Origin: a virus
Length of the DNA stretch: 39,254 nucleotides
Strand: one strand, 5' to 3'
Virus record (IMG/VR): IMGVR_UViG_3300028776_000029
Coordinates: 1-39,254 of that record
Shown here: positions 1-39,254 of the stretch, one piece after another
Layout of the letters: every line of letters starts with the position of its first letter
How positions within the stretch are numbered: the first letter of the stretch is position 1
The notes under the pieces: generated by a model
What the model was told of the DNA's origin: nothing
Databases searched by the model: none
The model's input: the letters and a program-made list of their open reading frames with translations, nothing else
Made by a program: the position numbers and the translations under genes

Positions 1-1159
1 GATTATCTTCCTGTATTTTTATAGCTCTTTTCAATAAATCAATGGTATCAACAATAGGCCGTGTTTCAGCTACAATTTTGTCACCTTCTTTTAAAGCTTG
101 TTGATGTTCTTGCTTTGATTGTCTTTCATCTTGTAAATCGGCACGCGCTTTTTCTTGCTGATAAGCAAGGTCACTACGGTTCTTTTGGGCTATTTCTTGT
201 TTTTCTTCAAAACTCGGAGCTTCTTTGGTCAAAGTAATCATGCCACTGCCGGGATACGTAGTTCTGACTACGCCATCGGCAATAGTTTCTTTCTTAGGTG
301 TAAAATCTGGCAAACCTTCCATTTTAGGAAAATTATCCCATTTTGTACTTCGAATAGGTTTTTGAATAACCACCGTTTCACCAATTTTAGTGGGATATTT
401 CTTTTCCTGTGTTAATTGTTGATTATCCTGTATTTGTCCAGTTTGTCCATTTGGCGCGGCTTGCGCGTTAGGATTTGTTAATTGTTGCGATGCGGCATTT
501 GCAATTCTTGGAGGTAATGCAGGTGCATTATCATCAGGATTTTGCTGCGCTTCATTATCTGGCATTAAACTGGAATTCTGAATAGTGTCAGGATTATTAG
601 GCATATTCATTGGATTAGCACTTGGCGCGTTGGCCTGTGCTGCATTTATGGGTGGGTGCTCTTGAGCGCGCGGGTCAATTATACCACCTTGAGCATTTAC
701 ATTGATTAAACCTTCATCGCCGCCTTGAGTGGCATTAGGATTACCAAAATGTGCTTTATTAGAGTCTTTAATTCCATAATTTCCTTCGCCGGTGTTTTCG
801 ACTTTTGGTGTAGGATTTTGATTACTAGGCGTACCATCATGAAGTGACTTCATAAATTCATTTAAAATACCCGAACTTGCACCTTCTTTATTAGCGCGCG
901 CTACCGCTTCATTGGCTTGAGCTTTTAATAAATCTCTTTGATAAGGATTTAATTCATGTTCATCAGCATACTTTTGCAGCATTGCAGGTAGCATAGTTTG
1001 CTTTTGCTGTAATTCTTGCTGTGCGACTGCGAGCGTACCTGTACGATATTGATTTTGACGAATCGAATCAATCGCACTCTGCATGGTCTTAAAGCCTTGG
1101 TCAAAGGCATCCATTCCCGTGCCACCTGATAATGGTATTCCTGTTCCTGAGGCTGCCAT
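1..1159 (-). CDS. DNA ejection protein, P22 gp20-like by position (N-terminal 386 residues, cut by window edge)
   Basis: The open frame starts at ATG 1159 and runs off the left edge without a stop, giving 386 codons plus one base. It is rich in Gln, Asn, Ala and Pro, with a helical N-terminal third (residues about 15-85), a low-complexity Asn/Pro/Gln middle and a charged helix near the edge. That composition fits an internal virion protein pushed through the tail with the DNA. Its start overlaps the stop of the upstream gene (TAATG), and it follows a gp7-like gene as P22 gp20 does. The C-terminal part appears to be the truncated frame at the right edge (38924-39254). The identity rests on order, size and composition, not on motifs. 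Confidence 0.6.
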   Translation of the reverse strand, partial: MAASGTGIPLSGGTGMDAFDQGFKTMQSAIDSIRQNQYRTGTLAVAQQELQQKQTMLPAMLQKYADEHELNPYQRDLLKAQANEAVARANKEGASSGILNEFMKSLHDGTPSNQNPTPKVENTGEGNYGIKDSNKAHFGNPNATQGGDEGLINVNAQGGIIDPRAQEHPPINAAQANAPSANPMNMPNNPDTIQNSSLMPDNEAQQNPDDNAPALPPRIANAASQQLTNPNAQAAPNGQTGQIQDNQQLTQEKKYPTKIGETVVIQKPIRSTKWDNFPKMEGLPDFTPKKETIADGVVRTTYPGSGMITLTKEAPSFEEKQEIAQKNRSDLAYQQEKARADLQDERQSKQEHQQALKEGDKIVAETRPIVDTIDLLKRAIKIQEDN

Positions 1160-1794
1160 TATTTCATTACTCCACCTGTTGCATAGTTAATACCAGCATT
1201 GGCAGCTTTACCTAGAATATTACCTAGAATATCGCCGGGTGCTTTTTGTTCGCCATAAGCAAGTCCTGCTTGTGTATTACCTTGATTCACCGCATTCGTG
1301 CTTTGCTGCCCCGCAGCATTTGCTCCGACACCATAGAGATTTTGACCTATACCCACACTGGCTAAATATTTTTGCATGAGGTCATTCAAATAGTTTTGAC
1401 GATCATTTTGACCAATGTTTGCGGCTGACTTTTGAATATTTTCAAGAGCCGCACTACTGCCTAAAAGCCCTTGGCTGGCGGCAGAATCAAGCCCTGTGGC
1501 TTTGGCAGAAGCAATGGCTTGTGCGGCTTGCGGGGATTGTGTGTACGCCTGATTCCACTGATTTTCAAGCTGTACGGGATTACCTAGCGCATCGGCTTGA
1601 CCATTCAACCGTTGAAACTGGCTGATGCCATTATTCACAATCGGCTGTAACTTCCCTTGCGCATCAACATAGTATTTTTGGGATTGATCTTCTGCCGCTT
1701 GAAAGGCTTTTTCAGGATGCAAAAAGCTATCAATGGCTTTTGTACCAAAGGGATAAGCGGCTAATCCTGCTAATCCTGCTGCTGCTCCTGCCAT
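1159..1794 (-). CDS. DNA ejection protein, P22 gp7-like by position
   Basis: The protein has 211 residues, close to the length of P22 gp7. The N-terminus is an Ala/Gly hydrophobic stretch (about residues 2-20), followed by Gln/Ala/Asn-rich helical sequence and a Gly-rich C-terminus. Internal virion proteins that enter the cell envelope often look like this. It lies between the gp10-like tail hub with its 55-residue neighbour and the gp20-like gene. A Shine-Dalgarno sequence (GGAGGAT) precedes ATG 1794, and its stop overlaps the next start. No catalytic motif is seen. The role in genome delivery is inferred from synteny. Confidence 0.6.
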   Translation of the reverse strand: MAGAAAGLAGLAAYPFGTKAIDSFLHPEKAFQAAEDQSQKYYVDAQGKLQPIVNNGISQFQRLNGQADALGNPVQLENQWNQAYTQSPQAAQAIASAKATGLDSAASQGLLGSSAALENIQKSAANIGQNDRQNYLNDLMQKYLASVGIGQNLYGVGANAAGQQSTNAVNQGNTQAGLAYGEQKAPGDILGNILGKAANAGINYATGGVMK

Positions 1795-1798
1795 AATC

Positions 1799-1966
1799 CT
1801 ATCCTCCCAAAGCGGTTATTCGAGTCGACAATGCATTCAATTGTGATTCTATATTATCCAAGTCAGTGTTGAATACGTCCACTAATATTCCTAAAAATGT
1901 GCCATAATCTTTCCATGGCAATGTTTCAACTTCATCAAATGTTACCTGATCTGCTCTAGTCAGCAC
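1799..1966 (-). CDS. 55-residue small virion-cassette protein, GTG start
   Basis: A frame not using ATG begins at GTG 1966, inside the end of the gp10-like gene, and stops just before the gp7-like gene. The product starts VLTRADQVTFDEVETLPW and ends in an amphipathic segment (LDNIESQLNALSTRITAL) that could form a coiled coil. It fills an otherwise empty gap of about 160 bases in a tightly packed cassette, and the codon pattern looks coding. In P22 this position holds gp26 and gp14. The protein is far too short to be a full tail needle, and nothing more specific can be claimed. Confidence 0.55.
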   Translation of the reverse strand: MLTRADQVTFDEVETLPWKDYGTFLGILVDVFNTDLDNIESQLNALSTRITALGG

Positions 1967-3776
1967 CGCCTGATATCCTATGTCCGCTCATCCAGCCTCC
2001 CAATACCACAATTGGCACAGGGCTAACACATACTAGTTTATAACAGCGATTTCGTGACGTACCTAATTCATACCAGCGCATACGCCATTGATATTGGCCT
2101 TGCACCGAAAACTCGCGTACATCGGCGGAGGCAAAGGTAATTCCACCGTCATCCGACCAGTATAATTCAATATGCGGTTTAAATAGCGTGTTATAGGTAG
2201 GGCTTTCTGTCGTGGGAAAATTACCATCTTCGGTAATGATAAAAACAGGTTCGCCTTCCACACTATTTTCCGCAATAATATAAATGGGCTTGCTATCTGC
2301 CCCTTCATTTTCCGCAATAATGAATGTGGTATTTTCGAATGGCTCATCACTATAGTTAATAAACGATTCGCCAAACACAAAATCTATTTCAACATACTGT
2401 GTTTCAAATTCTGAATTGGTAACATCATCAGGTTCAAAATGATCTACATTGATAAGCGGTGTAACGGCTTCTTGCCGAAACGGTTCAACGATATAAGCAT
2501 CAATCGCCTGTGCATTAGCTTGTGCAGGATTGCGTCTTTCATTCACATAGTACTGGCCTGCCATATCATAAACAGTACCATCCCCTAACACCGTAACTAA
2601 ATGGCGATTGGCAAAGTAAAGATGCTTTCGAATACGCGAACGTCCACCATTTAATTCAGCACATCGACTCCACTTTTCTAATCTGAAATTAAACTGGGTA
2701 GAAAAACTGTCTGTGATCTTATCCAGAAAACCAGTAGGATCGAATAAACCACCAGAAAGCCGATAGAAAATACGATTCTCATATTCATATAAAAACCCAT
2801 CATAAATAATCGTGTTATTAGGTGATAGCTTTTGCCGATTCGTGAGTCGTTGTAATAAAACATCCATAGCTTCCCCTTGCATCACTTCCGGGGTATTGCC
2901 TTTCATTCGCATGGGTTGGACCAAGCCATTTTTATACTGGCCTAGCCATGCGATATAATCAAAGCTGGTATCTACAGTATTAGCAGCATTATCAGCTAGT
3001 CCTACATTACATTGCGCAGAAGAGTTTTTCTTGAAAGGAAAAGTGGTTGTTGTACCAGTATCATCAGTGACTGCCGAAGGCGTATCACTCCATATACCTA
3101 TACTAAATGCAGTGAATATGTAAAGTGTATTATCCTTAACGGCAAACTGCCTGATTAAATCGACTTCTTGCGCAAAGACATTCGGTACTGAACCAGTATT
3201 GACCATGACATTTGCTAAAAAAGTATTGAATGGTTGTGTTGGGTCGCCCAATAATATTTGAGACAGAAAGAAAGCGGCGCTAGTAGGACTACCTAATAAT
3301 AATCGACTTCCAAACACTTTAATATAAAGCGGATTGATGTGCGTTGTCGTAGCGATACCAAACTCTTGCGTATCTTCCCGGTAAATATAAAGGTGCTGAC
3401 CATCAGCAAAGCAGGCATAAACAATTGAACCATTAACAATAAAATCAAAGAATATATCACCCGCCTGTGTGGTTAGCTCTACAGGAATGGTAATAACCGT
3501 TTCATTGAAATTGTTATCTACGCGAATAATGGAATTAGCCACTACATAATATGAGTAGTTAATGGTTTTTACTTCATTGCGGGGTTCAGCACCAAAGACC
3601 AGCTTATTCTCATTTAAATAACGAACGTGCCGCCTGCCCATCTCAGGGTACATGGCGACTTTCTTTTTGCCAAGCTCACTTTGGTTGAGTGTCCAATTGA
3701 CGGCATCGGTAGGATTAAACTGCTTAAAACGTGCCGTGTCGAAGTAGGTAATTATCGGAAGGTCAACGACTGGCAT
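1956..3776 (-). CDS. Tail hub / packaged-DNA stabilization protein, P22 gp10-like
   Basis: The protein has 606 residues (P22 gp10 has 472). It is rich in beta strands and aromatic residues throughout, as expected for a hub with propeller-like folds that closes the portal after packaging. The C-terminal region (about residues 535-595) reads IELYWSDDGGITF, then REFSVQGQYQWRMRWYELG, then CVSPVPIVVLGG. This matches the P22 gp10 pattern of a 'sKDGG.tWs... G.y..r..w..LG..r..v.rv..s.PvP' ending. It sits directly after the gp4-like gene. The extra length lies mostly around residues 450-530, where a repeat is visible (TFIIAENEG, IYIIAENSV, VFIITEDG), possibly a host- or needle-interaction insert. Confidence 0.8.
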   Translation of the reverse strand: MPVVDLPIITYFDTARFKQFNPTDAVNWTLNQSELGKKKVAMYPEMGRRHVRYLNENKLVFGAEPRNEVKTINYSYYVVANSIIRVDNNFNETVITIPVELTTQAGDIFFDFIVNGSIVYACFADGQHLYIYREDTQEFGIATTTHINPLYIKVFGSRLLLGSPTSAAFFLSQILLGDPTQPFNTFLANVMVNTGSVPNVFAQEVDLIRQFAVKDNTLYIFTAFSIGIWSDTPSAVTDDTGTTTTFPFKKNSSAQCNVGLADNAANTVDTSFDYIAWLGQYKNGLVQPMRMKGNTPEVMQGEAMDVLLQRLTNRQKLSPNNTIIYDGFLYEYENRIFYRLSGGLFDPTGFLDKITDSFSTQFNFRLEKWSRCAELNGGRSRIRKHLYFANRHLVTVLGDGTVYDMAGQYYVNERRNPAQANAQAIDAYIVEPFRQEAVTPLINVDHFEPDDVTNSEFETQYVEIDFVFGESFINYSDEPFENTTFIIAENEGADSKPIYIIAENSVEGEPVFIITEDGNFPTTESPTYNTLFKPHIELYWSDDGGITFASADVREFSVQGQYQWRMRWYELGTSRNRCYKLVCVSPVPIVVLGGWMSGHRISGGAD

Positions 3777-3781
3777 AGGGG

Positions 3782-4516
3782 CTATATCCCCGCACGAACG
3801 CGATACGCACCATTTAACATATTGTCGTTGCTTTGCTTAATTACCAAATTGATTGGACTAATGGCTACAATATCAGAGCGTAGCCCTTCATAGGTATCTT
3901 CCAATTCCTTTGTCCATGATTTAGCTCGCCCTTTGTGGAATGCCGTGTACTTGGCACACGCATATTCAAAGAACAATAGAAAATAATCAGGAAGTGTACT
4001 CATATCCATTGATTCAGAAATATAGGCTAGTTCAAATTTCCCATAAATCCATAATTCATAGAACTGAGATGCACCCGGCCATATTTCAAGATTGGTGTAA
4101 TTCGTTTGATTATCAATAATGCCAACTAAAGGCAAACTTTGCATTGGAAAATACTTCGCCGTGCTATAGAACACATTACGGTTAATGACTTCCATGGGAT
4201 AGTCAACCCCATCAAGATTAAGCCACAAGTTTTGAATCTCAGCCAATCGGCCTTCGGTAACATCGGGGATAGGGTCAGTAAAGCCGGGTGCGGCAAAGTT
4301 AATAAACTGTGTACCATTCTCAATAGGAAAATGAATTTTCTTGGGAATAGTGATCATGAGTGCTGTACCGCTATATGATCTTAATAAACGGTTCATGACT
4401 TTCACACCCGTTGCCGTATCCCACCCATGCAAGGGAACGGTCGGGCTATGCGAGCTTATCAATGAATAAAAGTCATTAACAAACTCTTTGACCGATTCAT
4501 TGTAAACATTTGGCAT
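3782..4516 (-). CDS. Head completion / tail adaptor protein, P22 gp4-like by position
   Basis: The protein has 244 residues and opens with a predicted helix (VKEFVNDFYSLISS). Its middle is beta-rich (ITIPKKIHFPIENG; DGVDYPMEVINRNVFY), and it ends with helices carrying the charged stretch AFHKGRAKSWTKELEDTYEGL. It lies immediately before the gp10-like hub gene, with five bases between stop and start. P22 gp4, the first tail accessory factor bound to the portal, occupies this slot but is shorter (166 residues). Assignment is from synteny and general character. No lysozyme-like motif was recognised. Confidence 0.6.
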   Translation of the reverse strand: MPNVYNESVKEFVNDFYSLISSHSPTVPLHGWDTATGVKVMNRLLRSYSGTALMITIPKKIHFPIENGTQFINFAAPGFTDPIPDVTEGRLAEIQNLWLNLDGVDYPMEVINRNVFYSTAKYFPMQSLPLVGIIDNQTNYTNLEIWPGASQFYELWIYGKFELAYISESMDMSTLPDYFLLFFEYACAKYTAFHKGRAKSWTKELEDTYEGLRSDIVAISPINLVIKQSNDNMLNGAYRVRAGI

Positions 4517-4522
4517 AGCGCA

Positions 4523-4876
4523 TTATTCCTTGTCGGATTTAAATGAGCGTTTTTTCTTGCCGCCTAACAAGGTAGATAACATGGAATTGTCAGAAGCTAA
4601 TTTATCTTGAACGGTTTCAATATCCTCTGAACCATCATCGGAAATTTCAGAATCATCTTCCATTGCATTATCATCGTCTAAACTATGCGCGGCTTTGGCA
4701 TCTTCTTTTGAATGAAACCACCCTTTATTCAGTGCATCAATATATTCACGATGATTTTCGCATAATAATTGATCAAATCCTGTCTGCTGTAATTTGTTTA
4801 ATTTATATACGAATGCGCGTAGGTGTTTTGGATTAATCCATTTTCCATTATAGGGTATTTGTGTCGTTTTCTTCAT
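4523..4876 (-). CDS. Small acidic head-region protein
   Basis: The protein has 117 residues. The N-terminal half is a basic/aromatic module (IPYNGKWINPKHLRAFVYKL). The C-terminal half has a dense acidic run (around residues 68-88) followed by a lysine-rich end (LLGGKKKRSFKSDKE). A Shine-Dalgarno AAGGA lies about 11 bases before ATG 4876. It is the first gene after the coat-gene terminator, so it may need read-through or its own promoter. No family is recognised; it could be a capsid accessory protein. Confidence 0.6.
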   Translation of the reverse strand: MKKTTQIPYNGKWINPKHLRAFVYKLNKLQQTGFDQLLCENHREYIDALNKGWFHSKEDAKAAHSLDDDNAMEDDSEISDDGSEDIETVQDKLASDNSMLSTLLGGKKKRSFKSDKE

Positions 4877-4895
4877 ATGAGGAAGTCCTTATGTA

Positions 4896-4936
4896 TATAA
4901 AAAGGGGAAATCCTATACATGATACAGGAATTTCCC
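4896..4936 (-). terminator. Rho-independent terminator after coat gene
   Basis: Read on the minus strand, GGGAAATTCCT pairs with AGGATTTCCCC (one bulged T) around an 11-base loop. TTTTTATA follows immediately. It lies between the end of the coat gene (4958) and the next gene (4876). It would give the coat gene higher mRNA levels than the downstream tail genes, a sensible stoichiometry for a virion cassette. Confidence 0.75.
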
Positions 4937-4957
4937 ATCAATTTTATTATCTACCCT

Positions 4958-6196
4958 TTACGATCTTATAATCACGGCAAACTCTGGATTGATTGCGACA
5001 CCGCACGCGATATCCAAACGATCAAGTTGTTCGTAATTTCTGATATCCGCACCCAATGAGTAGGTAATAGACATTTTGTATAAGTTAGAAAAGGTTGTAG
5101 CCGCTTCCACCCCACCACGTAATTCTGTGAGAGGAGGAGCCGCAAAGACAATAGCCTGATTATGAAATGCAAGAGTACGGTTAAAACTTTGACTTAACCA
5201 GACTTGCGCACCATTAGGAATGGGAGCGCTAATATTACGGCGCGCCCCAGTAGTCACAATAGTTGGATTTACATTAACCGTAACCGTTGTACCTGTTGAG
5301 ATGGCATCGGCTGTTACCACGAATTGAGCGCGTTGTTCTAAAGGCTCATAGTTCAGTGGGTTAATCATATAAACTAAATTCGCGTCATCAATTTCTAAAA
5401 TATCCCCTAAACGGAATACCAATTGATTAGATAAGACGCCATTTAATACGAATGTATTACCACCCGTGATTGGGCCATTGGCAATCTGTCCTCCATCCAA
5501 GAAACCAGTTGGAGGTGTGACTGCCGTACCACCACCCACACCAGCCGTGTGACGGCGCATGAAGTTTGACTTGAAGAAATCAAACCCAGATAAGTGACCT
5601 ATGAAACCATCCATTAACGCGCCCGTATTCACGGTATTGTTAAAGATAGTGGCTAGCGAAGTAGATAATAAAGCGTTGGTAGTCGGACGGATTGCTACAT
5701 AACGGTTTCCATCTTCGGGAATGCCAAGTTCAGTCATATAAGCATCAGCCATTGTAATGGTACCAAAATCAATTGGCACACCCGGCGTCCCGACTGCTTG
5801 ATAAATCTGAGTCTGGAAGGTATCAGCAATAAACTTTTCCACTTTATTTGCAAGGGTTTTGGCGCGAGGGTTTAACATCATATCCAAGAATGGTTTATCA
5901 CGGGCACGATTAAACGTTAAATCAAAACCTGTGAAACCTACCATCGTATGAAATTGCTTGGTAATAGAAAGTGGTCTAACGATTTGCACTACCGCTTCGG
6001 TTTTAGCGGATGCACCTTCGCCCCCTTCATAACGTTCTTCTAAACGATAATTAAGCGTTTGCCCGGTCACATATTTTAACGTGCGGAAATCTTCTTCAAT
6101 ATTACGATTAGAAACTTTTGCGAGGTTTAAATAGTTGACGTAGCGAACAAAGACTTCGTTTAAAACGTATTTAGTGGTTTGAAATAAATTTGCCAT
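4958..6196 (-). CDS. Major capsid (coat) protein, P22 gp5-like
   Basis: The preferred start is ATG 6196 (MANLFQTTKYVLNEVF), preceded by GGAG. An upstream in-frame start at 6244 has no comparable site. The resulting 412 residues are close to P22 coat (430). Order supports the call: scaffold upstream, tail accessory genes downstream. The N-terminus is helical. The centre (about residues 210-300) is Gly/Thr-rich and beta-rich, as expected for an inserted domain, and the end (DRLDIACGVAINPEFAVII) resembles other P22-type coats. A strong terminator follows. Confidence 0.75.
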   Translation of the reverse strand: MANLFQTTKYVLNEVFVRYVNYLNLAKVSNRNIEEDFRTLKYVTGQTLNYRLEERYEGGEGASAKTEAVVQIVRPLSITKQFHTMVGFTGFDLTFNRARDKPFLDMMLNPRAKTLANKVEKFIADTFQTQIYQAVGTPGVPIDFGTITMADAYMTELGIPEDGNRYVAIRPTTNALLSTSLATIFNNTVNTGALMDGFIGHLSGFDFFKSNFMRRHTAGVGGGTAVTPPTGFLDGGQIANGPITGGNTFVLNGVLSNQLVFRLGDILEIDDANLVYMINPLNYEPLEQRAQFVVTADAISTGTTVTVNVNPTIVTTGARRNISAPIPNGAQVWLSQSFNRTLAFHNQAIVFAAPPLTELRGGVEAATTFSNLYKMSITYSLGADIRNYEQLDRLDIACGVAINPEFAVIIRS

Positions 6197-6401
6197 GGTG
6201 CATCCATCTCCGGAAAATGATTTAGGTTGGTGACAAAATGTCACTGTCTATTTACATTTCCGTGCGGACGGATAAATACACGCAGGGTAAAACTAAAAAT
6301 TCATTTCTTAAAAACTCTAGAGACTCGGCGGCAATCCCTTACCACAATACACACCGATTGATGAATTTAATTCTACCCTGTTGTATTTTATTTGCAATAA
6401 C

Positions 6402-6548
6402 TTACTTTGAACTGGCAGGATCATGTTGATCAGTTTTCTCAGGCGCTTTATTTGCAGTTTTATCAGTAGGATTTTTTAAACGTTTTTGATAATCCGCTTC
6501 CGATTCACCGGGTAACTTCGTTGGCTTACTATTTAATGGTGCTACCAT
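6402..6548 (-). CDS. 48-residue basic small protein between scaffold and coat
   Basis: ATG 6548 is preceded by AAGGAG at good spacing. The product (MVAPLNSKPTKLPGESEADY...) is hydrophilic, rich in Lys, Pro and Asp, and probably disordered. It lies between the scaffold and coat genes, where small decoration or scaffold-associated proteins occur in some phages. Between its stop and the coat start are about 200 bases with no gene, containing a short hairpin TCCGT-CCGC-ACGGA. Function is unknown. Confidence 0.6.
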   Translation of the reverse strand: MVAPLNSKPTKLPGESEADYQKRLKNPTDKTANKAPEKTDQHDPASSK

Positions 6549-6577
6549 GAGATTGTACTCCTTAAGTTAATAAACGA

Positions 6578-7618
6578 TTAACGCCGCTTGCCTTGACGTT
6601 GATTTAGTTTAACACGGGCATCTTTCTCAATGGCACTGTCTACATCAAATTTTGGTAATTCGTCAAATTTATCACTAACATCACCTTTATGATTAGATAG
6701 TGGTCTACTTGATTTGGTCACATTGTTCGCTTTACGAATTTTTTCATCCAGTCTGCCCAATTCCAGCATTTGTGTAGGGAAATCCTGAATGCCAGCAATG
6801 CGTTCTATTTCTTTGGGTTGTTGCTTACACGCTGCATATAAAAACGCTGCCGGGTTTGGCATTCCACGAATACCCACCATGATAGCATCCGTAATGGGCT
6901 TATCACTTACCACGGTTTTAAAGTCTGAATACCTGTCCATGCCTGTTGTAAACTTTTCTTCAAATTCTGCCTGCACACGGCTTTCTTGTTCACGCCATTT
7001 TGCCTCATCGGCTTGACGTTGTGATTGAACTCGCTCTTGTTCTTTAGCTTGCAACTTGTTCGTTACAATCTTATCAACGACTTTGCTTAGTTCGCGCTCC
7101 CAATCAGCCTCAGTTGAATCAGAATCCATAGTTTGTGTGACTTGTTCCGTTACCTTGGCGACTTCTGCCGCTGTAGGTGCTTGACCATGATTGCCGCGAG
7201 CCAAACGCTCACGAATCATCTTATTGACCTCTGATTCGGGGTACATCTTTTCTTCTTTTGGAACTATTTCATTGCCATATTCATCAATTTTGGCAGCTTG
7301 ATCTGTGTTATCGGGTTCTTCATCATCATCCGGGTCTTTATTGTCAATAATATCGGTTGGGTCTACTTCTTCATCGGGTTCTTTGTTGCCTTTATCGTCA
7401 TATCCATAATCATCGGCATTCTGGCGCGGTTGTGGCGTGTGTAAAACAGACTTTTTCAATGCACCACGCAACCCGGTGCGCGTATTTTTAGTCGATTTGC
7501 TCTGTTCTGCTGGTGTATCACCATCTTCACTGGATGCAATCATATCCTCGCCAGTGGGTACCGTACCCAATTCATTCGCTAAATCATTATCGTCAATCTT
7601 TTGTAATACTTTTGGCAT
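6578..7618 (-). CDS. Scaffolding protein, P22 gp8-like by position
   Basis: The protein has 346 residues (P22 gp8 has 303). An acidic, disordered region (about residues 75-125, repeated DPDDDEEPDN-type sequence) precedes a long charged helical region (about 145-240, ELSKVVDKIVTNKLQAKEQE) and a basic C-terminus ending KLNQRQGKRR. Scaffolds of this class are elongated helical proteins whose basic C-terminal helix-turn-helix binds the coat. It lies directly between portal and coat genes, as in P22. The call rests on location plus this acidic/coiled-coil/basic layout. Confidence 0.7.
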   Translation of the reverse strand: MPKVLQKIDDNDLANELGTVPTGEDMIASSEDGDTPAEQSKSTKNTRTGLRGALKKSVLHTPQPRQNADDYGYDDKGNKEPDEEVDPTDIIDNKDPDDDEEPDNTDQAAKIDEYGNEIVPKEEKMYPESEVNKMIRERLARGNHGQAPTAAEVAKVTEQVTQTMDSDSTEADWERELSKVVDKIVTNKLQAKEQERVQSQRQADEAKWREQESRVQAEFEEKFTTGMDRYSDFKTVVSDKPITDAIMVGIRGMPNPAAFLYAACKQQPKEIERIAGIQDFPTQMLELGRLDEKIRKANNVTKSSRPLSNHKGDVSDKFDELPKFDVDSAIEKDARVKLNQRQGKRR

Positions 7619-7630
7619 AAATGGTTAACT

Positions 7631-9781
7631 CTATTTTTTAGAAGTTGGTTTAGCCTCTTTGGGTTTGTCCAAAAAGCCTGTGTTGTGAGTGAGAATCTTG
7701 GCTAAATTATCATGGTGGCCTTGTGTGGTATCGGCGTGAATACGGGCAAACTCTGCCTGTAGTTTCTTCTCAGTTTCCACATAGCGCGCTTCAAGCTCAG
7801 CACTTTGTTGGTGTAATTGACCTAACTGAATGGCAGCATCAGTACCGTCTTTGCGAGACTGAGACTCGATCTTGTGCTGCTCTTGCATGAGTTTTTGCTG
7901 ACCTAATGTAAAATCTTGTTGCGCTTTCATCATCTCAAGCTGGATTTTTAATAATTCAGGATTTGGAGGTGGGTCTTTGGGTGGTATCGGTTTGCCAGTC
8001 TTACCTGCTTCAATAATCTCAGGTGGTACTAGGGCGGCTCGCAGGCGGTTTCTAATTTCAATAGACTTCGAGTTTTCCAGTGTTTCGATAAATAAGTCAG
8101 CTACCAGATTAAATGTTTCAGGATTCTTTTGTAGGATAAGCTCGATAGTTTCTTGATCTTCCCGCTTTTGGCCTTCTACAGATTTACCGGGCAATAACCG
8201 TAATTTATAACGCCCTTTGGTAATATCATTTTCAAAGTTTTCGCCGTACTCATCGCCTTGTTTATTAATAGTAATGGTTTGCTCGCCCGTGTCTGGCATA
8301 TTTAATCGTAGTTTGCGCTCAGTATCATAAATACGGGGTATGGCATCATCTACTATCAGGCCACAAGCCCACAAGGCTTGATTTGATGAAGTGAATAGTG
8401 TTTGAGTATTATAACTAGCGGTCTCGCGCCGTGAATCTATTGCGTCGCCAGAGACTTCTTGACCGCCTTGGCCTAACTGCGTGCCATATATTCCAGTACT
8501 AGAAGATAAATCATTCAGCGTACTATCATATTGCTGCATCAAAGACTGTGATATTTCCGGTGGTTTTAATTGCTGTGGAATATTGCCAGACTTGGCTTCA
8601 TCATAATAGAGCGCGCCTAAAATGACAGTCGGGTCAGCCCATATTTGCTTAGTATCAGTGCCACGCGCATTCTCTTTCGATATAAGGAATTGATCATAGC
8701 GAAATACAGTTAGGAGATAAGCATTTTGCGTTTTGATATAGTTTAAATAACGTTGCGCATCCTTTGCATTGGCAAAAAATGAGCGTGTAATCTGGCGCCC
8801 TTTCTTATCATAGTAAGAACGCTGATCTTCAAAAATGATAGGAGAGTATTGACTATGAAATGGCACCTCATCGATCTTATAATCACCTGCCCAAATTGAA
8901 TTTACTACCTTATAGCGCGATACTTTTCGGGTTCGCACTACTCTGACAGGTTCGCCATTGTAATCAATAAACTCTTTACCATCGACTTCAAATGTAGGTA
9001 AGGCATCCACTTCTTTTTTAGGTAAAGCTTTCCCGTTGGATAATTCACATAGCGTAAAAGGCTTATATTTTCGTTCATACACATAAAGAATCGTAACTGA
9101 TTCATCATCCCAAAATTCTAACGGCATATCCGTCTGATCATCAACTGATACATTCGCGCCGTTGTCTTGCTGATCTATACCAATATTTGATTCAACTTCT
9201 CTACCCCACAAAGCGCGCACTTTCTTGCGGCTCATCTTGACGGTATAGCCAGAAATCATGCTGTCAATTTTGTTTTTGTGTTCACAGTCTAAAGACCAAA
9301 AGCATTTAGTAGGGTCAACAAAGTCATATAATTTCATTACTTGATCAAAATTATAATCATTATCATAATCCGTACCTACACGATAAGCACCATAACCACC
9401 TACTGTTTTTTGAAAAAATGAATTCTGGGTAATGGATTTCGCATCAGAATTTAATAGGATATCTAATACGATGGCTTGACGAATAGCAACTACTGGCTGA
9501 GGCGTATCATCAGTTGCCTCTAATTTTAAGCTGGGAGTATTTTGTTGTTGCTGCCCCATCACATAGTTAGCGAGTGGCGCAAGCTTGTTGAATGTCAGAC
9601 CTTGCTTGTTACGTTTCGTAAAATTATCTAATTCGTCCTGATCCCATTGATCGCCCATGACAAAACTCATCATGTAATGGTAATGCTTATCATTTTCGCG
9701 CCACGCATCACGCCATCTTTTGACATGTTGTCGTAACTTTTGAGCTTTGGGACTATCAGTCGTATATTCCGGTCTATCCAT
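7631..9781 (-). CDS. Portal protein, P22 gp1-like
   Basis: The protein has 716 residues, almost the length of P22 portal (725). The N-terminus (DSPKAQKLRQHVKRWRDAWRENDKHYHYMMSF is at about residues 9-40) and the stretch GDQWDQDELDNFTKRNKQGLTFNKLAPLANYVMG that follows are characteristic of this portal family. The last about 120 residues form a Gln/Lys-rich helix, corresponding to the barrel of P22-type portals that projects into the head. It lies between the large terminase and scaffold genes. Portals form the dodecameric vertex for packaging and tail attachment. Confidence 0.85.
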   Translation of the reverse strand: MDRPEYTTDSPKAQKLRQHVKRWRDAWRENDKHYHYMMSFVMGDQWDQDELDNFTKRNKQGLTFNKLAPLANYVMGQQQQNTPSLKLEATDDTPQPVVAIRQAIVLDILLNSDAKSITQNSFFQKTVGGYGAYRVGTDYDNDYNFDQVMKLYDFVDPTKCFWSLDCEHKNKIDSMISGYTVKMSRKKVRALWGREVESNIGIDQQDNGANVSVDDQTDMPLEFWDDESVTILYVYERKYKPFTLCELSNGKALPKKEVDALPTFEVDGKEFIDYNGEPVRVVRTRKVSRYKVVNSIWAGDYKIDEVPFHSQYSPIIFEDQRSYYDKKGRQITRSFFANAKDAQRYLNYIKTQNAYLLTVFRYDQFLISKENARGTDTKQIWADPTVILGALYYDEAKSGNIPQQLKPPEISQSLMQQYDSTLNDLSSSTGIYGTQLGQGGQEVSGDAIDSRRETASYNTQTLFTSSNQALWACGLIVDDAIPRIYDTERKLRLNMPDTGEQTITINKQGDEYGENFENDITKGRYKLRLLPGKSVEGQKREDQETIELILQKNPETFNLVADLFIETLENSKSIEIRNRLRAALVPPEIIEAGKTGKPIPPKDPPPNPELLKIQLEMMKAQQDFTLGQQKLMQEQHKIESQSRKDGTDAAIQLGQLHQQSAELEARYVETEKKLQAEFARIHADTTQGHHDNLAKILTHNTGFLDKPKEAKPTSKK

Positions 9782-9826
9782 TCACTTAACCCTTCCATGT
9801 AACGAAATGATTTGATTGTTATATTA

Positions 9827-11383
9827 TCAGATAAACTTGCCCCTCGCATGTACAGGTAGTGTTTTTACTGGATTAAGTTTGGTGGTAGTGTAATAGCCTG
9901 CTGCGAATGTGTGCAATAGTGCGTCAGCGCAGTCTGGGCTTGGCATACCACGTTTGCGTAATGATTTTTTGGATTCGATACGTAATCTACCAGAGCTATC
10001 CTCATCATAACCCACGCTGCATAAATCAGACTGTAACTCATCACTGTCAGGAATTTCCACGGGCATATCCTGCATGAGCCAGTCGGCGCAAGCGTTCCAT
10101 AATTCCGCTCTACGATCTGTAAAGTGTTCTTTATCATGCGCGTCTAGAGCCACGTTAATCCCTTCAACCTGTGTATATCCCATTTCCTGCATTCTATCGA
10201 CTATGCCCTTACCTATACCAATACAGTCAACAAAGACTTTCACTGGGTCGTATTTCTTAATCATGTTAACCAGCTTACCGCAAATGTGCATAGTGTTGTG
10301 ATTACGGTAAGTTTTAAGATTCCATGCCTTGCGCCCTTGGCGAAAGATAATAGCTGTGCGGTCACTACCGTCTTTATCGTCAGCCGGGTCAACTCCTATC
10401 ACAATGCCTGATTCGCTTTTGAGTTTGCGTTTGCGCGCTGCGGTAACATATTTGCTAGGAATAAATGTGTTTTTAACTGGATTAAGAAACGCATCATTAG
10501 CATTAAATGGATACTCTTGACTAAATAATTCGAGTGCGCGTTCGGGGTCTTTTGACATGTTACGCATTTTATTCCTGCGCCATGCAAGATGCTCTATTGT
10601 CAAACCATCCGCAGAGTAGGCGCGCATGAAACCGCGCTCATCCTGTGTTAATTCCATCCCTTCTGCACTGGCTGTATATTCAGCCTGCCAGTACCACGGA
10701 ATGAATATAGCCATGTACTCAGATTCACCCGCGACCGCAGCAACCCATTCTTTATGATACCAATTGCCGATACCCTGCGCAGTACTCTCAATGATAATTT
10801 CCGTGCCCGCCACGTCCGCAACGGTTTGAAAAATCCCGGTCGCATGTTCTTCCGTGTTATCCCAAAGCCCCGCCTCTGAACCATGCAGCAATTGAATAGT
10901 ATCAGAGCGTCCTACCTTTTTGCTGCCTGCCGTGCCTACCTTGTAGCCACCCTTGAAAACATCGAAGTACATTTCAGTCGTGTTGAGTCTGTCAGGATAA
11001 GGACACAACCCCGGCGGCAAGTTATCAAAGTACGTCTTGACCATGTTAAATAGGTTATTAGTCGCTGAGTCATGGTGCGTCATAATGAAAGTTTTGTAGC
11101 CCTTGCGAGTTATAACTTTGTGAAAGAATCTTGCGGATACCATCGTACTAACGCCTTGTTGCCTACCTTTACAGATAATCGCACGCACACGCCCAGTGGC
11201 TTTGAGTTGTGCCTCTAGCTTATTGTGTAAATAGATTTGCGCGGTGTTAAACTTAAAAGGTATTAGCGCGGTTTCATCATCATCCGCGCCTTTCACTGAA
11301 ATATAGAAAAACTTCTCAGCAAACCATCTTAAATCCTTAAGATTGTTGATCAATTCATCGGTCAATTGTGGGCTAGCTGCCAT
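9827..11383 (-). CDS. Terminase large subunit (packaging ATPase/nuclease)
   Basis: The protein has 518 residues. The ATPase P-loop is at 73-80 (GRQQGVST); the usual lysine before Ser/Thr is Val, and basic residues at 72 and 74 may substitute. A Walker-B-like strand with acidic residue follows at about 195-200 (EIIIES). The RNase H-like nuclease has candidate metal ligands D332 (GVDPA), D386 (FVDCIG) and D484/D487 (SPDCADAL). The enzyme cuts concatemers and pumps DNA through the portal. It follows TerS with 18 bases between them. The overall arrangement is typical for TerL of podoviruses. Confidence 0.9.
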   Translation of the reverse strand: MAASPQLTDELINNLKDLRWFAEKFFYISVKGADDDETALIPFKFNTAQIYLHNKLEAQLKATGRVRAIICKGRQQGVSTMVSARFFHKVITRKGYKTFIMTHHDSATNNLFNMVKTYFDNLPPGLCPYPDRLNTTEMYFDVFKGGYKVGTAGSKKVGRSDTIQLLHGSEAGLWDNTEEHATGIFQTVADVAGTEIIIESTAQGIGNWYHKEWVAAVAGESEYMAIFIPWYWQAEYTASAEGMELTQDERGFMRAYSADGLTIEHLAWRRNKMRNMSKDPERALELFSQEYPFNANDAFLNPVKNTFIPSKYVTAARKRKLKSESGIVIGVDPADDKDGSDRTAIIFRQGRKAWNLKTYRNHNTMHICGKLVNMIKKYDPVKVFVDCIGIGKGIVDRMQEMGYTQVEGINVALDAHDKEHFTDRRAELWNACADWLMQDMPVEIPDSDELQSDLCSVGYDEDSSGRLRIESKKSLRKRGMPSPDCADALLHTFAAGYYTTTKLNPVKTLPVHARGKFI

Positions 11384-11401
11384 AATGTTCTACGTGCAAC
11401 C

Positions 11402-11782
11402 TCATTCAGTTTTGTTCTTGTTTTGATCAACAAGAGTCTGTAATAATGATGTTACTTGGTCGAGCTTATCGTCTTTTTCGGGGGGCTTATAATTATGCCA
11501 TTGTAACTTACATTTCAAATATAGCTCTAACGCTTTTACATCCCCGCTCATAGCTACTTTATACAGTTTATTGGCAACTCGACTACCACGGTGTCGCATG
11601 GTTTTATCAAGCTCATTTTCAAAATGCTTACGAATGGTTCTTACATCACAATCATAGTATTCAGCAATCTCATCTTGGGTATACCCCGCTAACACTAAAT
11701 TCATGACTTTTTCACGTTCATGAATAGTAGGTTTATATTCTGGTTGTCCGAGATTTGGTTTAAGACGGCGGTTAAAGCTCAT
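11402..11782 (-). CDS. Terminase small subunit
   Basis: The protein has 126 residues. Residues about 20-55 form a helix-turn-helix (EKVMNLVLAGYTQDEIAEYY, then RTIRKHFENEL), which would recognise the packaging site. The second half is helical (LYKVAMSGDVKALELYLKC), as expected for the oligomerisation region, and the C-terminus is charged. It directly precedes TerL in the late cassette. P22 gp3 has the same role. The packaging site itself was not identified. Confidence 0.8.
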   Translation of the reverse strand: MSFNRRLKPNLGQPEYKPTIHEREKVMNLVLAGYTQDEIAEYYDCDVRTIRKHFENELDKTMRHRGSRVANKLYKVAMSGDVKALELYLKCKLQWHNYKPPEKDDKLDQVTSLLQTLVDQNKNKTE

Positions 11783-11821
11783 ATTAACCTACCCCTTATA
11801 GGTGCAATTAATGTACACACG

Positions 11822-11971
11822 TTAAGCCGGAATGTCCACAAACAAAGTTATAATCATAAACACCGCTAGAATAATGCAAATGAACATATCAAAGGGAACA
11901 TGTACAACATGAGTCATTAGCAAATAAAGCACGCTCAACCAGAGTACACCTACCTTTGGCGCGAAAGTCAT
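11822..11971 (-). CDS. 49-residue membrane protein with two transmembrane segments
   Basis: The chosen start ATG 11971 has AAGGGA upstream; a non-ATG start 16 codons earlier lacks support. Two hydrophobic stretches are visible, at about residues 8-26 (VGVLWLSVLYLLMTHVVHV) and 29-46 (MFICIILAVFMIITLFVD), separated by a short polar turn. It is the first gene of the minus-strand late cassette, just upstream of TerS. A two-segment mini membrane protein could be a holin, but no family is recognised. Confidence 0.6.
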   Translation of the reverse strand: MTFAPKVGVLWLSVLYLLMTHVVHVPFDMFICIILAVFMIITLFVDIPA

Positions 11972-11997
11972 TGATATTCCCTTAAATAAAAAATGGC

Positions 11998-12014
11998 AGT
12001 ATATTAAGTATACT
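11998..12014. promoter_or_regulatory. Palindromic operator-like site AGTATA-TTAAG-TATACT
   Basis: A perfect 6-bp inverted repeat with a 5-bp centre lies just upstream of the minus-strand 49-residue gene. Its core ATATTAAGTATAC (12001-12013) recurs exactly at 21242-21254, the other major control region of the window. A TATAAT hexamer on the minus strand is at 12023-12018, but no convincing -35 was seen for it. Confidence 0.5.
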
Positions 12015-12045
12015 ATCATTATAAATACATAGAGTGAAACTTTTT

Positions 12046-12084
12046 AGGTAATTAACCCTTTTTTGATAAATAGGTTAATTACCT
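12046..12084. promoter_or_regulatory. 12-bp perfect inverted repeat (operator pair or RNA hairpin)
   Basis: AGGTAATTAACC (12046-12057) and GGTTAATTACCT (12073-12084) are perfect inverted copies separated by 15 bases. Each arm is itself nearly palindromic (GGTTAATTACC-like). The pair ends 12 bases before the -35 box of the rightward promoter and faces the leftward late cassette, a natural place for a repressor or activator dimer at each arm. Confidence 0.55.
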
Positions 12085-12096
12085 TTAACTTTAGTG

Positions 12097-12125
12097 TTGA
12101 CAACCCCCACTAAAAAATATATTCT
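12097..12125 (+). promoter_or_regulatory. Sigma70-type promoter for DUF932 gene
   Basis: TTGACA (12097-12102), a 17-base spacer and TATTCT (12120-12125) form a near-consensus promoter pointing right. It is about 60 bases before the DUF932 start and likely serves the whole small-gene region to the right. Confidence 0.75.
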
Positions 12126-12164
12126 GTTGTTACAACGTTGGATTGTCTAACGTTTGAACGTTAC

Positions 12165-12180
12165 ATTAACCTAGAGGAAT
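12165..12180 (+). repeat. Conserved translation leader ATTAACCTAGAGGA(AT)
   Basis: This 16-base element contains the Shine-Dalgarno AGAGGA and lies 5 bases before ATG 12186. Related copies precede three other plus-strand genes: 13071-13086 (TTTAACCTAGAGGAGT), 21334-21349 (ATTAACCTTAAGGAAT, two changes) and 26536-26550 (ATTAACCTAGAGGAT). A reverse-orientation 11-base match (TAACCTAGAGG) is at 29155-29165. Conservation extends 8 bases beyond what ribosome binding needs. Confidence 0.6.
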
Positions 12181-12185
12181 TATTT

Positions 12186-13043
12186 ATGATGTTTAGTAAA
12201 GCTGATGCAATTAGTTTTCGCAGAGATATTCAATCATTAGCTCCATTGAGCTTAGACCGTATTCACGAGTTAGCCCCGTCTGTATTTGCTGAACATGGCG
12301 CGCAACACGTTTCAGACCGTTACACACACATTTCTACTATAGAGGTGGTCAAGGGCTTGATGGGTGAAGGCTTTCAACCTGTATATGTGACTCAATCACG
12401 GGCGCGCCTTGAAAACAAGATAGGCTTCACTAAACACTTAATGCGCTTTCGTCACGTTGACGCTAGACCTGTTTCGGGCGGTTTGTATCCTGAATTGGTG
12501 TTGATCAATAGTCATGACGGTCTTTCCTCCTATAAATTGATAGCAGGGGTTTTCCGTTTGATCTGCACTAATGGCTTGATGGCTGGCAATAAATATGAGG
12601 AGGTCAGAGTACGCCACCAAGGCAATATCATTGATAACGTGATTCAAGGTAGCTACGAAGTCATGGATTCTGCTACACACATGCTAGAGGCAGCGCAAGA
12701 AATGAGCGAGATTCGATTACAGCCAGAGGAACAATTGGCGTTTGCCCGTGCCGCTCACGCTATCCGCTTTGAGGAAGGCGACAATATGGGTGCAGCGATT
12801 GAACCGCAGCAATTAATCCGCGCTCGTAGACGTCAGGAAGTAGGTGCCACAGACCTATTCACCACGTTTAATATTGCTCAAGAGAACATTATCAAAGGTG
12901 GTCAATCAGGTTGGACACGGGATGCTAACGGTCGTCACAGACGAACGAGTATGCGCGCCGTGAATAGCATTGACGAAAACACAAAGCTTAACCGCGCCTT
13001 GTGGACGCTGACAGAGGAAATGAGAAAGCTAAAGAGTGCCTAA
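12186..13043 (+). CDS. DUF932-family phage/plasmid protein
   Basis: The start chosen is ATG 12186 (MMFSKADAISFRRD), 7 bases after AGAGGA. The track of non-ATG codons upstream has no such site. The 285 residues show the DUF932 pattern: an N-terminal region with HISTIEVVKGLMGEGFQPV, then GFTKHLMRFRH, then the core PELVLINSHDGLSSYKLIAG, then FRLICTNGLMAG. DUF932 proteins are frequent in phages and plasmids and have no established function. The gene has its own strong promoter and a terminator-like hairpin behind it, so it is probably expressed at high level. Confidence 0.85.
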   Translation: MMFSKADAISFRRDIQSLAPLSLDRIHELAPSVFAEHGAQHVSDRYTHISTIEVVKGLMGEGFQPVYVTQSRARLENKIGFTKHLMRFRHVDARPVSGGLYPELVLINSHDGLSSYKLIAGVFRLICTNGLMAGNKYEEVRVRHQGNIIDNVIQGSYEVMDSATHMLEAAQEMSEIRLQPEEQLAFARAAHAIRFEEGDNMGAAIEPQQLIRARRRQEVGATDLFTTFNIAQENIIKGGQSGWTRDANGRHRRTSMRAVNSIDENTKLNRALWTLTEEMRKLKSA

Positions 13044-13050
13044 CCAAACT

Positions 13051-13066
13051 GCCCCCGCAAGGGGGC
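13051..13066 (+). terminator. Hairpin after DUF932 gene
   Basis: GCCCCC-GCAA-GGGGGC is a perfect 6-bp GC stem with a stable GNRA tetraloop, seven bases after the DUF932 stop. Only a short TTACTTT follows, so it may be a weak terminator or an mRNA 3'-end stabiliser that allows some read-through to the downstream small genes. Confidence 0.55.
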
Positions 13067-13094
13067 TTACTTTAACCTAGAGGAGTTAAACCCC

Positions 13095-13295
13095 ATGATC
13101 AGACATACCTTGTGCGACATATTATCTATGCTAGCCCTACTATCCACATTCACCTTCGTTTATTTGATGTGGAGGTTTTACAATACCTTTTACATGCTGC
13201 CTTTATTGGTAGGGTATAGCTTGTCTTATGGACTTGCTCTAGCTGGTGAGGACTGGAAACCCCTTGATCTTGCGAGGTATCGCAATGCGAAATAG
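13095..13295 (+). CDS. 66-residue membrane protein
   Basis: ATG 13095 follows a copy of the conserved TTTAACCTAGAGGA leader. Two hydrophobic segments are seen (about residues 8-27 and 32-50: LSMLALLSTFTFVYLMW; FYMLPLLVGYSLSYGLALA), then a polar tail. Its end overlaps the next gene by 11 bases. Function is unknown. Confidence 0.65.
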   Translation: MIRHTLCDILSMLALLSTFTFVYLMWRFYNTFYMLPLLVGYSLSYGLALAGEDWKPLDLARYRNAK

Positions 13296-13479
13296 TTACG
13301 GTGGTAAGTGTTATCGGTGCGGACAGTACGTTGAACCCGGTGCGGGTCACTTTGAGCGCATCCCCGAAAATGAAATAGGCCAAGACAAACGCCAATGGCG
13401 CACGCAACATGCAACATGTGCCATTAAATATCGCGGTACAAACGTAGGGAAACCCAACTTACCCAAGAGGTATTACTAA
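13285..13479 (+). CDS. 64-residue zinc-binding small protein
   Basis: The start is ATG 13285, with GCGAGG 8 bases upstream. The sequence GKCYRCGQYVEPGAGHFER, with a downstream HATC, forms a C-x2-C ... H-x2-C type metal site. This layout (CxxCG.xV.pG.G) is common in phage proteins of unknown role. The gene overlaps the end of the preceding membrane-protein gene, and the next gene starts one base after its stop. Confidence 0.65.
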   Translation: MRNSYGGKCYRCGQYVEPGAGHFERIPENEIGQDKRQWRTQHATCAIKYRGTNVGKPNLPKRYY

Positions 13480-13656
13480 ATGGACGTTATCAAATGCTTT
13501 AGAACCAAAGCGGAAGCTAATAGAGTAGCTAAACAACTTCCCTACAAAAAAATAGAAATACTTCCCCACTGCGGATTCCTAGGCTTCCCGCAGTGGCTTA
13601 TTAAGTACAATGGTGATCACTACGTGTTAATTACGAATAAGGTATTTAAAAAATGA
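13480..13656 (+). CDS. 58-residue hypothetical protein
   Basis: The frame MDVIKCFRTKAEANRVAKQL... starts immediately after the previous stop and ends in an ATGA overlap with the next gene. The arrangement 'short beta strand, helix, beta strands with HYVLIT' suggests a small alpha/beta fold. No family is recognised. Confidence 0.55.
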   Translation: MDVIKCFRTKAEANRVAKQLPYKKIEILPHCGFLGFPQWLIKYNGDHYVLITNKVFKK

Positions 13657-13742
13657 ATTATATATGTTTGGTTAACGGTCATAAATGGATACAAATAACA
13701 TATCGTCAATGGCATTGTCTTAGATGCGGGATATATAAATGA
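13653..13742 (+). CDS. 29-residue zinc-ribbon miniprotein
   Basis: The protein MNYICLVNGHKWIQITYRQW... ends HCLRCGIYK. It has the 'C..(x)GH.W ... C.RCG' layout seen in many small phage zinc proteins. ATGA overlaps join it to both neighbours. It is short, but the pattern recurs in the 47-residue protein at 14437, which supports it being real. Confidence 0.55.
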   Translation: MNYICLVNGHKWIQITYRQWHCLRCGIYK

Positions 13743-13900
13743 GCAATTCAGCCAAATATTTCGTTTTTATGCTGGTGCTAGGGGTGTGGAAAATTGATGT
13801 TGATATAGGCGTCCAAGGAGTGTTTAAAGATATTATATACTGCGGTGTTGTAGTGGCTTTATTAATCATGTTTTGTAGTTGGTGCAAGGAGAAAAAATGA
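13739..13900 (+). CDS. 53-residue membrane protein
   Basis: An N-terminal hydrophobic stretch (YFVFMLVLGVW) and a C-terminal transmembrane segment (YCGVVVALLIMFCSW) flank a short polar part. The coding end contains AAGGAG, which serves the next start. It overlaps both neighbours by four bases. Function is unknown. Confidence 0.5.
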   Translation: MSNSAKYFVFMLVLGVWKIDVDIGVQGVFKDIIYCGVVVALLIMFCSWCKEKK

Positions 13901-14079
13901 AAACCCTAGAGCAAGTTAAAAAGTTTATTGAAGAAAAGGCGCAGTATCACCTTGCATGGGCGAAAGATACAGAGTTAACAAATGATCAAAGAATAAGACA
14001 TTTTGATAAAACTACAATTTATAAAGATTTAATGGACTACATTGACTCGGATGAGGACAAAGCTAATGCTAATCCATAA
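13897..14079 (+). CDS. Tandem helical family member 1 (MKTLEQVKKFI...DYIDSDED)
   Basis: ATG 13897 follows AAGGAG. The 60-residue protein is all-helical and charged. It shares with several downstream neighbours an N-terminal 'MKTxEQhKcFh' block and a C-terminal 'hhDYIDSxED' block, with a variable middle. The end of the gene (GATGAGGACAAAGCT) supplies the Shine-Dalgarno sequence of the next gene. No function is known; family members are probably small adaptor- or inhibitor-like helical hairpins. Confidence 0.65.
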   Translation: MKTLEQVKKFIEEKAQYHLAWAKDTELTNDQRIRHFDKTTIYKDLMDYIDSDEDKANANP

Positions 14080-14203
14080 AGGTTGTGGAGGAGAAATTAT
14101 AACGAGGCGTTGTCAATGGGACGATTGCTTTCTTGGTTGTGATACGTGCGACCAACACGAATTTTGTGAAGGATTTGAAACTGAGGAACATCCCGATGCG
14201 TGA
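14066..14203 (+). CDS. 45-residue cysteine-rich miniprotein
   Basis: ATG 14066 lies 8 bases after GAGGA. The product has six cysteines in 45 residues (GCGG, RRCQWDDC, GCDTCDQHEFC), enough for one or two metal sites. It overlaps the previous gene by 14 bases and the next by 8. No family is recognised. Confidence 0.5.
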   Translation: MLIHKGCGGEIITRRCQWDDCFLGCDTCDQHEFCEGFETEEHPDA

Positions 14204-14366
14204 ACTAAAACTAATTAAATTAAAGCCATTAGTAATAGGTGGAGATCGAGCTATTAAACTTGAAGTAGCCTATGGAAATTGTATTGAAGTTACGATTTAT
14301 TCCATCCAAGAGATAAATAATATTCTGGAAGAAGTTAAAAAAATATTATTGGAGCAGCCCACATGA
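14196..14366 (+). CDS. 56-residue hypothetical protein
   Basis: ATG 14196, after GAGGA, gives MRELKLIKLKPLVIGG..., a run of beta strands followed by a C-terminal amphipathic helix (IQEINNILEEVKKILLEQ). It is linked to the following gene by ATGA overlap. Function is unknown. Confidence 0.55.
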   Translation: MRELKLIKLKPLVIGGDRAIKLEVAYGNCIEVTIYSIQEINNILEEVKKILLEQPT

Positions 14367-14440
14367 ACATACGAGGAAAGTTTGATATGCCAATATCCCA
14401 TTGGCAACCGCTTCCTGAGCCGCCGGAGAAAGAAAAATGA
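14363..14440 (+). CDS. 25-residue peptide (uncertain)
   Basis: The tiny frame MNIRGKFDMPISHWQPL... is Pro- and Glu-rich at its end. It is ATGA-overlapped on both sides, which keeps the translational chain unbroken. Its GGAGAAAG segment acts as the ribosome site for the next gene. It may be only a coupling peptide. Confidence 0.4.
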   Translation: MNIRGKFDMPISHWQPLPEPPEKEK

Positions 14441-14580
14441 AAATGATTAAAAAAATCTTATGTTTTTTTGTAGGTCATAATTGGGATTCTATTTTTGACA
14501 ATCATGTTGGAGCAAGATGCAAATATATTGAATGTAATTCTTGTAAAAAAAGGAAATATTTCCCTTATGAAGACGATTGA
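14437..14580 (+). CDS. 47-residue zinc-ribbon miniprotein
   Basis: The protein has a hydrophobic start (MKMIKKILCFFVGHNW) and the pattern C...GHNW ... C-x4-C-x2-C-KKRK. This is the same 'GH.W ... C.(x)C' plan as the 29-residue protein at 13653. The 3' end overlaps the next gene by 14 bases. It may bind nucleic acid through the basic end, but this is inference. Confidence 0.55.
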   Translation: MKMIKKILCFFVGHNWDSIFDNHVGARCKYIECNSCKKRKYFPYEDD

Positions 14581-14746
14581 TCATGAATTCAGAGAAGATA
14601 ATTTTGCTTGCCCTCACTGTGGTTATGTTTTTTCTGATTGTTGGGAATGGCCTGAAAACGGCGAGGATGAATGTTGCGAATGCAAAGGTAAATTTTCATA
14701 TTGTAAAGAATTTACAACCCATTATTGTACGGAGATTATATTTTGA
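14567..14746 (+). CDS. 59-residue zinc-ribbon protein with two CxxC knuckles
   Basis: From ATG 14567 the protein carries FACPHCGYVF, later CCECKGKF, and then CKEF and HYC. Two CxxC pairs separated by 24 residues make a typical four-cysteine zinc ribbon. Its first codons (MKTIDHEF) resemble the MKTxE start of the helical family, perhaps because of shared coupling sequence. The next gene starts at a TTG that overlaps its stop. Confidence 0.65.
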   Translation: MKTIDHEFREDNFACPHCGYVFSDCWEWPENGEDECCECKGKFSYCKEFTTHYCTEIIF

Positions 14747-14925
14747 AAACGATTGAGCAAGTCAAAGAATATATACATCTTACAATAACAAGAGAGCAGA
14801 ATAGATTCGTAAACGCAAAATACAAATTAACGAAAGATAAAGATCATGCTTTAATAATTATTGATAATTTTAATAAATTACTTGACTACATCGACAGCGA
14901 GGACGCGAATGACACATCATCATGA
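14743..14925 (+). CDS. Tandem helical family member 2, TTG start
   Basis: The first family-like codons are TTG AAA ACG ATT GAG CAA GTC (LKTIEQV), 8 bases after GGAG. Alignment with MKTLEQV/MKTVEQI neighbours makes this TTG (14743) the likely start, overlapping the previous stop as TTGA. The 60-residue protein ends NFNKLLDYIDSEDANDTSS. The codons for SED contain GAGGA, used by the next gene. A rare start codon would make its yield depend on coupling. Confidence 0.6.
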   Translation: MKTIEQVKEYIHLTITREQNRFVNAKYKLTKDKDHALIIIDNFNKLLDYIDSEDANDTSS

Positions 14926-15097
14926 ACATTGTATGAGCGAAAATAGTTACTGCAACGCTATGAATGAAGTAAGGCTTCTAATAAGGAAGATGTCAAAAAC
15001 AGCTTTATTTGGCCAATGGACAATGTTAGCTGATCTGGATAGAGAGATAGTTAATTTGATGGAAAATAAAGAGGCCAGCGATGCAAAAGATAATTGA
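14909..15097 (+). CDS. 62-residue hypothetical helical protein
   Basis: ATG 14909 (MTHHHEHCMSENSYC) has GAGGA six bases upstream; ATG 14933 is an alternative. The N-terminus is His/Cys-rich. The rest is helical (MNEVRLLIRKMSKTALFGQW; LADLDREIVNLMENK). It overlaps the previous gene by 17 bases and the next by the same amount. Function is unknown. Confidence 0.55.
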   Translation: MTHHHEHCMSENSYCNAMNEVRLLIRKMSKTALFGQWTMLADLDREIVNLMENKEASDAKDN

Positions 15098-15257
15098 TTA
15101 TACAATAATAAATGGCGATGACAAATTAGCAGTAATTAGTGATACAAAGTTTTTTATTAATCAAGGTTGGCAACCTTTTGGAAGCTTAACTTTGCAGATA
15201 GGGGAAAAAATAATATTGTATTGTCAACCAATGGTGATGTATGCAGAAGATAATTAA
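15081..15257 (+). CDS. DUF1737-like small protein, copy 1
   Basis: The 58-residue protein starts MQKIIDYTIINGDD, with INQGWQPFGSL and ends YCQPMVMYAEDN. DUF1737 proteins have this plan: a beta strand, a helix ending 'xxGWqplGg' and a C-terminal 'yyQAMvk'. Copy 2 follows immediately and starts inside its last codons. Role unknown. Confidence 0.6.
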   Translation: MQKIIDYTIINGDDKLAVISDTKFFINQGWQPFGSLTLQIGEKIILYCQPMVMYAEDN

Positions 15258-15432
15258 GTATGCCATTGCCGGTTCAAATGAAAGTTGTAAAAATTTAGAA
15301 GATAAAGTTAACGCCTTAATAGACGATGGTTGGCAACCTTTAGGCGGCTTTCAATATTGGTCATGCGAAAATGGAAGGGTAAGAGCTTATTTTCAAGCCA
15401 TGGTCAAATACAGTGAGGAAATAGGCGAATGA
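15241..15432 (+). CDS. DUF1737-like small protein, copy 2
   Basis: The 63-residue protein MQKIIKYAIAGSNESCKNLE... contains NALIDDGWQPLGGFQYW and RAYFQAMVKYSEE, a clearer DUF1737 match than copy 1. Its first bases (ATGCAGAAGATAATTAAGTA) closely match the first bases of copy 1, yet lie in another frame over the last codons of copy 1. That is what an unequal tandem duplication leaves. Confidence 0.7.
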   Translation: MQKIIKYAIAGSNESCKNLEDKVNALIDDGWQPLGGFQYWSCENGRVRAYFQAMVKYSEEIGE

Positions 15433-15587
15433 AGCTATTTAATGTTTTTATGTTGGTCTTAATGATAGTGCATATTGCATTAGACCGTTATACAACTACT
15501 CACTATAACGATTATTTAGAGATATTGAATTTTGTTATTATTGTAATTTTACTTTTGTGTTTAATAGCGGGATTGATATTGACATGA
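15429..15587 (+). CDS. 52-residue membrane protein
   Basis: Two transmembrane segments are seen: residues 3-18 (LFNVFMLVLMIVHIAL) and about 33-51 (LNFVIIVILLLCLIAGLIL), joined by a polar loop with His and Tyr. It is ATGA-coupled to both neighbours. Function is unknown; a holin- or pinholin-like role cannot be excluded. Confidence 0.55.
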   Translation: MKLFNVFMLVLMIVHIALDRYTTTHYNDYLEILNFVIIVILLLCLIAGLILT

Positions 15588-15907
15588 CCAAGACAGTTGA
15601 AGAATTAATTAAAATTAAAGATGAAGCCTATGGCGAAAGAAATAAGTGCATTGCTGCTTTAGCCAATTTTATAAGAGACATAGCTTATCCTAACTTTCGC
15701 GTTTTTGTAGCTGAACATGTGGGTGATGATTGGGAAGATGACTGGCGCACAGTTCTTGTTATTGAGAAAGGTGAACTTCAAATGACGTGGCACTTTCATG
15801 ATTCTGAAAAAAATCTTTTATCAAGACTTCCAACGGATAAGTTATACAAATGGGATGGACATGACACAAAAGAAAAATACAACAGATTAATAAGGTGCTT
15901 TATATGA
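15584..15907 (+). CDS. 107-residue conserved phage protein with WHFHDSE and WDGHDTxEKY blocks
   Basis: The start MTKTVEELIKIKDEAYGERN resembles the helical family N-terminus, but the remainder differs. It contains DDWRTVLVIEKGELQMTWHF, then HDSEKNLLSRLP, then KWDGHDTKEKYNRLI. These blocks recur in hypothetical proteins of many phages; the function is not known to me. It appears to be a helix fused to a small alpha/beta domain. ATGA overlaps connect it on both sides. Confidence 0.65.
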   Translation: MTKTVEELIKIKDEAYGERNKCIAALANFIRDIAYPNFRVFVAEHVGDDWEDDWRTVLVIEKGELQMTWHFHDSEKNLLSRLPTDKLYKWDGHDTKEKYNRLIRCFI

Positions 15908-16080
15908 TGAAAACAGTTGAAGAAATCCTAGAGATAATTGCCGAGCGCAAAGAAACTCTCTTAGAGAATATGAAAGAAACGCAAAAACTTTGCGGCACAA
16001 ACAATCAAGGTTACTCTTATGATCTAGGTGCTTATGACGAATTGAATTACTTACTGGATGATATCAATGAAAACAGTTGA
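15904..16080 (+). CDS. Tandem helical family member 3 (MMKTVEEILEI...LLDDIN)
   Basis: The 58-residue helical protein has the conserved MKTVEEI start (ATG 15904 or 15907) and a C-terminal YDELNYLLDDINENS block. The 20 bases at its second ATG (ATGAAAACAGTTGAAGAAAT) are identical to those opening the next family member at 16067, which indicates recent duplication. The middle is unrelated to the other members. Confidence 0.65.
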   Translation: MMKTVEEILEIIAERKETLLENMKETQKLCGTNNQGYSYDLGAYDELNYLLDDINENS

Positions 16081-16246
16081 AGAAATCAAGCAATTCATTA
16101 TGAAAGAACAGAATCTAGCAATGAGAATTATTGCTGATTATGTTAAACGCAAATTAAAAGAGGAAAAATATTATCAACAAGGTTGCCATGATCAATGCAG
16201 CGCAATATTAAACTTCATCGAGGAAGCCCCGAATGAGAAGCAATGA
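16067..16246 (+). CDS. Tandem helical family member 4 (MKTVEEIKQFI...ILNFIEEA)
   Basis: ATG 16067 lies within the last codons of member 3 (14-base overlap). The 59 residues are a helical, Lys/Glu-rich middle bounded by MKTVEEIKQF and CSAILNFIEEAP. The codons for IEEA contain GAGGA, 12 bases before the next ATG. Confidence 0.65.
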   Translation: MKTVEEIKQFIMKEQNLAMRIIADYVKRKLKEEKYYQQGCHDQCSAILNFIEEAPNEKQ

Positions 16247-16454
16247 AGAAATAAAAGAATTTTGCTTAACGCAATTAGCGTTTTACAAAAATTCTGAAAG
16301 AAATACAGATATTGATTTAGAGAGCACGGTCAGATATATGGTTAGAGCTAAGTGCATGGAAATGATGATTGATTTTATTAACTCAAAGGATTTATCGAAT
16401 GAAAACCGCCGAGCAGATAAAAGACTTTGCAATAGGACAATCAATTCTTTGTAG
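16233..16454 (+). CDS. Tandem helical family member 5 (MRSNEEIKEFC...MIDFINSKD)
   Basis: The 73-residue frame begins MRSNEEIKEFCLTQ and reaches MEMMIDFINSKDLSNE, the usual family end. It then reads 16 further residues (NRRADKRLCNRTINSL) that lie out of frame over the start of member 6. This 56-base overlap suggests the original stop was lost and the tail is secondary. Confidence 0.6.
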   Translation: MRSNEEIKEFCLTQLAFYKNSERNTDIDLESTVRYMVRAKCMEMMIDFINSKDLSNENRRADKRLCNRTINSL

Positions 16455-16569
16455 AGCTAGAAAAAAGAAATATGATGATAGTTATAGATTTTATGATGCT
16501 AAACAAGAAGCGTTTGAAGAAATTTTAGAATTCATCGACTCCGAGGATACGTTAAATGAAAACGGTTGA
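16399..16569 (+). CDS. Tandem helical family member 6 (MKTAEQIKDFA...ILEFIDSED)
   Basis: ATG 16399, 8 bases after AAGGA, gives a 56-residue protein that is the clearest prototype: MKTAEQIKDF at the start, a Lys/Arg/Tyr-rich middle, and FEEILEFIDSEDTLNE at the end. The DSED codons (GACTCCGAGGAT) give the next gene its Shine-Dalgarno sequence. Confidence 0.65.
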   Translation: MKTAEQIKDFAIGQSILCRARKKKYDDSYRFYDAKQEAFEEILEFIDSEDTLNENG

Positions 16570-16744
16570 ACAAATAAAAGAATTCAAAGCTACTGAAAAA
16601 CTTTATGAAGCTTTAGATTCTAGAATTGCGAGAGAATTGCCTGTAAAAGTTAAAGAAATATGGGAGATTGCTAAAGTAGAGCAACTTAAAAGAATTGCTG
16701 AGTCCTTAGAAAATTTAGTGAAATATTTCGAGGATAAGCCATGA
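16556..16744 (+). CDS. Tandem helical family member 7 (MKTVEQIKEFK...LVKYFEDKP)
   Basis: ATG 16556 overlaps the end of member 6 by 14 bases. The 62-residue protein keeps MKTVEQIKEF and ends LENLVKYFEDKP, again with GAGGA in the final codons placed before the next ATG. The middle is a long helix (LPVKVKEIWEIAKVEQLKRI). Confidence 0.65.
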   Translation: MKTVEQIKEFKATEKLYEALDSRIARELPVKVKEIWEIAKVEQLKRIAESLENLVKYFEDKP

Positions 16745-17004
16745 CCCATTACCGCACCTCACACGATCAAGAAATAGAATTAGGCTTGAGAGGGGCATTA
16801 GAATTTGCCGAACGGTCTATTGAAACTTTTGAGATGGAGAAGATTATCATAAAAATAAGAGAAGCTTTGATGTGGTTGGAGGAGGAAAAGAAAAAAGGTG
16901 CTAGCCGTTATTTAGATGCTCCCGATAGAAAAGAAGTTTCTCACCGACAACCTTCACCTAAAAAGATTTTACCACCCCCTAAATTTTTACCGAGGATAAA
17001 ATAA
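16741..17004 (+). CDS. 87-residue hypothetical protein
   Basis: The N-terminal MTHYRTSHDQEIELGLRGAL block and a following amphipathic region (FAERSIETFEMEKIIIKIRE, ALMWLEEEKK) are helical. The last 30 residues are Pro/Lys-rich and likely disordered (PSPKKILPPPKFLP). It is ATGA-coupled to family member 7 and its stop overlaps the next start. The opening block resembles other phage hypothetical proteins. Confidence 0.6.
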   Translation: MTHYRTSHDQEIELGLRGALEFAERSIETFEMEKIIIKIREALMWLEEEKKKGASRYLDAPDRKEVSHRQPSPKKILPPPKFLPRIK

Positions 17005-17105
17005 TGGAAGAGGATGACTACACGCAAGACCACGAAGAAACATCCTATTACGAGGATGCTCTTGAGGAATTAACGTATGAAGATGAAATAGGGTTTATCA
17101 GATGA
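17004..17105 (+). CDS. 33-residue highly acidic peptide
   Basis: The frame MEEDDYTQDHEETSYYEDAL... has about 13 Asp/Glu in 33 residues and one terminal Arg. Such composition recalls DNA-mimic inhibitors, but the peptide is very short and no family is known. Start and stop overlap the neighbours. Confidence 0.5.
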   Translation: MEEDDYTQDHEETSYYEDALEELTYEDEIGFIR

Positions 17106-17311
17106 ATTATTTTGCTCGGGATGAAAAGAAGGGTTATACCAAAAAGCAAAAAGAGGTGATACAAGAGATATTGCACCACATACAAAAGCGACTGGATATT
17201 TATAAAAAAAGTCAGTCCAATGATCAAAAAAGCATTGCATTAATTATGCTCTCCAGAGAAATTGAGGCGAAGTACAAGTTAGAATATAAACCACCTTATG
17301 AGGATGATTGA
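17102..17311 (+). CDS. 69-residue basic helical protein
   Basis: The sequence MNYFARDEKKGYTKKQKEVI... is Lys/Gln-rich with a long helix (VIQEILHHIQKRLDIYKKSQ) and a second helix (IALIMLSREIEAKYKLEY). It ends PPYEDD, whose codons carry GAGGA for the following gene. It directly follows the acidic peptide, so a complex of the two is conceivable but unproven. Confidence 0.55.
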   Translation: MNYFARDEKKGYTKKQKEVIQEILHHIQKRLDIYKKSQSNDQKSIALIMLSREIEAKYKLEYKPPYEDD

Positions 17312-17314
17312 ACG

Positions 17315-17464
17315 ATGAAAAGGATTACAAAAGAAATGATTGAAGATTTTTTTGGTTGGATGTTTAAGAGCGCATTGCTCTTGCTATTGCTCATGGGGAT
17401 AGCTACGCTGATTGTCTATATTGATTATTTATTGGTACTAACAGAAAACTACAGGCTCACATGA
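17315..17464 (+). CDS. 49-residue single-pass membrane protein
   Basis: A polar helical N-terminus (MKRITKEMIEDFFGWMFK) leads into a strong transmembrane segment (SALLLLLLMGIATLIVYIDY), followed by a short tail. The gene precedes the holin and spanin candidates and may belong to the lysis set. Confidence 0.55.
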   Translation: MKRITKEMIEDFFGWMFKSALLLLLLMGIATLIVYIDYLLVLTENYRLT

Positions 17465-17769
17465 ATAGCTCGATTACCCCCCTGTCATTATTCAATCGCC
17501 TCGTTAATGGCGTAGTGAAGTTAATTCATGATATTTTGACAGGGAAAGATAATAGTACTTATGATTCAGGGCGCGTGTGGATGGCTCTGAGTTTTATTTA
17601 TTATGATCACTTGTCGGAAGTAGCCGCCAATCTTGGGCATCCTTGGTCGCCTACAGATTATGCTACGGGAATAAGTGTTATAGCGGTAGCATTTAGCATG
17701 AACATGCGGATAAAAGACACCTCGCAGCCATTGGCAAGATTTGACAATAATGAAAAGGGCGAACAATGA
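17461..17769 (+). CDS. Holin-like membrane protein (candidate)
   Basis: The 102-residue protein contains the block GKDNSTYDSGRVWMALSFIY, then DYATGISVIAVAFSMNMRIK. The pattern 'tGkdn.t.D.gRv..al' followed by a Gly-rich hydrophobic stretch is seen in phage proteins annotated as holin-like. Hydrophobicity is moderate and only one or two membrane segments are likely. It lies directly upstream of the spanin genes, which supports a lysis role. Confidence 0.5.
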   Translation: MNSSITPLSLFNRLVNGVVKLIHDILTGKDNSTYDSGRVWMALSFIYYDHLSEVAANLGHPWSPTDYATGISVIAVAFSMNMRIKDTSQPLARFDNNEKGEQ

Positions 17770-18086
17770 ATTTAACAGGAATTTTAGGATTAACTGCTGG
17801 GGGAATTTTCATTGTTGCTTTGCTGGTATTTGCTGGGCAAAAACATGAAATAACAATATTGACTACTGAAGTAGAACAAAATGCAGCGCAGATAATTTCG
17901 CTCAAGGCGCAATCCACTTTAGCAATAGCACAAGCAGCTACCGCCCAAAAGAAAGCCGACAGTCAGGAGGTTTTACTGTCTAATCATATTCAGACCATTG
18001 AAAAACAGACGGTTTCGCCAGAGTGCCAAAAGGCAATGGACTGGATGGTATTAGAGGCGCAAAGCAAAAAGGCAAAACATAAATGA
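17766..18086 (+). CDS. i-spanin, Rz-like
   Basis: The 106 residues start with a single N-terminal transmembrane anchor (LTGILGLTAGGIFIVALLVF), followed by a periplasmic coiled coil (EITILTTEVEQNAAQIISLK). The C-terminal end contains ECQKAMDWMVLEAQ. This is the Rz plan: inner-membrane anchor and coiled coil that bridges to the outer-membrane partner. ATGA overlaps link it to the holin candidate and to the lipoprotein gene behind it. Confidence 0.75.
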   Translation: MNLTGILGLTAGGIFIVALLVFAGQKHEITILTTEVEQNAAQIISLKAQSTLAIAQAATAQKKADSQEVLLSNHIQTIEKQTVSPECQKAMDWMVLEAQSKKAKHK

Positions 18087-18328
18087 AAATCATTTTCATA
18101 GGGGTTGTACTATTACTATGCTCATGCACTCCGAAAGCTGTGCCGTTAGCTTATGATTGTCCCGTAGTAACATTACCTCCTCTGCCAGCATTGCAAACCA
18201 GAGCGTTAACAACCAAAACACCTGATGACGTTCGAGCAAAAGCATACGTAATCGACCTTAAAGAATGCCGTGGTTGGGTAAATATTGTTAAAAAGCAAGT
18301 TGCAGCCACTAACCAAAAATCATCCTAA
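18083..18328 (+). CDS. o-spanin lipoprotein, Rz1-like
   Basis: The signal peptide IIFIGVVLLLCSC ends in a lipobox (L-C-S-C), with the lipidated cysteine followed by TPKAVPL. The mature part is Pro-rich at first (VVTLPPLPAL) and ends with a helix (CRGWVNIVKKQVAA). At 81 residues it has Rz1-type size. Spanin pairs fuse inner and outer membranes at the end of lysis, so the host must be Gram-negative. It is a separate gene following Rz, not nested inside it. Confidence 0.75.
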   Translation: MKIIFIGVVLLLCSCTPKAVPLAYDCPVVTLPPLPALQTRALTTKTPDDVRAKAYVIDLKECRGWVNIVKKQVAATNQKSS

Positions 18329-18354
18329 ACCACCATATTAGTAGTAAATGGTAA

Positions 18355-18488
18355 GCCGACATGTGGGATTCGAACCCACTACCCTTTCAGCAGACATTGC
18401 ATTTGTCATAGCTAGCATCGTGCAATAGCCAAGGGAGGGAGTGTCTGCACACGAACCCTGCACCAACTCCAATGGTGCTTGTGTCAGC
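18355..18488 (-). ncRNA. tRNA-like cloverleaf with oversized central arm (predicted)
   Basis: On the minus strand, GCTGACA (18488-18482) pairs with TGTCGGC (18361-18355) as a 7-bp acceptor-like stem with one G-U pair. Inside are a D-arm-like hairpin GCACCA-TTGGAGT-TGGTGC (18478-18460), a long central arm closed by GCAGACA/TGTCTGC (18448-18442 with 18396-18390) containing ATTGCA/TGCAAT, and a canonical T arm GTGGG-TTCGAAT-CCCAC (18379-18363). One base separates T arm and acceptor strand. ACCA lies at 18352-18349, two bases beyond the stem. The total is about 134 bases, far above a tRNA. No normal anticodon loop is evident. Confidence 0.45.
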
Positions 18489-18495
18489 ATTAAAC

Positions 18496-18569
18496 TGGTA
18501 GCGGAAACCGGAATTGCACCGATAACTTGAGCTTATGAGACTCACGAGATACTTTTTCTCTATTCCGCA
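18496..18569 (-). tRNA. tRNA-like gene with CAT anticodon, atypical
   Basis: The 74-base minus-strand sequence folds fully: acceptor TGCGGAA/TTCCGCT with a T-T mismatch at 1:72, D stem GAGA/TCTC, anticodon stem TGAGT/GCTCA with loop CTCATAA (CAT, with T33), variable AGTT, T stem ATCGG/CCGGT, discriminator A and encoded CCA. It is unusual in having a T loop of TGCAATT (G at position 55) and a D loop AAAAGTA lacking the GG pair. An unpaired 1:72 position is a formylation determinant of initiator tRNA, but the initiator GC triplets in the anticodon stem are absent. It could be tRNA-Met, tRNA-Ile2 or a decayed copy. Confidence 0.55.
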
Positions 18570-18576
18570 ATAAACT

Positions 18577-18636
18577 GGTGGTAAGTGGCTAGTCGCTTCG
18601 TACCGTGTTTTCGTTCAGCCAATGCAATGTCACCAC
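18577..18636 (-). ncRNA. Third tRNA-like or hairpin element, non-canonical
   Basis: GTGGTGA (18636-18630) pairs with TTACCAC (18584-18578) as a 7-bp end stem, and TGGCT pairs with AGCCA within it. D and T arms are not recognisable. It ends CCACCA (18581-18576), followed by GTTTATTG, nearly the same linker (GTTTAATG) that follows the CCA of the CAT tRNA. It may be a degenerate tRNA or part of a larger structured RNA. Confidence 0.3.
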
Positions 18637-18659
18637 AAACCATAAAACAATATCCGCAT

Positions 18660-18872
18660 TCAAGACGCAGCAGGAGAGCTAGGAGGCGTTGGCGGAGGCG
18701 CGGGAGGGGTTGACGTACCCGCTTGCGATTTAGAAGCCGTCACGGGGCTAGAATTGGCTTTGGTGGTCGTTTCGCTCTTATCTTCGAAATGCTGTTCCAG
18801 CCAACCTAGGAATTTCTCCGCATAACCTTTCGCTTTTGCTGCAACATCTTTTGCTGCGGTTTCAAAACTCAT
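18660..18872 (-). CDS. 70-residue protein with amphipathic helix and Pro-rich tail
   Basis: Residues 3-31 form an amphipathic helix (AAKDVAAKAKGYAEKFLGWL), and the last 30 residues are Ser/Thr/Ala/Pro-rich, ending in a polyproline-like run. There is no transmembrane segment, so it is not a classical holin. It lies 16 bases downstream of the endolysin gene and is the last protein gene before the tRNA-like block. Function is unknown. Confidence 0.6.
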   Translation of the reverse strand: MSFETAAKDVAAKAKGYAEKFLGWLEQHFEDKSETTTKANSSPVTASKSQAGTSTPPAPPPTPPSSPAAS

Positions 18873-18888
18873 TTTCTGAACTCCCTGA

Positions 18889-19314
18889 TTACAAAATACC
18901 CGTTTCTAAGATATACGCCAATTTGTTGTAGCGGGATGGTAACTGTTTGTCAGCTAGACTGTCCAGTAGCTGCTTGGAAGCTTCCTCAAAATTTCCAGCT
19001 TCCAGCGCGCGCAGCATGTCCTTGAATTGCATTAAACCACCAATACCCTCATTGTACGTGATGTTAATTAATACAGATTGTCTAGCGTCATTCAATTGCG
19101 TGTACCATGGCGCATTCAAAGAAAGCTCACGCTCCACGGACGCAACATCATCCTGAAACATCATAGTGGCTTCGGCTTGGCTAATCCCATCTCGGGTAAG
19201 GTTGCGTCCATAGCCAATGCTAAGATTGCCTGTGGTGTCCGTGTAGGGTTTTAACCGCAATCCCTCTTGCAGCTTGATAAGATTATCCATCTTGTTTTCG
19301 TCAATGGGGGTCAT
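18889..19314 (-). CDS. Endolysin, GH24 (T4-type) lysozyme
   Basis: The 141-residue protein has the muramidase signature LQEGLRLKPYTDTTGN, then LSIGYGRNL. The catalytic pair is E17 and D26, with S32 in the position of T26 of T4 lysozyme. The C-terminal lobe contains ARQSVLINITYNEGIGGLM, resembling 'a..sv.fN..yNlG' of the family. No signal peptide is present, so holin-dependent release is expected. It overlaps the replication gene upstream (TAATG) and lies on the strand opposite the spanins. Confidence 0.9.
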   Translation of the reverse strand: MTPIDENKMDNLIKLQEGLRLKPYTDTTGNLSIGYGRNLTRDGISQAEATMMFQDDVASVERELSLNAPWYTQLNDARQSVLINITYNEGIGGLMQFKDMLRALEAGNFEEASKQLLDSLADKQLPSRYNKLAYILETGIL

Positions 19315-19916
19315 TATTTTTTCTTCCTGTAGAGTAAGGCTTTTTCTTCCATTTTTTTGGTTAATTCTCTTAGGTCATCGGGCATTTGAGTTTTTATGCC
19401 CTCAAAATTTTTCTTTTCTTCGGTATAGGTGGGTTCATCATGCTCAATTGATTTTTCTTTTCCATGATTACGATAAAAATTTGCTATTTCTTCAATGTAG
19501 ACTTCATGGAAGTCTTTGCGTAAATCTTTTTCATTTGAGGTTTTAAACTTCCAATCGCCAATTTTATCGAAACATTGTTGGGTTAGAGATAACTCAAAAT
19601 CTCTTTTCAATGCGGCTTTGTAACATTCTTCTTCGGTAGGTATTCCAGAATGTTTATTACATAATTTTACAAATTTAATTAAATTGGGAGGAAATTCTTC
19701 CCCCAAATTAACTAAATCTTCCATAGCCTTTGCTAAAACATCCGCAGAATAGTTTTTTATATGAAAAGCCCATGTATCTTTCATTACTTCCCATGATGCA
19801 CTGTCCGGGTGCATAGAAGTCCATGAATAACCGTACATGCCAGCAAGCCTTACAAATAAAAAATCAATAAGAGCCTTTGTGGAATGGGTCGAGTGAAGGG
19901 TTACATTCTGGGTCAT
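19314..19916 (-). CDS. Replication protein P-like (helicase-loader candidate)
   Basis: The 200-residue protein has the layout of lambda P-like replication proteins: an N-terminal helical domain with FVRLAGMYGYSWTS, WEVMKDTWAFHIKNYSADVL and EEFPPNLIKFVKLCNKHSG. This corresponds to the 'w...l.g.s.e.i..al......ppt..eF...C' pattern. The C-terminal half is charged and helical. ATG 19916 has AAGGAA at good spacing and lies within the last 53 bases of the O-like gene, as O and P are adjacent in lambdoid phages. It likely recruits host DnaB. Confidence 0.65.
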   Translation of the reverse strand: MTQNVTLHSTHSTKALIDFLFVRLAGMYGYSWTSMHPDSASWEVMKDTWAFHIKNYSADVLAKAMEDLVNLGEEFPPNLIKFVKLCNKHSGIPTEEECYKAALKRDFELSLTQQCFDKIGDWKFKTSNEKDLRKDFHEVYIEEIANFYRNHGKEKSIEHDEPTYTEEKKNFEGIKTQMPDDLRELTKKMEEKALLYRKKK

Positions 19917-20658
19917 ATTTTGTTCCTTTTAGTGAGCCTTTGACGGAATTCCAATGAATTTCTGATTTGGTCATTTTTTTCTGTGGTGCGCTATGCTCGG
20001 TGGTCTTAACGGCAAATAAACCTTTCCAGCCATTCACAATGCTCTGGTCAATCACCTTGGAGATATTGTGCCCTTTGTGCCTCAAGCTCTCCAAGGATTT
20101 AATGGCGCGCTTGGCTGCGTTGTCGCTGAGCGGGGCTTTGATGTATTTTCGGTGTTCGACAAAATCTTTCCAATCATTTTTGGGCAACCATGTGGGTAGC
20201 TCAATATCATTTTTAGAAAGAGGGGTTTGGGGAGTATTTAATATATGGTTAGTATCTGGTTTAGTATCTGGTATAGGTTTCCCCTTTTGAGGAAATTGAT
20301 TTCCGTTTTCTAGGATTTCCATTTCCCCTTTTGGGGAAATGGGTACATTCAATAACTTATGTCCAAAATCAGTTAAAGCGTACCAATTTGTCCGGTCATA
20401 TGGTGTAAGATTGTAGTTACCTGTTTGAATTAGACCGAATTCTTTACACTTTGAAAGCATACCTTCTATTTGTTTTTTTGACCAATAAGGAAACAGTTCA
20501 ACAAAGGCATCTACTGAGTTATAAGTCCAATATCTGCCATCATGACAATGTTTATTATTTGCCTGATTTTTAACGATCCAAAAGGAAAGATTATCCAGAA
20601 ATACTGCTACGTTCATGCCATATTCTTTTGCTAGTTCAATATCAAAATGATGTTGCAT
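19864..20658 (-). CDS. Replication initiator, O-like, with winged-helix N-terminus
   Basis: The 264-residue protein has an N-terminal winged-helix region (residues about 1-105; YGMNVAVFLDNLSFWIV, WSKKQIEGMLSKCKEFGLI). A low-complexity linker (110-155) is encoded by repeated DNA. The C-terminal domain (156-235) contains WKDFVEHRKYIKAPLSDNAA, then SIVNGWKGLFAVK. This C-terminal pattern is shared with phage O/DnaD-type replication proteins. The linker includes PIPDTKPDTN, a typical feature where the origin lies inside the gene. Its ribosome site sits in a small hairpin (20667-20679). Confidence 0.75.
   Translation of the reverse strand: MQHHFDIELAKEYGMNVAVFLDNLSFWIVKNQANNKHCHDGRYWTYNSVDAFVELFPYWSKKQIEGMLSKCKEFGLIQTGNYNLTPYDRTNWYALTDFGHKLLNVPISPKGEMEILENGNQFPQKGKPIPDTKPDTNHILNTPQTPLSKNDIELPTWLPKNDWKDFVEHRKYIKAPLSDNAAKRAIKSLESLRHKGHNISKVIDQSIVNGWKGLFAVKTTEHSAPQKKMTKSEIHWNSVKGSLKGTKYDPECNPSLDPFHKGSY
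20248..20340. repeat. Repeat cluster inside O-like gene, candidate origin
   Basis: TTTCCCCTTTTGAGGAAAT (20278-20296) and TTTCCCCTTTTGGGGAAAT (20322-20340) are near-identical and spaced 44 bases. The second is a perfect palindrome ATTTCCCC-TTTT-GGGGAAAT. Immediately left are two tandem copies of TTAGTATCTGG-type sequence (20249-20271). In lambda the origin iterons lie within the O gene linker, and these repeats encode the corresponding linker here. Confidence 0.5.
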
Positions 20659-20666
20659 TAAAATTT

Positions 20667-20679
20667 CTCCTTCGCGGAG
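20667..20679 (-). promoter_or_regulatory. Hairpin sequestering the O-like gene's ribosome site
   Basis: On the minus strand CTCC-GCGAA-GGAG folds so that the Shine-Dalgarno GGAG of the O-like gene (ATG 20658) is in the stem. The stem is only 4 bp, so it would tune rather than block translation. Confidence 0.4.
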
Positions 20680-20744
20680 TGCAAAAAAGCTTGAGATTCC
20701 TTTAAAATCCCTTAAAATTGCACTACCTGTTAAATGGAATTGAA

Positions 20745-20778
20745 CCCGCCTGCCTAAAGTTAGAGCTTTGCTGGCGGG
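20745..20778. other. GC-rich stem-loop between replication genes
   Basis: CCCGCC (20745-20750) pairs with GGCGGG (20773-20778), and an inner AAAG/CTTT stem closes a TTAGAG loop. Neither strand has a following T-run, so a plain terminator is unlikely. It lies in the gap between the winged-helix gene and the O-like gene, and could be an attenuator, processing site or origin structure. A tRNA-like GGTTCAATTCC next to it does not fold into a tRNA. Confidence 0.45.
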
Positions 20779-20798
20779 AGTAAACTTAGAATACTACT

Positions 20799-21086
20799 TC
20801 ATTTTATTACCCTTTCCTCTTTTTTTTCATCCTGATATCTTTTACCTTGATAAAAAAATATCTCTTGTGGATTCAATAGTCCGCTTTCATTACTTGTATG
20901 TATAAAATAAACAAGACCTTTGTCTTTTAAAATTTTTATGGCCTTATTGATTCTGCGATAGGTCAAATTATAATTTTTCGCTAATATTTCCCTTGTAAGC
21001 AAAGTGATATTTTTATCGTGATAATCTACCCAAATAGATTTTGCTAATTCTTCTGATAAAATTGCTACTGAAATGTTATTGTTCAT
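20799..21086 (-). CDS. Winged-helix DNA-binding protein, 95 residues
   Basis: Residues about 25-65 (ITLLTREILAKNYNLTYRRI, NKAIKILKDKGLVYFI) form a winged helix: two helices, recognition helix, and a wing strand 'GLVYFIHTSNESGLL'. The C-terminus is charged. It is the first gene leftward from the control region at 21.1-21.35 kb and is likely a replication or transcription regulator acting there. Confidence 0.65.
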   Translation of the reverse strand: MNNNISVAILSEELAKSIWVDYHDKNITLLTREILAKNYNLTYRRINKAIKILKDKGLVYFIHTSNESGLLNPQEIFFYQGKRYQDEKKEERVIK

Positions 21087-21131
21087 TTTGTTTTTTTACC
21101 TCTTTTAAATATTTTTGTAATATTATTAAAA

Positions 21132-21149
21132 TGTTTCACGCGTGGAACA
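21132..21149. promoter_or_regulatory. 18-bp palindrome TGTTTCACGCGTGGAACA
   Basis: Eight-base arms are symmetric around CG except for one position. The sequence resembles the ParB site TGTTTCACGTGAAACA with a two-base centre insertion and one change, and could equally be a repressor operator. It lies at the edge of an AT-rich tract (21087-21131) upstream of the leftward winged-helix gene. Confidence 0.5.
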
Positions 21150-21169
21150 AAAAAGTTACAAACAGTTTC

Positions 21170-21178
21170 TGTGGATAA
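21170..21178 (-). promoter_or_regulatory. Perfect DnaA box (TTATCCACA)
   Basis: TGTGGATAA on the plus strand is the exact complement of the E. coli consensus DnaA box. It lies about 40 bases from the AT-rich tract, an arrangement found at DnaA-dependent origins. A short inverted repeat ACCC-TAT-GGGT follows it. Only one perfect box was noticed here. Confidence 0.55.
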
Positions 21179-21241
21179 CCCTATGGGTAAGTCAATCAGA
21201 GTGTTATTTGAACCTTAAAAAATAGGGGATTTCATAAAAGA

Positions 21242-21322
21242 ATATTAAGTATACAATATGATCAATTTTGTACCATTAATATCTTCTTGCTAAATTGTCA
21301 ATCCTTTGTTAAAAAGTAATTT
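21242..21322 (+). promoter_or_regulatory. Operator-like 13-mer and weak promoter before micropeptide gene
   Basis: ATATTAAGTATAC (21242-21254) is an exact copy of the core of the palindrome at 12001-12013. Further right, TTGTCA (21295-21300), 16 bases and TAATTT (21317-21322) make a moderate promoter for the micropeptide gene at 21357. About 180 bases separate the DnaA box from that gene, with no other frame. Confidence 0.4.
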
Positions 21323-21356
21323 CTTGTATGTAAATTAACCTTAAGGAATCGAAGCC

Positions 21357-21413
21357 ATGGGTAAGAAAAAAGCCAAGAAGAAAGGCATGAAGGGCGAAAA
21401 GAAAGAATGCTAA
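21357..21413 (+). CDS. 18-residue lysine-rich micropeptide
   Basis: ATG 21357 is preceded by ATTAACCTTAAGGAAT, a variant of the leader used by three other plus-strand genes. The product MGKKKAKKKGMKGEKKEC has nine lysines and ends in cysteine. It is the only plus-strand gene between two leftward operons and has a plausible promoter. Such a peptide would bind nucleic acid or an acidic partner; this is inference. Confidence 0.5.
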   Translation: MGKKKAKKKGMKGEKKEC

Positions 21414-21622
21414 ATCAAGGGAGGCCGTATCAATAATGTTTCTGGTGCGGCTTCATTCTTGCCTTTTCGTTCATTCAATAACTGCACCCCTAGAATCCAT
21501 CTACCTTGTCTAAAAAAGCACAACTTAACTAATAGCGTTAAGTAGGCAATTTCCAAAATATCGCCCTGACAAATAACCTGATCAAAATAAGTGGGGGCAA
21601 CTATTAATTTTTGAATTTTCAT
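21410..21622 (-). CDS. 70-residue hypothetical protein
   Basis: The sequence MKIQKLIVAPTYFDQVICQG... has beta strands and the hydrophobic stretch ILEIAYLTLLVKLCFF. Its 3' end overlaps the tail of the micropeptide gene by four bases on the other strand. It is the last gene of the leftward early operon. The weak ribosome site makes it less certain than its neighbours. Confidence 0.5.
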   Translation of the reverse strand: MKIQKLIVAPTYFDQVICQGDILEIAYLTLLVKLCFFRQGRWILGVQLLNERKGKNEAAPETLLIRPPLI

Positions 21623-21657
21623 ACCAGCACTACTCTCTTATCATTGTTGAAAATTTT

Positions 21658-21993
21658 TCATAATAGTACAAAAAACCTATCTGGAATGGCTAGCACATTG
21701 ACTGCACCATAACTAAATATCATATTACTGTTACGGTCATATTGTGTCTCAGTCTTAATAAAAAATTCATCCATCAATGAAAGAAATACTGAATGTCGAA
21801 TAACAAAAGGCATTATTTGTTCTTTTTTATAACCTAACATTTCCCAATAATCAGAATAATTTTGAATCGCCTCTCTGAATTGGGAAGTATTTATAATGTC
21901 TTTGTAATTACTAGGATACGGAATTTCTCGACATGGTACGGAAGCTATCTTAATAGCTGGGCTAAACCAATTTTTTAGTTTTGTGAATTTCAT
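21658..21993 (-). CDS. 111-residue hypothetical protein
   Basis: ATG 21993 (MKFTKLKNWFSPAIK) follows AGGA and overlaps the upstream stop as TAATG; a longer frame lacks a ribosome site. Aromatic residues are frequent (NYSDYWEMLGYKKEQIMPF). No family is recognised. Confidence 0.6.
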   Translation of the reverse strand: MKFTKLKNWFSPAIKIASVPCREIPYPSNYKDIINTSQFREAIQNYSDYWEMLGYKKEQIMPFVIRHSVFLSLMDEFFIKTETQYDRNSNMIFSYGAVNVLAIPDRFFVLL

Positions 21994-22277
21994 TATCGAA
22001 TTCCTATAATCCTGCGCCATTCTTTGGTTTTTTTGGGGGTGCTAACTTTATTGTGTACGTCAGTTACCTCACCCGTTACCTCGTAGAACGAATATGGCGT
22101 GTCACCATAAACCGTTTCAATCTTCCTGCATCCAATTGAATGACATGTGACCCACGAACCAAAGTCATCAAATGAGAATATTTCACGGTGTGAGACGGGC
22201 TTATCTGACTTTACCCTATAAATCAGCTTACAATCTTTAGTATCGTAGTCTTTACTTATCCAGCCAAGTATGGTCAT
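21993..22277 (-). CDS. 94-residue hypothetical protein
   Basis: ATG 22277 lies in an ATGA overlap with the upstream stop, giving MTILGWISKDYDTKDCKLIY.... It is a beta-rich protein with paired Cys (SWVTCHSIGCRKIE) and a basic end (PKKTKEWRRIIGI). Function is unknown. Confidence 0.6.
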   Translation of the reverse strand: MTILGWISKDYDTKDCKLIYRVKSDKPVSHREIFSFDDFGSWVTCHSIGCRKIETVYGDTPYSFYEVTGEVTDVHNKVSTPKKTKEWRRIIGIR

Positions 22278-22654
22278 TTTGGTACTTCCATCCTTTTTTC
22301 TCGTATTTCCCCTATAATAAACCAAGCTATTGCTTCAACTAAGATAGAGTGAAAAGTATTATAAAATCCATCATGCTCAAAAAATTTATCATAATTTACT
22401 GAATAAGAATCTTCACATTTTTTTATGTAAGCACCATTAGGAAGTTTATCAATCAAGAATTCCGCATTATATGCCTCGCAAAGATTTTCGCCGGGATGCA
22501 GATAACCCCGGAGTTTGTTGGCTATTCTAGGGTCAATATCACCATCAAATTGATACCAGCATTGGTAATTGTCAGGATAGTCGAAGCCTAATTCTTTCAG
22601 TTTTGTGGATGTTTCAAAGCTAGTGTAAAGTTTCAAAATTTCTTCCTGTGTCAT
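22274..22654 (-). CDS. 126-residue phage hypothetical (MTQEEILKLYTSFETSTKLKEL type)
   Basis: The N-terminus MTQEEILKLYTSFETSTKLK, then ELGFDYPDNYQCWYQFD, resembles a family of short phage proteins beginning with a 'sxexakkLkelGf' helix. The C-terminal part (NTFHSILVEAIAWFIIGEI) is helical. No function is established. It is coupled by ATGA overlaps on both sides. Confidence 0.65.
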   Translation of the reverse strand: MTQEEILKLYTSFETSTKLKELGFDYPDNYQCWYQFDGDIDPRIANKLRGYLHPGENLCEAYNAEFLIDKLPNGAYIKKCEDSYSVNYDKFFEHDGFYNTFHSILVEAIAWFIIGEIREKRMEVPK

Positions 22655-22941
22655 TGCAAGCCATCCTTAAATTCTTTGTCTAAAATTGTATTAGCTTCTT
22701 TAGCAATGTCAGTAATGAATTCTTTTTGCATATCAAGTGGCATATCCTTAAACATCCATTTTGTCATTTTTTTCAAGAAAACGCCGAGTGTGATCATGGC
22801 AATATACCCAGCTTCCTCTTTTCCCATGGTGTTATTAAAATGATTGATCTTAGCATTCATTGTCTGGAACAATTTCCCTGCTAAGTAAATAGCCTTCTTT
22901 GACAATTTCTCCATTTCTTGCGCTTTCTGTTCGTCCGTCAT
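22651..22941 (-). CDS. 96-residue helical hypothetical protein
   Basis: ATG 22941 has AAGGAT eight bases upstream and lies inside the end of the preceding gene (92-base overlap). The product is helical throughout (EMEKLSKKAIYLAGKLFQTM; EEAGYIAMITLGVFLKKMTK). The strong ribosome site supports this start despite the long overlap. Confidence 0.6.
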   Translation of the reverse strand: MTDEQKAQEMEKLSKKAIYLAGKLFQTMNAKINHFNNTMGKEEAGYIAMITLGVFLKKMTKWMFKDMPLDMQKEFITDIAKEANTILDKEFKDGLQ

Positions 22942-23164
22942 GTATTAATCCTTGATAGTTAGATTTTAAAAATTCGAGTAGTTTTTGTATTTCATCGGCT
23001 TCAATGTAGCAGCTAGGGTATTCATCACCAAACTTGGTATTATCCACGGCATTAAGTTTAATCGTGTCACCTTGGCTACGGAAACCCATTTGAAATTGAC
23101 CACGATTGCTTTGGCCTAAAATTAAAAATAACGCGGGAATGTTACCAATTTTGGTCATGCTCAT
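22850..23164 (-). CDS. 104-residue hypothetical protein
   Basis: The frame starts MSMTKIGNIPALFLILGQSN..., with an internal ATG two codons on. It is beta-rich at first, with a helix at YIEADEIQKLLEFLKSNYQG. The last 30 residues are encoded in the region shared with the next gene, and look less constrained. Function is unknown. Confidence 0.6.
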   Translation of the reverse strand: MSMTKIGNIPALFLILGQSNRGQFQMGFRSQGDTIKLNAVDNTKFGDEYPSCYIEADEIQKLLEFLKSNYQGLIHDGRTESARNGEIVKEGYLLSREIVPDNEC

Positions 23165-23384
23165 CTTTATTTGTCTCCATTTCAGGTAGTAAATTACTTA
23201 AAAAATCACGCAATGCTCTAATGGATGATATATTTAAAACGGCCGTAGGATTGGCTGTGTTTCCTATATCTTCGGCTGAAATAGGCAACCATCGTGTTAA
23301 AGTTTTGAATAAGAGTAAATATTCATTATTCACAAATTGTTTAATAAAAGTTATCTGCAAATTATCATCTTTAAGCTCATTCAT
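23142..23384 (-). CDS. 80-residue hypothetical protein
   Basis: The protein MNELKDDNLQITFIKQFVNN... ends in an acidic tail (EMETNKDEHDQNW). A helix ISSIRALRDFLSNLL is visible. Its layout, a beta half then a 'lR.fL..L' helix, resembles the neighbour at 22850 (EIQKLLEFLKS), so the two could be distant paralogs. It is ATGA-coupled to the upstream gene. Confidence 0.6.
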   Translation of the reverse strand: MNELKDDNLQITFIKQFVNNEYLLLFKTLTRWLPISAEDIGNTANPTAVLNISSIRALRDFLSNLLPEMETNKDEHDQNW

Positions 23385-23635
23385 TGTGCCATCTCCCTAT
23401 CATTTTTGGAGGCGTCCAAAAGCTCGCGCTGCTTTTTCATGAAGGAGTCAATTAGATACTGGTTGTGTTCTAGCAGGGCATTAGCAATCTCTGGCGCAGT
23501 TGCACGGCGCAAAAATTGCGTTTCCATACTAAAGTACTTCTTGCCTCCTAAATTGAATTGCAAAATGCCATCAACTGGGTTACGGTCTCCATCGACTGTT
23601 AAAAGGTCAATCGTAATAGGTAGTGATTTTTGCAT
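23381..23635 (-). CDS. 84-residue hypothetical protein
   Basis: ATG 23635 has AAGGAA upstream. The protein has beta strands (PITIDLLTVDGD; GILQFNLGGKKYFSM) followed by a helix (APEIANALLEHNQYLIDSFM) and a charged end. The same beta-then-helix plan is seen in the next two genes. No family is recognised. Confidence 0.6.
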   Translation of the reverse strand: MQKSLPITIDLLTVDGDRNPVDGILQFNLGGKKYFSMETQFLRRATAPEIANALLEHNQYLIDSFMKKQRELLDASKNDREMAQ

Positions 23636-23675
23636 CAGTTTTTCCTTAAGTTTGAGTAAAAGGTAATGGTCATAT

Positions 23676-23699
23676 TTCCAGTAATAGTTATAACTGGAA
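23676..23699. other. Stem-loop between early genes
   Basis: TTCCAGT and ACTGGAA form a perfect 7-bp stem around a 10-base loop, in the 70-base gap between two early genes. No T-run follows on either strand. It may be an RNA processing or stability element. Confidence 0.45.
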
Positions 23700-23706
23700 T
23701 AATGTA

Positions 23707-24000
23707 TTAAAGTTTAATTTTCTTTTGACATTCATGACATTTAAAATAATCTATTTCTCCAATAGAATTGAGCAAATAAATAGCTTTATTTTGCAAAGAA
23801 TAGCCTTTAGGAATGTTAATTTTTTCAATATTCACAATTTCTTTTAAAAAATTAACCAAGCGTACATAATTTCCATGCTCCGTAAATTCACCATCTCCGA
23901 TGCACTCATAACAATACCAAATTTTAGCACCATCTTGTTCTTTTGACTTTTGTTCTAAGTCCGTAAATTCTGATTCACAGTTCTCACATTTATCATTCAT
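23707..24000 (-). CDS. 97-residue zinc-binding hypothetical protein
   Basis: CxxC pairs are at residues 5-8 (CENC), 30-33 (CYEC) and near the end (CHEC). The first two sets frame a likely zinc ribbon. The middle is helical (NYVRLVNFLKEIVNIEKINI). Its start overlaps the upstream stop. Function is unknown. Confidence 0.6.
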   Translation of the reverse strand: MNDKCENCESEFTDLEQKSKEQDGAKIWYCYECIGDGEFTEHGNYVRLVNFLKEIVNIEKINIPKGYSLQNKAIYLLNSIGEIDYFKCHECQKKIKL

Positions 24001-24407
24001 AAATTTTTCTTCTCATAAAGGTCAATTTTAGACAGGTGCAACTCCGCACCCATATTCGTTTCAATAAAGCGTTGCGCCAAATCATAATCGTCAAACGCTC
24101 TAAAGTCTTTCAGTGGTAAGCCCTTATAGTTCTTAGAACAGGGAATTGATACCACCCAAATTTCTTTAGAAGTCTCATTTTTTTTATGCTCCAATTGTTT
24201 ATCATTAAATGGGTAGGGCAACGTGGGAAGTTTTTCAATATGATTCGCTAGCTTCTCCAAGCCTGCCACAATTTCTAATTCACCTTGTTCAAACAAACTT
24301 GTGCTAAGAAAAAATATAGGCGTACCATCCACGCTAAACTCATAGTAATAATCAAACGCCTGAGTGAATGGATGCGTTTTTTTTACTTTACGAATATCAA
24401 TTTTCAT
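23997..24407 (-). CDS. 136-residue hypothetical protein
   Basis: The protein begins MKIDIRKVKKTHPFTQAFDY with a beta-rich first half. Its second half contains KEIWVVSIPCSKNYKGLPLK and FRAFDDYDLAQRFIETNMGA. ATGA overlaps link it to both neighbours. No family is recognised. Confidence 0.6.
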   Translation of the reverse strand: MKIDIRKVKKTHPFTQAFDYYYEFSVDGTPIFFLSTSLFEQGELEIVAGLEKLANHIEKLPTLPYPFNDKQLEHKKNETSKEIWVVSIPCSKNYKGLPLKDFRAFDDYDLAQRFIETNMGAELHLSKIDLYEKKNL

Positions 24408-25030
24408 GACTCCACTTCCTTAAATTCATCTTCGTCTAAGGTGAATTCAATGATTTTCATAAATGTTTCCCGATCATATATTTTGTCAAATCTTTCTTTT
24501 AAATAAGCACCCGTACATTTTATTCTTTGATCATAATTTATTTCCATAAGACCAATGCAATAAACCTGCGGCTCAACTAGCATGAATAAATCTAAATGAG
24601 GAGCATGTTGGTTTTTGTATTTACCACATTGATCAATTGAAAACATTCCATTATCTTCTTCAAGAACGTATGCAATGTAGCCATTTTTCCAACGATGAAC
24701 TTGTAAAACTTTTTTACCTTCGCGAGTTACACAAGGTTTTCCGGCTAACGCTTCTTCTAAATTGAATGGTTTGGTTTTCATTTTGGTTTCCTTTATGCGT
24801 TTAAAATTTTGTGGATTGCCTTTTTCAAAAACAAATCTTGTTGATAAATTAGGATGAAAAGGACATGTTCTTTTTGTACTTCTCCAATTATGTTCATCAC
24901 AAAAGAAAATTTTTTCCTTTATATTTGGATTTAAACCATATGAATTGACTATTGCAAAACATTCAACGCAATAAATATCATAATTATTTCCATGTTTTTT
25001 ACATGCCAAATTATCCCAAAAGTTACTCAT
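24404..25030 (-). CDS. 208-residue protein: Cys/His-rich N-part joined to a phage 'FNLEEALAGKP' domain
   Basis: Residues 1-80 contain CKKHG, CVEC, CDEH and CPFH, possible metal sites. Residues 84-125 begin MKTKPFNLEEALAGKPCVTR and EGKKVLQVHRWKNGYIAYV, a motif found at the N-terminus of separate small phage proteins. ATG 24781 (the M of MKTKPF) has its own strong AAGGAAA, so a shorter 125-residue product may also be made. The protein is therefore either a fusion or a two-product gene. Confidence 0.6.
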   Translation of the reverse strand: MSNFWDNLACKKHGNNYDIYCVECFAIVNSYGLNPNIKEKIFFCDEHNWRSTKRTCPFHPNLSTRFVFEKGNPQNFKRIKETKMKTKPFNLEEALAGKPCVTREGKKVLQVHRWKNGYIAYVLEEDNGMFSIDQCGKYKNQHAPHLDLFMLVEPQVYCIGLMEINYDQRIKCTGAYLKERFDKIYDRETFMKIIEFTLDEDEFKEVES

Positions 25031-25031
25031 T

Positions 25032-26144
25032 TTATTTCTCCACTAACTTCAATGCTGCTTGCTTGAAGTCTAAGTCTAGACAATGCTTCGCACATTTTTC
25101 AGTAAATATTTTAAAGATAAGAGCTATATCTTCCCATTCGCAACAATCTTTAAATTTTTCTGGAACAAGGATTTCCCATTCTCTTATACATTCATCGTAC
25201 AAACTTAAAATTGGCTCATCATCTTTCTTTGGCTTTTTAATTTTAGATTTTGGTTTAACCGCTTCCAGATTTTTTTGCGCCTCAACTAATTTTGCATTCT
25301 CAATTTTAAGCTTTTCATTTTCTTTAGCCGCTTCCACTTGCGCTGCTTTCAAAAGTTTTTGTTCTTCATCTAATTGTGCTTTTTGTTTCGCTAATAACTG
25401 TTGTTGGTTTTCAAATTCTTCTTGTTTGACTTTTTGTTCAAACTCATGCTGCTCTCTTATCTTTTGAGCTTGTCTATCGGCTTCCTCTTGACGTTGTTTT
25501 GCTATTTCCTGTCTGGCAATCTCGGCTATGCGTTTTTCTTCGGCTTCGGCTAAAGCTTTTTCTTCTTTCTGTTTTTTGAATTCTTCGAATCGAACTACAT
25601 CTAAATTAAATGAATGTTCCCATGTTTTATCATCGCTATCTTTAATAAAATCTAAGGAATATTCACTGATATGATTAATATAAATTGCTTGATAAATTGC
25701 GCCATTTAATTGGAATCCAGTTAAATAAAGTTGTTGAATTCTTTTTTGGGTACGAATTTCTAATTCTTTTACGCGCTCACGTTCAAGTCTATCTTGCTCA
25801 TCCTTCAACCGCTTAACTTCTAGCTCATATTCCAATTCTTTTTCTTTTAGGTGGGATTCAATTTCTTCTAGCTGCTCGCGGCGGCGTTTGGCTTCATTGT
25901 CAATGGCCTGCTTGATACGCATGGGGTTTTCAACTAACTCTTTGCGCTTTTCTTCAAGCTCGGTGCGGAATGATCTAACATGCAATCGCGCTGCTTTGAC
26001 AACATTGTAGCCTTCCTTGTCGTCAATGCCTTTAATATTCAAATCAAAGTATTCGTCTTTTAGTTTCTGAATTGCTTGATCTGTCACATTGAATTGCTTT
26101 AATTGAGAGTCAATAAAATCATCTGTCGTTAATTGATTATTCAC
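25032..26144 (-). CDS. Coiled-coil protein of recombination region, DUF1351-like (GTG start)
   Basis: The start is GTG 26144 (VNNQLTTDDFIDSQLKQFNV) with AAAGGAG at good spacing. The 370 residues include an N-terminal block IQKLKDEYFDLNIKGIDDKE with KAARLHVRSFRTELEEKRKE. This is typical of phage proteins encoded beside recombination genes. A very long Lys/Glu/Gln coiled coil follows (about 75-310), and the C-terminal helical domain contains SLYDECIREWEILVPEKFKD. It opens the leftward operon opposite the RecE-like genes. Its biochemical role is not established. Confidence 0.65.
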   Translation of the reverse strand: MNNQLTTDDFIDSQLKQFNVTDQAIQKLKDEYFDLNIKGIDDKEGYNVVKAARLHVRSFRTELEEKRKELVENPMRIKQAIDNEAKRRREQLEEIESHLKEKELEYELEVKRLKDEQDRLERERVKELEIRTQKRIQQLYLTGFQLNGAIYQAIYINHISEYSLDFIKDSDDKTWEHSFNLDVVRFEEFKKQKEEKALAEAEEKRIAEIARQEIAKQRQEEADRQAQKIREQHEFEQKVKQEEFENQQQLLAKQKAQLDEEQKLLKAAQVEAAKENEKLKIENAKLVEAQKNLEAVKPKSKIKKPKKDDEPILSLYDECIREWEILVPEKFKDCCEWEDIALIFKIFTEKCAKHCLDLDFKQAALKLVEK

Positions 26145-26158
26145 TTGGTATGCTCCTT

Positions 26159-26224
26159 TGTTGAAGTTGACGCAAATTATAAATGTCCTGTTGAGAGAAT
26201 GCAATACTTTTCTACTTGTGTTGA
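26159..26224. promoter_or_regulatory. Three phased TGTTGA operator-like hexamers
   Basis: TGTTGA occurs at 26159-26164, 26189-26194 and 26219-26224, exactly 30 bases apart. The last one is half of a perfect 13-bp palindrome TGTTGA-C-TCAACA (26219-26231) covering the rightward -35 box. The middle one lies in the spacer of the leftward promoter. The layout suits cooperative binding by the regulator encoded next door. Confidence 0.55.
26176..26204 (-). promoter_or_regulatory. Leftward sigma70 promoter of the early operon
   Basis: On the minus strand TTGCAT (26204-26199), 17 bases and a perfect TATAAT (26181-26176) precede GTG 26144 by 31 bases. It would transcribe the coiled-coil gene and the small genes down to 21410. 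Confidence 0.75.
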
Positions 26225-26249
26225 CTCAACAACATTTTGAAGGTATGAT
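26221..26249 (+). promoter_or_regulatory. Rightward sigma70 promoter of the recombination operon
   Basis: TTGACT (26221-26226), 17 bases and TATGAT (26244-26249) lie 30 bases before ATG 26280. The -35 box is inside the palindrome TGTTGACTCAACA, so bound regulator would block it. Confidence 0.75.
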
Positions 26250-26279
26250 AACCACAGATTATTAGGAGTGAAAGACAAT

Positions 26280-26534
26280 ATGGCAGCAATGACAAAAGAG
26301 CAATTAGAAAAATCACAGCAAAAAATCAGGGAAGTATTAGCAAAGCATGAATCCATTCGTCATATGGCGCGTGAGATAAATGAAGACCCGGGCGATATTT
26401 CGCGCTGGCTTCATGGCTTGACCAAAATACGAGTGACGGCTGTGGTAGCCTTCGCCCGGTATTTTGGGGTGAAACCACATGATCTAAGACCAGACTGGTT
26501 TCCCAAAGATATAACATTCCATTTTAAACCGTAA
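26280..26534 (+). CDS. Cro/YdaS-like DNA-binding regulator
   Basis: The 84-residue protein has a helix-turn-helix at about residues 25-50 (IRHMAREINEDPGDISRWLH). It ends ARYFGVKPHDLRPDWFP, which matches the YdaS/Cro ending 'G.v...dLRPD.fp'. Start ATG 26280 follows TAGGAG; an overlapping GTG at 26268 is less likely. Position at the divergent promoter suggests autoregulation through the TGTTGA sites. No CI-type partner was found on the other strand. Confidence 0.75.
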   Translation: MAAMTKEQLEKSQQKIREVLAKHESIRHMAREINEDPGDISRWLHGLTKIRVTAVVAFARYFGVKPHDLRPDWFPKDITFHFKP

Positions 26535-26556
26535 CATTAACCTAGAGGATTGACCA

Positions 26557-27450
26557 ATGAGTGAAAAAAGAGAGTACCGGGGTGTCGTTGATATATCGAA
26601 TGCGGAATATCACGCCAGTGCGGGGATATCCCGTTCAGCGATTAAAGAGTTTAAGAAATGCCCAAAGAAGTTTTGGCACAGATATTTAAACCCTGAATAT
26701 GTAGCAAAAGAGGCTACGGCTCAAATGGATTTAGGCACGGCGTTTCATGCCATGGTCTTAGAGCCTGAAAAGTTTGACCGTGAATATGTCGTCAAGATGG
26801 AGAAGCCCCCAAAGCTGCCAGAATTACCAAAAGTCGCTGCTGTTGGCAAAGAAGCGTATGCCAAAGCTAAGGTCGCTCTAGCTGCTGAAAAAGCGAAACG
26901 TGCAGACGCGATTAAATCCTTTAAAGCCTTCGCCCTTGGAAAAACGGCTATCTCAAAATCCGATTTAGATGAGTTAAAGCTGATGCACAAATCTCTTTTA
27001 GCTGACGAGGAAACCCGTGAATTGATTGAAGGGGCGCGCTATGAGAAGTCGATTTATTGGGTAGATGAGGACACGGGCTTACTATGCAAATGCCGTCCTG
27101 ATATTTGGCACGATAATTTCATAGTTGATTTAAAGACCACAAAGGATGCAAGTTTTCATTCCTTTCAACGTGATTTCTATAACGAAGGTTATCACATTCA
27201 AATGGCAATGATTCATCTAGGGCTTAAGTCAATTGGGATTGATATGCGCCATTTTATTGACTTACCGATAGAGAAAGAACCTCCCTTTTGCTCAGTGCCT
27301 TATCCCATTGATGAAGCCGCCTTAAAGCAGGGTAACAATGAATTTAAAGAAGCCCTTATCGGTATCAAGCAGTGCATGAGTAAAAATTTATGGCCTGCCT
27401 ATCCTACCAACACAATTTCAGTGCCCGCTTGGGCTAAACCCGGAGTATAA
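26557..27450 (+). CDS. RecE-like exonuclease, PD-(D/E)xK family
   Basis: The 297 residues start with a VDISNAEYHASAGISRSAIK block, then CPKKFWHRYL. Motif I is GTAFHAMVLEP with H64. The active-site core is CRPDIWHDNFIVDLKTT: D182, then D191-x-K193. A downstream YHIQMAMI provides the Q-x-x-x helix. This is the exodeoxyribonuclease VIII/RecE (YqaJ-related) plan. It would resect double-stranded ends for the annealing protein encoded next. The gene follows a conserved ATTAACCTAGAGGA leader. Confidence 0.8.
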   Translation: MSEKREYRGVVDISNAEYHASAGISRSAIKEFKKCPKKFWHRYLNPEYVAKEATAQMDLGTAFHAMVLEPEKFDREYVVKMEKPPKLPELPKVAAVGKEAYAKAKVALAAEKAKRADAIKSFKAFALGKTAISKSDLDELKLMHKSLLADEETRELIEGARYEKSIYWVDEDTGLLCKCRPDIWHDNFIVDLKTTKDASFHSFQRDFYNEGYHIQMAMIHLGLKSIGIDMRHFIDLPIEKEPPFCSVPYPIDEAALKQGNNEFKEALIGIKQCMSKNLWPAYPTNTISVPAWAKPGV

Positions 27451-27453
27451 AAC

Positions 27454-28569
27454 ATGAGTGACCCACGACAAGAATTATCTGTTGCTAGTGATTATGGCTT
27501 TGAAACACTGCCAGCCAATGCGTTGCCATCTGAATTAGTTCAGATTGAACAATCACGCGCCATAGCCGAGGCGCAAGCTCCTTTCATTGTGGCGCAACGC
27601 TTTCCACGTAACGTGAATCAGTCATTCGCTAATATTATGACTTCATGCCAGCGTATCCATTTAGCGGAAATGGCGTTCTATGCCTATCCCAAAGGCGGCA
27701 CAATGGTTCGTGGGGCAAGTATCCGACTAGCCGAGGTATTGGCGCAGAATTGGGGGCATATCAAAACAGGGGTGATTGAAATAAGCCGTAGTCAGGGCTT
27801 TTCAGTGGCCAAAGCCTATGCCATTGACAAACAAACTGGCGCGGAGGATGAAAAAATCTTTACCGTTAACCATATTGTCGATACCAAGAAAGGCGCAAAG
27901 ATGCTTACCAGTGAGCGAGATATCTATGAACTTATTGCTAACATGGGGGCGCGCCGCAAACGTGCCTGCATCTTTGCTGTCATCCCCGGCGATATACGAG
28001 AAGCTGCCGAGGAGCAATGCAATAAGACCCTAAAAAGTTCCAAAGAACCCCTGGCTGATCGTATTCGAAAAATGGTTACTCTCTTTGCTGAGTTTGGTAT
28101 TGGAATACCGGAACTGGAAAAACGATTGAAGCATAAAATGGAAGCTACAATTGTTGAGGAAGTTATCGACCTTGGTGCCATCTATAAATCGCTTAAAGAT
28201 GGTATGGCCTCCCGCGAGCAATTTTTCGATATGGGCGAAAACACGCAAGCTGCCGATAGCGTTAAAGCGATTTTAGAGGCCAAGAAAGCCAATGGTAAAG
28301 CGGCGAAAGCTGAAACTATTGCAGCAGCTATTGAAACCACCAAAGCCGAAATAGCTGACGAGCAACAAGCTGAAAAGCTATTAGAGGAGGAACAAAACGC
28401 CCTTCCTCAAGCCTTTAAAGACATTAAAAAGCAAATATTAAGCGCAAATACACTAGATGCGCTTTACATTGCGGCTGATCTTATAAGAGAATGTCCTGAA
28501 AATTTACAGGAACAACTCAAGGAATTATATGAACACCGAAAGAAAGCCTTTAGCGGAAAGCAAAAGTGA
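27454..28569 (+). CDS. Phage recombination protein, single-strand annealing candidate
   Basis: The 371-residue protein has the block RFPRNVNQSFANIMTSCQRI, then YAYPKGGTMVRGASIRLAEV. Further on are TSERDIYELIANMGARRKRA and CIFAVIPGDIREAAEEQC. This conserved phage family is encoded beside RecE-like exonucleases and is best interpreted as a RecT-type annealing protein or close partner. The C-terminal third is Ala/Lys/Glu-rich. It starts three bases after the exonuclease stop and overlaps the next gene by 41 bases. Confidence 0.65.
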   Translation: MSDPRQELSVASDYGFETLPANALPSELVQIEQSRAIAEAQAPFIVAQRFPRNVNQSFANIMTSCQRIHLAEMAFYAYPKGGTMVRGASIRLAEVLAQNWGHIKTGVIEISRSQGFSVAKAYAIDKQTGAEDEKIFTVNHIVDTKKGAKMLTSERDIYELIANMGARRKRACIFAVIPGDIREAAEEQCNKTLKSSKEPLADRIRKMVTLFAEFGIGIPELEKRLKHKMEATIVEEVIDLGAIYKSLKDGMASREQFFDMGENTQAADSVKAILEAKKANGKAAKAETIAAAIETTKAEIADEQQAEKLLEEEQNALPQAFKDIKKQILSANTLDALYIAADLIRECPENLQEQLKELYEHRKKAFSGKQK

Positions 28570-29101
28570 AATTGAAAACATTCTGATACTGGATACAGAA
28601 ACCGGGGGTTTAGACTCCCGGCTTCATTCGTTGTTAGAAATTGGTGTCATTCAGTATAACGTTCCTACTCAGTCAGTTTTATTCAAAGGTGCAGGATTGC
28701 TTTATGCTGAATTTAACCCTGTAGCGCATATCAATAATATCGACATTGAATCCTGCAAAAAAATTAATCCTGTTCTACAAGAAACTTTTTTAGGTTTAAT
28801 AAATTTATTGTTAGCAGATTCTGATATCGTAATAGCCCATAATGCCCCTTTTGATAGGAAATTCATTGAAGCTAATGAATTTTTAAGAGAAAGAAGCTTA
28901 CATATAAAATGGCTCTGCACCAAGTCAAACTTCTACTGGAATAGTTCAGGTCTTAAACTTCGGGATATTGCCAGAGATTACGGCGTTGATTATGAGGGGG
29001 CGCACAGAGCCTTAGCCGATTGTGAAATTCTTTTACAATGCCTGCAAAAACTGCCAGATTTCCACGAACAACTATACAATGCCTATCAGCGTGTACTATA
29101 A
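28529..29101 (+). CDS. DnaQ-like DEDDh 3'-5' exonuclease
   Basis: Exo I is ILILDTETGG (D22, E24), Exo II is IAHNAPFDR (D109) and Exo III is GAHRALADC (H159, D164). All catalytic residues of the DEDDh class are present. At 190 residues it matches a stand-alone exonuclease domain. It overlaps the annealing-protein gene by 41 bases and ends the plus-strand operon, suggesting a role in repair or in trimming recombination intermediates. Confidence 0.9.
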   Translation: MNTERKPLAESKSEIENILILDTETGGLDSRLHSLLEIGVIQYNVPTQSVLFKGAGLLYAEFNPVAHINNIDIESCKKINPVLQETFLGLINLLLADSDIVIAHNAPFDRKFIEANEFLRERSLHIKWLCTKSNFYWNSSGLKLRDIARDYGVDYEGAHRALADCEILLQCLQKLPDFHEQLYNAYQRVL

Positions 29102-29183
29102 TTTTGCCGTGAATATATCCTTATGTTGACAGAATGGTTGCCCGTGTTATTTTCCCTCTAGGTTAGTAATGCGGGTGTTCCAT

Positions 29184-29384
29184 TTAATCATCTTCTTCTT
29201 TCTCATAGTTTTTATCTAAATATTTTTTTATTATTAGCAATTCTTGTAATTCTTTAGCTCTAGTTTTTAACCATTTAATCGTATATTCAAAATGTTCTAT
29301 GGGACATTTTTCTATAAGTAATTCATCATCATTAAAAATAATGTAGTCAAGTTTGTATTCATATTTTTCTTCAATTTCGATCAT
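29184..29384 (-). CDS. 66-residue acidic helical protein
   Basis: ATG 29384 follows AAAAGGAAA. The protein MIEIEEKYEYKLDYIIFNDD... is acidic and mostly helical (IEHFEYTIKWLKTRAKELQE). It lies just left of the iteron array, which it could control or be controlled by. No family is recognised. Confidence 0.55.
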   Translation of the reverse strand: MIEIEEKYEYKLDYIIFNDDELLIEKCPIEHFEYTIKWLKTRAKELQELLIIKKYLDKNYEKEEDD

Positions 29385-29411
29385 TAAAGTTTCCTTTTAA
29401 ATTAAATTTTC

Positions 29412-29542
29412 AGGTCGCTATTTAGGACAGACAGGTCGCTATATAGGGCTATTGTAATTTTAATAATCATTTTTTTGTAATAATAGGTCGCTATTTAGGT
29501 CTATTATGGACTTTTTAATTATTTCTGAGGTCGCTATTTAGA
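29412..29542. repeat. Iteron-like array, four copies of AGGTCGCTATTTAGG
   Basis: Copies start at 29412, 29433, 29485 and 29528 (variants: TATAGG in copy 2, TAGACC in copy 4), all in the same orientation. The intervals are 21, 52 and 43 bases, close to 2, 5 and 4 helical turns, so the copies face the same side of the DNA. The interval between copies 2 and 3 is extremely AT-rich (29450-29484). Such arrays are replication origins or autoregulatory sites of iteron-binding proteins. A winged-helix gene ends 39 bases away. Confidence 0.65.
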
Positions 29543-29580
29543 CCCCTTTATAGATATATACCAAAGGTTATGTAAAAAAT

Positions 29581-29973
29581 TCATAACTTGCGAAGGCGAT
29601 AGCTAGAAACATTAATATCTAATTTGCATGGTTTAACATCAGCATCTATAGGTTTCCAACTTAAAGCATAAAGTGAAGGTATTTTAGTTTTGCCACCTTG
29701 TCTGGTTAATCTTATCCAGTCGTATTCTAGTAATTCATTTTTAGCATCAGCTAATGAACCTTTTGACCATCCCCTTAATTTCATTATTGAATGTGGTATT
29801 GAAATATCACCATTATTGCTTCCATTATGAAAGCTACCTATATGAATTAATAAAGCTTGAGAAGCCCAATTCATGATTAAGAACTCTGGATGATTTATTA
29901 TTTTATGAGGGAGTAAAAGGAAAGCACCTTCTTTTTGTTGCGAGTTGCGGCGGTTTTTTGGTATTCTCTTCAC
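29581..29973 (-). CDS. Winged-helix protein, possible iteron-binding replication/regulatory protein (GTG start)
   Basis: The start is GTG 29973 (VKRIPKNRRNSQQKEGAFLL) with AAGGAC upstream. The 130-residue protein has the pattern FLLLPHKIINHPEFLIMNWA, then NGSNNGDISIPHSIMKLRGW and TRQGGKTKIPSLYALSW. This family of small phage/plasmid winged-helix proteins shares 'lph.il.s.af..L', 'yNG.NNGdl' and 'rqGg....s.yaltW'. It likely binds the adjacent iterons, though that is inference from proximity. Confidence 0.65.
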   Translation of the reverse strand: MKRIPKNRRNSQQKEGAFLLLPHKIINHPEFLIMNWASQALLIHIGSFHNGSNNGDISIPHSIMKLRGWSKGSLADAKNELLEYDWIRLTRQGGKTKIPSLYALSWKPIDADVKPCKLDINVSSYRLRKL

Positions 29974-30065
29974 TGAGAAACGTCCTTATAGGGTAGATTA
30001 ATGGTCTGGCGATTGCTAATTTACCCTAGTTCCACTTCCTTTAAAATCGAAATTCTCCCCTATCC

Positions 30066-30093
30066 CCTTGTATTAAATGTGTTATACAATAGG
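30066..30093. promoter_or_regulatory. Inverted repeat TTGTAT/ATACAA between divergent genes
   Basis: TTGTAT (30068-30073) and ATACAA (30084-30089) are inverted with a 10-base centre, within the 160-base gap between the leftward winged-helix gene and the rightward gene at 30134. It could be an operator. No promoter of good quality was identified beside it. Confidence 0.3.
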
Positions 30094-30133
30094 TAAACTT
30101 TTGTCTGTTGCATTTATTAAGGAGTATTAAAAA

Positions 30134-30715
30134 GTGCCAATAATCTCGATTAATCGCGCATGGAGCGAAAACCCCGGTATAGTTTCAATCACTGCAACTT
30201 CTCCCGACACCATTGGCGAAGTCTCTGCACCCGGATATATCACTGCACAAGAAACCAATATTGAAGCCGCTAATAATGGCGCGTTCCAGTGGTTACAAAC
30301 CGATAATGTGTTGATTAATGTGGGTGGTACACAAGATGCGGATGGTAATACGCTAGGTGGTGTTAATTATTGGTTTCAGATATCCCAAGATTTCACTTCA
30401 CTTGAGCCGATGGGGCAATCAATCAATGACGGCTTAACTGCTTTAGCTGGCGGCGGCCAAACCGGGGCAACTCCATTAACCCCCGGCTTTAATACAGTAT
30501 CCACTGTAGTAACTACGGGAGATTCAGTTATTCTTCCCGCCAATGTCGCCGGTCAATCAGTTACTGTTACTAATACTTCTGCTAATAGCCTTAATGTTTT
30601 CCCAGCAGTGGGCGATACTATCAATGCTCTTGGCGTGAACGCGTCTATAGCGGTTGCGGCGGCGGCGACTACCATTTTTCTAGGCGTTTCCCCTACCAAT
30701 TGGCGCACTAAATAA
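30134..30715 (+). CDS. 193-residue putative virion decoration/appendage protein (GTG start)
   Basis: GTG 30134 follows AAGGAG. The first half (MPIISINRAWSENPGIVSIT, GFNTVSTVVTTGDSVILP later) is beta-rich and Gly/Thr/Asn-rich. Residues about 118-193 form a small beta domain of the type 'n.v.t....gdsV.LPa...G..vtV.N.....l.vfPa.gd.I', common in phage structural proteins. It lies on the plus strand, opposite the tail genes, which is unusual for a virion protein. Confidence 0.6.
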   Translation: MPIISINRAWSENPGIVSITATSPDTIGEVSAPGYITAQETNIEAANNGAFQWLQTDNVLINVGGTQDADGNTLGGVNYWFQISQDFTSLEPMGQSINDGLTALAGGGQTGATPLTPGFNTVSTVVTTGDSVILPANVAGQSVTVTNTSANSLNVFPAVGDTINALGVNASIAVAAAATTIFLGVSPTNWRTK

Positions 30716-30731
30716 TTTAAGGAGAAATATT

Positions 30732-30935
30732 ATGTCAGAAGTCAAACAAGTAAGAGGCGAAAATTACAGTTTGAAGGATAATATCCAAGCAGAAAATGTT
30801 GACTCGATGAACAGAGATATGGGTTATAACGATATGTCTGATCTTGCCAATACCAAGAAATTCCCTGTTGAAATGAAGGGTGCAAAACGCGCTACTCAGC
30901 CCGGCGCGGATATGCCTAAAAATAACCGCTATTAA
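30732..30935 (+). CDS. 67-residue hydrophilic protein
   Basis: ATG 30732 has AAGGAG upstream. The product MSEVKQVRGENYSLKDNIQA... is polar, without hydrophobic core, and ends in basic ADMPKNNRY. It is probably disordered. It is followed by a terminator-like hairpin. Function is unknown. Confidence 0.6.
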   Translation: MSEVKQVRGENYSLKDNIQAENVDSMNRDMGYNDMSDLANTKKFPVEMKGAKRATQPGADMPKNNRY

Positions 30936-30944
30936 AAAAGTTTT

Positions 30945-30981
30945 CCCTGCGCTGTATCATTAAGGCGGCGCGGGGATTTTT
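30945..30981 (+). terminator. Rho-independent terminator
   Basis: CCCTGCGC (30945-30952) pairs with GCGCGGGG (30968-30975) as an 8-bp stem with one G-U pair and a 15-base loop, followed by ATTTTT. It separates the first two genes of this plus-strand island from the next three. Confidence 0.65.
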
Positions 30982-30995
30982 ATGAGGACTATTTT

Positions 30996-31172
30996 ATGTA
31001 TGATAAACGTTCTAATATGGACGGTTATAAATGGTTTCCTGACGACAAGCGCACGAATGAAGCCGTGCCGGGACGTGAGAACCGTAATATCAGTGCTGAA
31101 AAAAGTAAAGCTTGTATGACTGGTAAATATGGAAGAACTGAAACGGAACGCTATTCGGATAGTGATGACTAA
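30996..31172 (+). CDS. 58-residue hydrophilic protein
   Basis: The frame MYDKRSNMDGYKWFPDDKRT... is charged and without hydrophobic segments. GAGGA lies nine bases upstream. Its stop overlaps the next start (TAATG). It may be a small basic/acidic virion or DNA-associated protein; no family is recognised. Confidence 0.55.
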   Translation: MYDKRSNMDGYKWFPDDKRTNEAVPGRENRNISAEKSKACMTGKYGRTETERYSDSDD

Positions 31173-31393
31173 TGGGTAAATTAACTTCTAAAGAACGTAA
31201 TAAAATTCCTAAGAAAGAATTTGGAATGCCGAAGGAGAGAAAGTACCCGCTTAATTCAAAATCTCATGCTGCTAATGCAAAAGCCCGCGCCAGCGAAATG
31301 GAACACAAAGGTAAAATCTCCAGCTCCACTAAAGCTAAAATTGATAGTAAAGCCGATAGAGTTTTAGACCGAGGTAGAAGTGGCAGGGGTTAA
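31172..31393 (+). CDS. 73-residue basic phage protein (LTSKERNKIPKKEFGMP type)
   Basis: The protein MGKLTSKERNKIPKKEFGMP contains ERKYPLNSKSHAANAKARAS, a motif like the 'R.yPi.d..HA.NA.aR' of a widespread phage/bacterial small protein family of unknown role. It is strongly basic and ends in DRGRSGRG. The following gene starts in its last codons. Confidence 0.65.
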   Translation: MGKLTSKERNKIPKKEFGMPKERKYPLNSKSHAANAKARASEMEHKGKISSSTKAKIDSKADRVLDRGRSGRG

Positions 31394-31598
31394 TCAACCA
31401 AGAACTGAAATTATTGCGCTGGATATTCTAAGAGAATCCACTGTCATTTGGAAAGCTCCCAAGAATTCAGACGGTACTATCACCGTCTGTATCAAAGATA
31501 AAAAACTTCACGTCACTTTCAATATTATCAATGAGTCCGAACATCAAGATGATATTAATTCTATTAATGGTGTAAATATTTCTGTGCATCATAAATGA
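31380..31598 (+). CDS. 72-residue hypothetical protein, GTG start
   Basis: GTG 31380, a few bases after GAGG, gives VAGVNQPRTEIIALDILRES and a beta-rich body (DGTITVCIKDKKLHVTFNII). It overlaps the previous gene by 14 bases. Function is unknown. Confidence 0.5.
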   Translation: MAGVNQPRTEIIALDILRESTVIWKAPKNSDGTITVCIKDKKLHVTFNIINESEHQDDINSINGVNISVHHK

Positions 31599-31702
31599 AA
31601 TATTTTTTAGCTTTTCTTTTTTCTGGATTGATTATATTTTTATTTGAATTAGGAAAAATGATTTATCATATTTATTTTTACGGTAAAAAATTCAAATCTT
31701 AA
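31595..31702 (+). CDS. 35-residue single-pass membrane peptide
   Basis: The peptide MKYFLAFLFSGLIIFLFELG... has one strong transmembrane segment and a basic end. ATGA overlap couples it to the previous gene. It ends the plus-strand island, 8 bases from the stop of the leftward adhesin gene. Confidence 0.5.
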   Translation: MKYFLAFLFSGLIIFLFELGKMIYHIYFYGKKFKS

Positions 31703-31712
31703 TTCTAAGATT
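31695..31712. terminator. Small bidirectional hairpin between convergent genes
   Basis: AATCTTA-ATTC-TAAGATT is a perfect 7-bp AT-rich stem overlapping the stop codons of both converging genes. It is weak, but the location suits a bidirectional transcript end. Confidence 0.4.
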
Positions 31713-33231
31713 ATTCATATTCATAAATAAACATCCAACCGGAAGCACCCGGCGCTCCTGCTTCATTAGATGAGATTGCCACACAGCCACCCCCTCCTGA
31801 ACCGTTACCTGTTGCTGCATTTCCTGCTCCCGCCCCTCCGGCTAGTGGCGCTCCACCCGCGCCATAATTGGAATTACCACCAAATCCACTATATCCTGCC
31901 GCAGTCGAACCACCTTGCAATGCAATTCCGCCTGATTGACCACCTTGATTGGAATAAATAGTTCCCGACGTAGTACCAGATACTGCACCACCGGCTGCGG
32001 GAGGAAGAAAGTTAAACCCGGGACCTGCATAAACAGCAGAACCCAAACTACCCATTCCTCCATTCGCAACAATACTACCCGAGGCAGGTGAAAATATAGT
32101 TGCCCCCCCATTCCCACCGTTATTATTACCGGCAGCACCTGCTGTTCCACCAGTTCCTATAATCAATGAAGCGGTTGTACCTACTTGTGCGGCGGTTAAT
32201 TTACCTGTAATGCGATTACCACCCCCACCACCTGCTGTAGCATTCCAAGAGCCTGTGGTGGCCGCAGCGCCACCTGAGCCACCGCCAGCACCACTCATAT
32301 CATAAACAATGGAACCCATACCATGAGTCGGCGTATAGGTGAAAGTACCTGCGGTTTCAAAAGCCTGAATATTCAATAAACGACCCGGGCTATTGCCAGC
32401 GCTAGCATAGGGCAACCATGTTGTTATCGCAGCATCATAAATCATTTCAAATGATGAACCAGCCGCGAGGTAATTTGGCGCACCTAAAATACTATGTCCT
32501 GCGTCTGGATTTACAGTAAGTGATGTAATAGCTTGAGTAGTTGAAACTAGACAACGTAAATTAGCAACCCCAGTTGGCATCGTAATTGTGCCACTAGCAA
32601 GTGTTCCTGCTGGATTTAACGGTGTCCAATGGACAGAGCCGCTTAAGGTAATTGAAAATCCAGTAGTGGGGGTTTGTACTGTCCAACCAGTTTCCGACTG
32701 AGTACCACTGAAAGTAGCTGATGGATAAGTGCCTCCTGATGGGGCTGTCATACTTCCAAAAACCTGATCGTTACTACCTATCAAAGAAAACTGATAAGTA
32801 CCACTTGGGGCGACATTATAAATACCACCTATAAATGCCCTGCTAATCTGTTGGGAACCTGTTCCAGTAACACTGATACGAAGGGTATTATTTTCACCTA
32901 CAACCCCAGCATTATTCACTAATATATTGCTACTTTCGGCATTCGTATAGGAACTTCCCGCTCCCCATCCAAAGAAAATATTGGAACTGCCAGAGAGTAG
33001 TGCGGGCGCAAAGTTATATCCTACTCCACTATTTTGGCTTCCTGTCAGTAATGAAGTTAACCCATTATAACCAATGGCCACATTATTAGTGCCAGTAGTT
33101 AGTCCATTTAAAGCATTGGAACCAACTGCAACGTTGGCGGCTCCGGTGATAGATGTATTACCAGCATTAATCCCCACCATTGTATTCAAACGGAGGTCAG
33201 TATTATTATTAATATTATTGTTGGTTGCCAT
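31711..33231 (-). CDS. Tail tip adhesin: YadA-head-like N-part, glycine-rich C-part
   Basis: The 506-residue protein has N-terminal repeats (about residues 30-95) of the type 'GaaNVAVGSNALNGLTTGTN' and 'NVAIGYNGLTSLL', like the beta-roll of YadA heads. Residues about 290-506 form a glycine-rich domain beginning FETAGTFTYTPTHGMGSIVY, with many GGxGG tracts, and ending SGWMFIYEYE. Glycine-rich sandwiches are known in phage receptor-binding adhesins such as S16 gp38. It is the last gene of the late cassette, a common place for host-range determinants. Confidence 0.65.
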   Translation of the reverse strand: MATNNNINNNTDLRLNTMVGINAGNTSITGAANVAVGSNALNGLTTGTNNVAIGYNGLTSLLTGSQNSGVGYNFAPALLSGSSNIFFGWGAGSSYTNAESSNILVNNAGVVGENNTLRISVTGTGSQQISRAFIGGIYNVAPSGTYQFSLIGSNDQVFGSMTAPSGGTYPSATFSGTQSETGWTVQTPTTGFSITLSGSVHWTPLNPAGTLASGTITMPTGVANLRCLVSTTQAITSLTVNPDAGHSILGAPNYLAAGSSFEMIYDAAITTWLPYASAGNSPGRLLNIQAFETAGTFTYTPTHGMGSIVYDMSGAGGGSGGAAATTGSWNATAGGGGGNRITGKLTAAQVGTTASLIIGTGGTAGAAGNNNGGNGGATIFSPASGSIVANGGMGSLGSAVYAGPGFNFLPPAAGGAVSGTTSGTIYSNQGGQSGGIALQGGSTAAGYSGFGGNSNYGAGGAPLAGGAGAGNAATGNGSGGGGCVAISSNEAGAPGASGWMFIYEYE

Positions 33232-33241
33232 TACTTATCCC

Positions 33242-33781
33242 TTATACGTAAGTGAGATTTCCATTTGGAGCAGCTTTCACTTTCCAGGTAGTGTTCGCAA
33301 CAATACATATTAATTCACAACCATCATATTGATTAGTTGAAGACAGACTGCCGGTAGTCGTAGTAGTGGTTATAGTACCAAAATGAATTAATTGTCCGGT
33401 GCCATAAACAATTGTCCAGCCACCGGCTCCAGCCCCTTCAACTGCTACTCGCTGTCCTATTGCACCAGTTGTAGGTAAAGTAAAAGTAGTCAGGGCTGCA
33501 TTATTTGAAATATATCCATTCTGGACGGCCATTGCTTGAGTAGTAGTAGTTGTATTTTGCCAAGTAAAAGAAGAAGTCGCAGACGCATCAGCAGTCCATA
33601 CGGCACCCGTGGTATTACCTGTAGTAGTACATGTATATCCGATGGCTCCTGACGTATCAAAAAAGAAATCGCCTTTTGTCCCTGCTACCGCTCCATTTGG
33701 ATTTCCTGTTCCTACTGTTGATGCAGGACTATAGAGTCCGTCACTGACAGCTATTCGATTAAAACTATTGTTAGTTGCCAT
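33242..33781 (-). CDS. Tail fibre/collar protein with C-terminal 'NLTYV' domain, copy 1
   Basis: The 179-residue protein starts MATNNSFNRIAVSDGLYSPA and is Thr/Gly-rich. The last 105 residues (VQNGYISNNAALTTFTLPTT; GQLIHFGTITTTTTTGSLSS; IVANTTWKVKAAPNGNLTYV) are paralogous to the C-terminal domain of the next gene upstream. The domain looks like a small beta sandwich. It probably forms trimeric or peripheral tail parts. Confidence 0.6.
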   Translation of the reverse strand: MATNNSFNRIAVSDGLYSPASTVGTGNPNGAVAGTKGDFFFDTSGAIGYTCTTTGNTTGAVWTADASATSSFTWQNTTTTTQAMAVQNGYISNNAALTTFTLPTTGAIGQRVAVEGAGAGGWTIVYGTGQLIHFGTITTTTTTGSLSSTNQYDGCELICIVANTTWKVKAAPNGNLTYV

Positions 33782-33796
33782 GAAATTTATTCTCCC

Positions 33797-34252
33797 TTAA
33801 ACGTAAGTTAAATTACCTTGTGGCGCACCCCACACTTGCAAAGTCGTATTAGCAACAATGCCTTTTAATAATATCTGGTCACCTACGGCTGTTGAGGAAA
33901 TATGGCCTACTACTCCTACACCAGTAAGCTTATTTCCAAATATAATATTTTGTCCTGCATTTTGTAGAATGGTAAATCCACCATTTACATTCGAAACCGC
34001 TATCTCATCTCCCACAGCGAATGTGAGGGGAAGAGTAAATTGTATAGGACTAACATTATTAGCTACATAACCATTATTGGATGCCATCTGGAAAGTTAAT
34101 GCTGTCACCACTTGCAGTGGCATAGGAGTATAGCCACTTTCATTATTTTCTGTTAATTGGTAGTTTTCACCCGCGCGAATCCCAGCTAGATTATCACCAT
34201 TAGCTAGGGCGGATTGTTGCATCTCACTAATTTTGAGTGTATTAGTTGTCAT
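33797..34252 (-). CDS. Tail protein with C-terminal 'NLTYV' domain, copy 2
   Basis: The 151-residue protein begins MTTNTLKISEMQQSALANGD, a segment seen in tail fibre N-termini, and ends with the paralogous domain (SNNGYVANNVSPIQFTLPLT; GQNIIFGNKLTGVGVVGHIS; IVANTTLQVWGAPQGNLTYV). The two copies share the order NGY..NN, FTLP, GQ.I.FG, IVANTT and NLTYV. Their N-terminal parts differ, as for proteins that attach the same domain at different places. Confidence 0.6.
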   Translation of the reverse strand: MTTNTLKISEMQQSALANGDNLAGIRAGENYQLTENNESGYTPMPLQVVTALTFQMASNNGYVANNVSPIQFTLPLTFAVGDEIAVSNVNGGFTILQNAGQNIIFGNKLTGVGVVGHISSTAVGDQILLKGIVANTTLQVWGAPQGNLTYV

Positions 34253-34272
34253 ACTTAATTTCCCAATGAAAC

Positions 34273-34605
34273 TTAAGCCTTAACATAATAAAGAGCTATT
34301 CCACAATCCGTTACAATGGCTGTGCTAATGAAAGTTAATACGTCTCCTCCGCGTACCCACCAGCACGTGGGATTTCGGGTGCTTCTTGCATTCACTGTCA
34401 TAGTTCCAGCCGTTGGAATCGTAGGAGTTGTATTATATCCAACCCATACACTAGCAGTTGAAGGAAATGAAAATTCTGCTTCATATTGTTTGGAGGAATC
34501 GCCCGGAACCGTATAACTCAAAGGAGTCGTTGCGGCTAATGCAAACTGCGGCGTTAAATCAGACGCTATCTTTGTGTTTCTAGATAAGTCGGTTATTTCA
34601 GTCAT
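34273..34605 (-). CDS. 110-residue beta-rich tail-associated protein
   Basis: The protein MTEITDLSRNTKIASDLTPQ... is beta-rich, with VPGDSSKQYEAEFSFPSTAS and VWVGYNTTPTIP followed by WWVRGGDVLTFISTA. It is in the tail-fibre cassette and may be a decoration or spike-cap protein. No family is recognised. Confidence 0.55.
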   Translation of the reverse strand: MTEITDLSRNTKIASDLTPQFALAATTPLSYTVPGDSSKQYEAEFSFPSTASVWVGYNTTPTIPTAGTMTVNARSTRNPTCWWVRGGDVLTFISTAIVTDCGIALYYVKA

Positions 34606-34654
34606 AATTTCATTATCCTCTCAAAGTGCAATTATAAAAATCCATACGATCACT

Positions 34655-36742
34655 TTACACACCTAAACGTGCGTCTGCTGTCCATTGTGCTGATAACACA
34701 ATACCAATTCCCAAAGGAGTCGTAAAAGTTGGAATACCCGTAGAATTCGTTCCGTTATATGAAGTAGATAAAACAACATCATTAGAAGCAGGTGGGTTGC
34801 CAAATGAAATATTATTAATGGAACCATCTAAGGTGGAATACCATGTCACAGTAGGAACGCTTCCACTGGCTGATCTTTTTGTTACTTTAAATGGTCTATC
34901 CAATCCATATCCTTCTGCCACCGTCGAGGATAATTGACAAGTAGGTGCATTAAGAAGCGTGACTGTTCCCGGCAGAGAAAGGACATCATAAGATTTTTCA
35001 TAGTAGTATTGGCATTGACGCAAGACTTCATCAAATGTTTTTGGTGAATCATCAATAGCAAATTCATTGGGTACGAGTGCTGCTGATTGCAACAAAATAG
35101 AATCCCCCAATGTTAAATTGCCCACCGTATAAAGCATGACTCCCAAGGTAGCAAAAGACACACTACTAGGAATAATACCTAAATTAATTTTATTGAATGC
35201 CATAGCAGGACAAACATTTCCCGCCTCAAAGGGGTCAAAATTATTTTGTAATGGGTACGCAGGAGAATTTTGAAAAGCTGTATTGCTCATAGGGGTTCTG
35301 GCAGTATAAGCCGGAGCAAAAACAGGATCACCCACGGCATTAAATCCAGTAATAGGATCGCCTGCACTAAGAATAGCGGGAATAGCATTACAAGTAAATA
35401 AAACACATTTTAATTTAATATTGGAAGTGCCAGAGGTATTGATAAGTCGCGCTCGCACTAATACAGATACAAAAAAATCCCACCATCCGCGGATAGTTGC
35501 GCCATCAATATATTGTAATATCATTAATTGCCCGACAGTATTATTCAATGCGGTAATTTGCAACCAACCAAAAGGAATGGTACTACTTCCAGGAGTAATA
35601 TTTAATACTGCATTTCCACTATCACTAAAGGATGCAATTGTTTGATCAGCCACATAAACAGGAGTAGGAGTTAATGTTACTGTCGCTGATGTATTAATAA
35701 ATTGATAAGGATTTTGCCTAAAATTCCAACCCGCTAGCAAAGAGTTTTTTGGCTGAATAATAATGGAATTTCGATAAACATTAAATTCATGATCAATCGT
35801 GCGCTCTGTCGTTTCTTGCTGATAGAGAGGAACAATACCATTGGCATCAGCCGTTAATTGGAAATTGGTTAACTGAACAATACCTGTTGCTGGCAGTTGA
35901 AAAGCTATATCAATAAAAGGAGGAGGATTAGCATTAGCATCCGTCGTATTAGAAGATGGAATACTAATTAACGTAGGATTGGCTAAGGTGGTAAAACTAG
36001 CCGGTGTTAATGTACCTTGTAACAATGTTTGAGGTAAACCCGGTGAATTAGGAATATAAAGCACTTGAATATTTTGCGGAACATTTCCCGATTGTCCTGT
36101 CACGGATATAGCTACGAATTTACCCGTCCATAGCGCACCATTGTTTTTTAATCGCTGGCGCAAAGTAACACTAGACCATCCTGTAGCATTAACCTCAAGA
36201 CCTGTGGGGGGGTAATTCGGTATTTCATTACCATCTATGCCAGAAAAATTTAATTGCGATAGCGTACAGGTAGGTGTACCTGTACCCACTAAATCTAAAA
36301 ACCAACCGGGCGCGATATTGTATGTTCCAGCCACCGTAATAACATTTGGTGTCGTAAAATAGACTTGGCTAAACTGTGAATTGGTAAATTGGTTTTCTAA
36401 ACTAGAAGCTGCATCATCCACAGGCTCATCACTGCTTTCACCCGCAATGTAGTTTTCAATTAGCCGTATTAAAGGGCTTTGTTGCGTGAATCCTTTACGT
36501 ATTTCAATACGGTAAGGTAACCCTTCAGTAAAAAAGATGTTATTGGGTAATGTGCCGTCCGGCTGAAATTGAACCTTGGCATTCGCCCACACAGTCAAGG
36601 CTTGGAAATCTTGATAAACCGCTTGGGGCAAATAAGGTAGGTCATTCGTCAGGAAAAAAGCCCAATACGTATCATCAAGCTGCATGCCAACTACATTGGG
36701 GAAATACCAGATAGGACTTGCACCGCGAACATAATTTGGCAT
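34655..36742 (-). CDS. Large tail fibre/appendage protein
   Basis: The 695-residue protein has an N-terminal domain (1-115) with VRGASPIWYFPNVVGMQLDD and YWAFFLTNDLPYLPQAVYQD, probably the virion-binding part. The remainder is beta-rich and full of Asn, Thr, Pro and aromatics. There are galactose-binding-like beta segments around 360-480 and a C-terminal region with YYYEKSYDVLSLPGTVTL. Its start overlaps the ejection-protein stop. No catalytic motif is recognised, so it is not clearly a depolymerase. Confidence 0.55.
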   Translation of the reverse strand: MPNYVRGASPIWYFPNVVGMQLDDTYWAFFLTNDLPYLPQAVYQDFQALTVWANAKVQFQPDGTLPNNIFFTEGLPYRIEIRKGFTQQSPLIRLIENYIAGESSDEPVDDAASSLENQFTNSQFSQVYFTTPNVITVAGTYNIAPGWFLDLVGTGTPTCTLSQLNFSGIDGNEIPNYPPTGLEVNATGWSSVTLRQRLKNNGALWTGKFVAISVTGQSGNVPQNIQVLYIPNSPGLPQTLLQGTLTPASFTTLANPTLISIPSSNTTDANANPPPFIDIAFQLPATGIVQLTNFQLTADANGIVPLYQQETTERTIDHEFNVYRNSIIIQPKNSLLAGWNFRQNPYQFINTSATVTLTPTPVYVADQTIASFSDSGNAVLNITPGSSTIPFGWLQITALNNTVGQLMILQYIDGATIRGWWDFFVSVLVRARLINTSGTSNIKLKCVLFTCNAIPAILSAGDPITGFNAVGDPVFAPAYTARTPMSNTAFQNSPAYPLQNNFDPFEAGNVCPAMAFNKINLGIIPSSVSFATLGVMLYTVGNLTLGDSILLQSAALVPNEFAIDDSPKTFDEVLRQCQYYYEKSYDVLSLPGTVTLLNAPTCQLSSTVAEGYGLDRPFKVTKRSASGSVPTVTWYSTLDGSINNISFGNPPASNDVVLSTSYNGTNSTGIPTFTTPLGIGIVLSAQWTADARLGV

Positions 36743-38922
36743 CAGAATCCCTTCATTGTTTTTAAACTTTTAATGACGGCTTTTTTCATCATATTACCTA
36801 CATATGGTAGCCGATAACTTGCTTCTTTGTACTCATTTTTTGCATCTTTAAGTGCCTGCATAGCCGCTTTTTTCTGGGCTAATGTTTGGTTTTTGCGCAT
36901 TGCCGCTTTCTGCAAGCCGGGTATTTGTTTTTCTAATTCAAGAGCGCGTTTTTGCAGAGCTTTGACTTCATCATAATGATCAGTAAGTTTTCTCTGTAAT
37001 TTATCTCGTTCTCTATCATATTGAACATGTTGGTTAGATGTGGAGGTCGCATTTTGTTTAGCTTCTTTTTCAAAATCACGGGCTTTTTCATAAGCGCGAG
37101 TTGCATCTTCAATATGTTTTTTAGTGACATCGACCGCTTGGTTTACTGCTTCACGATGATCAAGCAATGGTTTTAATTCGGGTAGTTTATCAATATAACT
37201 ATTTGTTCTAGCGTCACCTGAGGTAGCCGCTTCGTGAATTTCTTGTTTGCCTGCCGGGGTTCGATAACGTTGTCCTAAAACATTTTTAACAATCTCAGGG
37301 TCGCCTTGGATAATATTACGAAGAATGACATTTCCTTTATTCTTACCACGAAGTGACTTCATGATATTGTCAGGCATTTGACCATAATGGCGAATACGTT
37401 GATAGATAGTATTTTTCTGTAGTGGTACGACTTCGTTACGCCAACCTTTGTTAGCTTCCTTTAATAGTACAGCATCTTCCGCCGGAATATTATCTTCCAG
37501 AGTTTTACTAAGCTCATCAACTTTATCATCTAATTCATTATATCGCGCTTTCCATTCATCTCGTTCTTCACGATTCATACCGGGTTCATAGGCTTTTTGA
37601 CGCGCTTCTCTAGCGTATTGCTTGACGGATTGAAGCTTGCCAACGGCTTCATTGGCGGTCATATTCTTGTTTTTTTCAAGGTTATCAATATCAACACCAA
37701 TTTGGCGCGCTTCCTTTGATTGCATTCCACCAGATTTGATAATGCCATTTAATTCAGCATATTTGCTTTTTATTGCTTCGGCGTGATCTTGAGGAATCTC
37801 TTTTCCCACTAAATTTTTTTCAACCGTTTTATATTTTTGTGTAATGGCACTATGACGTTCCTCTTGTGCAGCTTCAATTTGACTCGCTGCCTCTACATCA
37901 TGCTCTTTGCCACGATTTAACAACGTGGAAATTTTATTTTCCGTATCTTTAACAGTCTGTTTTGTCGATTCATGTACTGCTTGCGCCGTATCAATGCCTT
38001 TTTCGGCCTCTTGTCGTGCCATAGTCGCTTTAGCAGCATCTTCAATATGCGTTTTATCAGTCGTAGAAGGGACATTATTAATTTGATGCTCAAGACCTTG
38101 GGCATCACGCGCTAGCTGCTCTGCTCTTTCTTTTTTGGCATTCATCTCATTTAATAATAAATCAGGGTCAGCACCTCTAATACCCTGCTTTGCATTTTTT
38201 ACTGCAATATCGTGTTCTGACTTCGCTTTTTCATATTCTTCCGCACTCGTTTTGGCTTGTTGTTGCAGAATAGGAATCTGAAATTTATCTCGTAAAGCAG
38301 CATTTTTATCTGTGCCGAGAAGTTGATTATCAATAACTTTCTTGCCCGCTTTTATGGGAATACTTAATAACTTTCCTGCACCAACTAAAGGAATAGCATT
38401 TTGCAATAAAGCATCCCCCGGCTGAGACTTACCTAGTAATTCTTTAACCGCATTTTCCCCTCCAAAGGTTTCAAAATGTGGCATACGATCTTTATGATCT
38501 TCTGGTAATAGGCGTAAGTGTTTCAAATATTCCTCGGCAGTATTGGGAATATTTGTAATAGCTCTCCCTATTTCTCCTAAACCGACAGCAACATTTGCTG
38601 CGCCACGTATGTTCCCACCCATTAATGCACCTGAGATTTCAGAAGGCGCAGCATTCACTACCTTATTTGCTAAATCATTCGCTTTACCGGGTAAAGAAAG
38701 TAAATCATTTGTAGCAATTCTAGTAGCATCTTTAGTTTTATCCCATCCTGAACGAAAATCACCACTTACTCCACCTTGGTTTGGTGCATTTGTATTGATT
38801 GTTGGTTGAGTACTTCTATCAATCCCTAAGTGTTTATCAATAGAAGCTTGAATTTGTTCCTGTGACCAATTATCAGGAAATTCAGCCGTATCATTATTAG
38901 GAAGTGTGACCGTATGAGGCAT
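36742..38922 (-). CDS. DNA ejection protein, P22 gp16-like by position (coiled-coil)
   Basis: The 726-residue protein begins MPHTVTLPNNDTAEFPDNWS, followed by QEQIQASIDKHLG, a start seen in several phage internal proteins. Most of the rest (about 200-480 and 600-726) is Lys/Glu/Gln/Ala coiled coil. A hydrophobic/Gly region near 95-125 (GALMGGNIRGAANVAVGLGE) may contact the membrane. Position after the gp20-like gene and size agree with P22 gp16 (609). No lytic transglycosylase motif was seen. Confidence 0.65.
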   Translation of the reverse strand: MPHTVTLPNNDTAEFPDNWSQEQIQASIDKHLGIDRSTQPTINTNAPNQGGVSGDFRSGWDKTKDATRIATNDLLSLPGKANDLANKVVNAAPSEISGALMGGNIRGAANVAVGLGEIGRAITNIPNTAEEYLKHLRLLPEDHKDRMPHFETFGGENAVKELLGKSQPGDALLQNAIPLVGAGKLLSIPIKAGKKVIDNQLLGTDKNAALRDKFQIPILQQQAKTSAEEYEKAKSEHDIAVKNAKQGIRGADPDLLLNEMNAKKERAEQLARDAQGLEHQINNVPSTTDKTHIEDAAKATMARQEAEKGIDTAQAVHESTKQTVKDTENKISTLLNRGKEHDVEAASQIEAAQEERHSAITQKYKTVEKNLVGKEIPQDHAEAIKSKYAELNGIIKSGGMQSKEARQIGVDIDNLEKNKNMTANEAVGKLQSVKQYAREARQKAYEPGMNREERDEWKARYNELDDKVDELSKTLEDNIPAEDAVLLKEANKGWRNEVVPLQKNTIYQRIRHYGQMPDNIMKSLRGKNKGNVILRNIIQGDPEIVKNVLGQRYRTPAGKQEIHEAATSGDARTNSYIDKLPELKPLLDHREAVNQAVDVTKKHIEDATRAYEKARDFEKEAKQNATSTSNQHVQYDRERDKLQRKLTDHYDEVKALQKRALELEKQIPGLQKAAMRKNQTLAQKKAAMQALKDAKNEYKEASYRLPYVGNMMKKAVIKSLKTMKGF

Positions 38923-38923
38923 T

Positions 38924-39254
38924 CTATTTTTCCTCTAATAAACCCGTTTTAGGATTTACTACAAAATGTTTACCACTACTACCCAAAGGGAATTTTTCTT
39001 TGGTGCGGGTTTCATAAAGGTCTTTCCGGGTAGCAACCTGATTCTCAGCTTCTGCTAATCCTTCTCTAAGATTTGCTAAATTCCATTCTGGGGATTTAAA
39101 TGTTGACGCTTTAATCCTATCCGCCCAATTCAACGTACCAACACCACCTTGCCTACCGCCTAAATGTGCCGTAGCAGCTTGAATTTTTCCGAATATTTCA
39201 TTTAAAGCAGAGGTAGCTTTATCTTGAGACAGCCCTGTTCTACCTTCTGCCCCT
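38924..39254 (-). CDS. DNA ejection protein, P22 gp20-like (C-terminal 109 residues, cut by window edge)
   Basis: The frame enters from the right edge and reads GAEGRTGLSQDKATSALNEI before reaching NWADRIKAST, and ends GKHFVVNPKTGLLEEK. It is helical and charged, like the tail of an internal virion protein. The truncated frame at the left edge (1-1159) is the natural N-terminal part. Direct joining of the ends leaves the reading frames off by one base, so 1+3n bases are missing between them. Together they give at least 496 residues, close to P22 gp20 (471). Confidence 0.6.
   Translation of the reverse strand, partial: GAEGRTGLSQDKATSALNEIFGKIQAATAHLGGRQGGVGTLNWADRIKASTFKSPEWNLANLREGLAEAENQVATRKDLYETRTKEKFPLGSSGKHFVVNPKTGLLEEK

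Follow-up and report, generated by a model that had tools for sequence, protein, structure and literature searches.

Seven small genes in a phage genome of 39,254 bases, analysed here as one virus record (the window), were found to encode what are probably paralogous helical-hairpin proteins, five of the genes being arranged as a chain with dual-coding junctions that would be translationally coupled and would have grown by recombination between the junctions. The seven genes are real: open frames of 56–73 amino acids lie where they had originally been predicted, with the start of member 3 at 15907, or at 15904 if one extra Met is allowed. Members 3 to 7 (15907–16744) form an uninterrupted five-gene chain; members 1 and 2 lie outside it, and each is followed by an unrelated small gene (Table 1).

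Table 1. Array genes and associated features, with positions in the window.
Feature	Position	Strand	Description
Member 1	13897..14079	+	60 aa, MKTLEQVKKFI...LMDYIDSDED; AlphaFold2 helical hairpin, pLDDT 88
Gene 3' of member 1	start 14066		Unrelated; 14-nt overlap with member 1
Member 2	14743..14925	+	60 aa, TTG start, LKTIEQVKEYI...LLDYIDSED
Gene 3' of member 2	start 14909		Unrelated
Tandem DUF1737-like genes (two), in-window control	15081..15432 (starts 15081, 15241)	+	Both below curated cutoff
WDGH-like domain gene, non-member	15584..15907	+	107 aa; start MTKTVEEL resembles array block
Member 3	15907..16080	+	57 aa, MKTVEEILEII...LLDDINENS; alternative ATG 15904; C-terminal match marginal
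Member 4	16067..16246	+	59 aa, MKTVEEIKQFI...ILNFIEEAPNEKQ
Member 5	16233..16454	+	73 aa, MRSNEEIKEFC...MIDFINSKD; final 15 residues read out of frame into member 6
Junction repeat, copy 1	16371..16427	+	Helix end, SD and start block, members 5/6; 57-nt direct repeat, 70% identical to 16528–16584
Member 6	16399..16569	+	56 aa, MKTAEQIKDFA...ILEFIDSEDTLNENG; AlphaFold2 helical hairpin, pLDDT 84
Junction repeat, copy 2	16528..16584	+	Helix end, SD (GAGG) and start block, members 6/7
Member 7	16556..16744	+	62 aa, MKTVEQIKEFK...LVKYFEDKP; C-terminal match marginal

A second contig (L004) reads through both ends of the window with identical sequence plus 22 extra bases, so the window represents an almost complete, circularly permuted genome. 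Its portal protein matched the portal family phrog_156, and some of its best matches from named phages are proteins with a P22-like annotation. A large terminase, a major head protein, an ejection-protein match, O/P-like replication genes and an exonuclease VIII-like gene are also encoded; judged by sequence, the genome carrying the array is that of a single P22-like phage. The array belongs to a run of small rightward genes whose first gene is DUF932 (PF06067), with a terminator-like hairpin 3' of it at 13051–13066, and whose last are a spanin-like lysis gene and its neighbour. The array shares its region with accessory and lysis genes, not with head genes.

At their N-termini, the seven proteins are paralogous, with the shared start MKTxE[EQ][IV]Kx[FY] (the N-block). 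When the starts of 70 window genes were compared, 25 pairs scored at least 22 where shuffling predicted 1.1, and nearly all of these pairs joined two genes of the array set. Leave-one-out profiles recovered every member, at scores reached by at most 2 of 500 shuffles. Over codons 2–11, 210 pairwise comparisons contained 51 synonymous changes and 60 identical codons; the latter came from 111 same-residue pairs, for which 56.8 identities are expected under random choice from local codon usage. As the residues are kept while the codons are scrambled, the block is conserved as protein and not as a DNA signal. Members 3 and 4 are the exception, being identical over their opening 21 bases (20 had been predicted). 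Saturation of synonymous codons in the block makes the paralogs look old instead of recently duplicated, and the seven genes look like an old paralogous family. In both structure models (members 1 and 6) helix 1 starts at residue 4, where, from helix chemistry, T3 together with E/Q6 would form a helix-capping box.

The C-terminal end was more complex. A hydrophobic stretch followed by IDSED had been claimed for all seven proteins, but exact IDSED occurs only in members 2 and 6, and its counterparts in the other five are IDSDED (member 1), INSKD (member 5), IEE (member 4), FED (member 7) and IN (member 3). The nine-residue helix end (e.g. FEEILEFID) gave shuffle p values of ≤0.001 for members 1, 2, 5 and 6, in which it also sits at nearly equal distance, and marginal values of 0.03–0.064 for members 3, 4 and 7. 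By sequence comparison, the hydrophobic helix end with I(D/N)S is therefore convincing in four members. Members 1 and 2 keep the helix end despite their unrelated next genes, which indicates that it belongs to the protein.

What follows the helix end codes twice. At most junctions the acidic codons (GAG GAY, within "SED") coincide with the next gene's GAGG ribosome-binding site. Six of the seven members have GAGG or AAGG 6–9 nt upstream of the ATG that follows. The terminal NEN(G/S)-stop is AAT GAA AAC NGT TGA, which is the next gene's ATGAAAACNGTTGA in another frame. The shared end is thus only half a protein feature, SED and NEN(G/S)-stop doubling as the start signals of the next gene. It had been recognized from the outset that the shared ends might reflect only ribosome-binding and coupling sequence; within the C-terminal block this is true of SED and NEN, but it is true neither of the N-block nor of the helix end of members 1 and 2. 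The frame offset is constant, in that for the first six members the distance from one start to the next equals 1 modulo 3, and overlaps are mostly 14 nt. In member 6, codon 4 is GCC in place of GTT and the usual out-of-frame stop is absent from the start, so member 5 reads on for 15 residues. The start block closes both other frames within 14 bases in five of the seven members, against 8/27 and 11/34 of other genes, an enrichment that is only modest.

The two tandem DUF1737-like genes in the window served as a control for such endings. Both the gene that ends inside the first DUF1737-like start and the first DUF1737-like copy itself terminate in (K/E)DN-stop, and these two unrelated genes end alike because each overlaps a DUF1737-like start.

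The gene at 15584, between members 2 and 3, had been listed as an eighth protein sharing only the start of the family. KTVEE is common to both, but the body resembles WDGH (PF25311; E 2.9e-4, 21.5 bits, below the curated cutoff of 27), with a literal WDGH motif present. The gene also matched phrog_16023 (E 4e-9). No array member matched WDGH, and 15584 was rejected as an array member on account of its WDGH-like body. Its start DNA is 81% identical to that of member 3 over 26 nt (AAGACAGTTGAAGAA compared with AAAACAGTTGAAGAA in member 3), so the start of 15584 may be a copied start region.

Relatives of the array were sought in several collections. Profile searching, proposed with the original prediction, yielded no relative of any array member in Pfam or PHROGs: against these databases and PADLOC no significant match was obtained, and the weak single ones (best E 0.002–0.003) were below cutoffs or had none. 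Among GenBank phages, neither a distant blastn search with the region nor tblastn with members 1 and 6 found real relatives, and portal and DUF932 searches of IMG/VR returned only identical contigs of the same phage. The strict start pattern was present on 3 IMG/VR contigs, one of them from this phage; a looser pattern was present on 24 contigs (about 20 others), mostly with unrelated bodies, e.g. HNH-like. In GTDB (84,980 genomes), the ten-residue start pattern occurred on 24 unrelated proteins and in no array. With the start found on unrelated proteins elsewhere, it is not a family marker outside this phage, and convergence is possible. A pattern search for a hairpin family, MKTxE..Y..G..AL, that had been expected to be common gave no match. 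In the literature searched, mostly outside subscription journals, no described array of this kind was found.

These matches bear on an explanation in which the genes are not related at all, their starts having become alike through convergence (on a good helix cap and an initiation region rich in A) or through copying between neighbours, and their ends having arisen from SD coding. Besides the many unrelated proteins with the same start, the WDGH-like body behind the start of 15584 and the like endings of genes that stop inside DUF1737-like starts are in keeping with it. On three other contigs (L068, L039 and L044), moreover, neighbouring genes share their first 5–7 codons as DNA and then diverge. 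We nevertheless consider this explanation unlikely, as the density of the start in one 39-kb phage is far above that in the rest of the collections (the strict pattern is on only 3 IMG/VR contigs, this phage's included), and as members 1, 2, 5 and 6 share the similarly placed helix end in addition to the start.

Structural comparison was carried out on members 1 and 6, the two members modelled with AlphaFold2. Both gave the same two-helix hairpin (H4-22/24 and H29/30-50/52). No significant fold match was obtained: nothing significant came from structure searches of BFVD and the PDB or from profile searching of PDB sequences. The alignment supplied for modelling consisted of the seven sequences only, and the hairpin is a common shape, so the agreement supports one fold only weakly. 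After both ends were trimmed, leave-one-out profiles scored mostly within the shuffles, members 1 and 2 alone reaching 5% or less; the middle parts are thus unrelated at the sequence level, as first described. Without detectable homology in the centres, it is mostly the N-block that speaks for members 3 and 7 being homologous along their whole length. The pattern initially proposed, in which units were duplicated repeatedly, their ends staying conserved and their centres diverging, fits these data, except that the C-terminal block is conserved as protein only in part.

Host interaction is the most usual guess for genes of this type. The array could accordingly be a host-interaction or anti-defence arsenal, in which a conserved scaffold carries rapidly evolving centres, each directed at a host target of its own; the small size of the proteins, their divergent centres and their setting among small accessory genes (DUF1737-like, WDGH-like) agree with such a role. 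We hold it to be possible but well short of likely, since known defence families gave no match beyond the weak PADLOC one, all other contigs of the phage are 100% identical to the window, and synonymous saturation points to old duplication and not to recent.

A further explanation is that the N-block acts as a sorting tag, comparable to T4's capsid-targeting sequence, by which several small proteins with no relationship to one another would be packed into the virion and injected. The T4 internal proteins share little beyond their start (MKTYQEFIAEA, MKTFKEF) and are otherwise a highly diverse set (PMC3012670); like the array, ipI, ipII and ipIII are different small proteins of one phage with a common MKT-start, and tandem MKTFEQ/MKTFEEF genes were seen on two other contigs. 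In T4, however, the tag is cleaved by the prohead protease, and the genes are head-linked and do not form an overlapping chain; neither protease nor head linkage was found here. No prohead protease was recognized among the head and neighbouring genes searched, and the models of members 1 and 6 place the block within the folded hairpin; the T4 analogy was therefore rated low. Together with the occurrence of the same start on unrelated bacterial proteins and the location of the array, this makes a sorting tag very improbable.

The layout of the array, as distinct from its sequence, was also searched for in other phages. Two MKTxE-starts 150–180 bases apart were present on seven other contigs, at least five of which have genuine adjacent small genes. 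As a control the permuted start MTKxE[EQ] was searched; it gave 24 loci, whereas MKTxE[EQ] gave 8, so neighbours with a common start are not peculiar to MKT, and MKT as a special tag was rejected on this basis. Several of the control matches belong to the single MTKLEEVIKEME family, their second match being due to chance. The control also revealed a second array family, MTKLEELKAA..., on six IMG/VR contigs (L073, L072, L074, L086, L088 and L092), for which Pfam holds no entry. Seven copies lie in one stretch of L092. On L073 four copies form a chain in which neighbours overlap by exactly 8 bases and are spaced 1 modulo 3, and the stop TAA of each overlap falls inside the next ATGACTAA. As in the window, these are tandem small, helical-looking genes with a conserved start and end (ELKKTQEE..ND) and a variable centre, in which the next start supplies the previous stop; in both cases a typical start block shuts the two other frames within 14 bases, by ATGA plus GTTGA in the window and by ATGA plus ACTAA in the MTKLEELKAA arrays. 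The latter differ in their unrelated sequence, alanine-rich centres and 8-nt instead of 14-nt overlap. A search for arrays in other phages, as originally proposed, thus recovered the layout but not the family, which was found only in this phage.

We favour a chain of coupled hairpin genes, which would operate as follows. Helix 1 would open with the N-capping block MKTxE[EQ][IV]Kx[FY], maintained by selection on the protein, and helix 2 would terminate in the hydrophobic stretch followed by acidic residues. With chain genes ending inside the next start, two jobs overlap at the junctions: the codons of the acidic tail carry the following gene's ribosome-binding site, GAGG, and the start block of that gene carries the out-of-frame stop of the one before it. 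Units with matching ends could then be chained without breaking expression, so that the conserved ends would serve both the fold and the joining of units, and recombination between junctions of about 57 nt would add or remove copies. The products would be small accessory proteins made together, which may bind host proteins, or each other's, through their divergent centres.

Overlapping gene pairs are described as translationally coupled (PMC6728339) and, according to the title of a 2023 paper, often encode subunits of heteromeric complexes (PMC10666635). Such pairs resemble the array in having the stop inside the next start and the SD inside the upstream gene; they differ in overlapping by 1–4 nt and not by 14 nt, and the array consists of repeated paralogous units with mutually fitting ends.

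If the conserved ends do join units in this way, annotation is warned that like C-termini in tightly packed phage genes may be the next start read out of frame and not homology. The results also show that a shared start such as MKTxEE is insufficient by itself to call a family. The interest of the array lies mainly in the recurrence of its layout. Tentatively, phages may repeatedly evolve chains of helical proteins with self-compatible connector ends, whose payloads are added, lost and reordered by junction recombination while co-translation is kept; the window would then be one case and the MTKLEELKAA arrays a second, independent one. If this is true, it would provide a testable rule for how phages assemble and vary their sets of small accessory proteins.

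A family of small, alanine-rich phage proteins (MTKLEELKAA...ELKKTQEE..ND), encountered in the control search for MTKxE[EQ] starts, forms chained arrays in which the ends are conserved and the centres variable. The family had no Pfam match, nor was any match obtained when GenBank phages were searched by tblastn. In phage contig L044, one of the three genes with identical starts has this start joined to a body (GWISVKDRLP...THWMPLP) that is also present in a neighbour lacking the start. The starts of the neighbouring genes in L041 and L045 resemble T4-type capsid-targeting starts, the MKT start common to T4 internal proteins.

Shared starts and small duplicated genes in the window and other IMG/VR phage contigs
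Feature	Location	Strand	Remark
WDGH-like domain gene	Window 15584-15907		Opening codons similar to the start of the window's MKTxE array
Two small cluster genes	Window 16741-17004; 14909-15097		Each starts MTH
Two DUF1737-like genes	Window 15081-15432		Tandem; PF08410, below curated cutoff
Tail-fibre-like gene; neighbour	Window 31711-33231; 33242-33781	minus	Common start MATNN(N/S)
Three genes	L044 3653-4621	minus (of locus)	Identical start ATGAAAACACCTGAA
Neighbouring genes MKTFEQLYQQ..., MKTFEEFFTEN...	L041 2295-2686; L045 3626-4017	minus	
MTKLEELKAA family arrays	L073 1371-2120; L092 1766-4654; L072, L074, L086, L088		

Within the window, the array-like first codons of the WDGH-like gene are possibly a copied start region, and both MTH-starting genes are probably helical. 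The DUF1737-like genes overlap by 17 nt and constitute a second small duplication inside the array's cluster. For the tail-fibre-like gene and its neighbour, the common start perhaps represents a duplicated attachment end.
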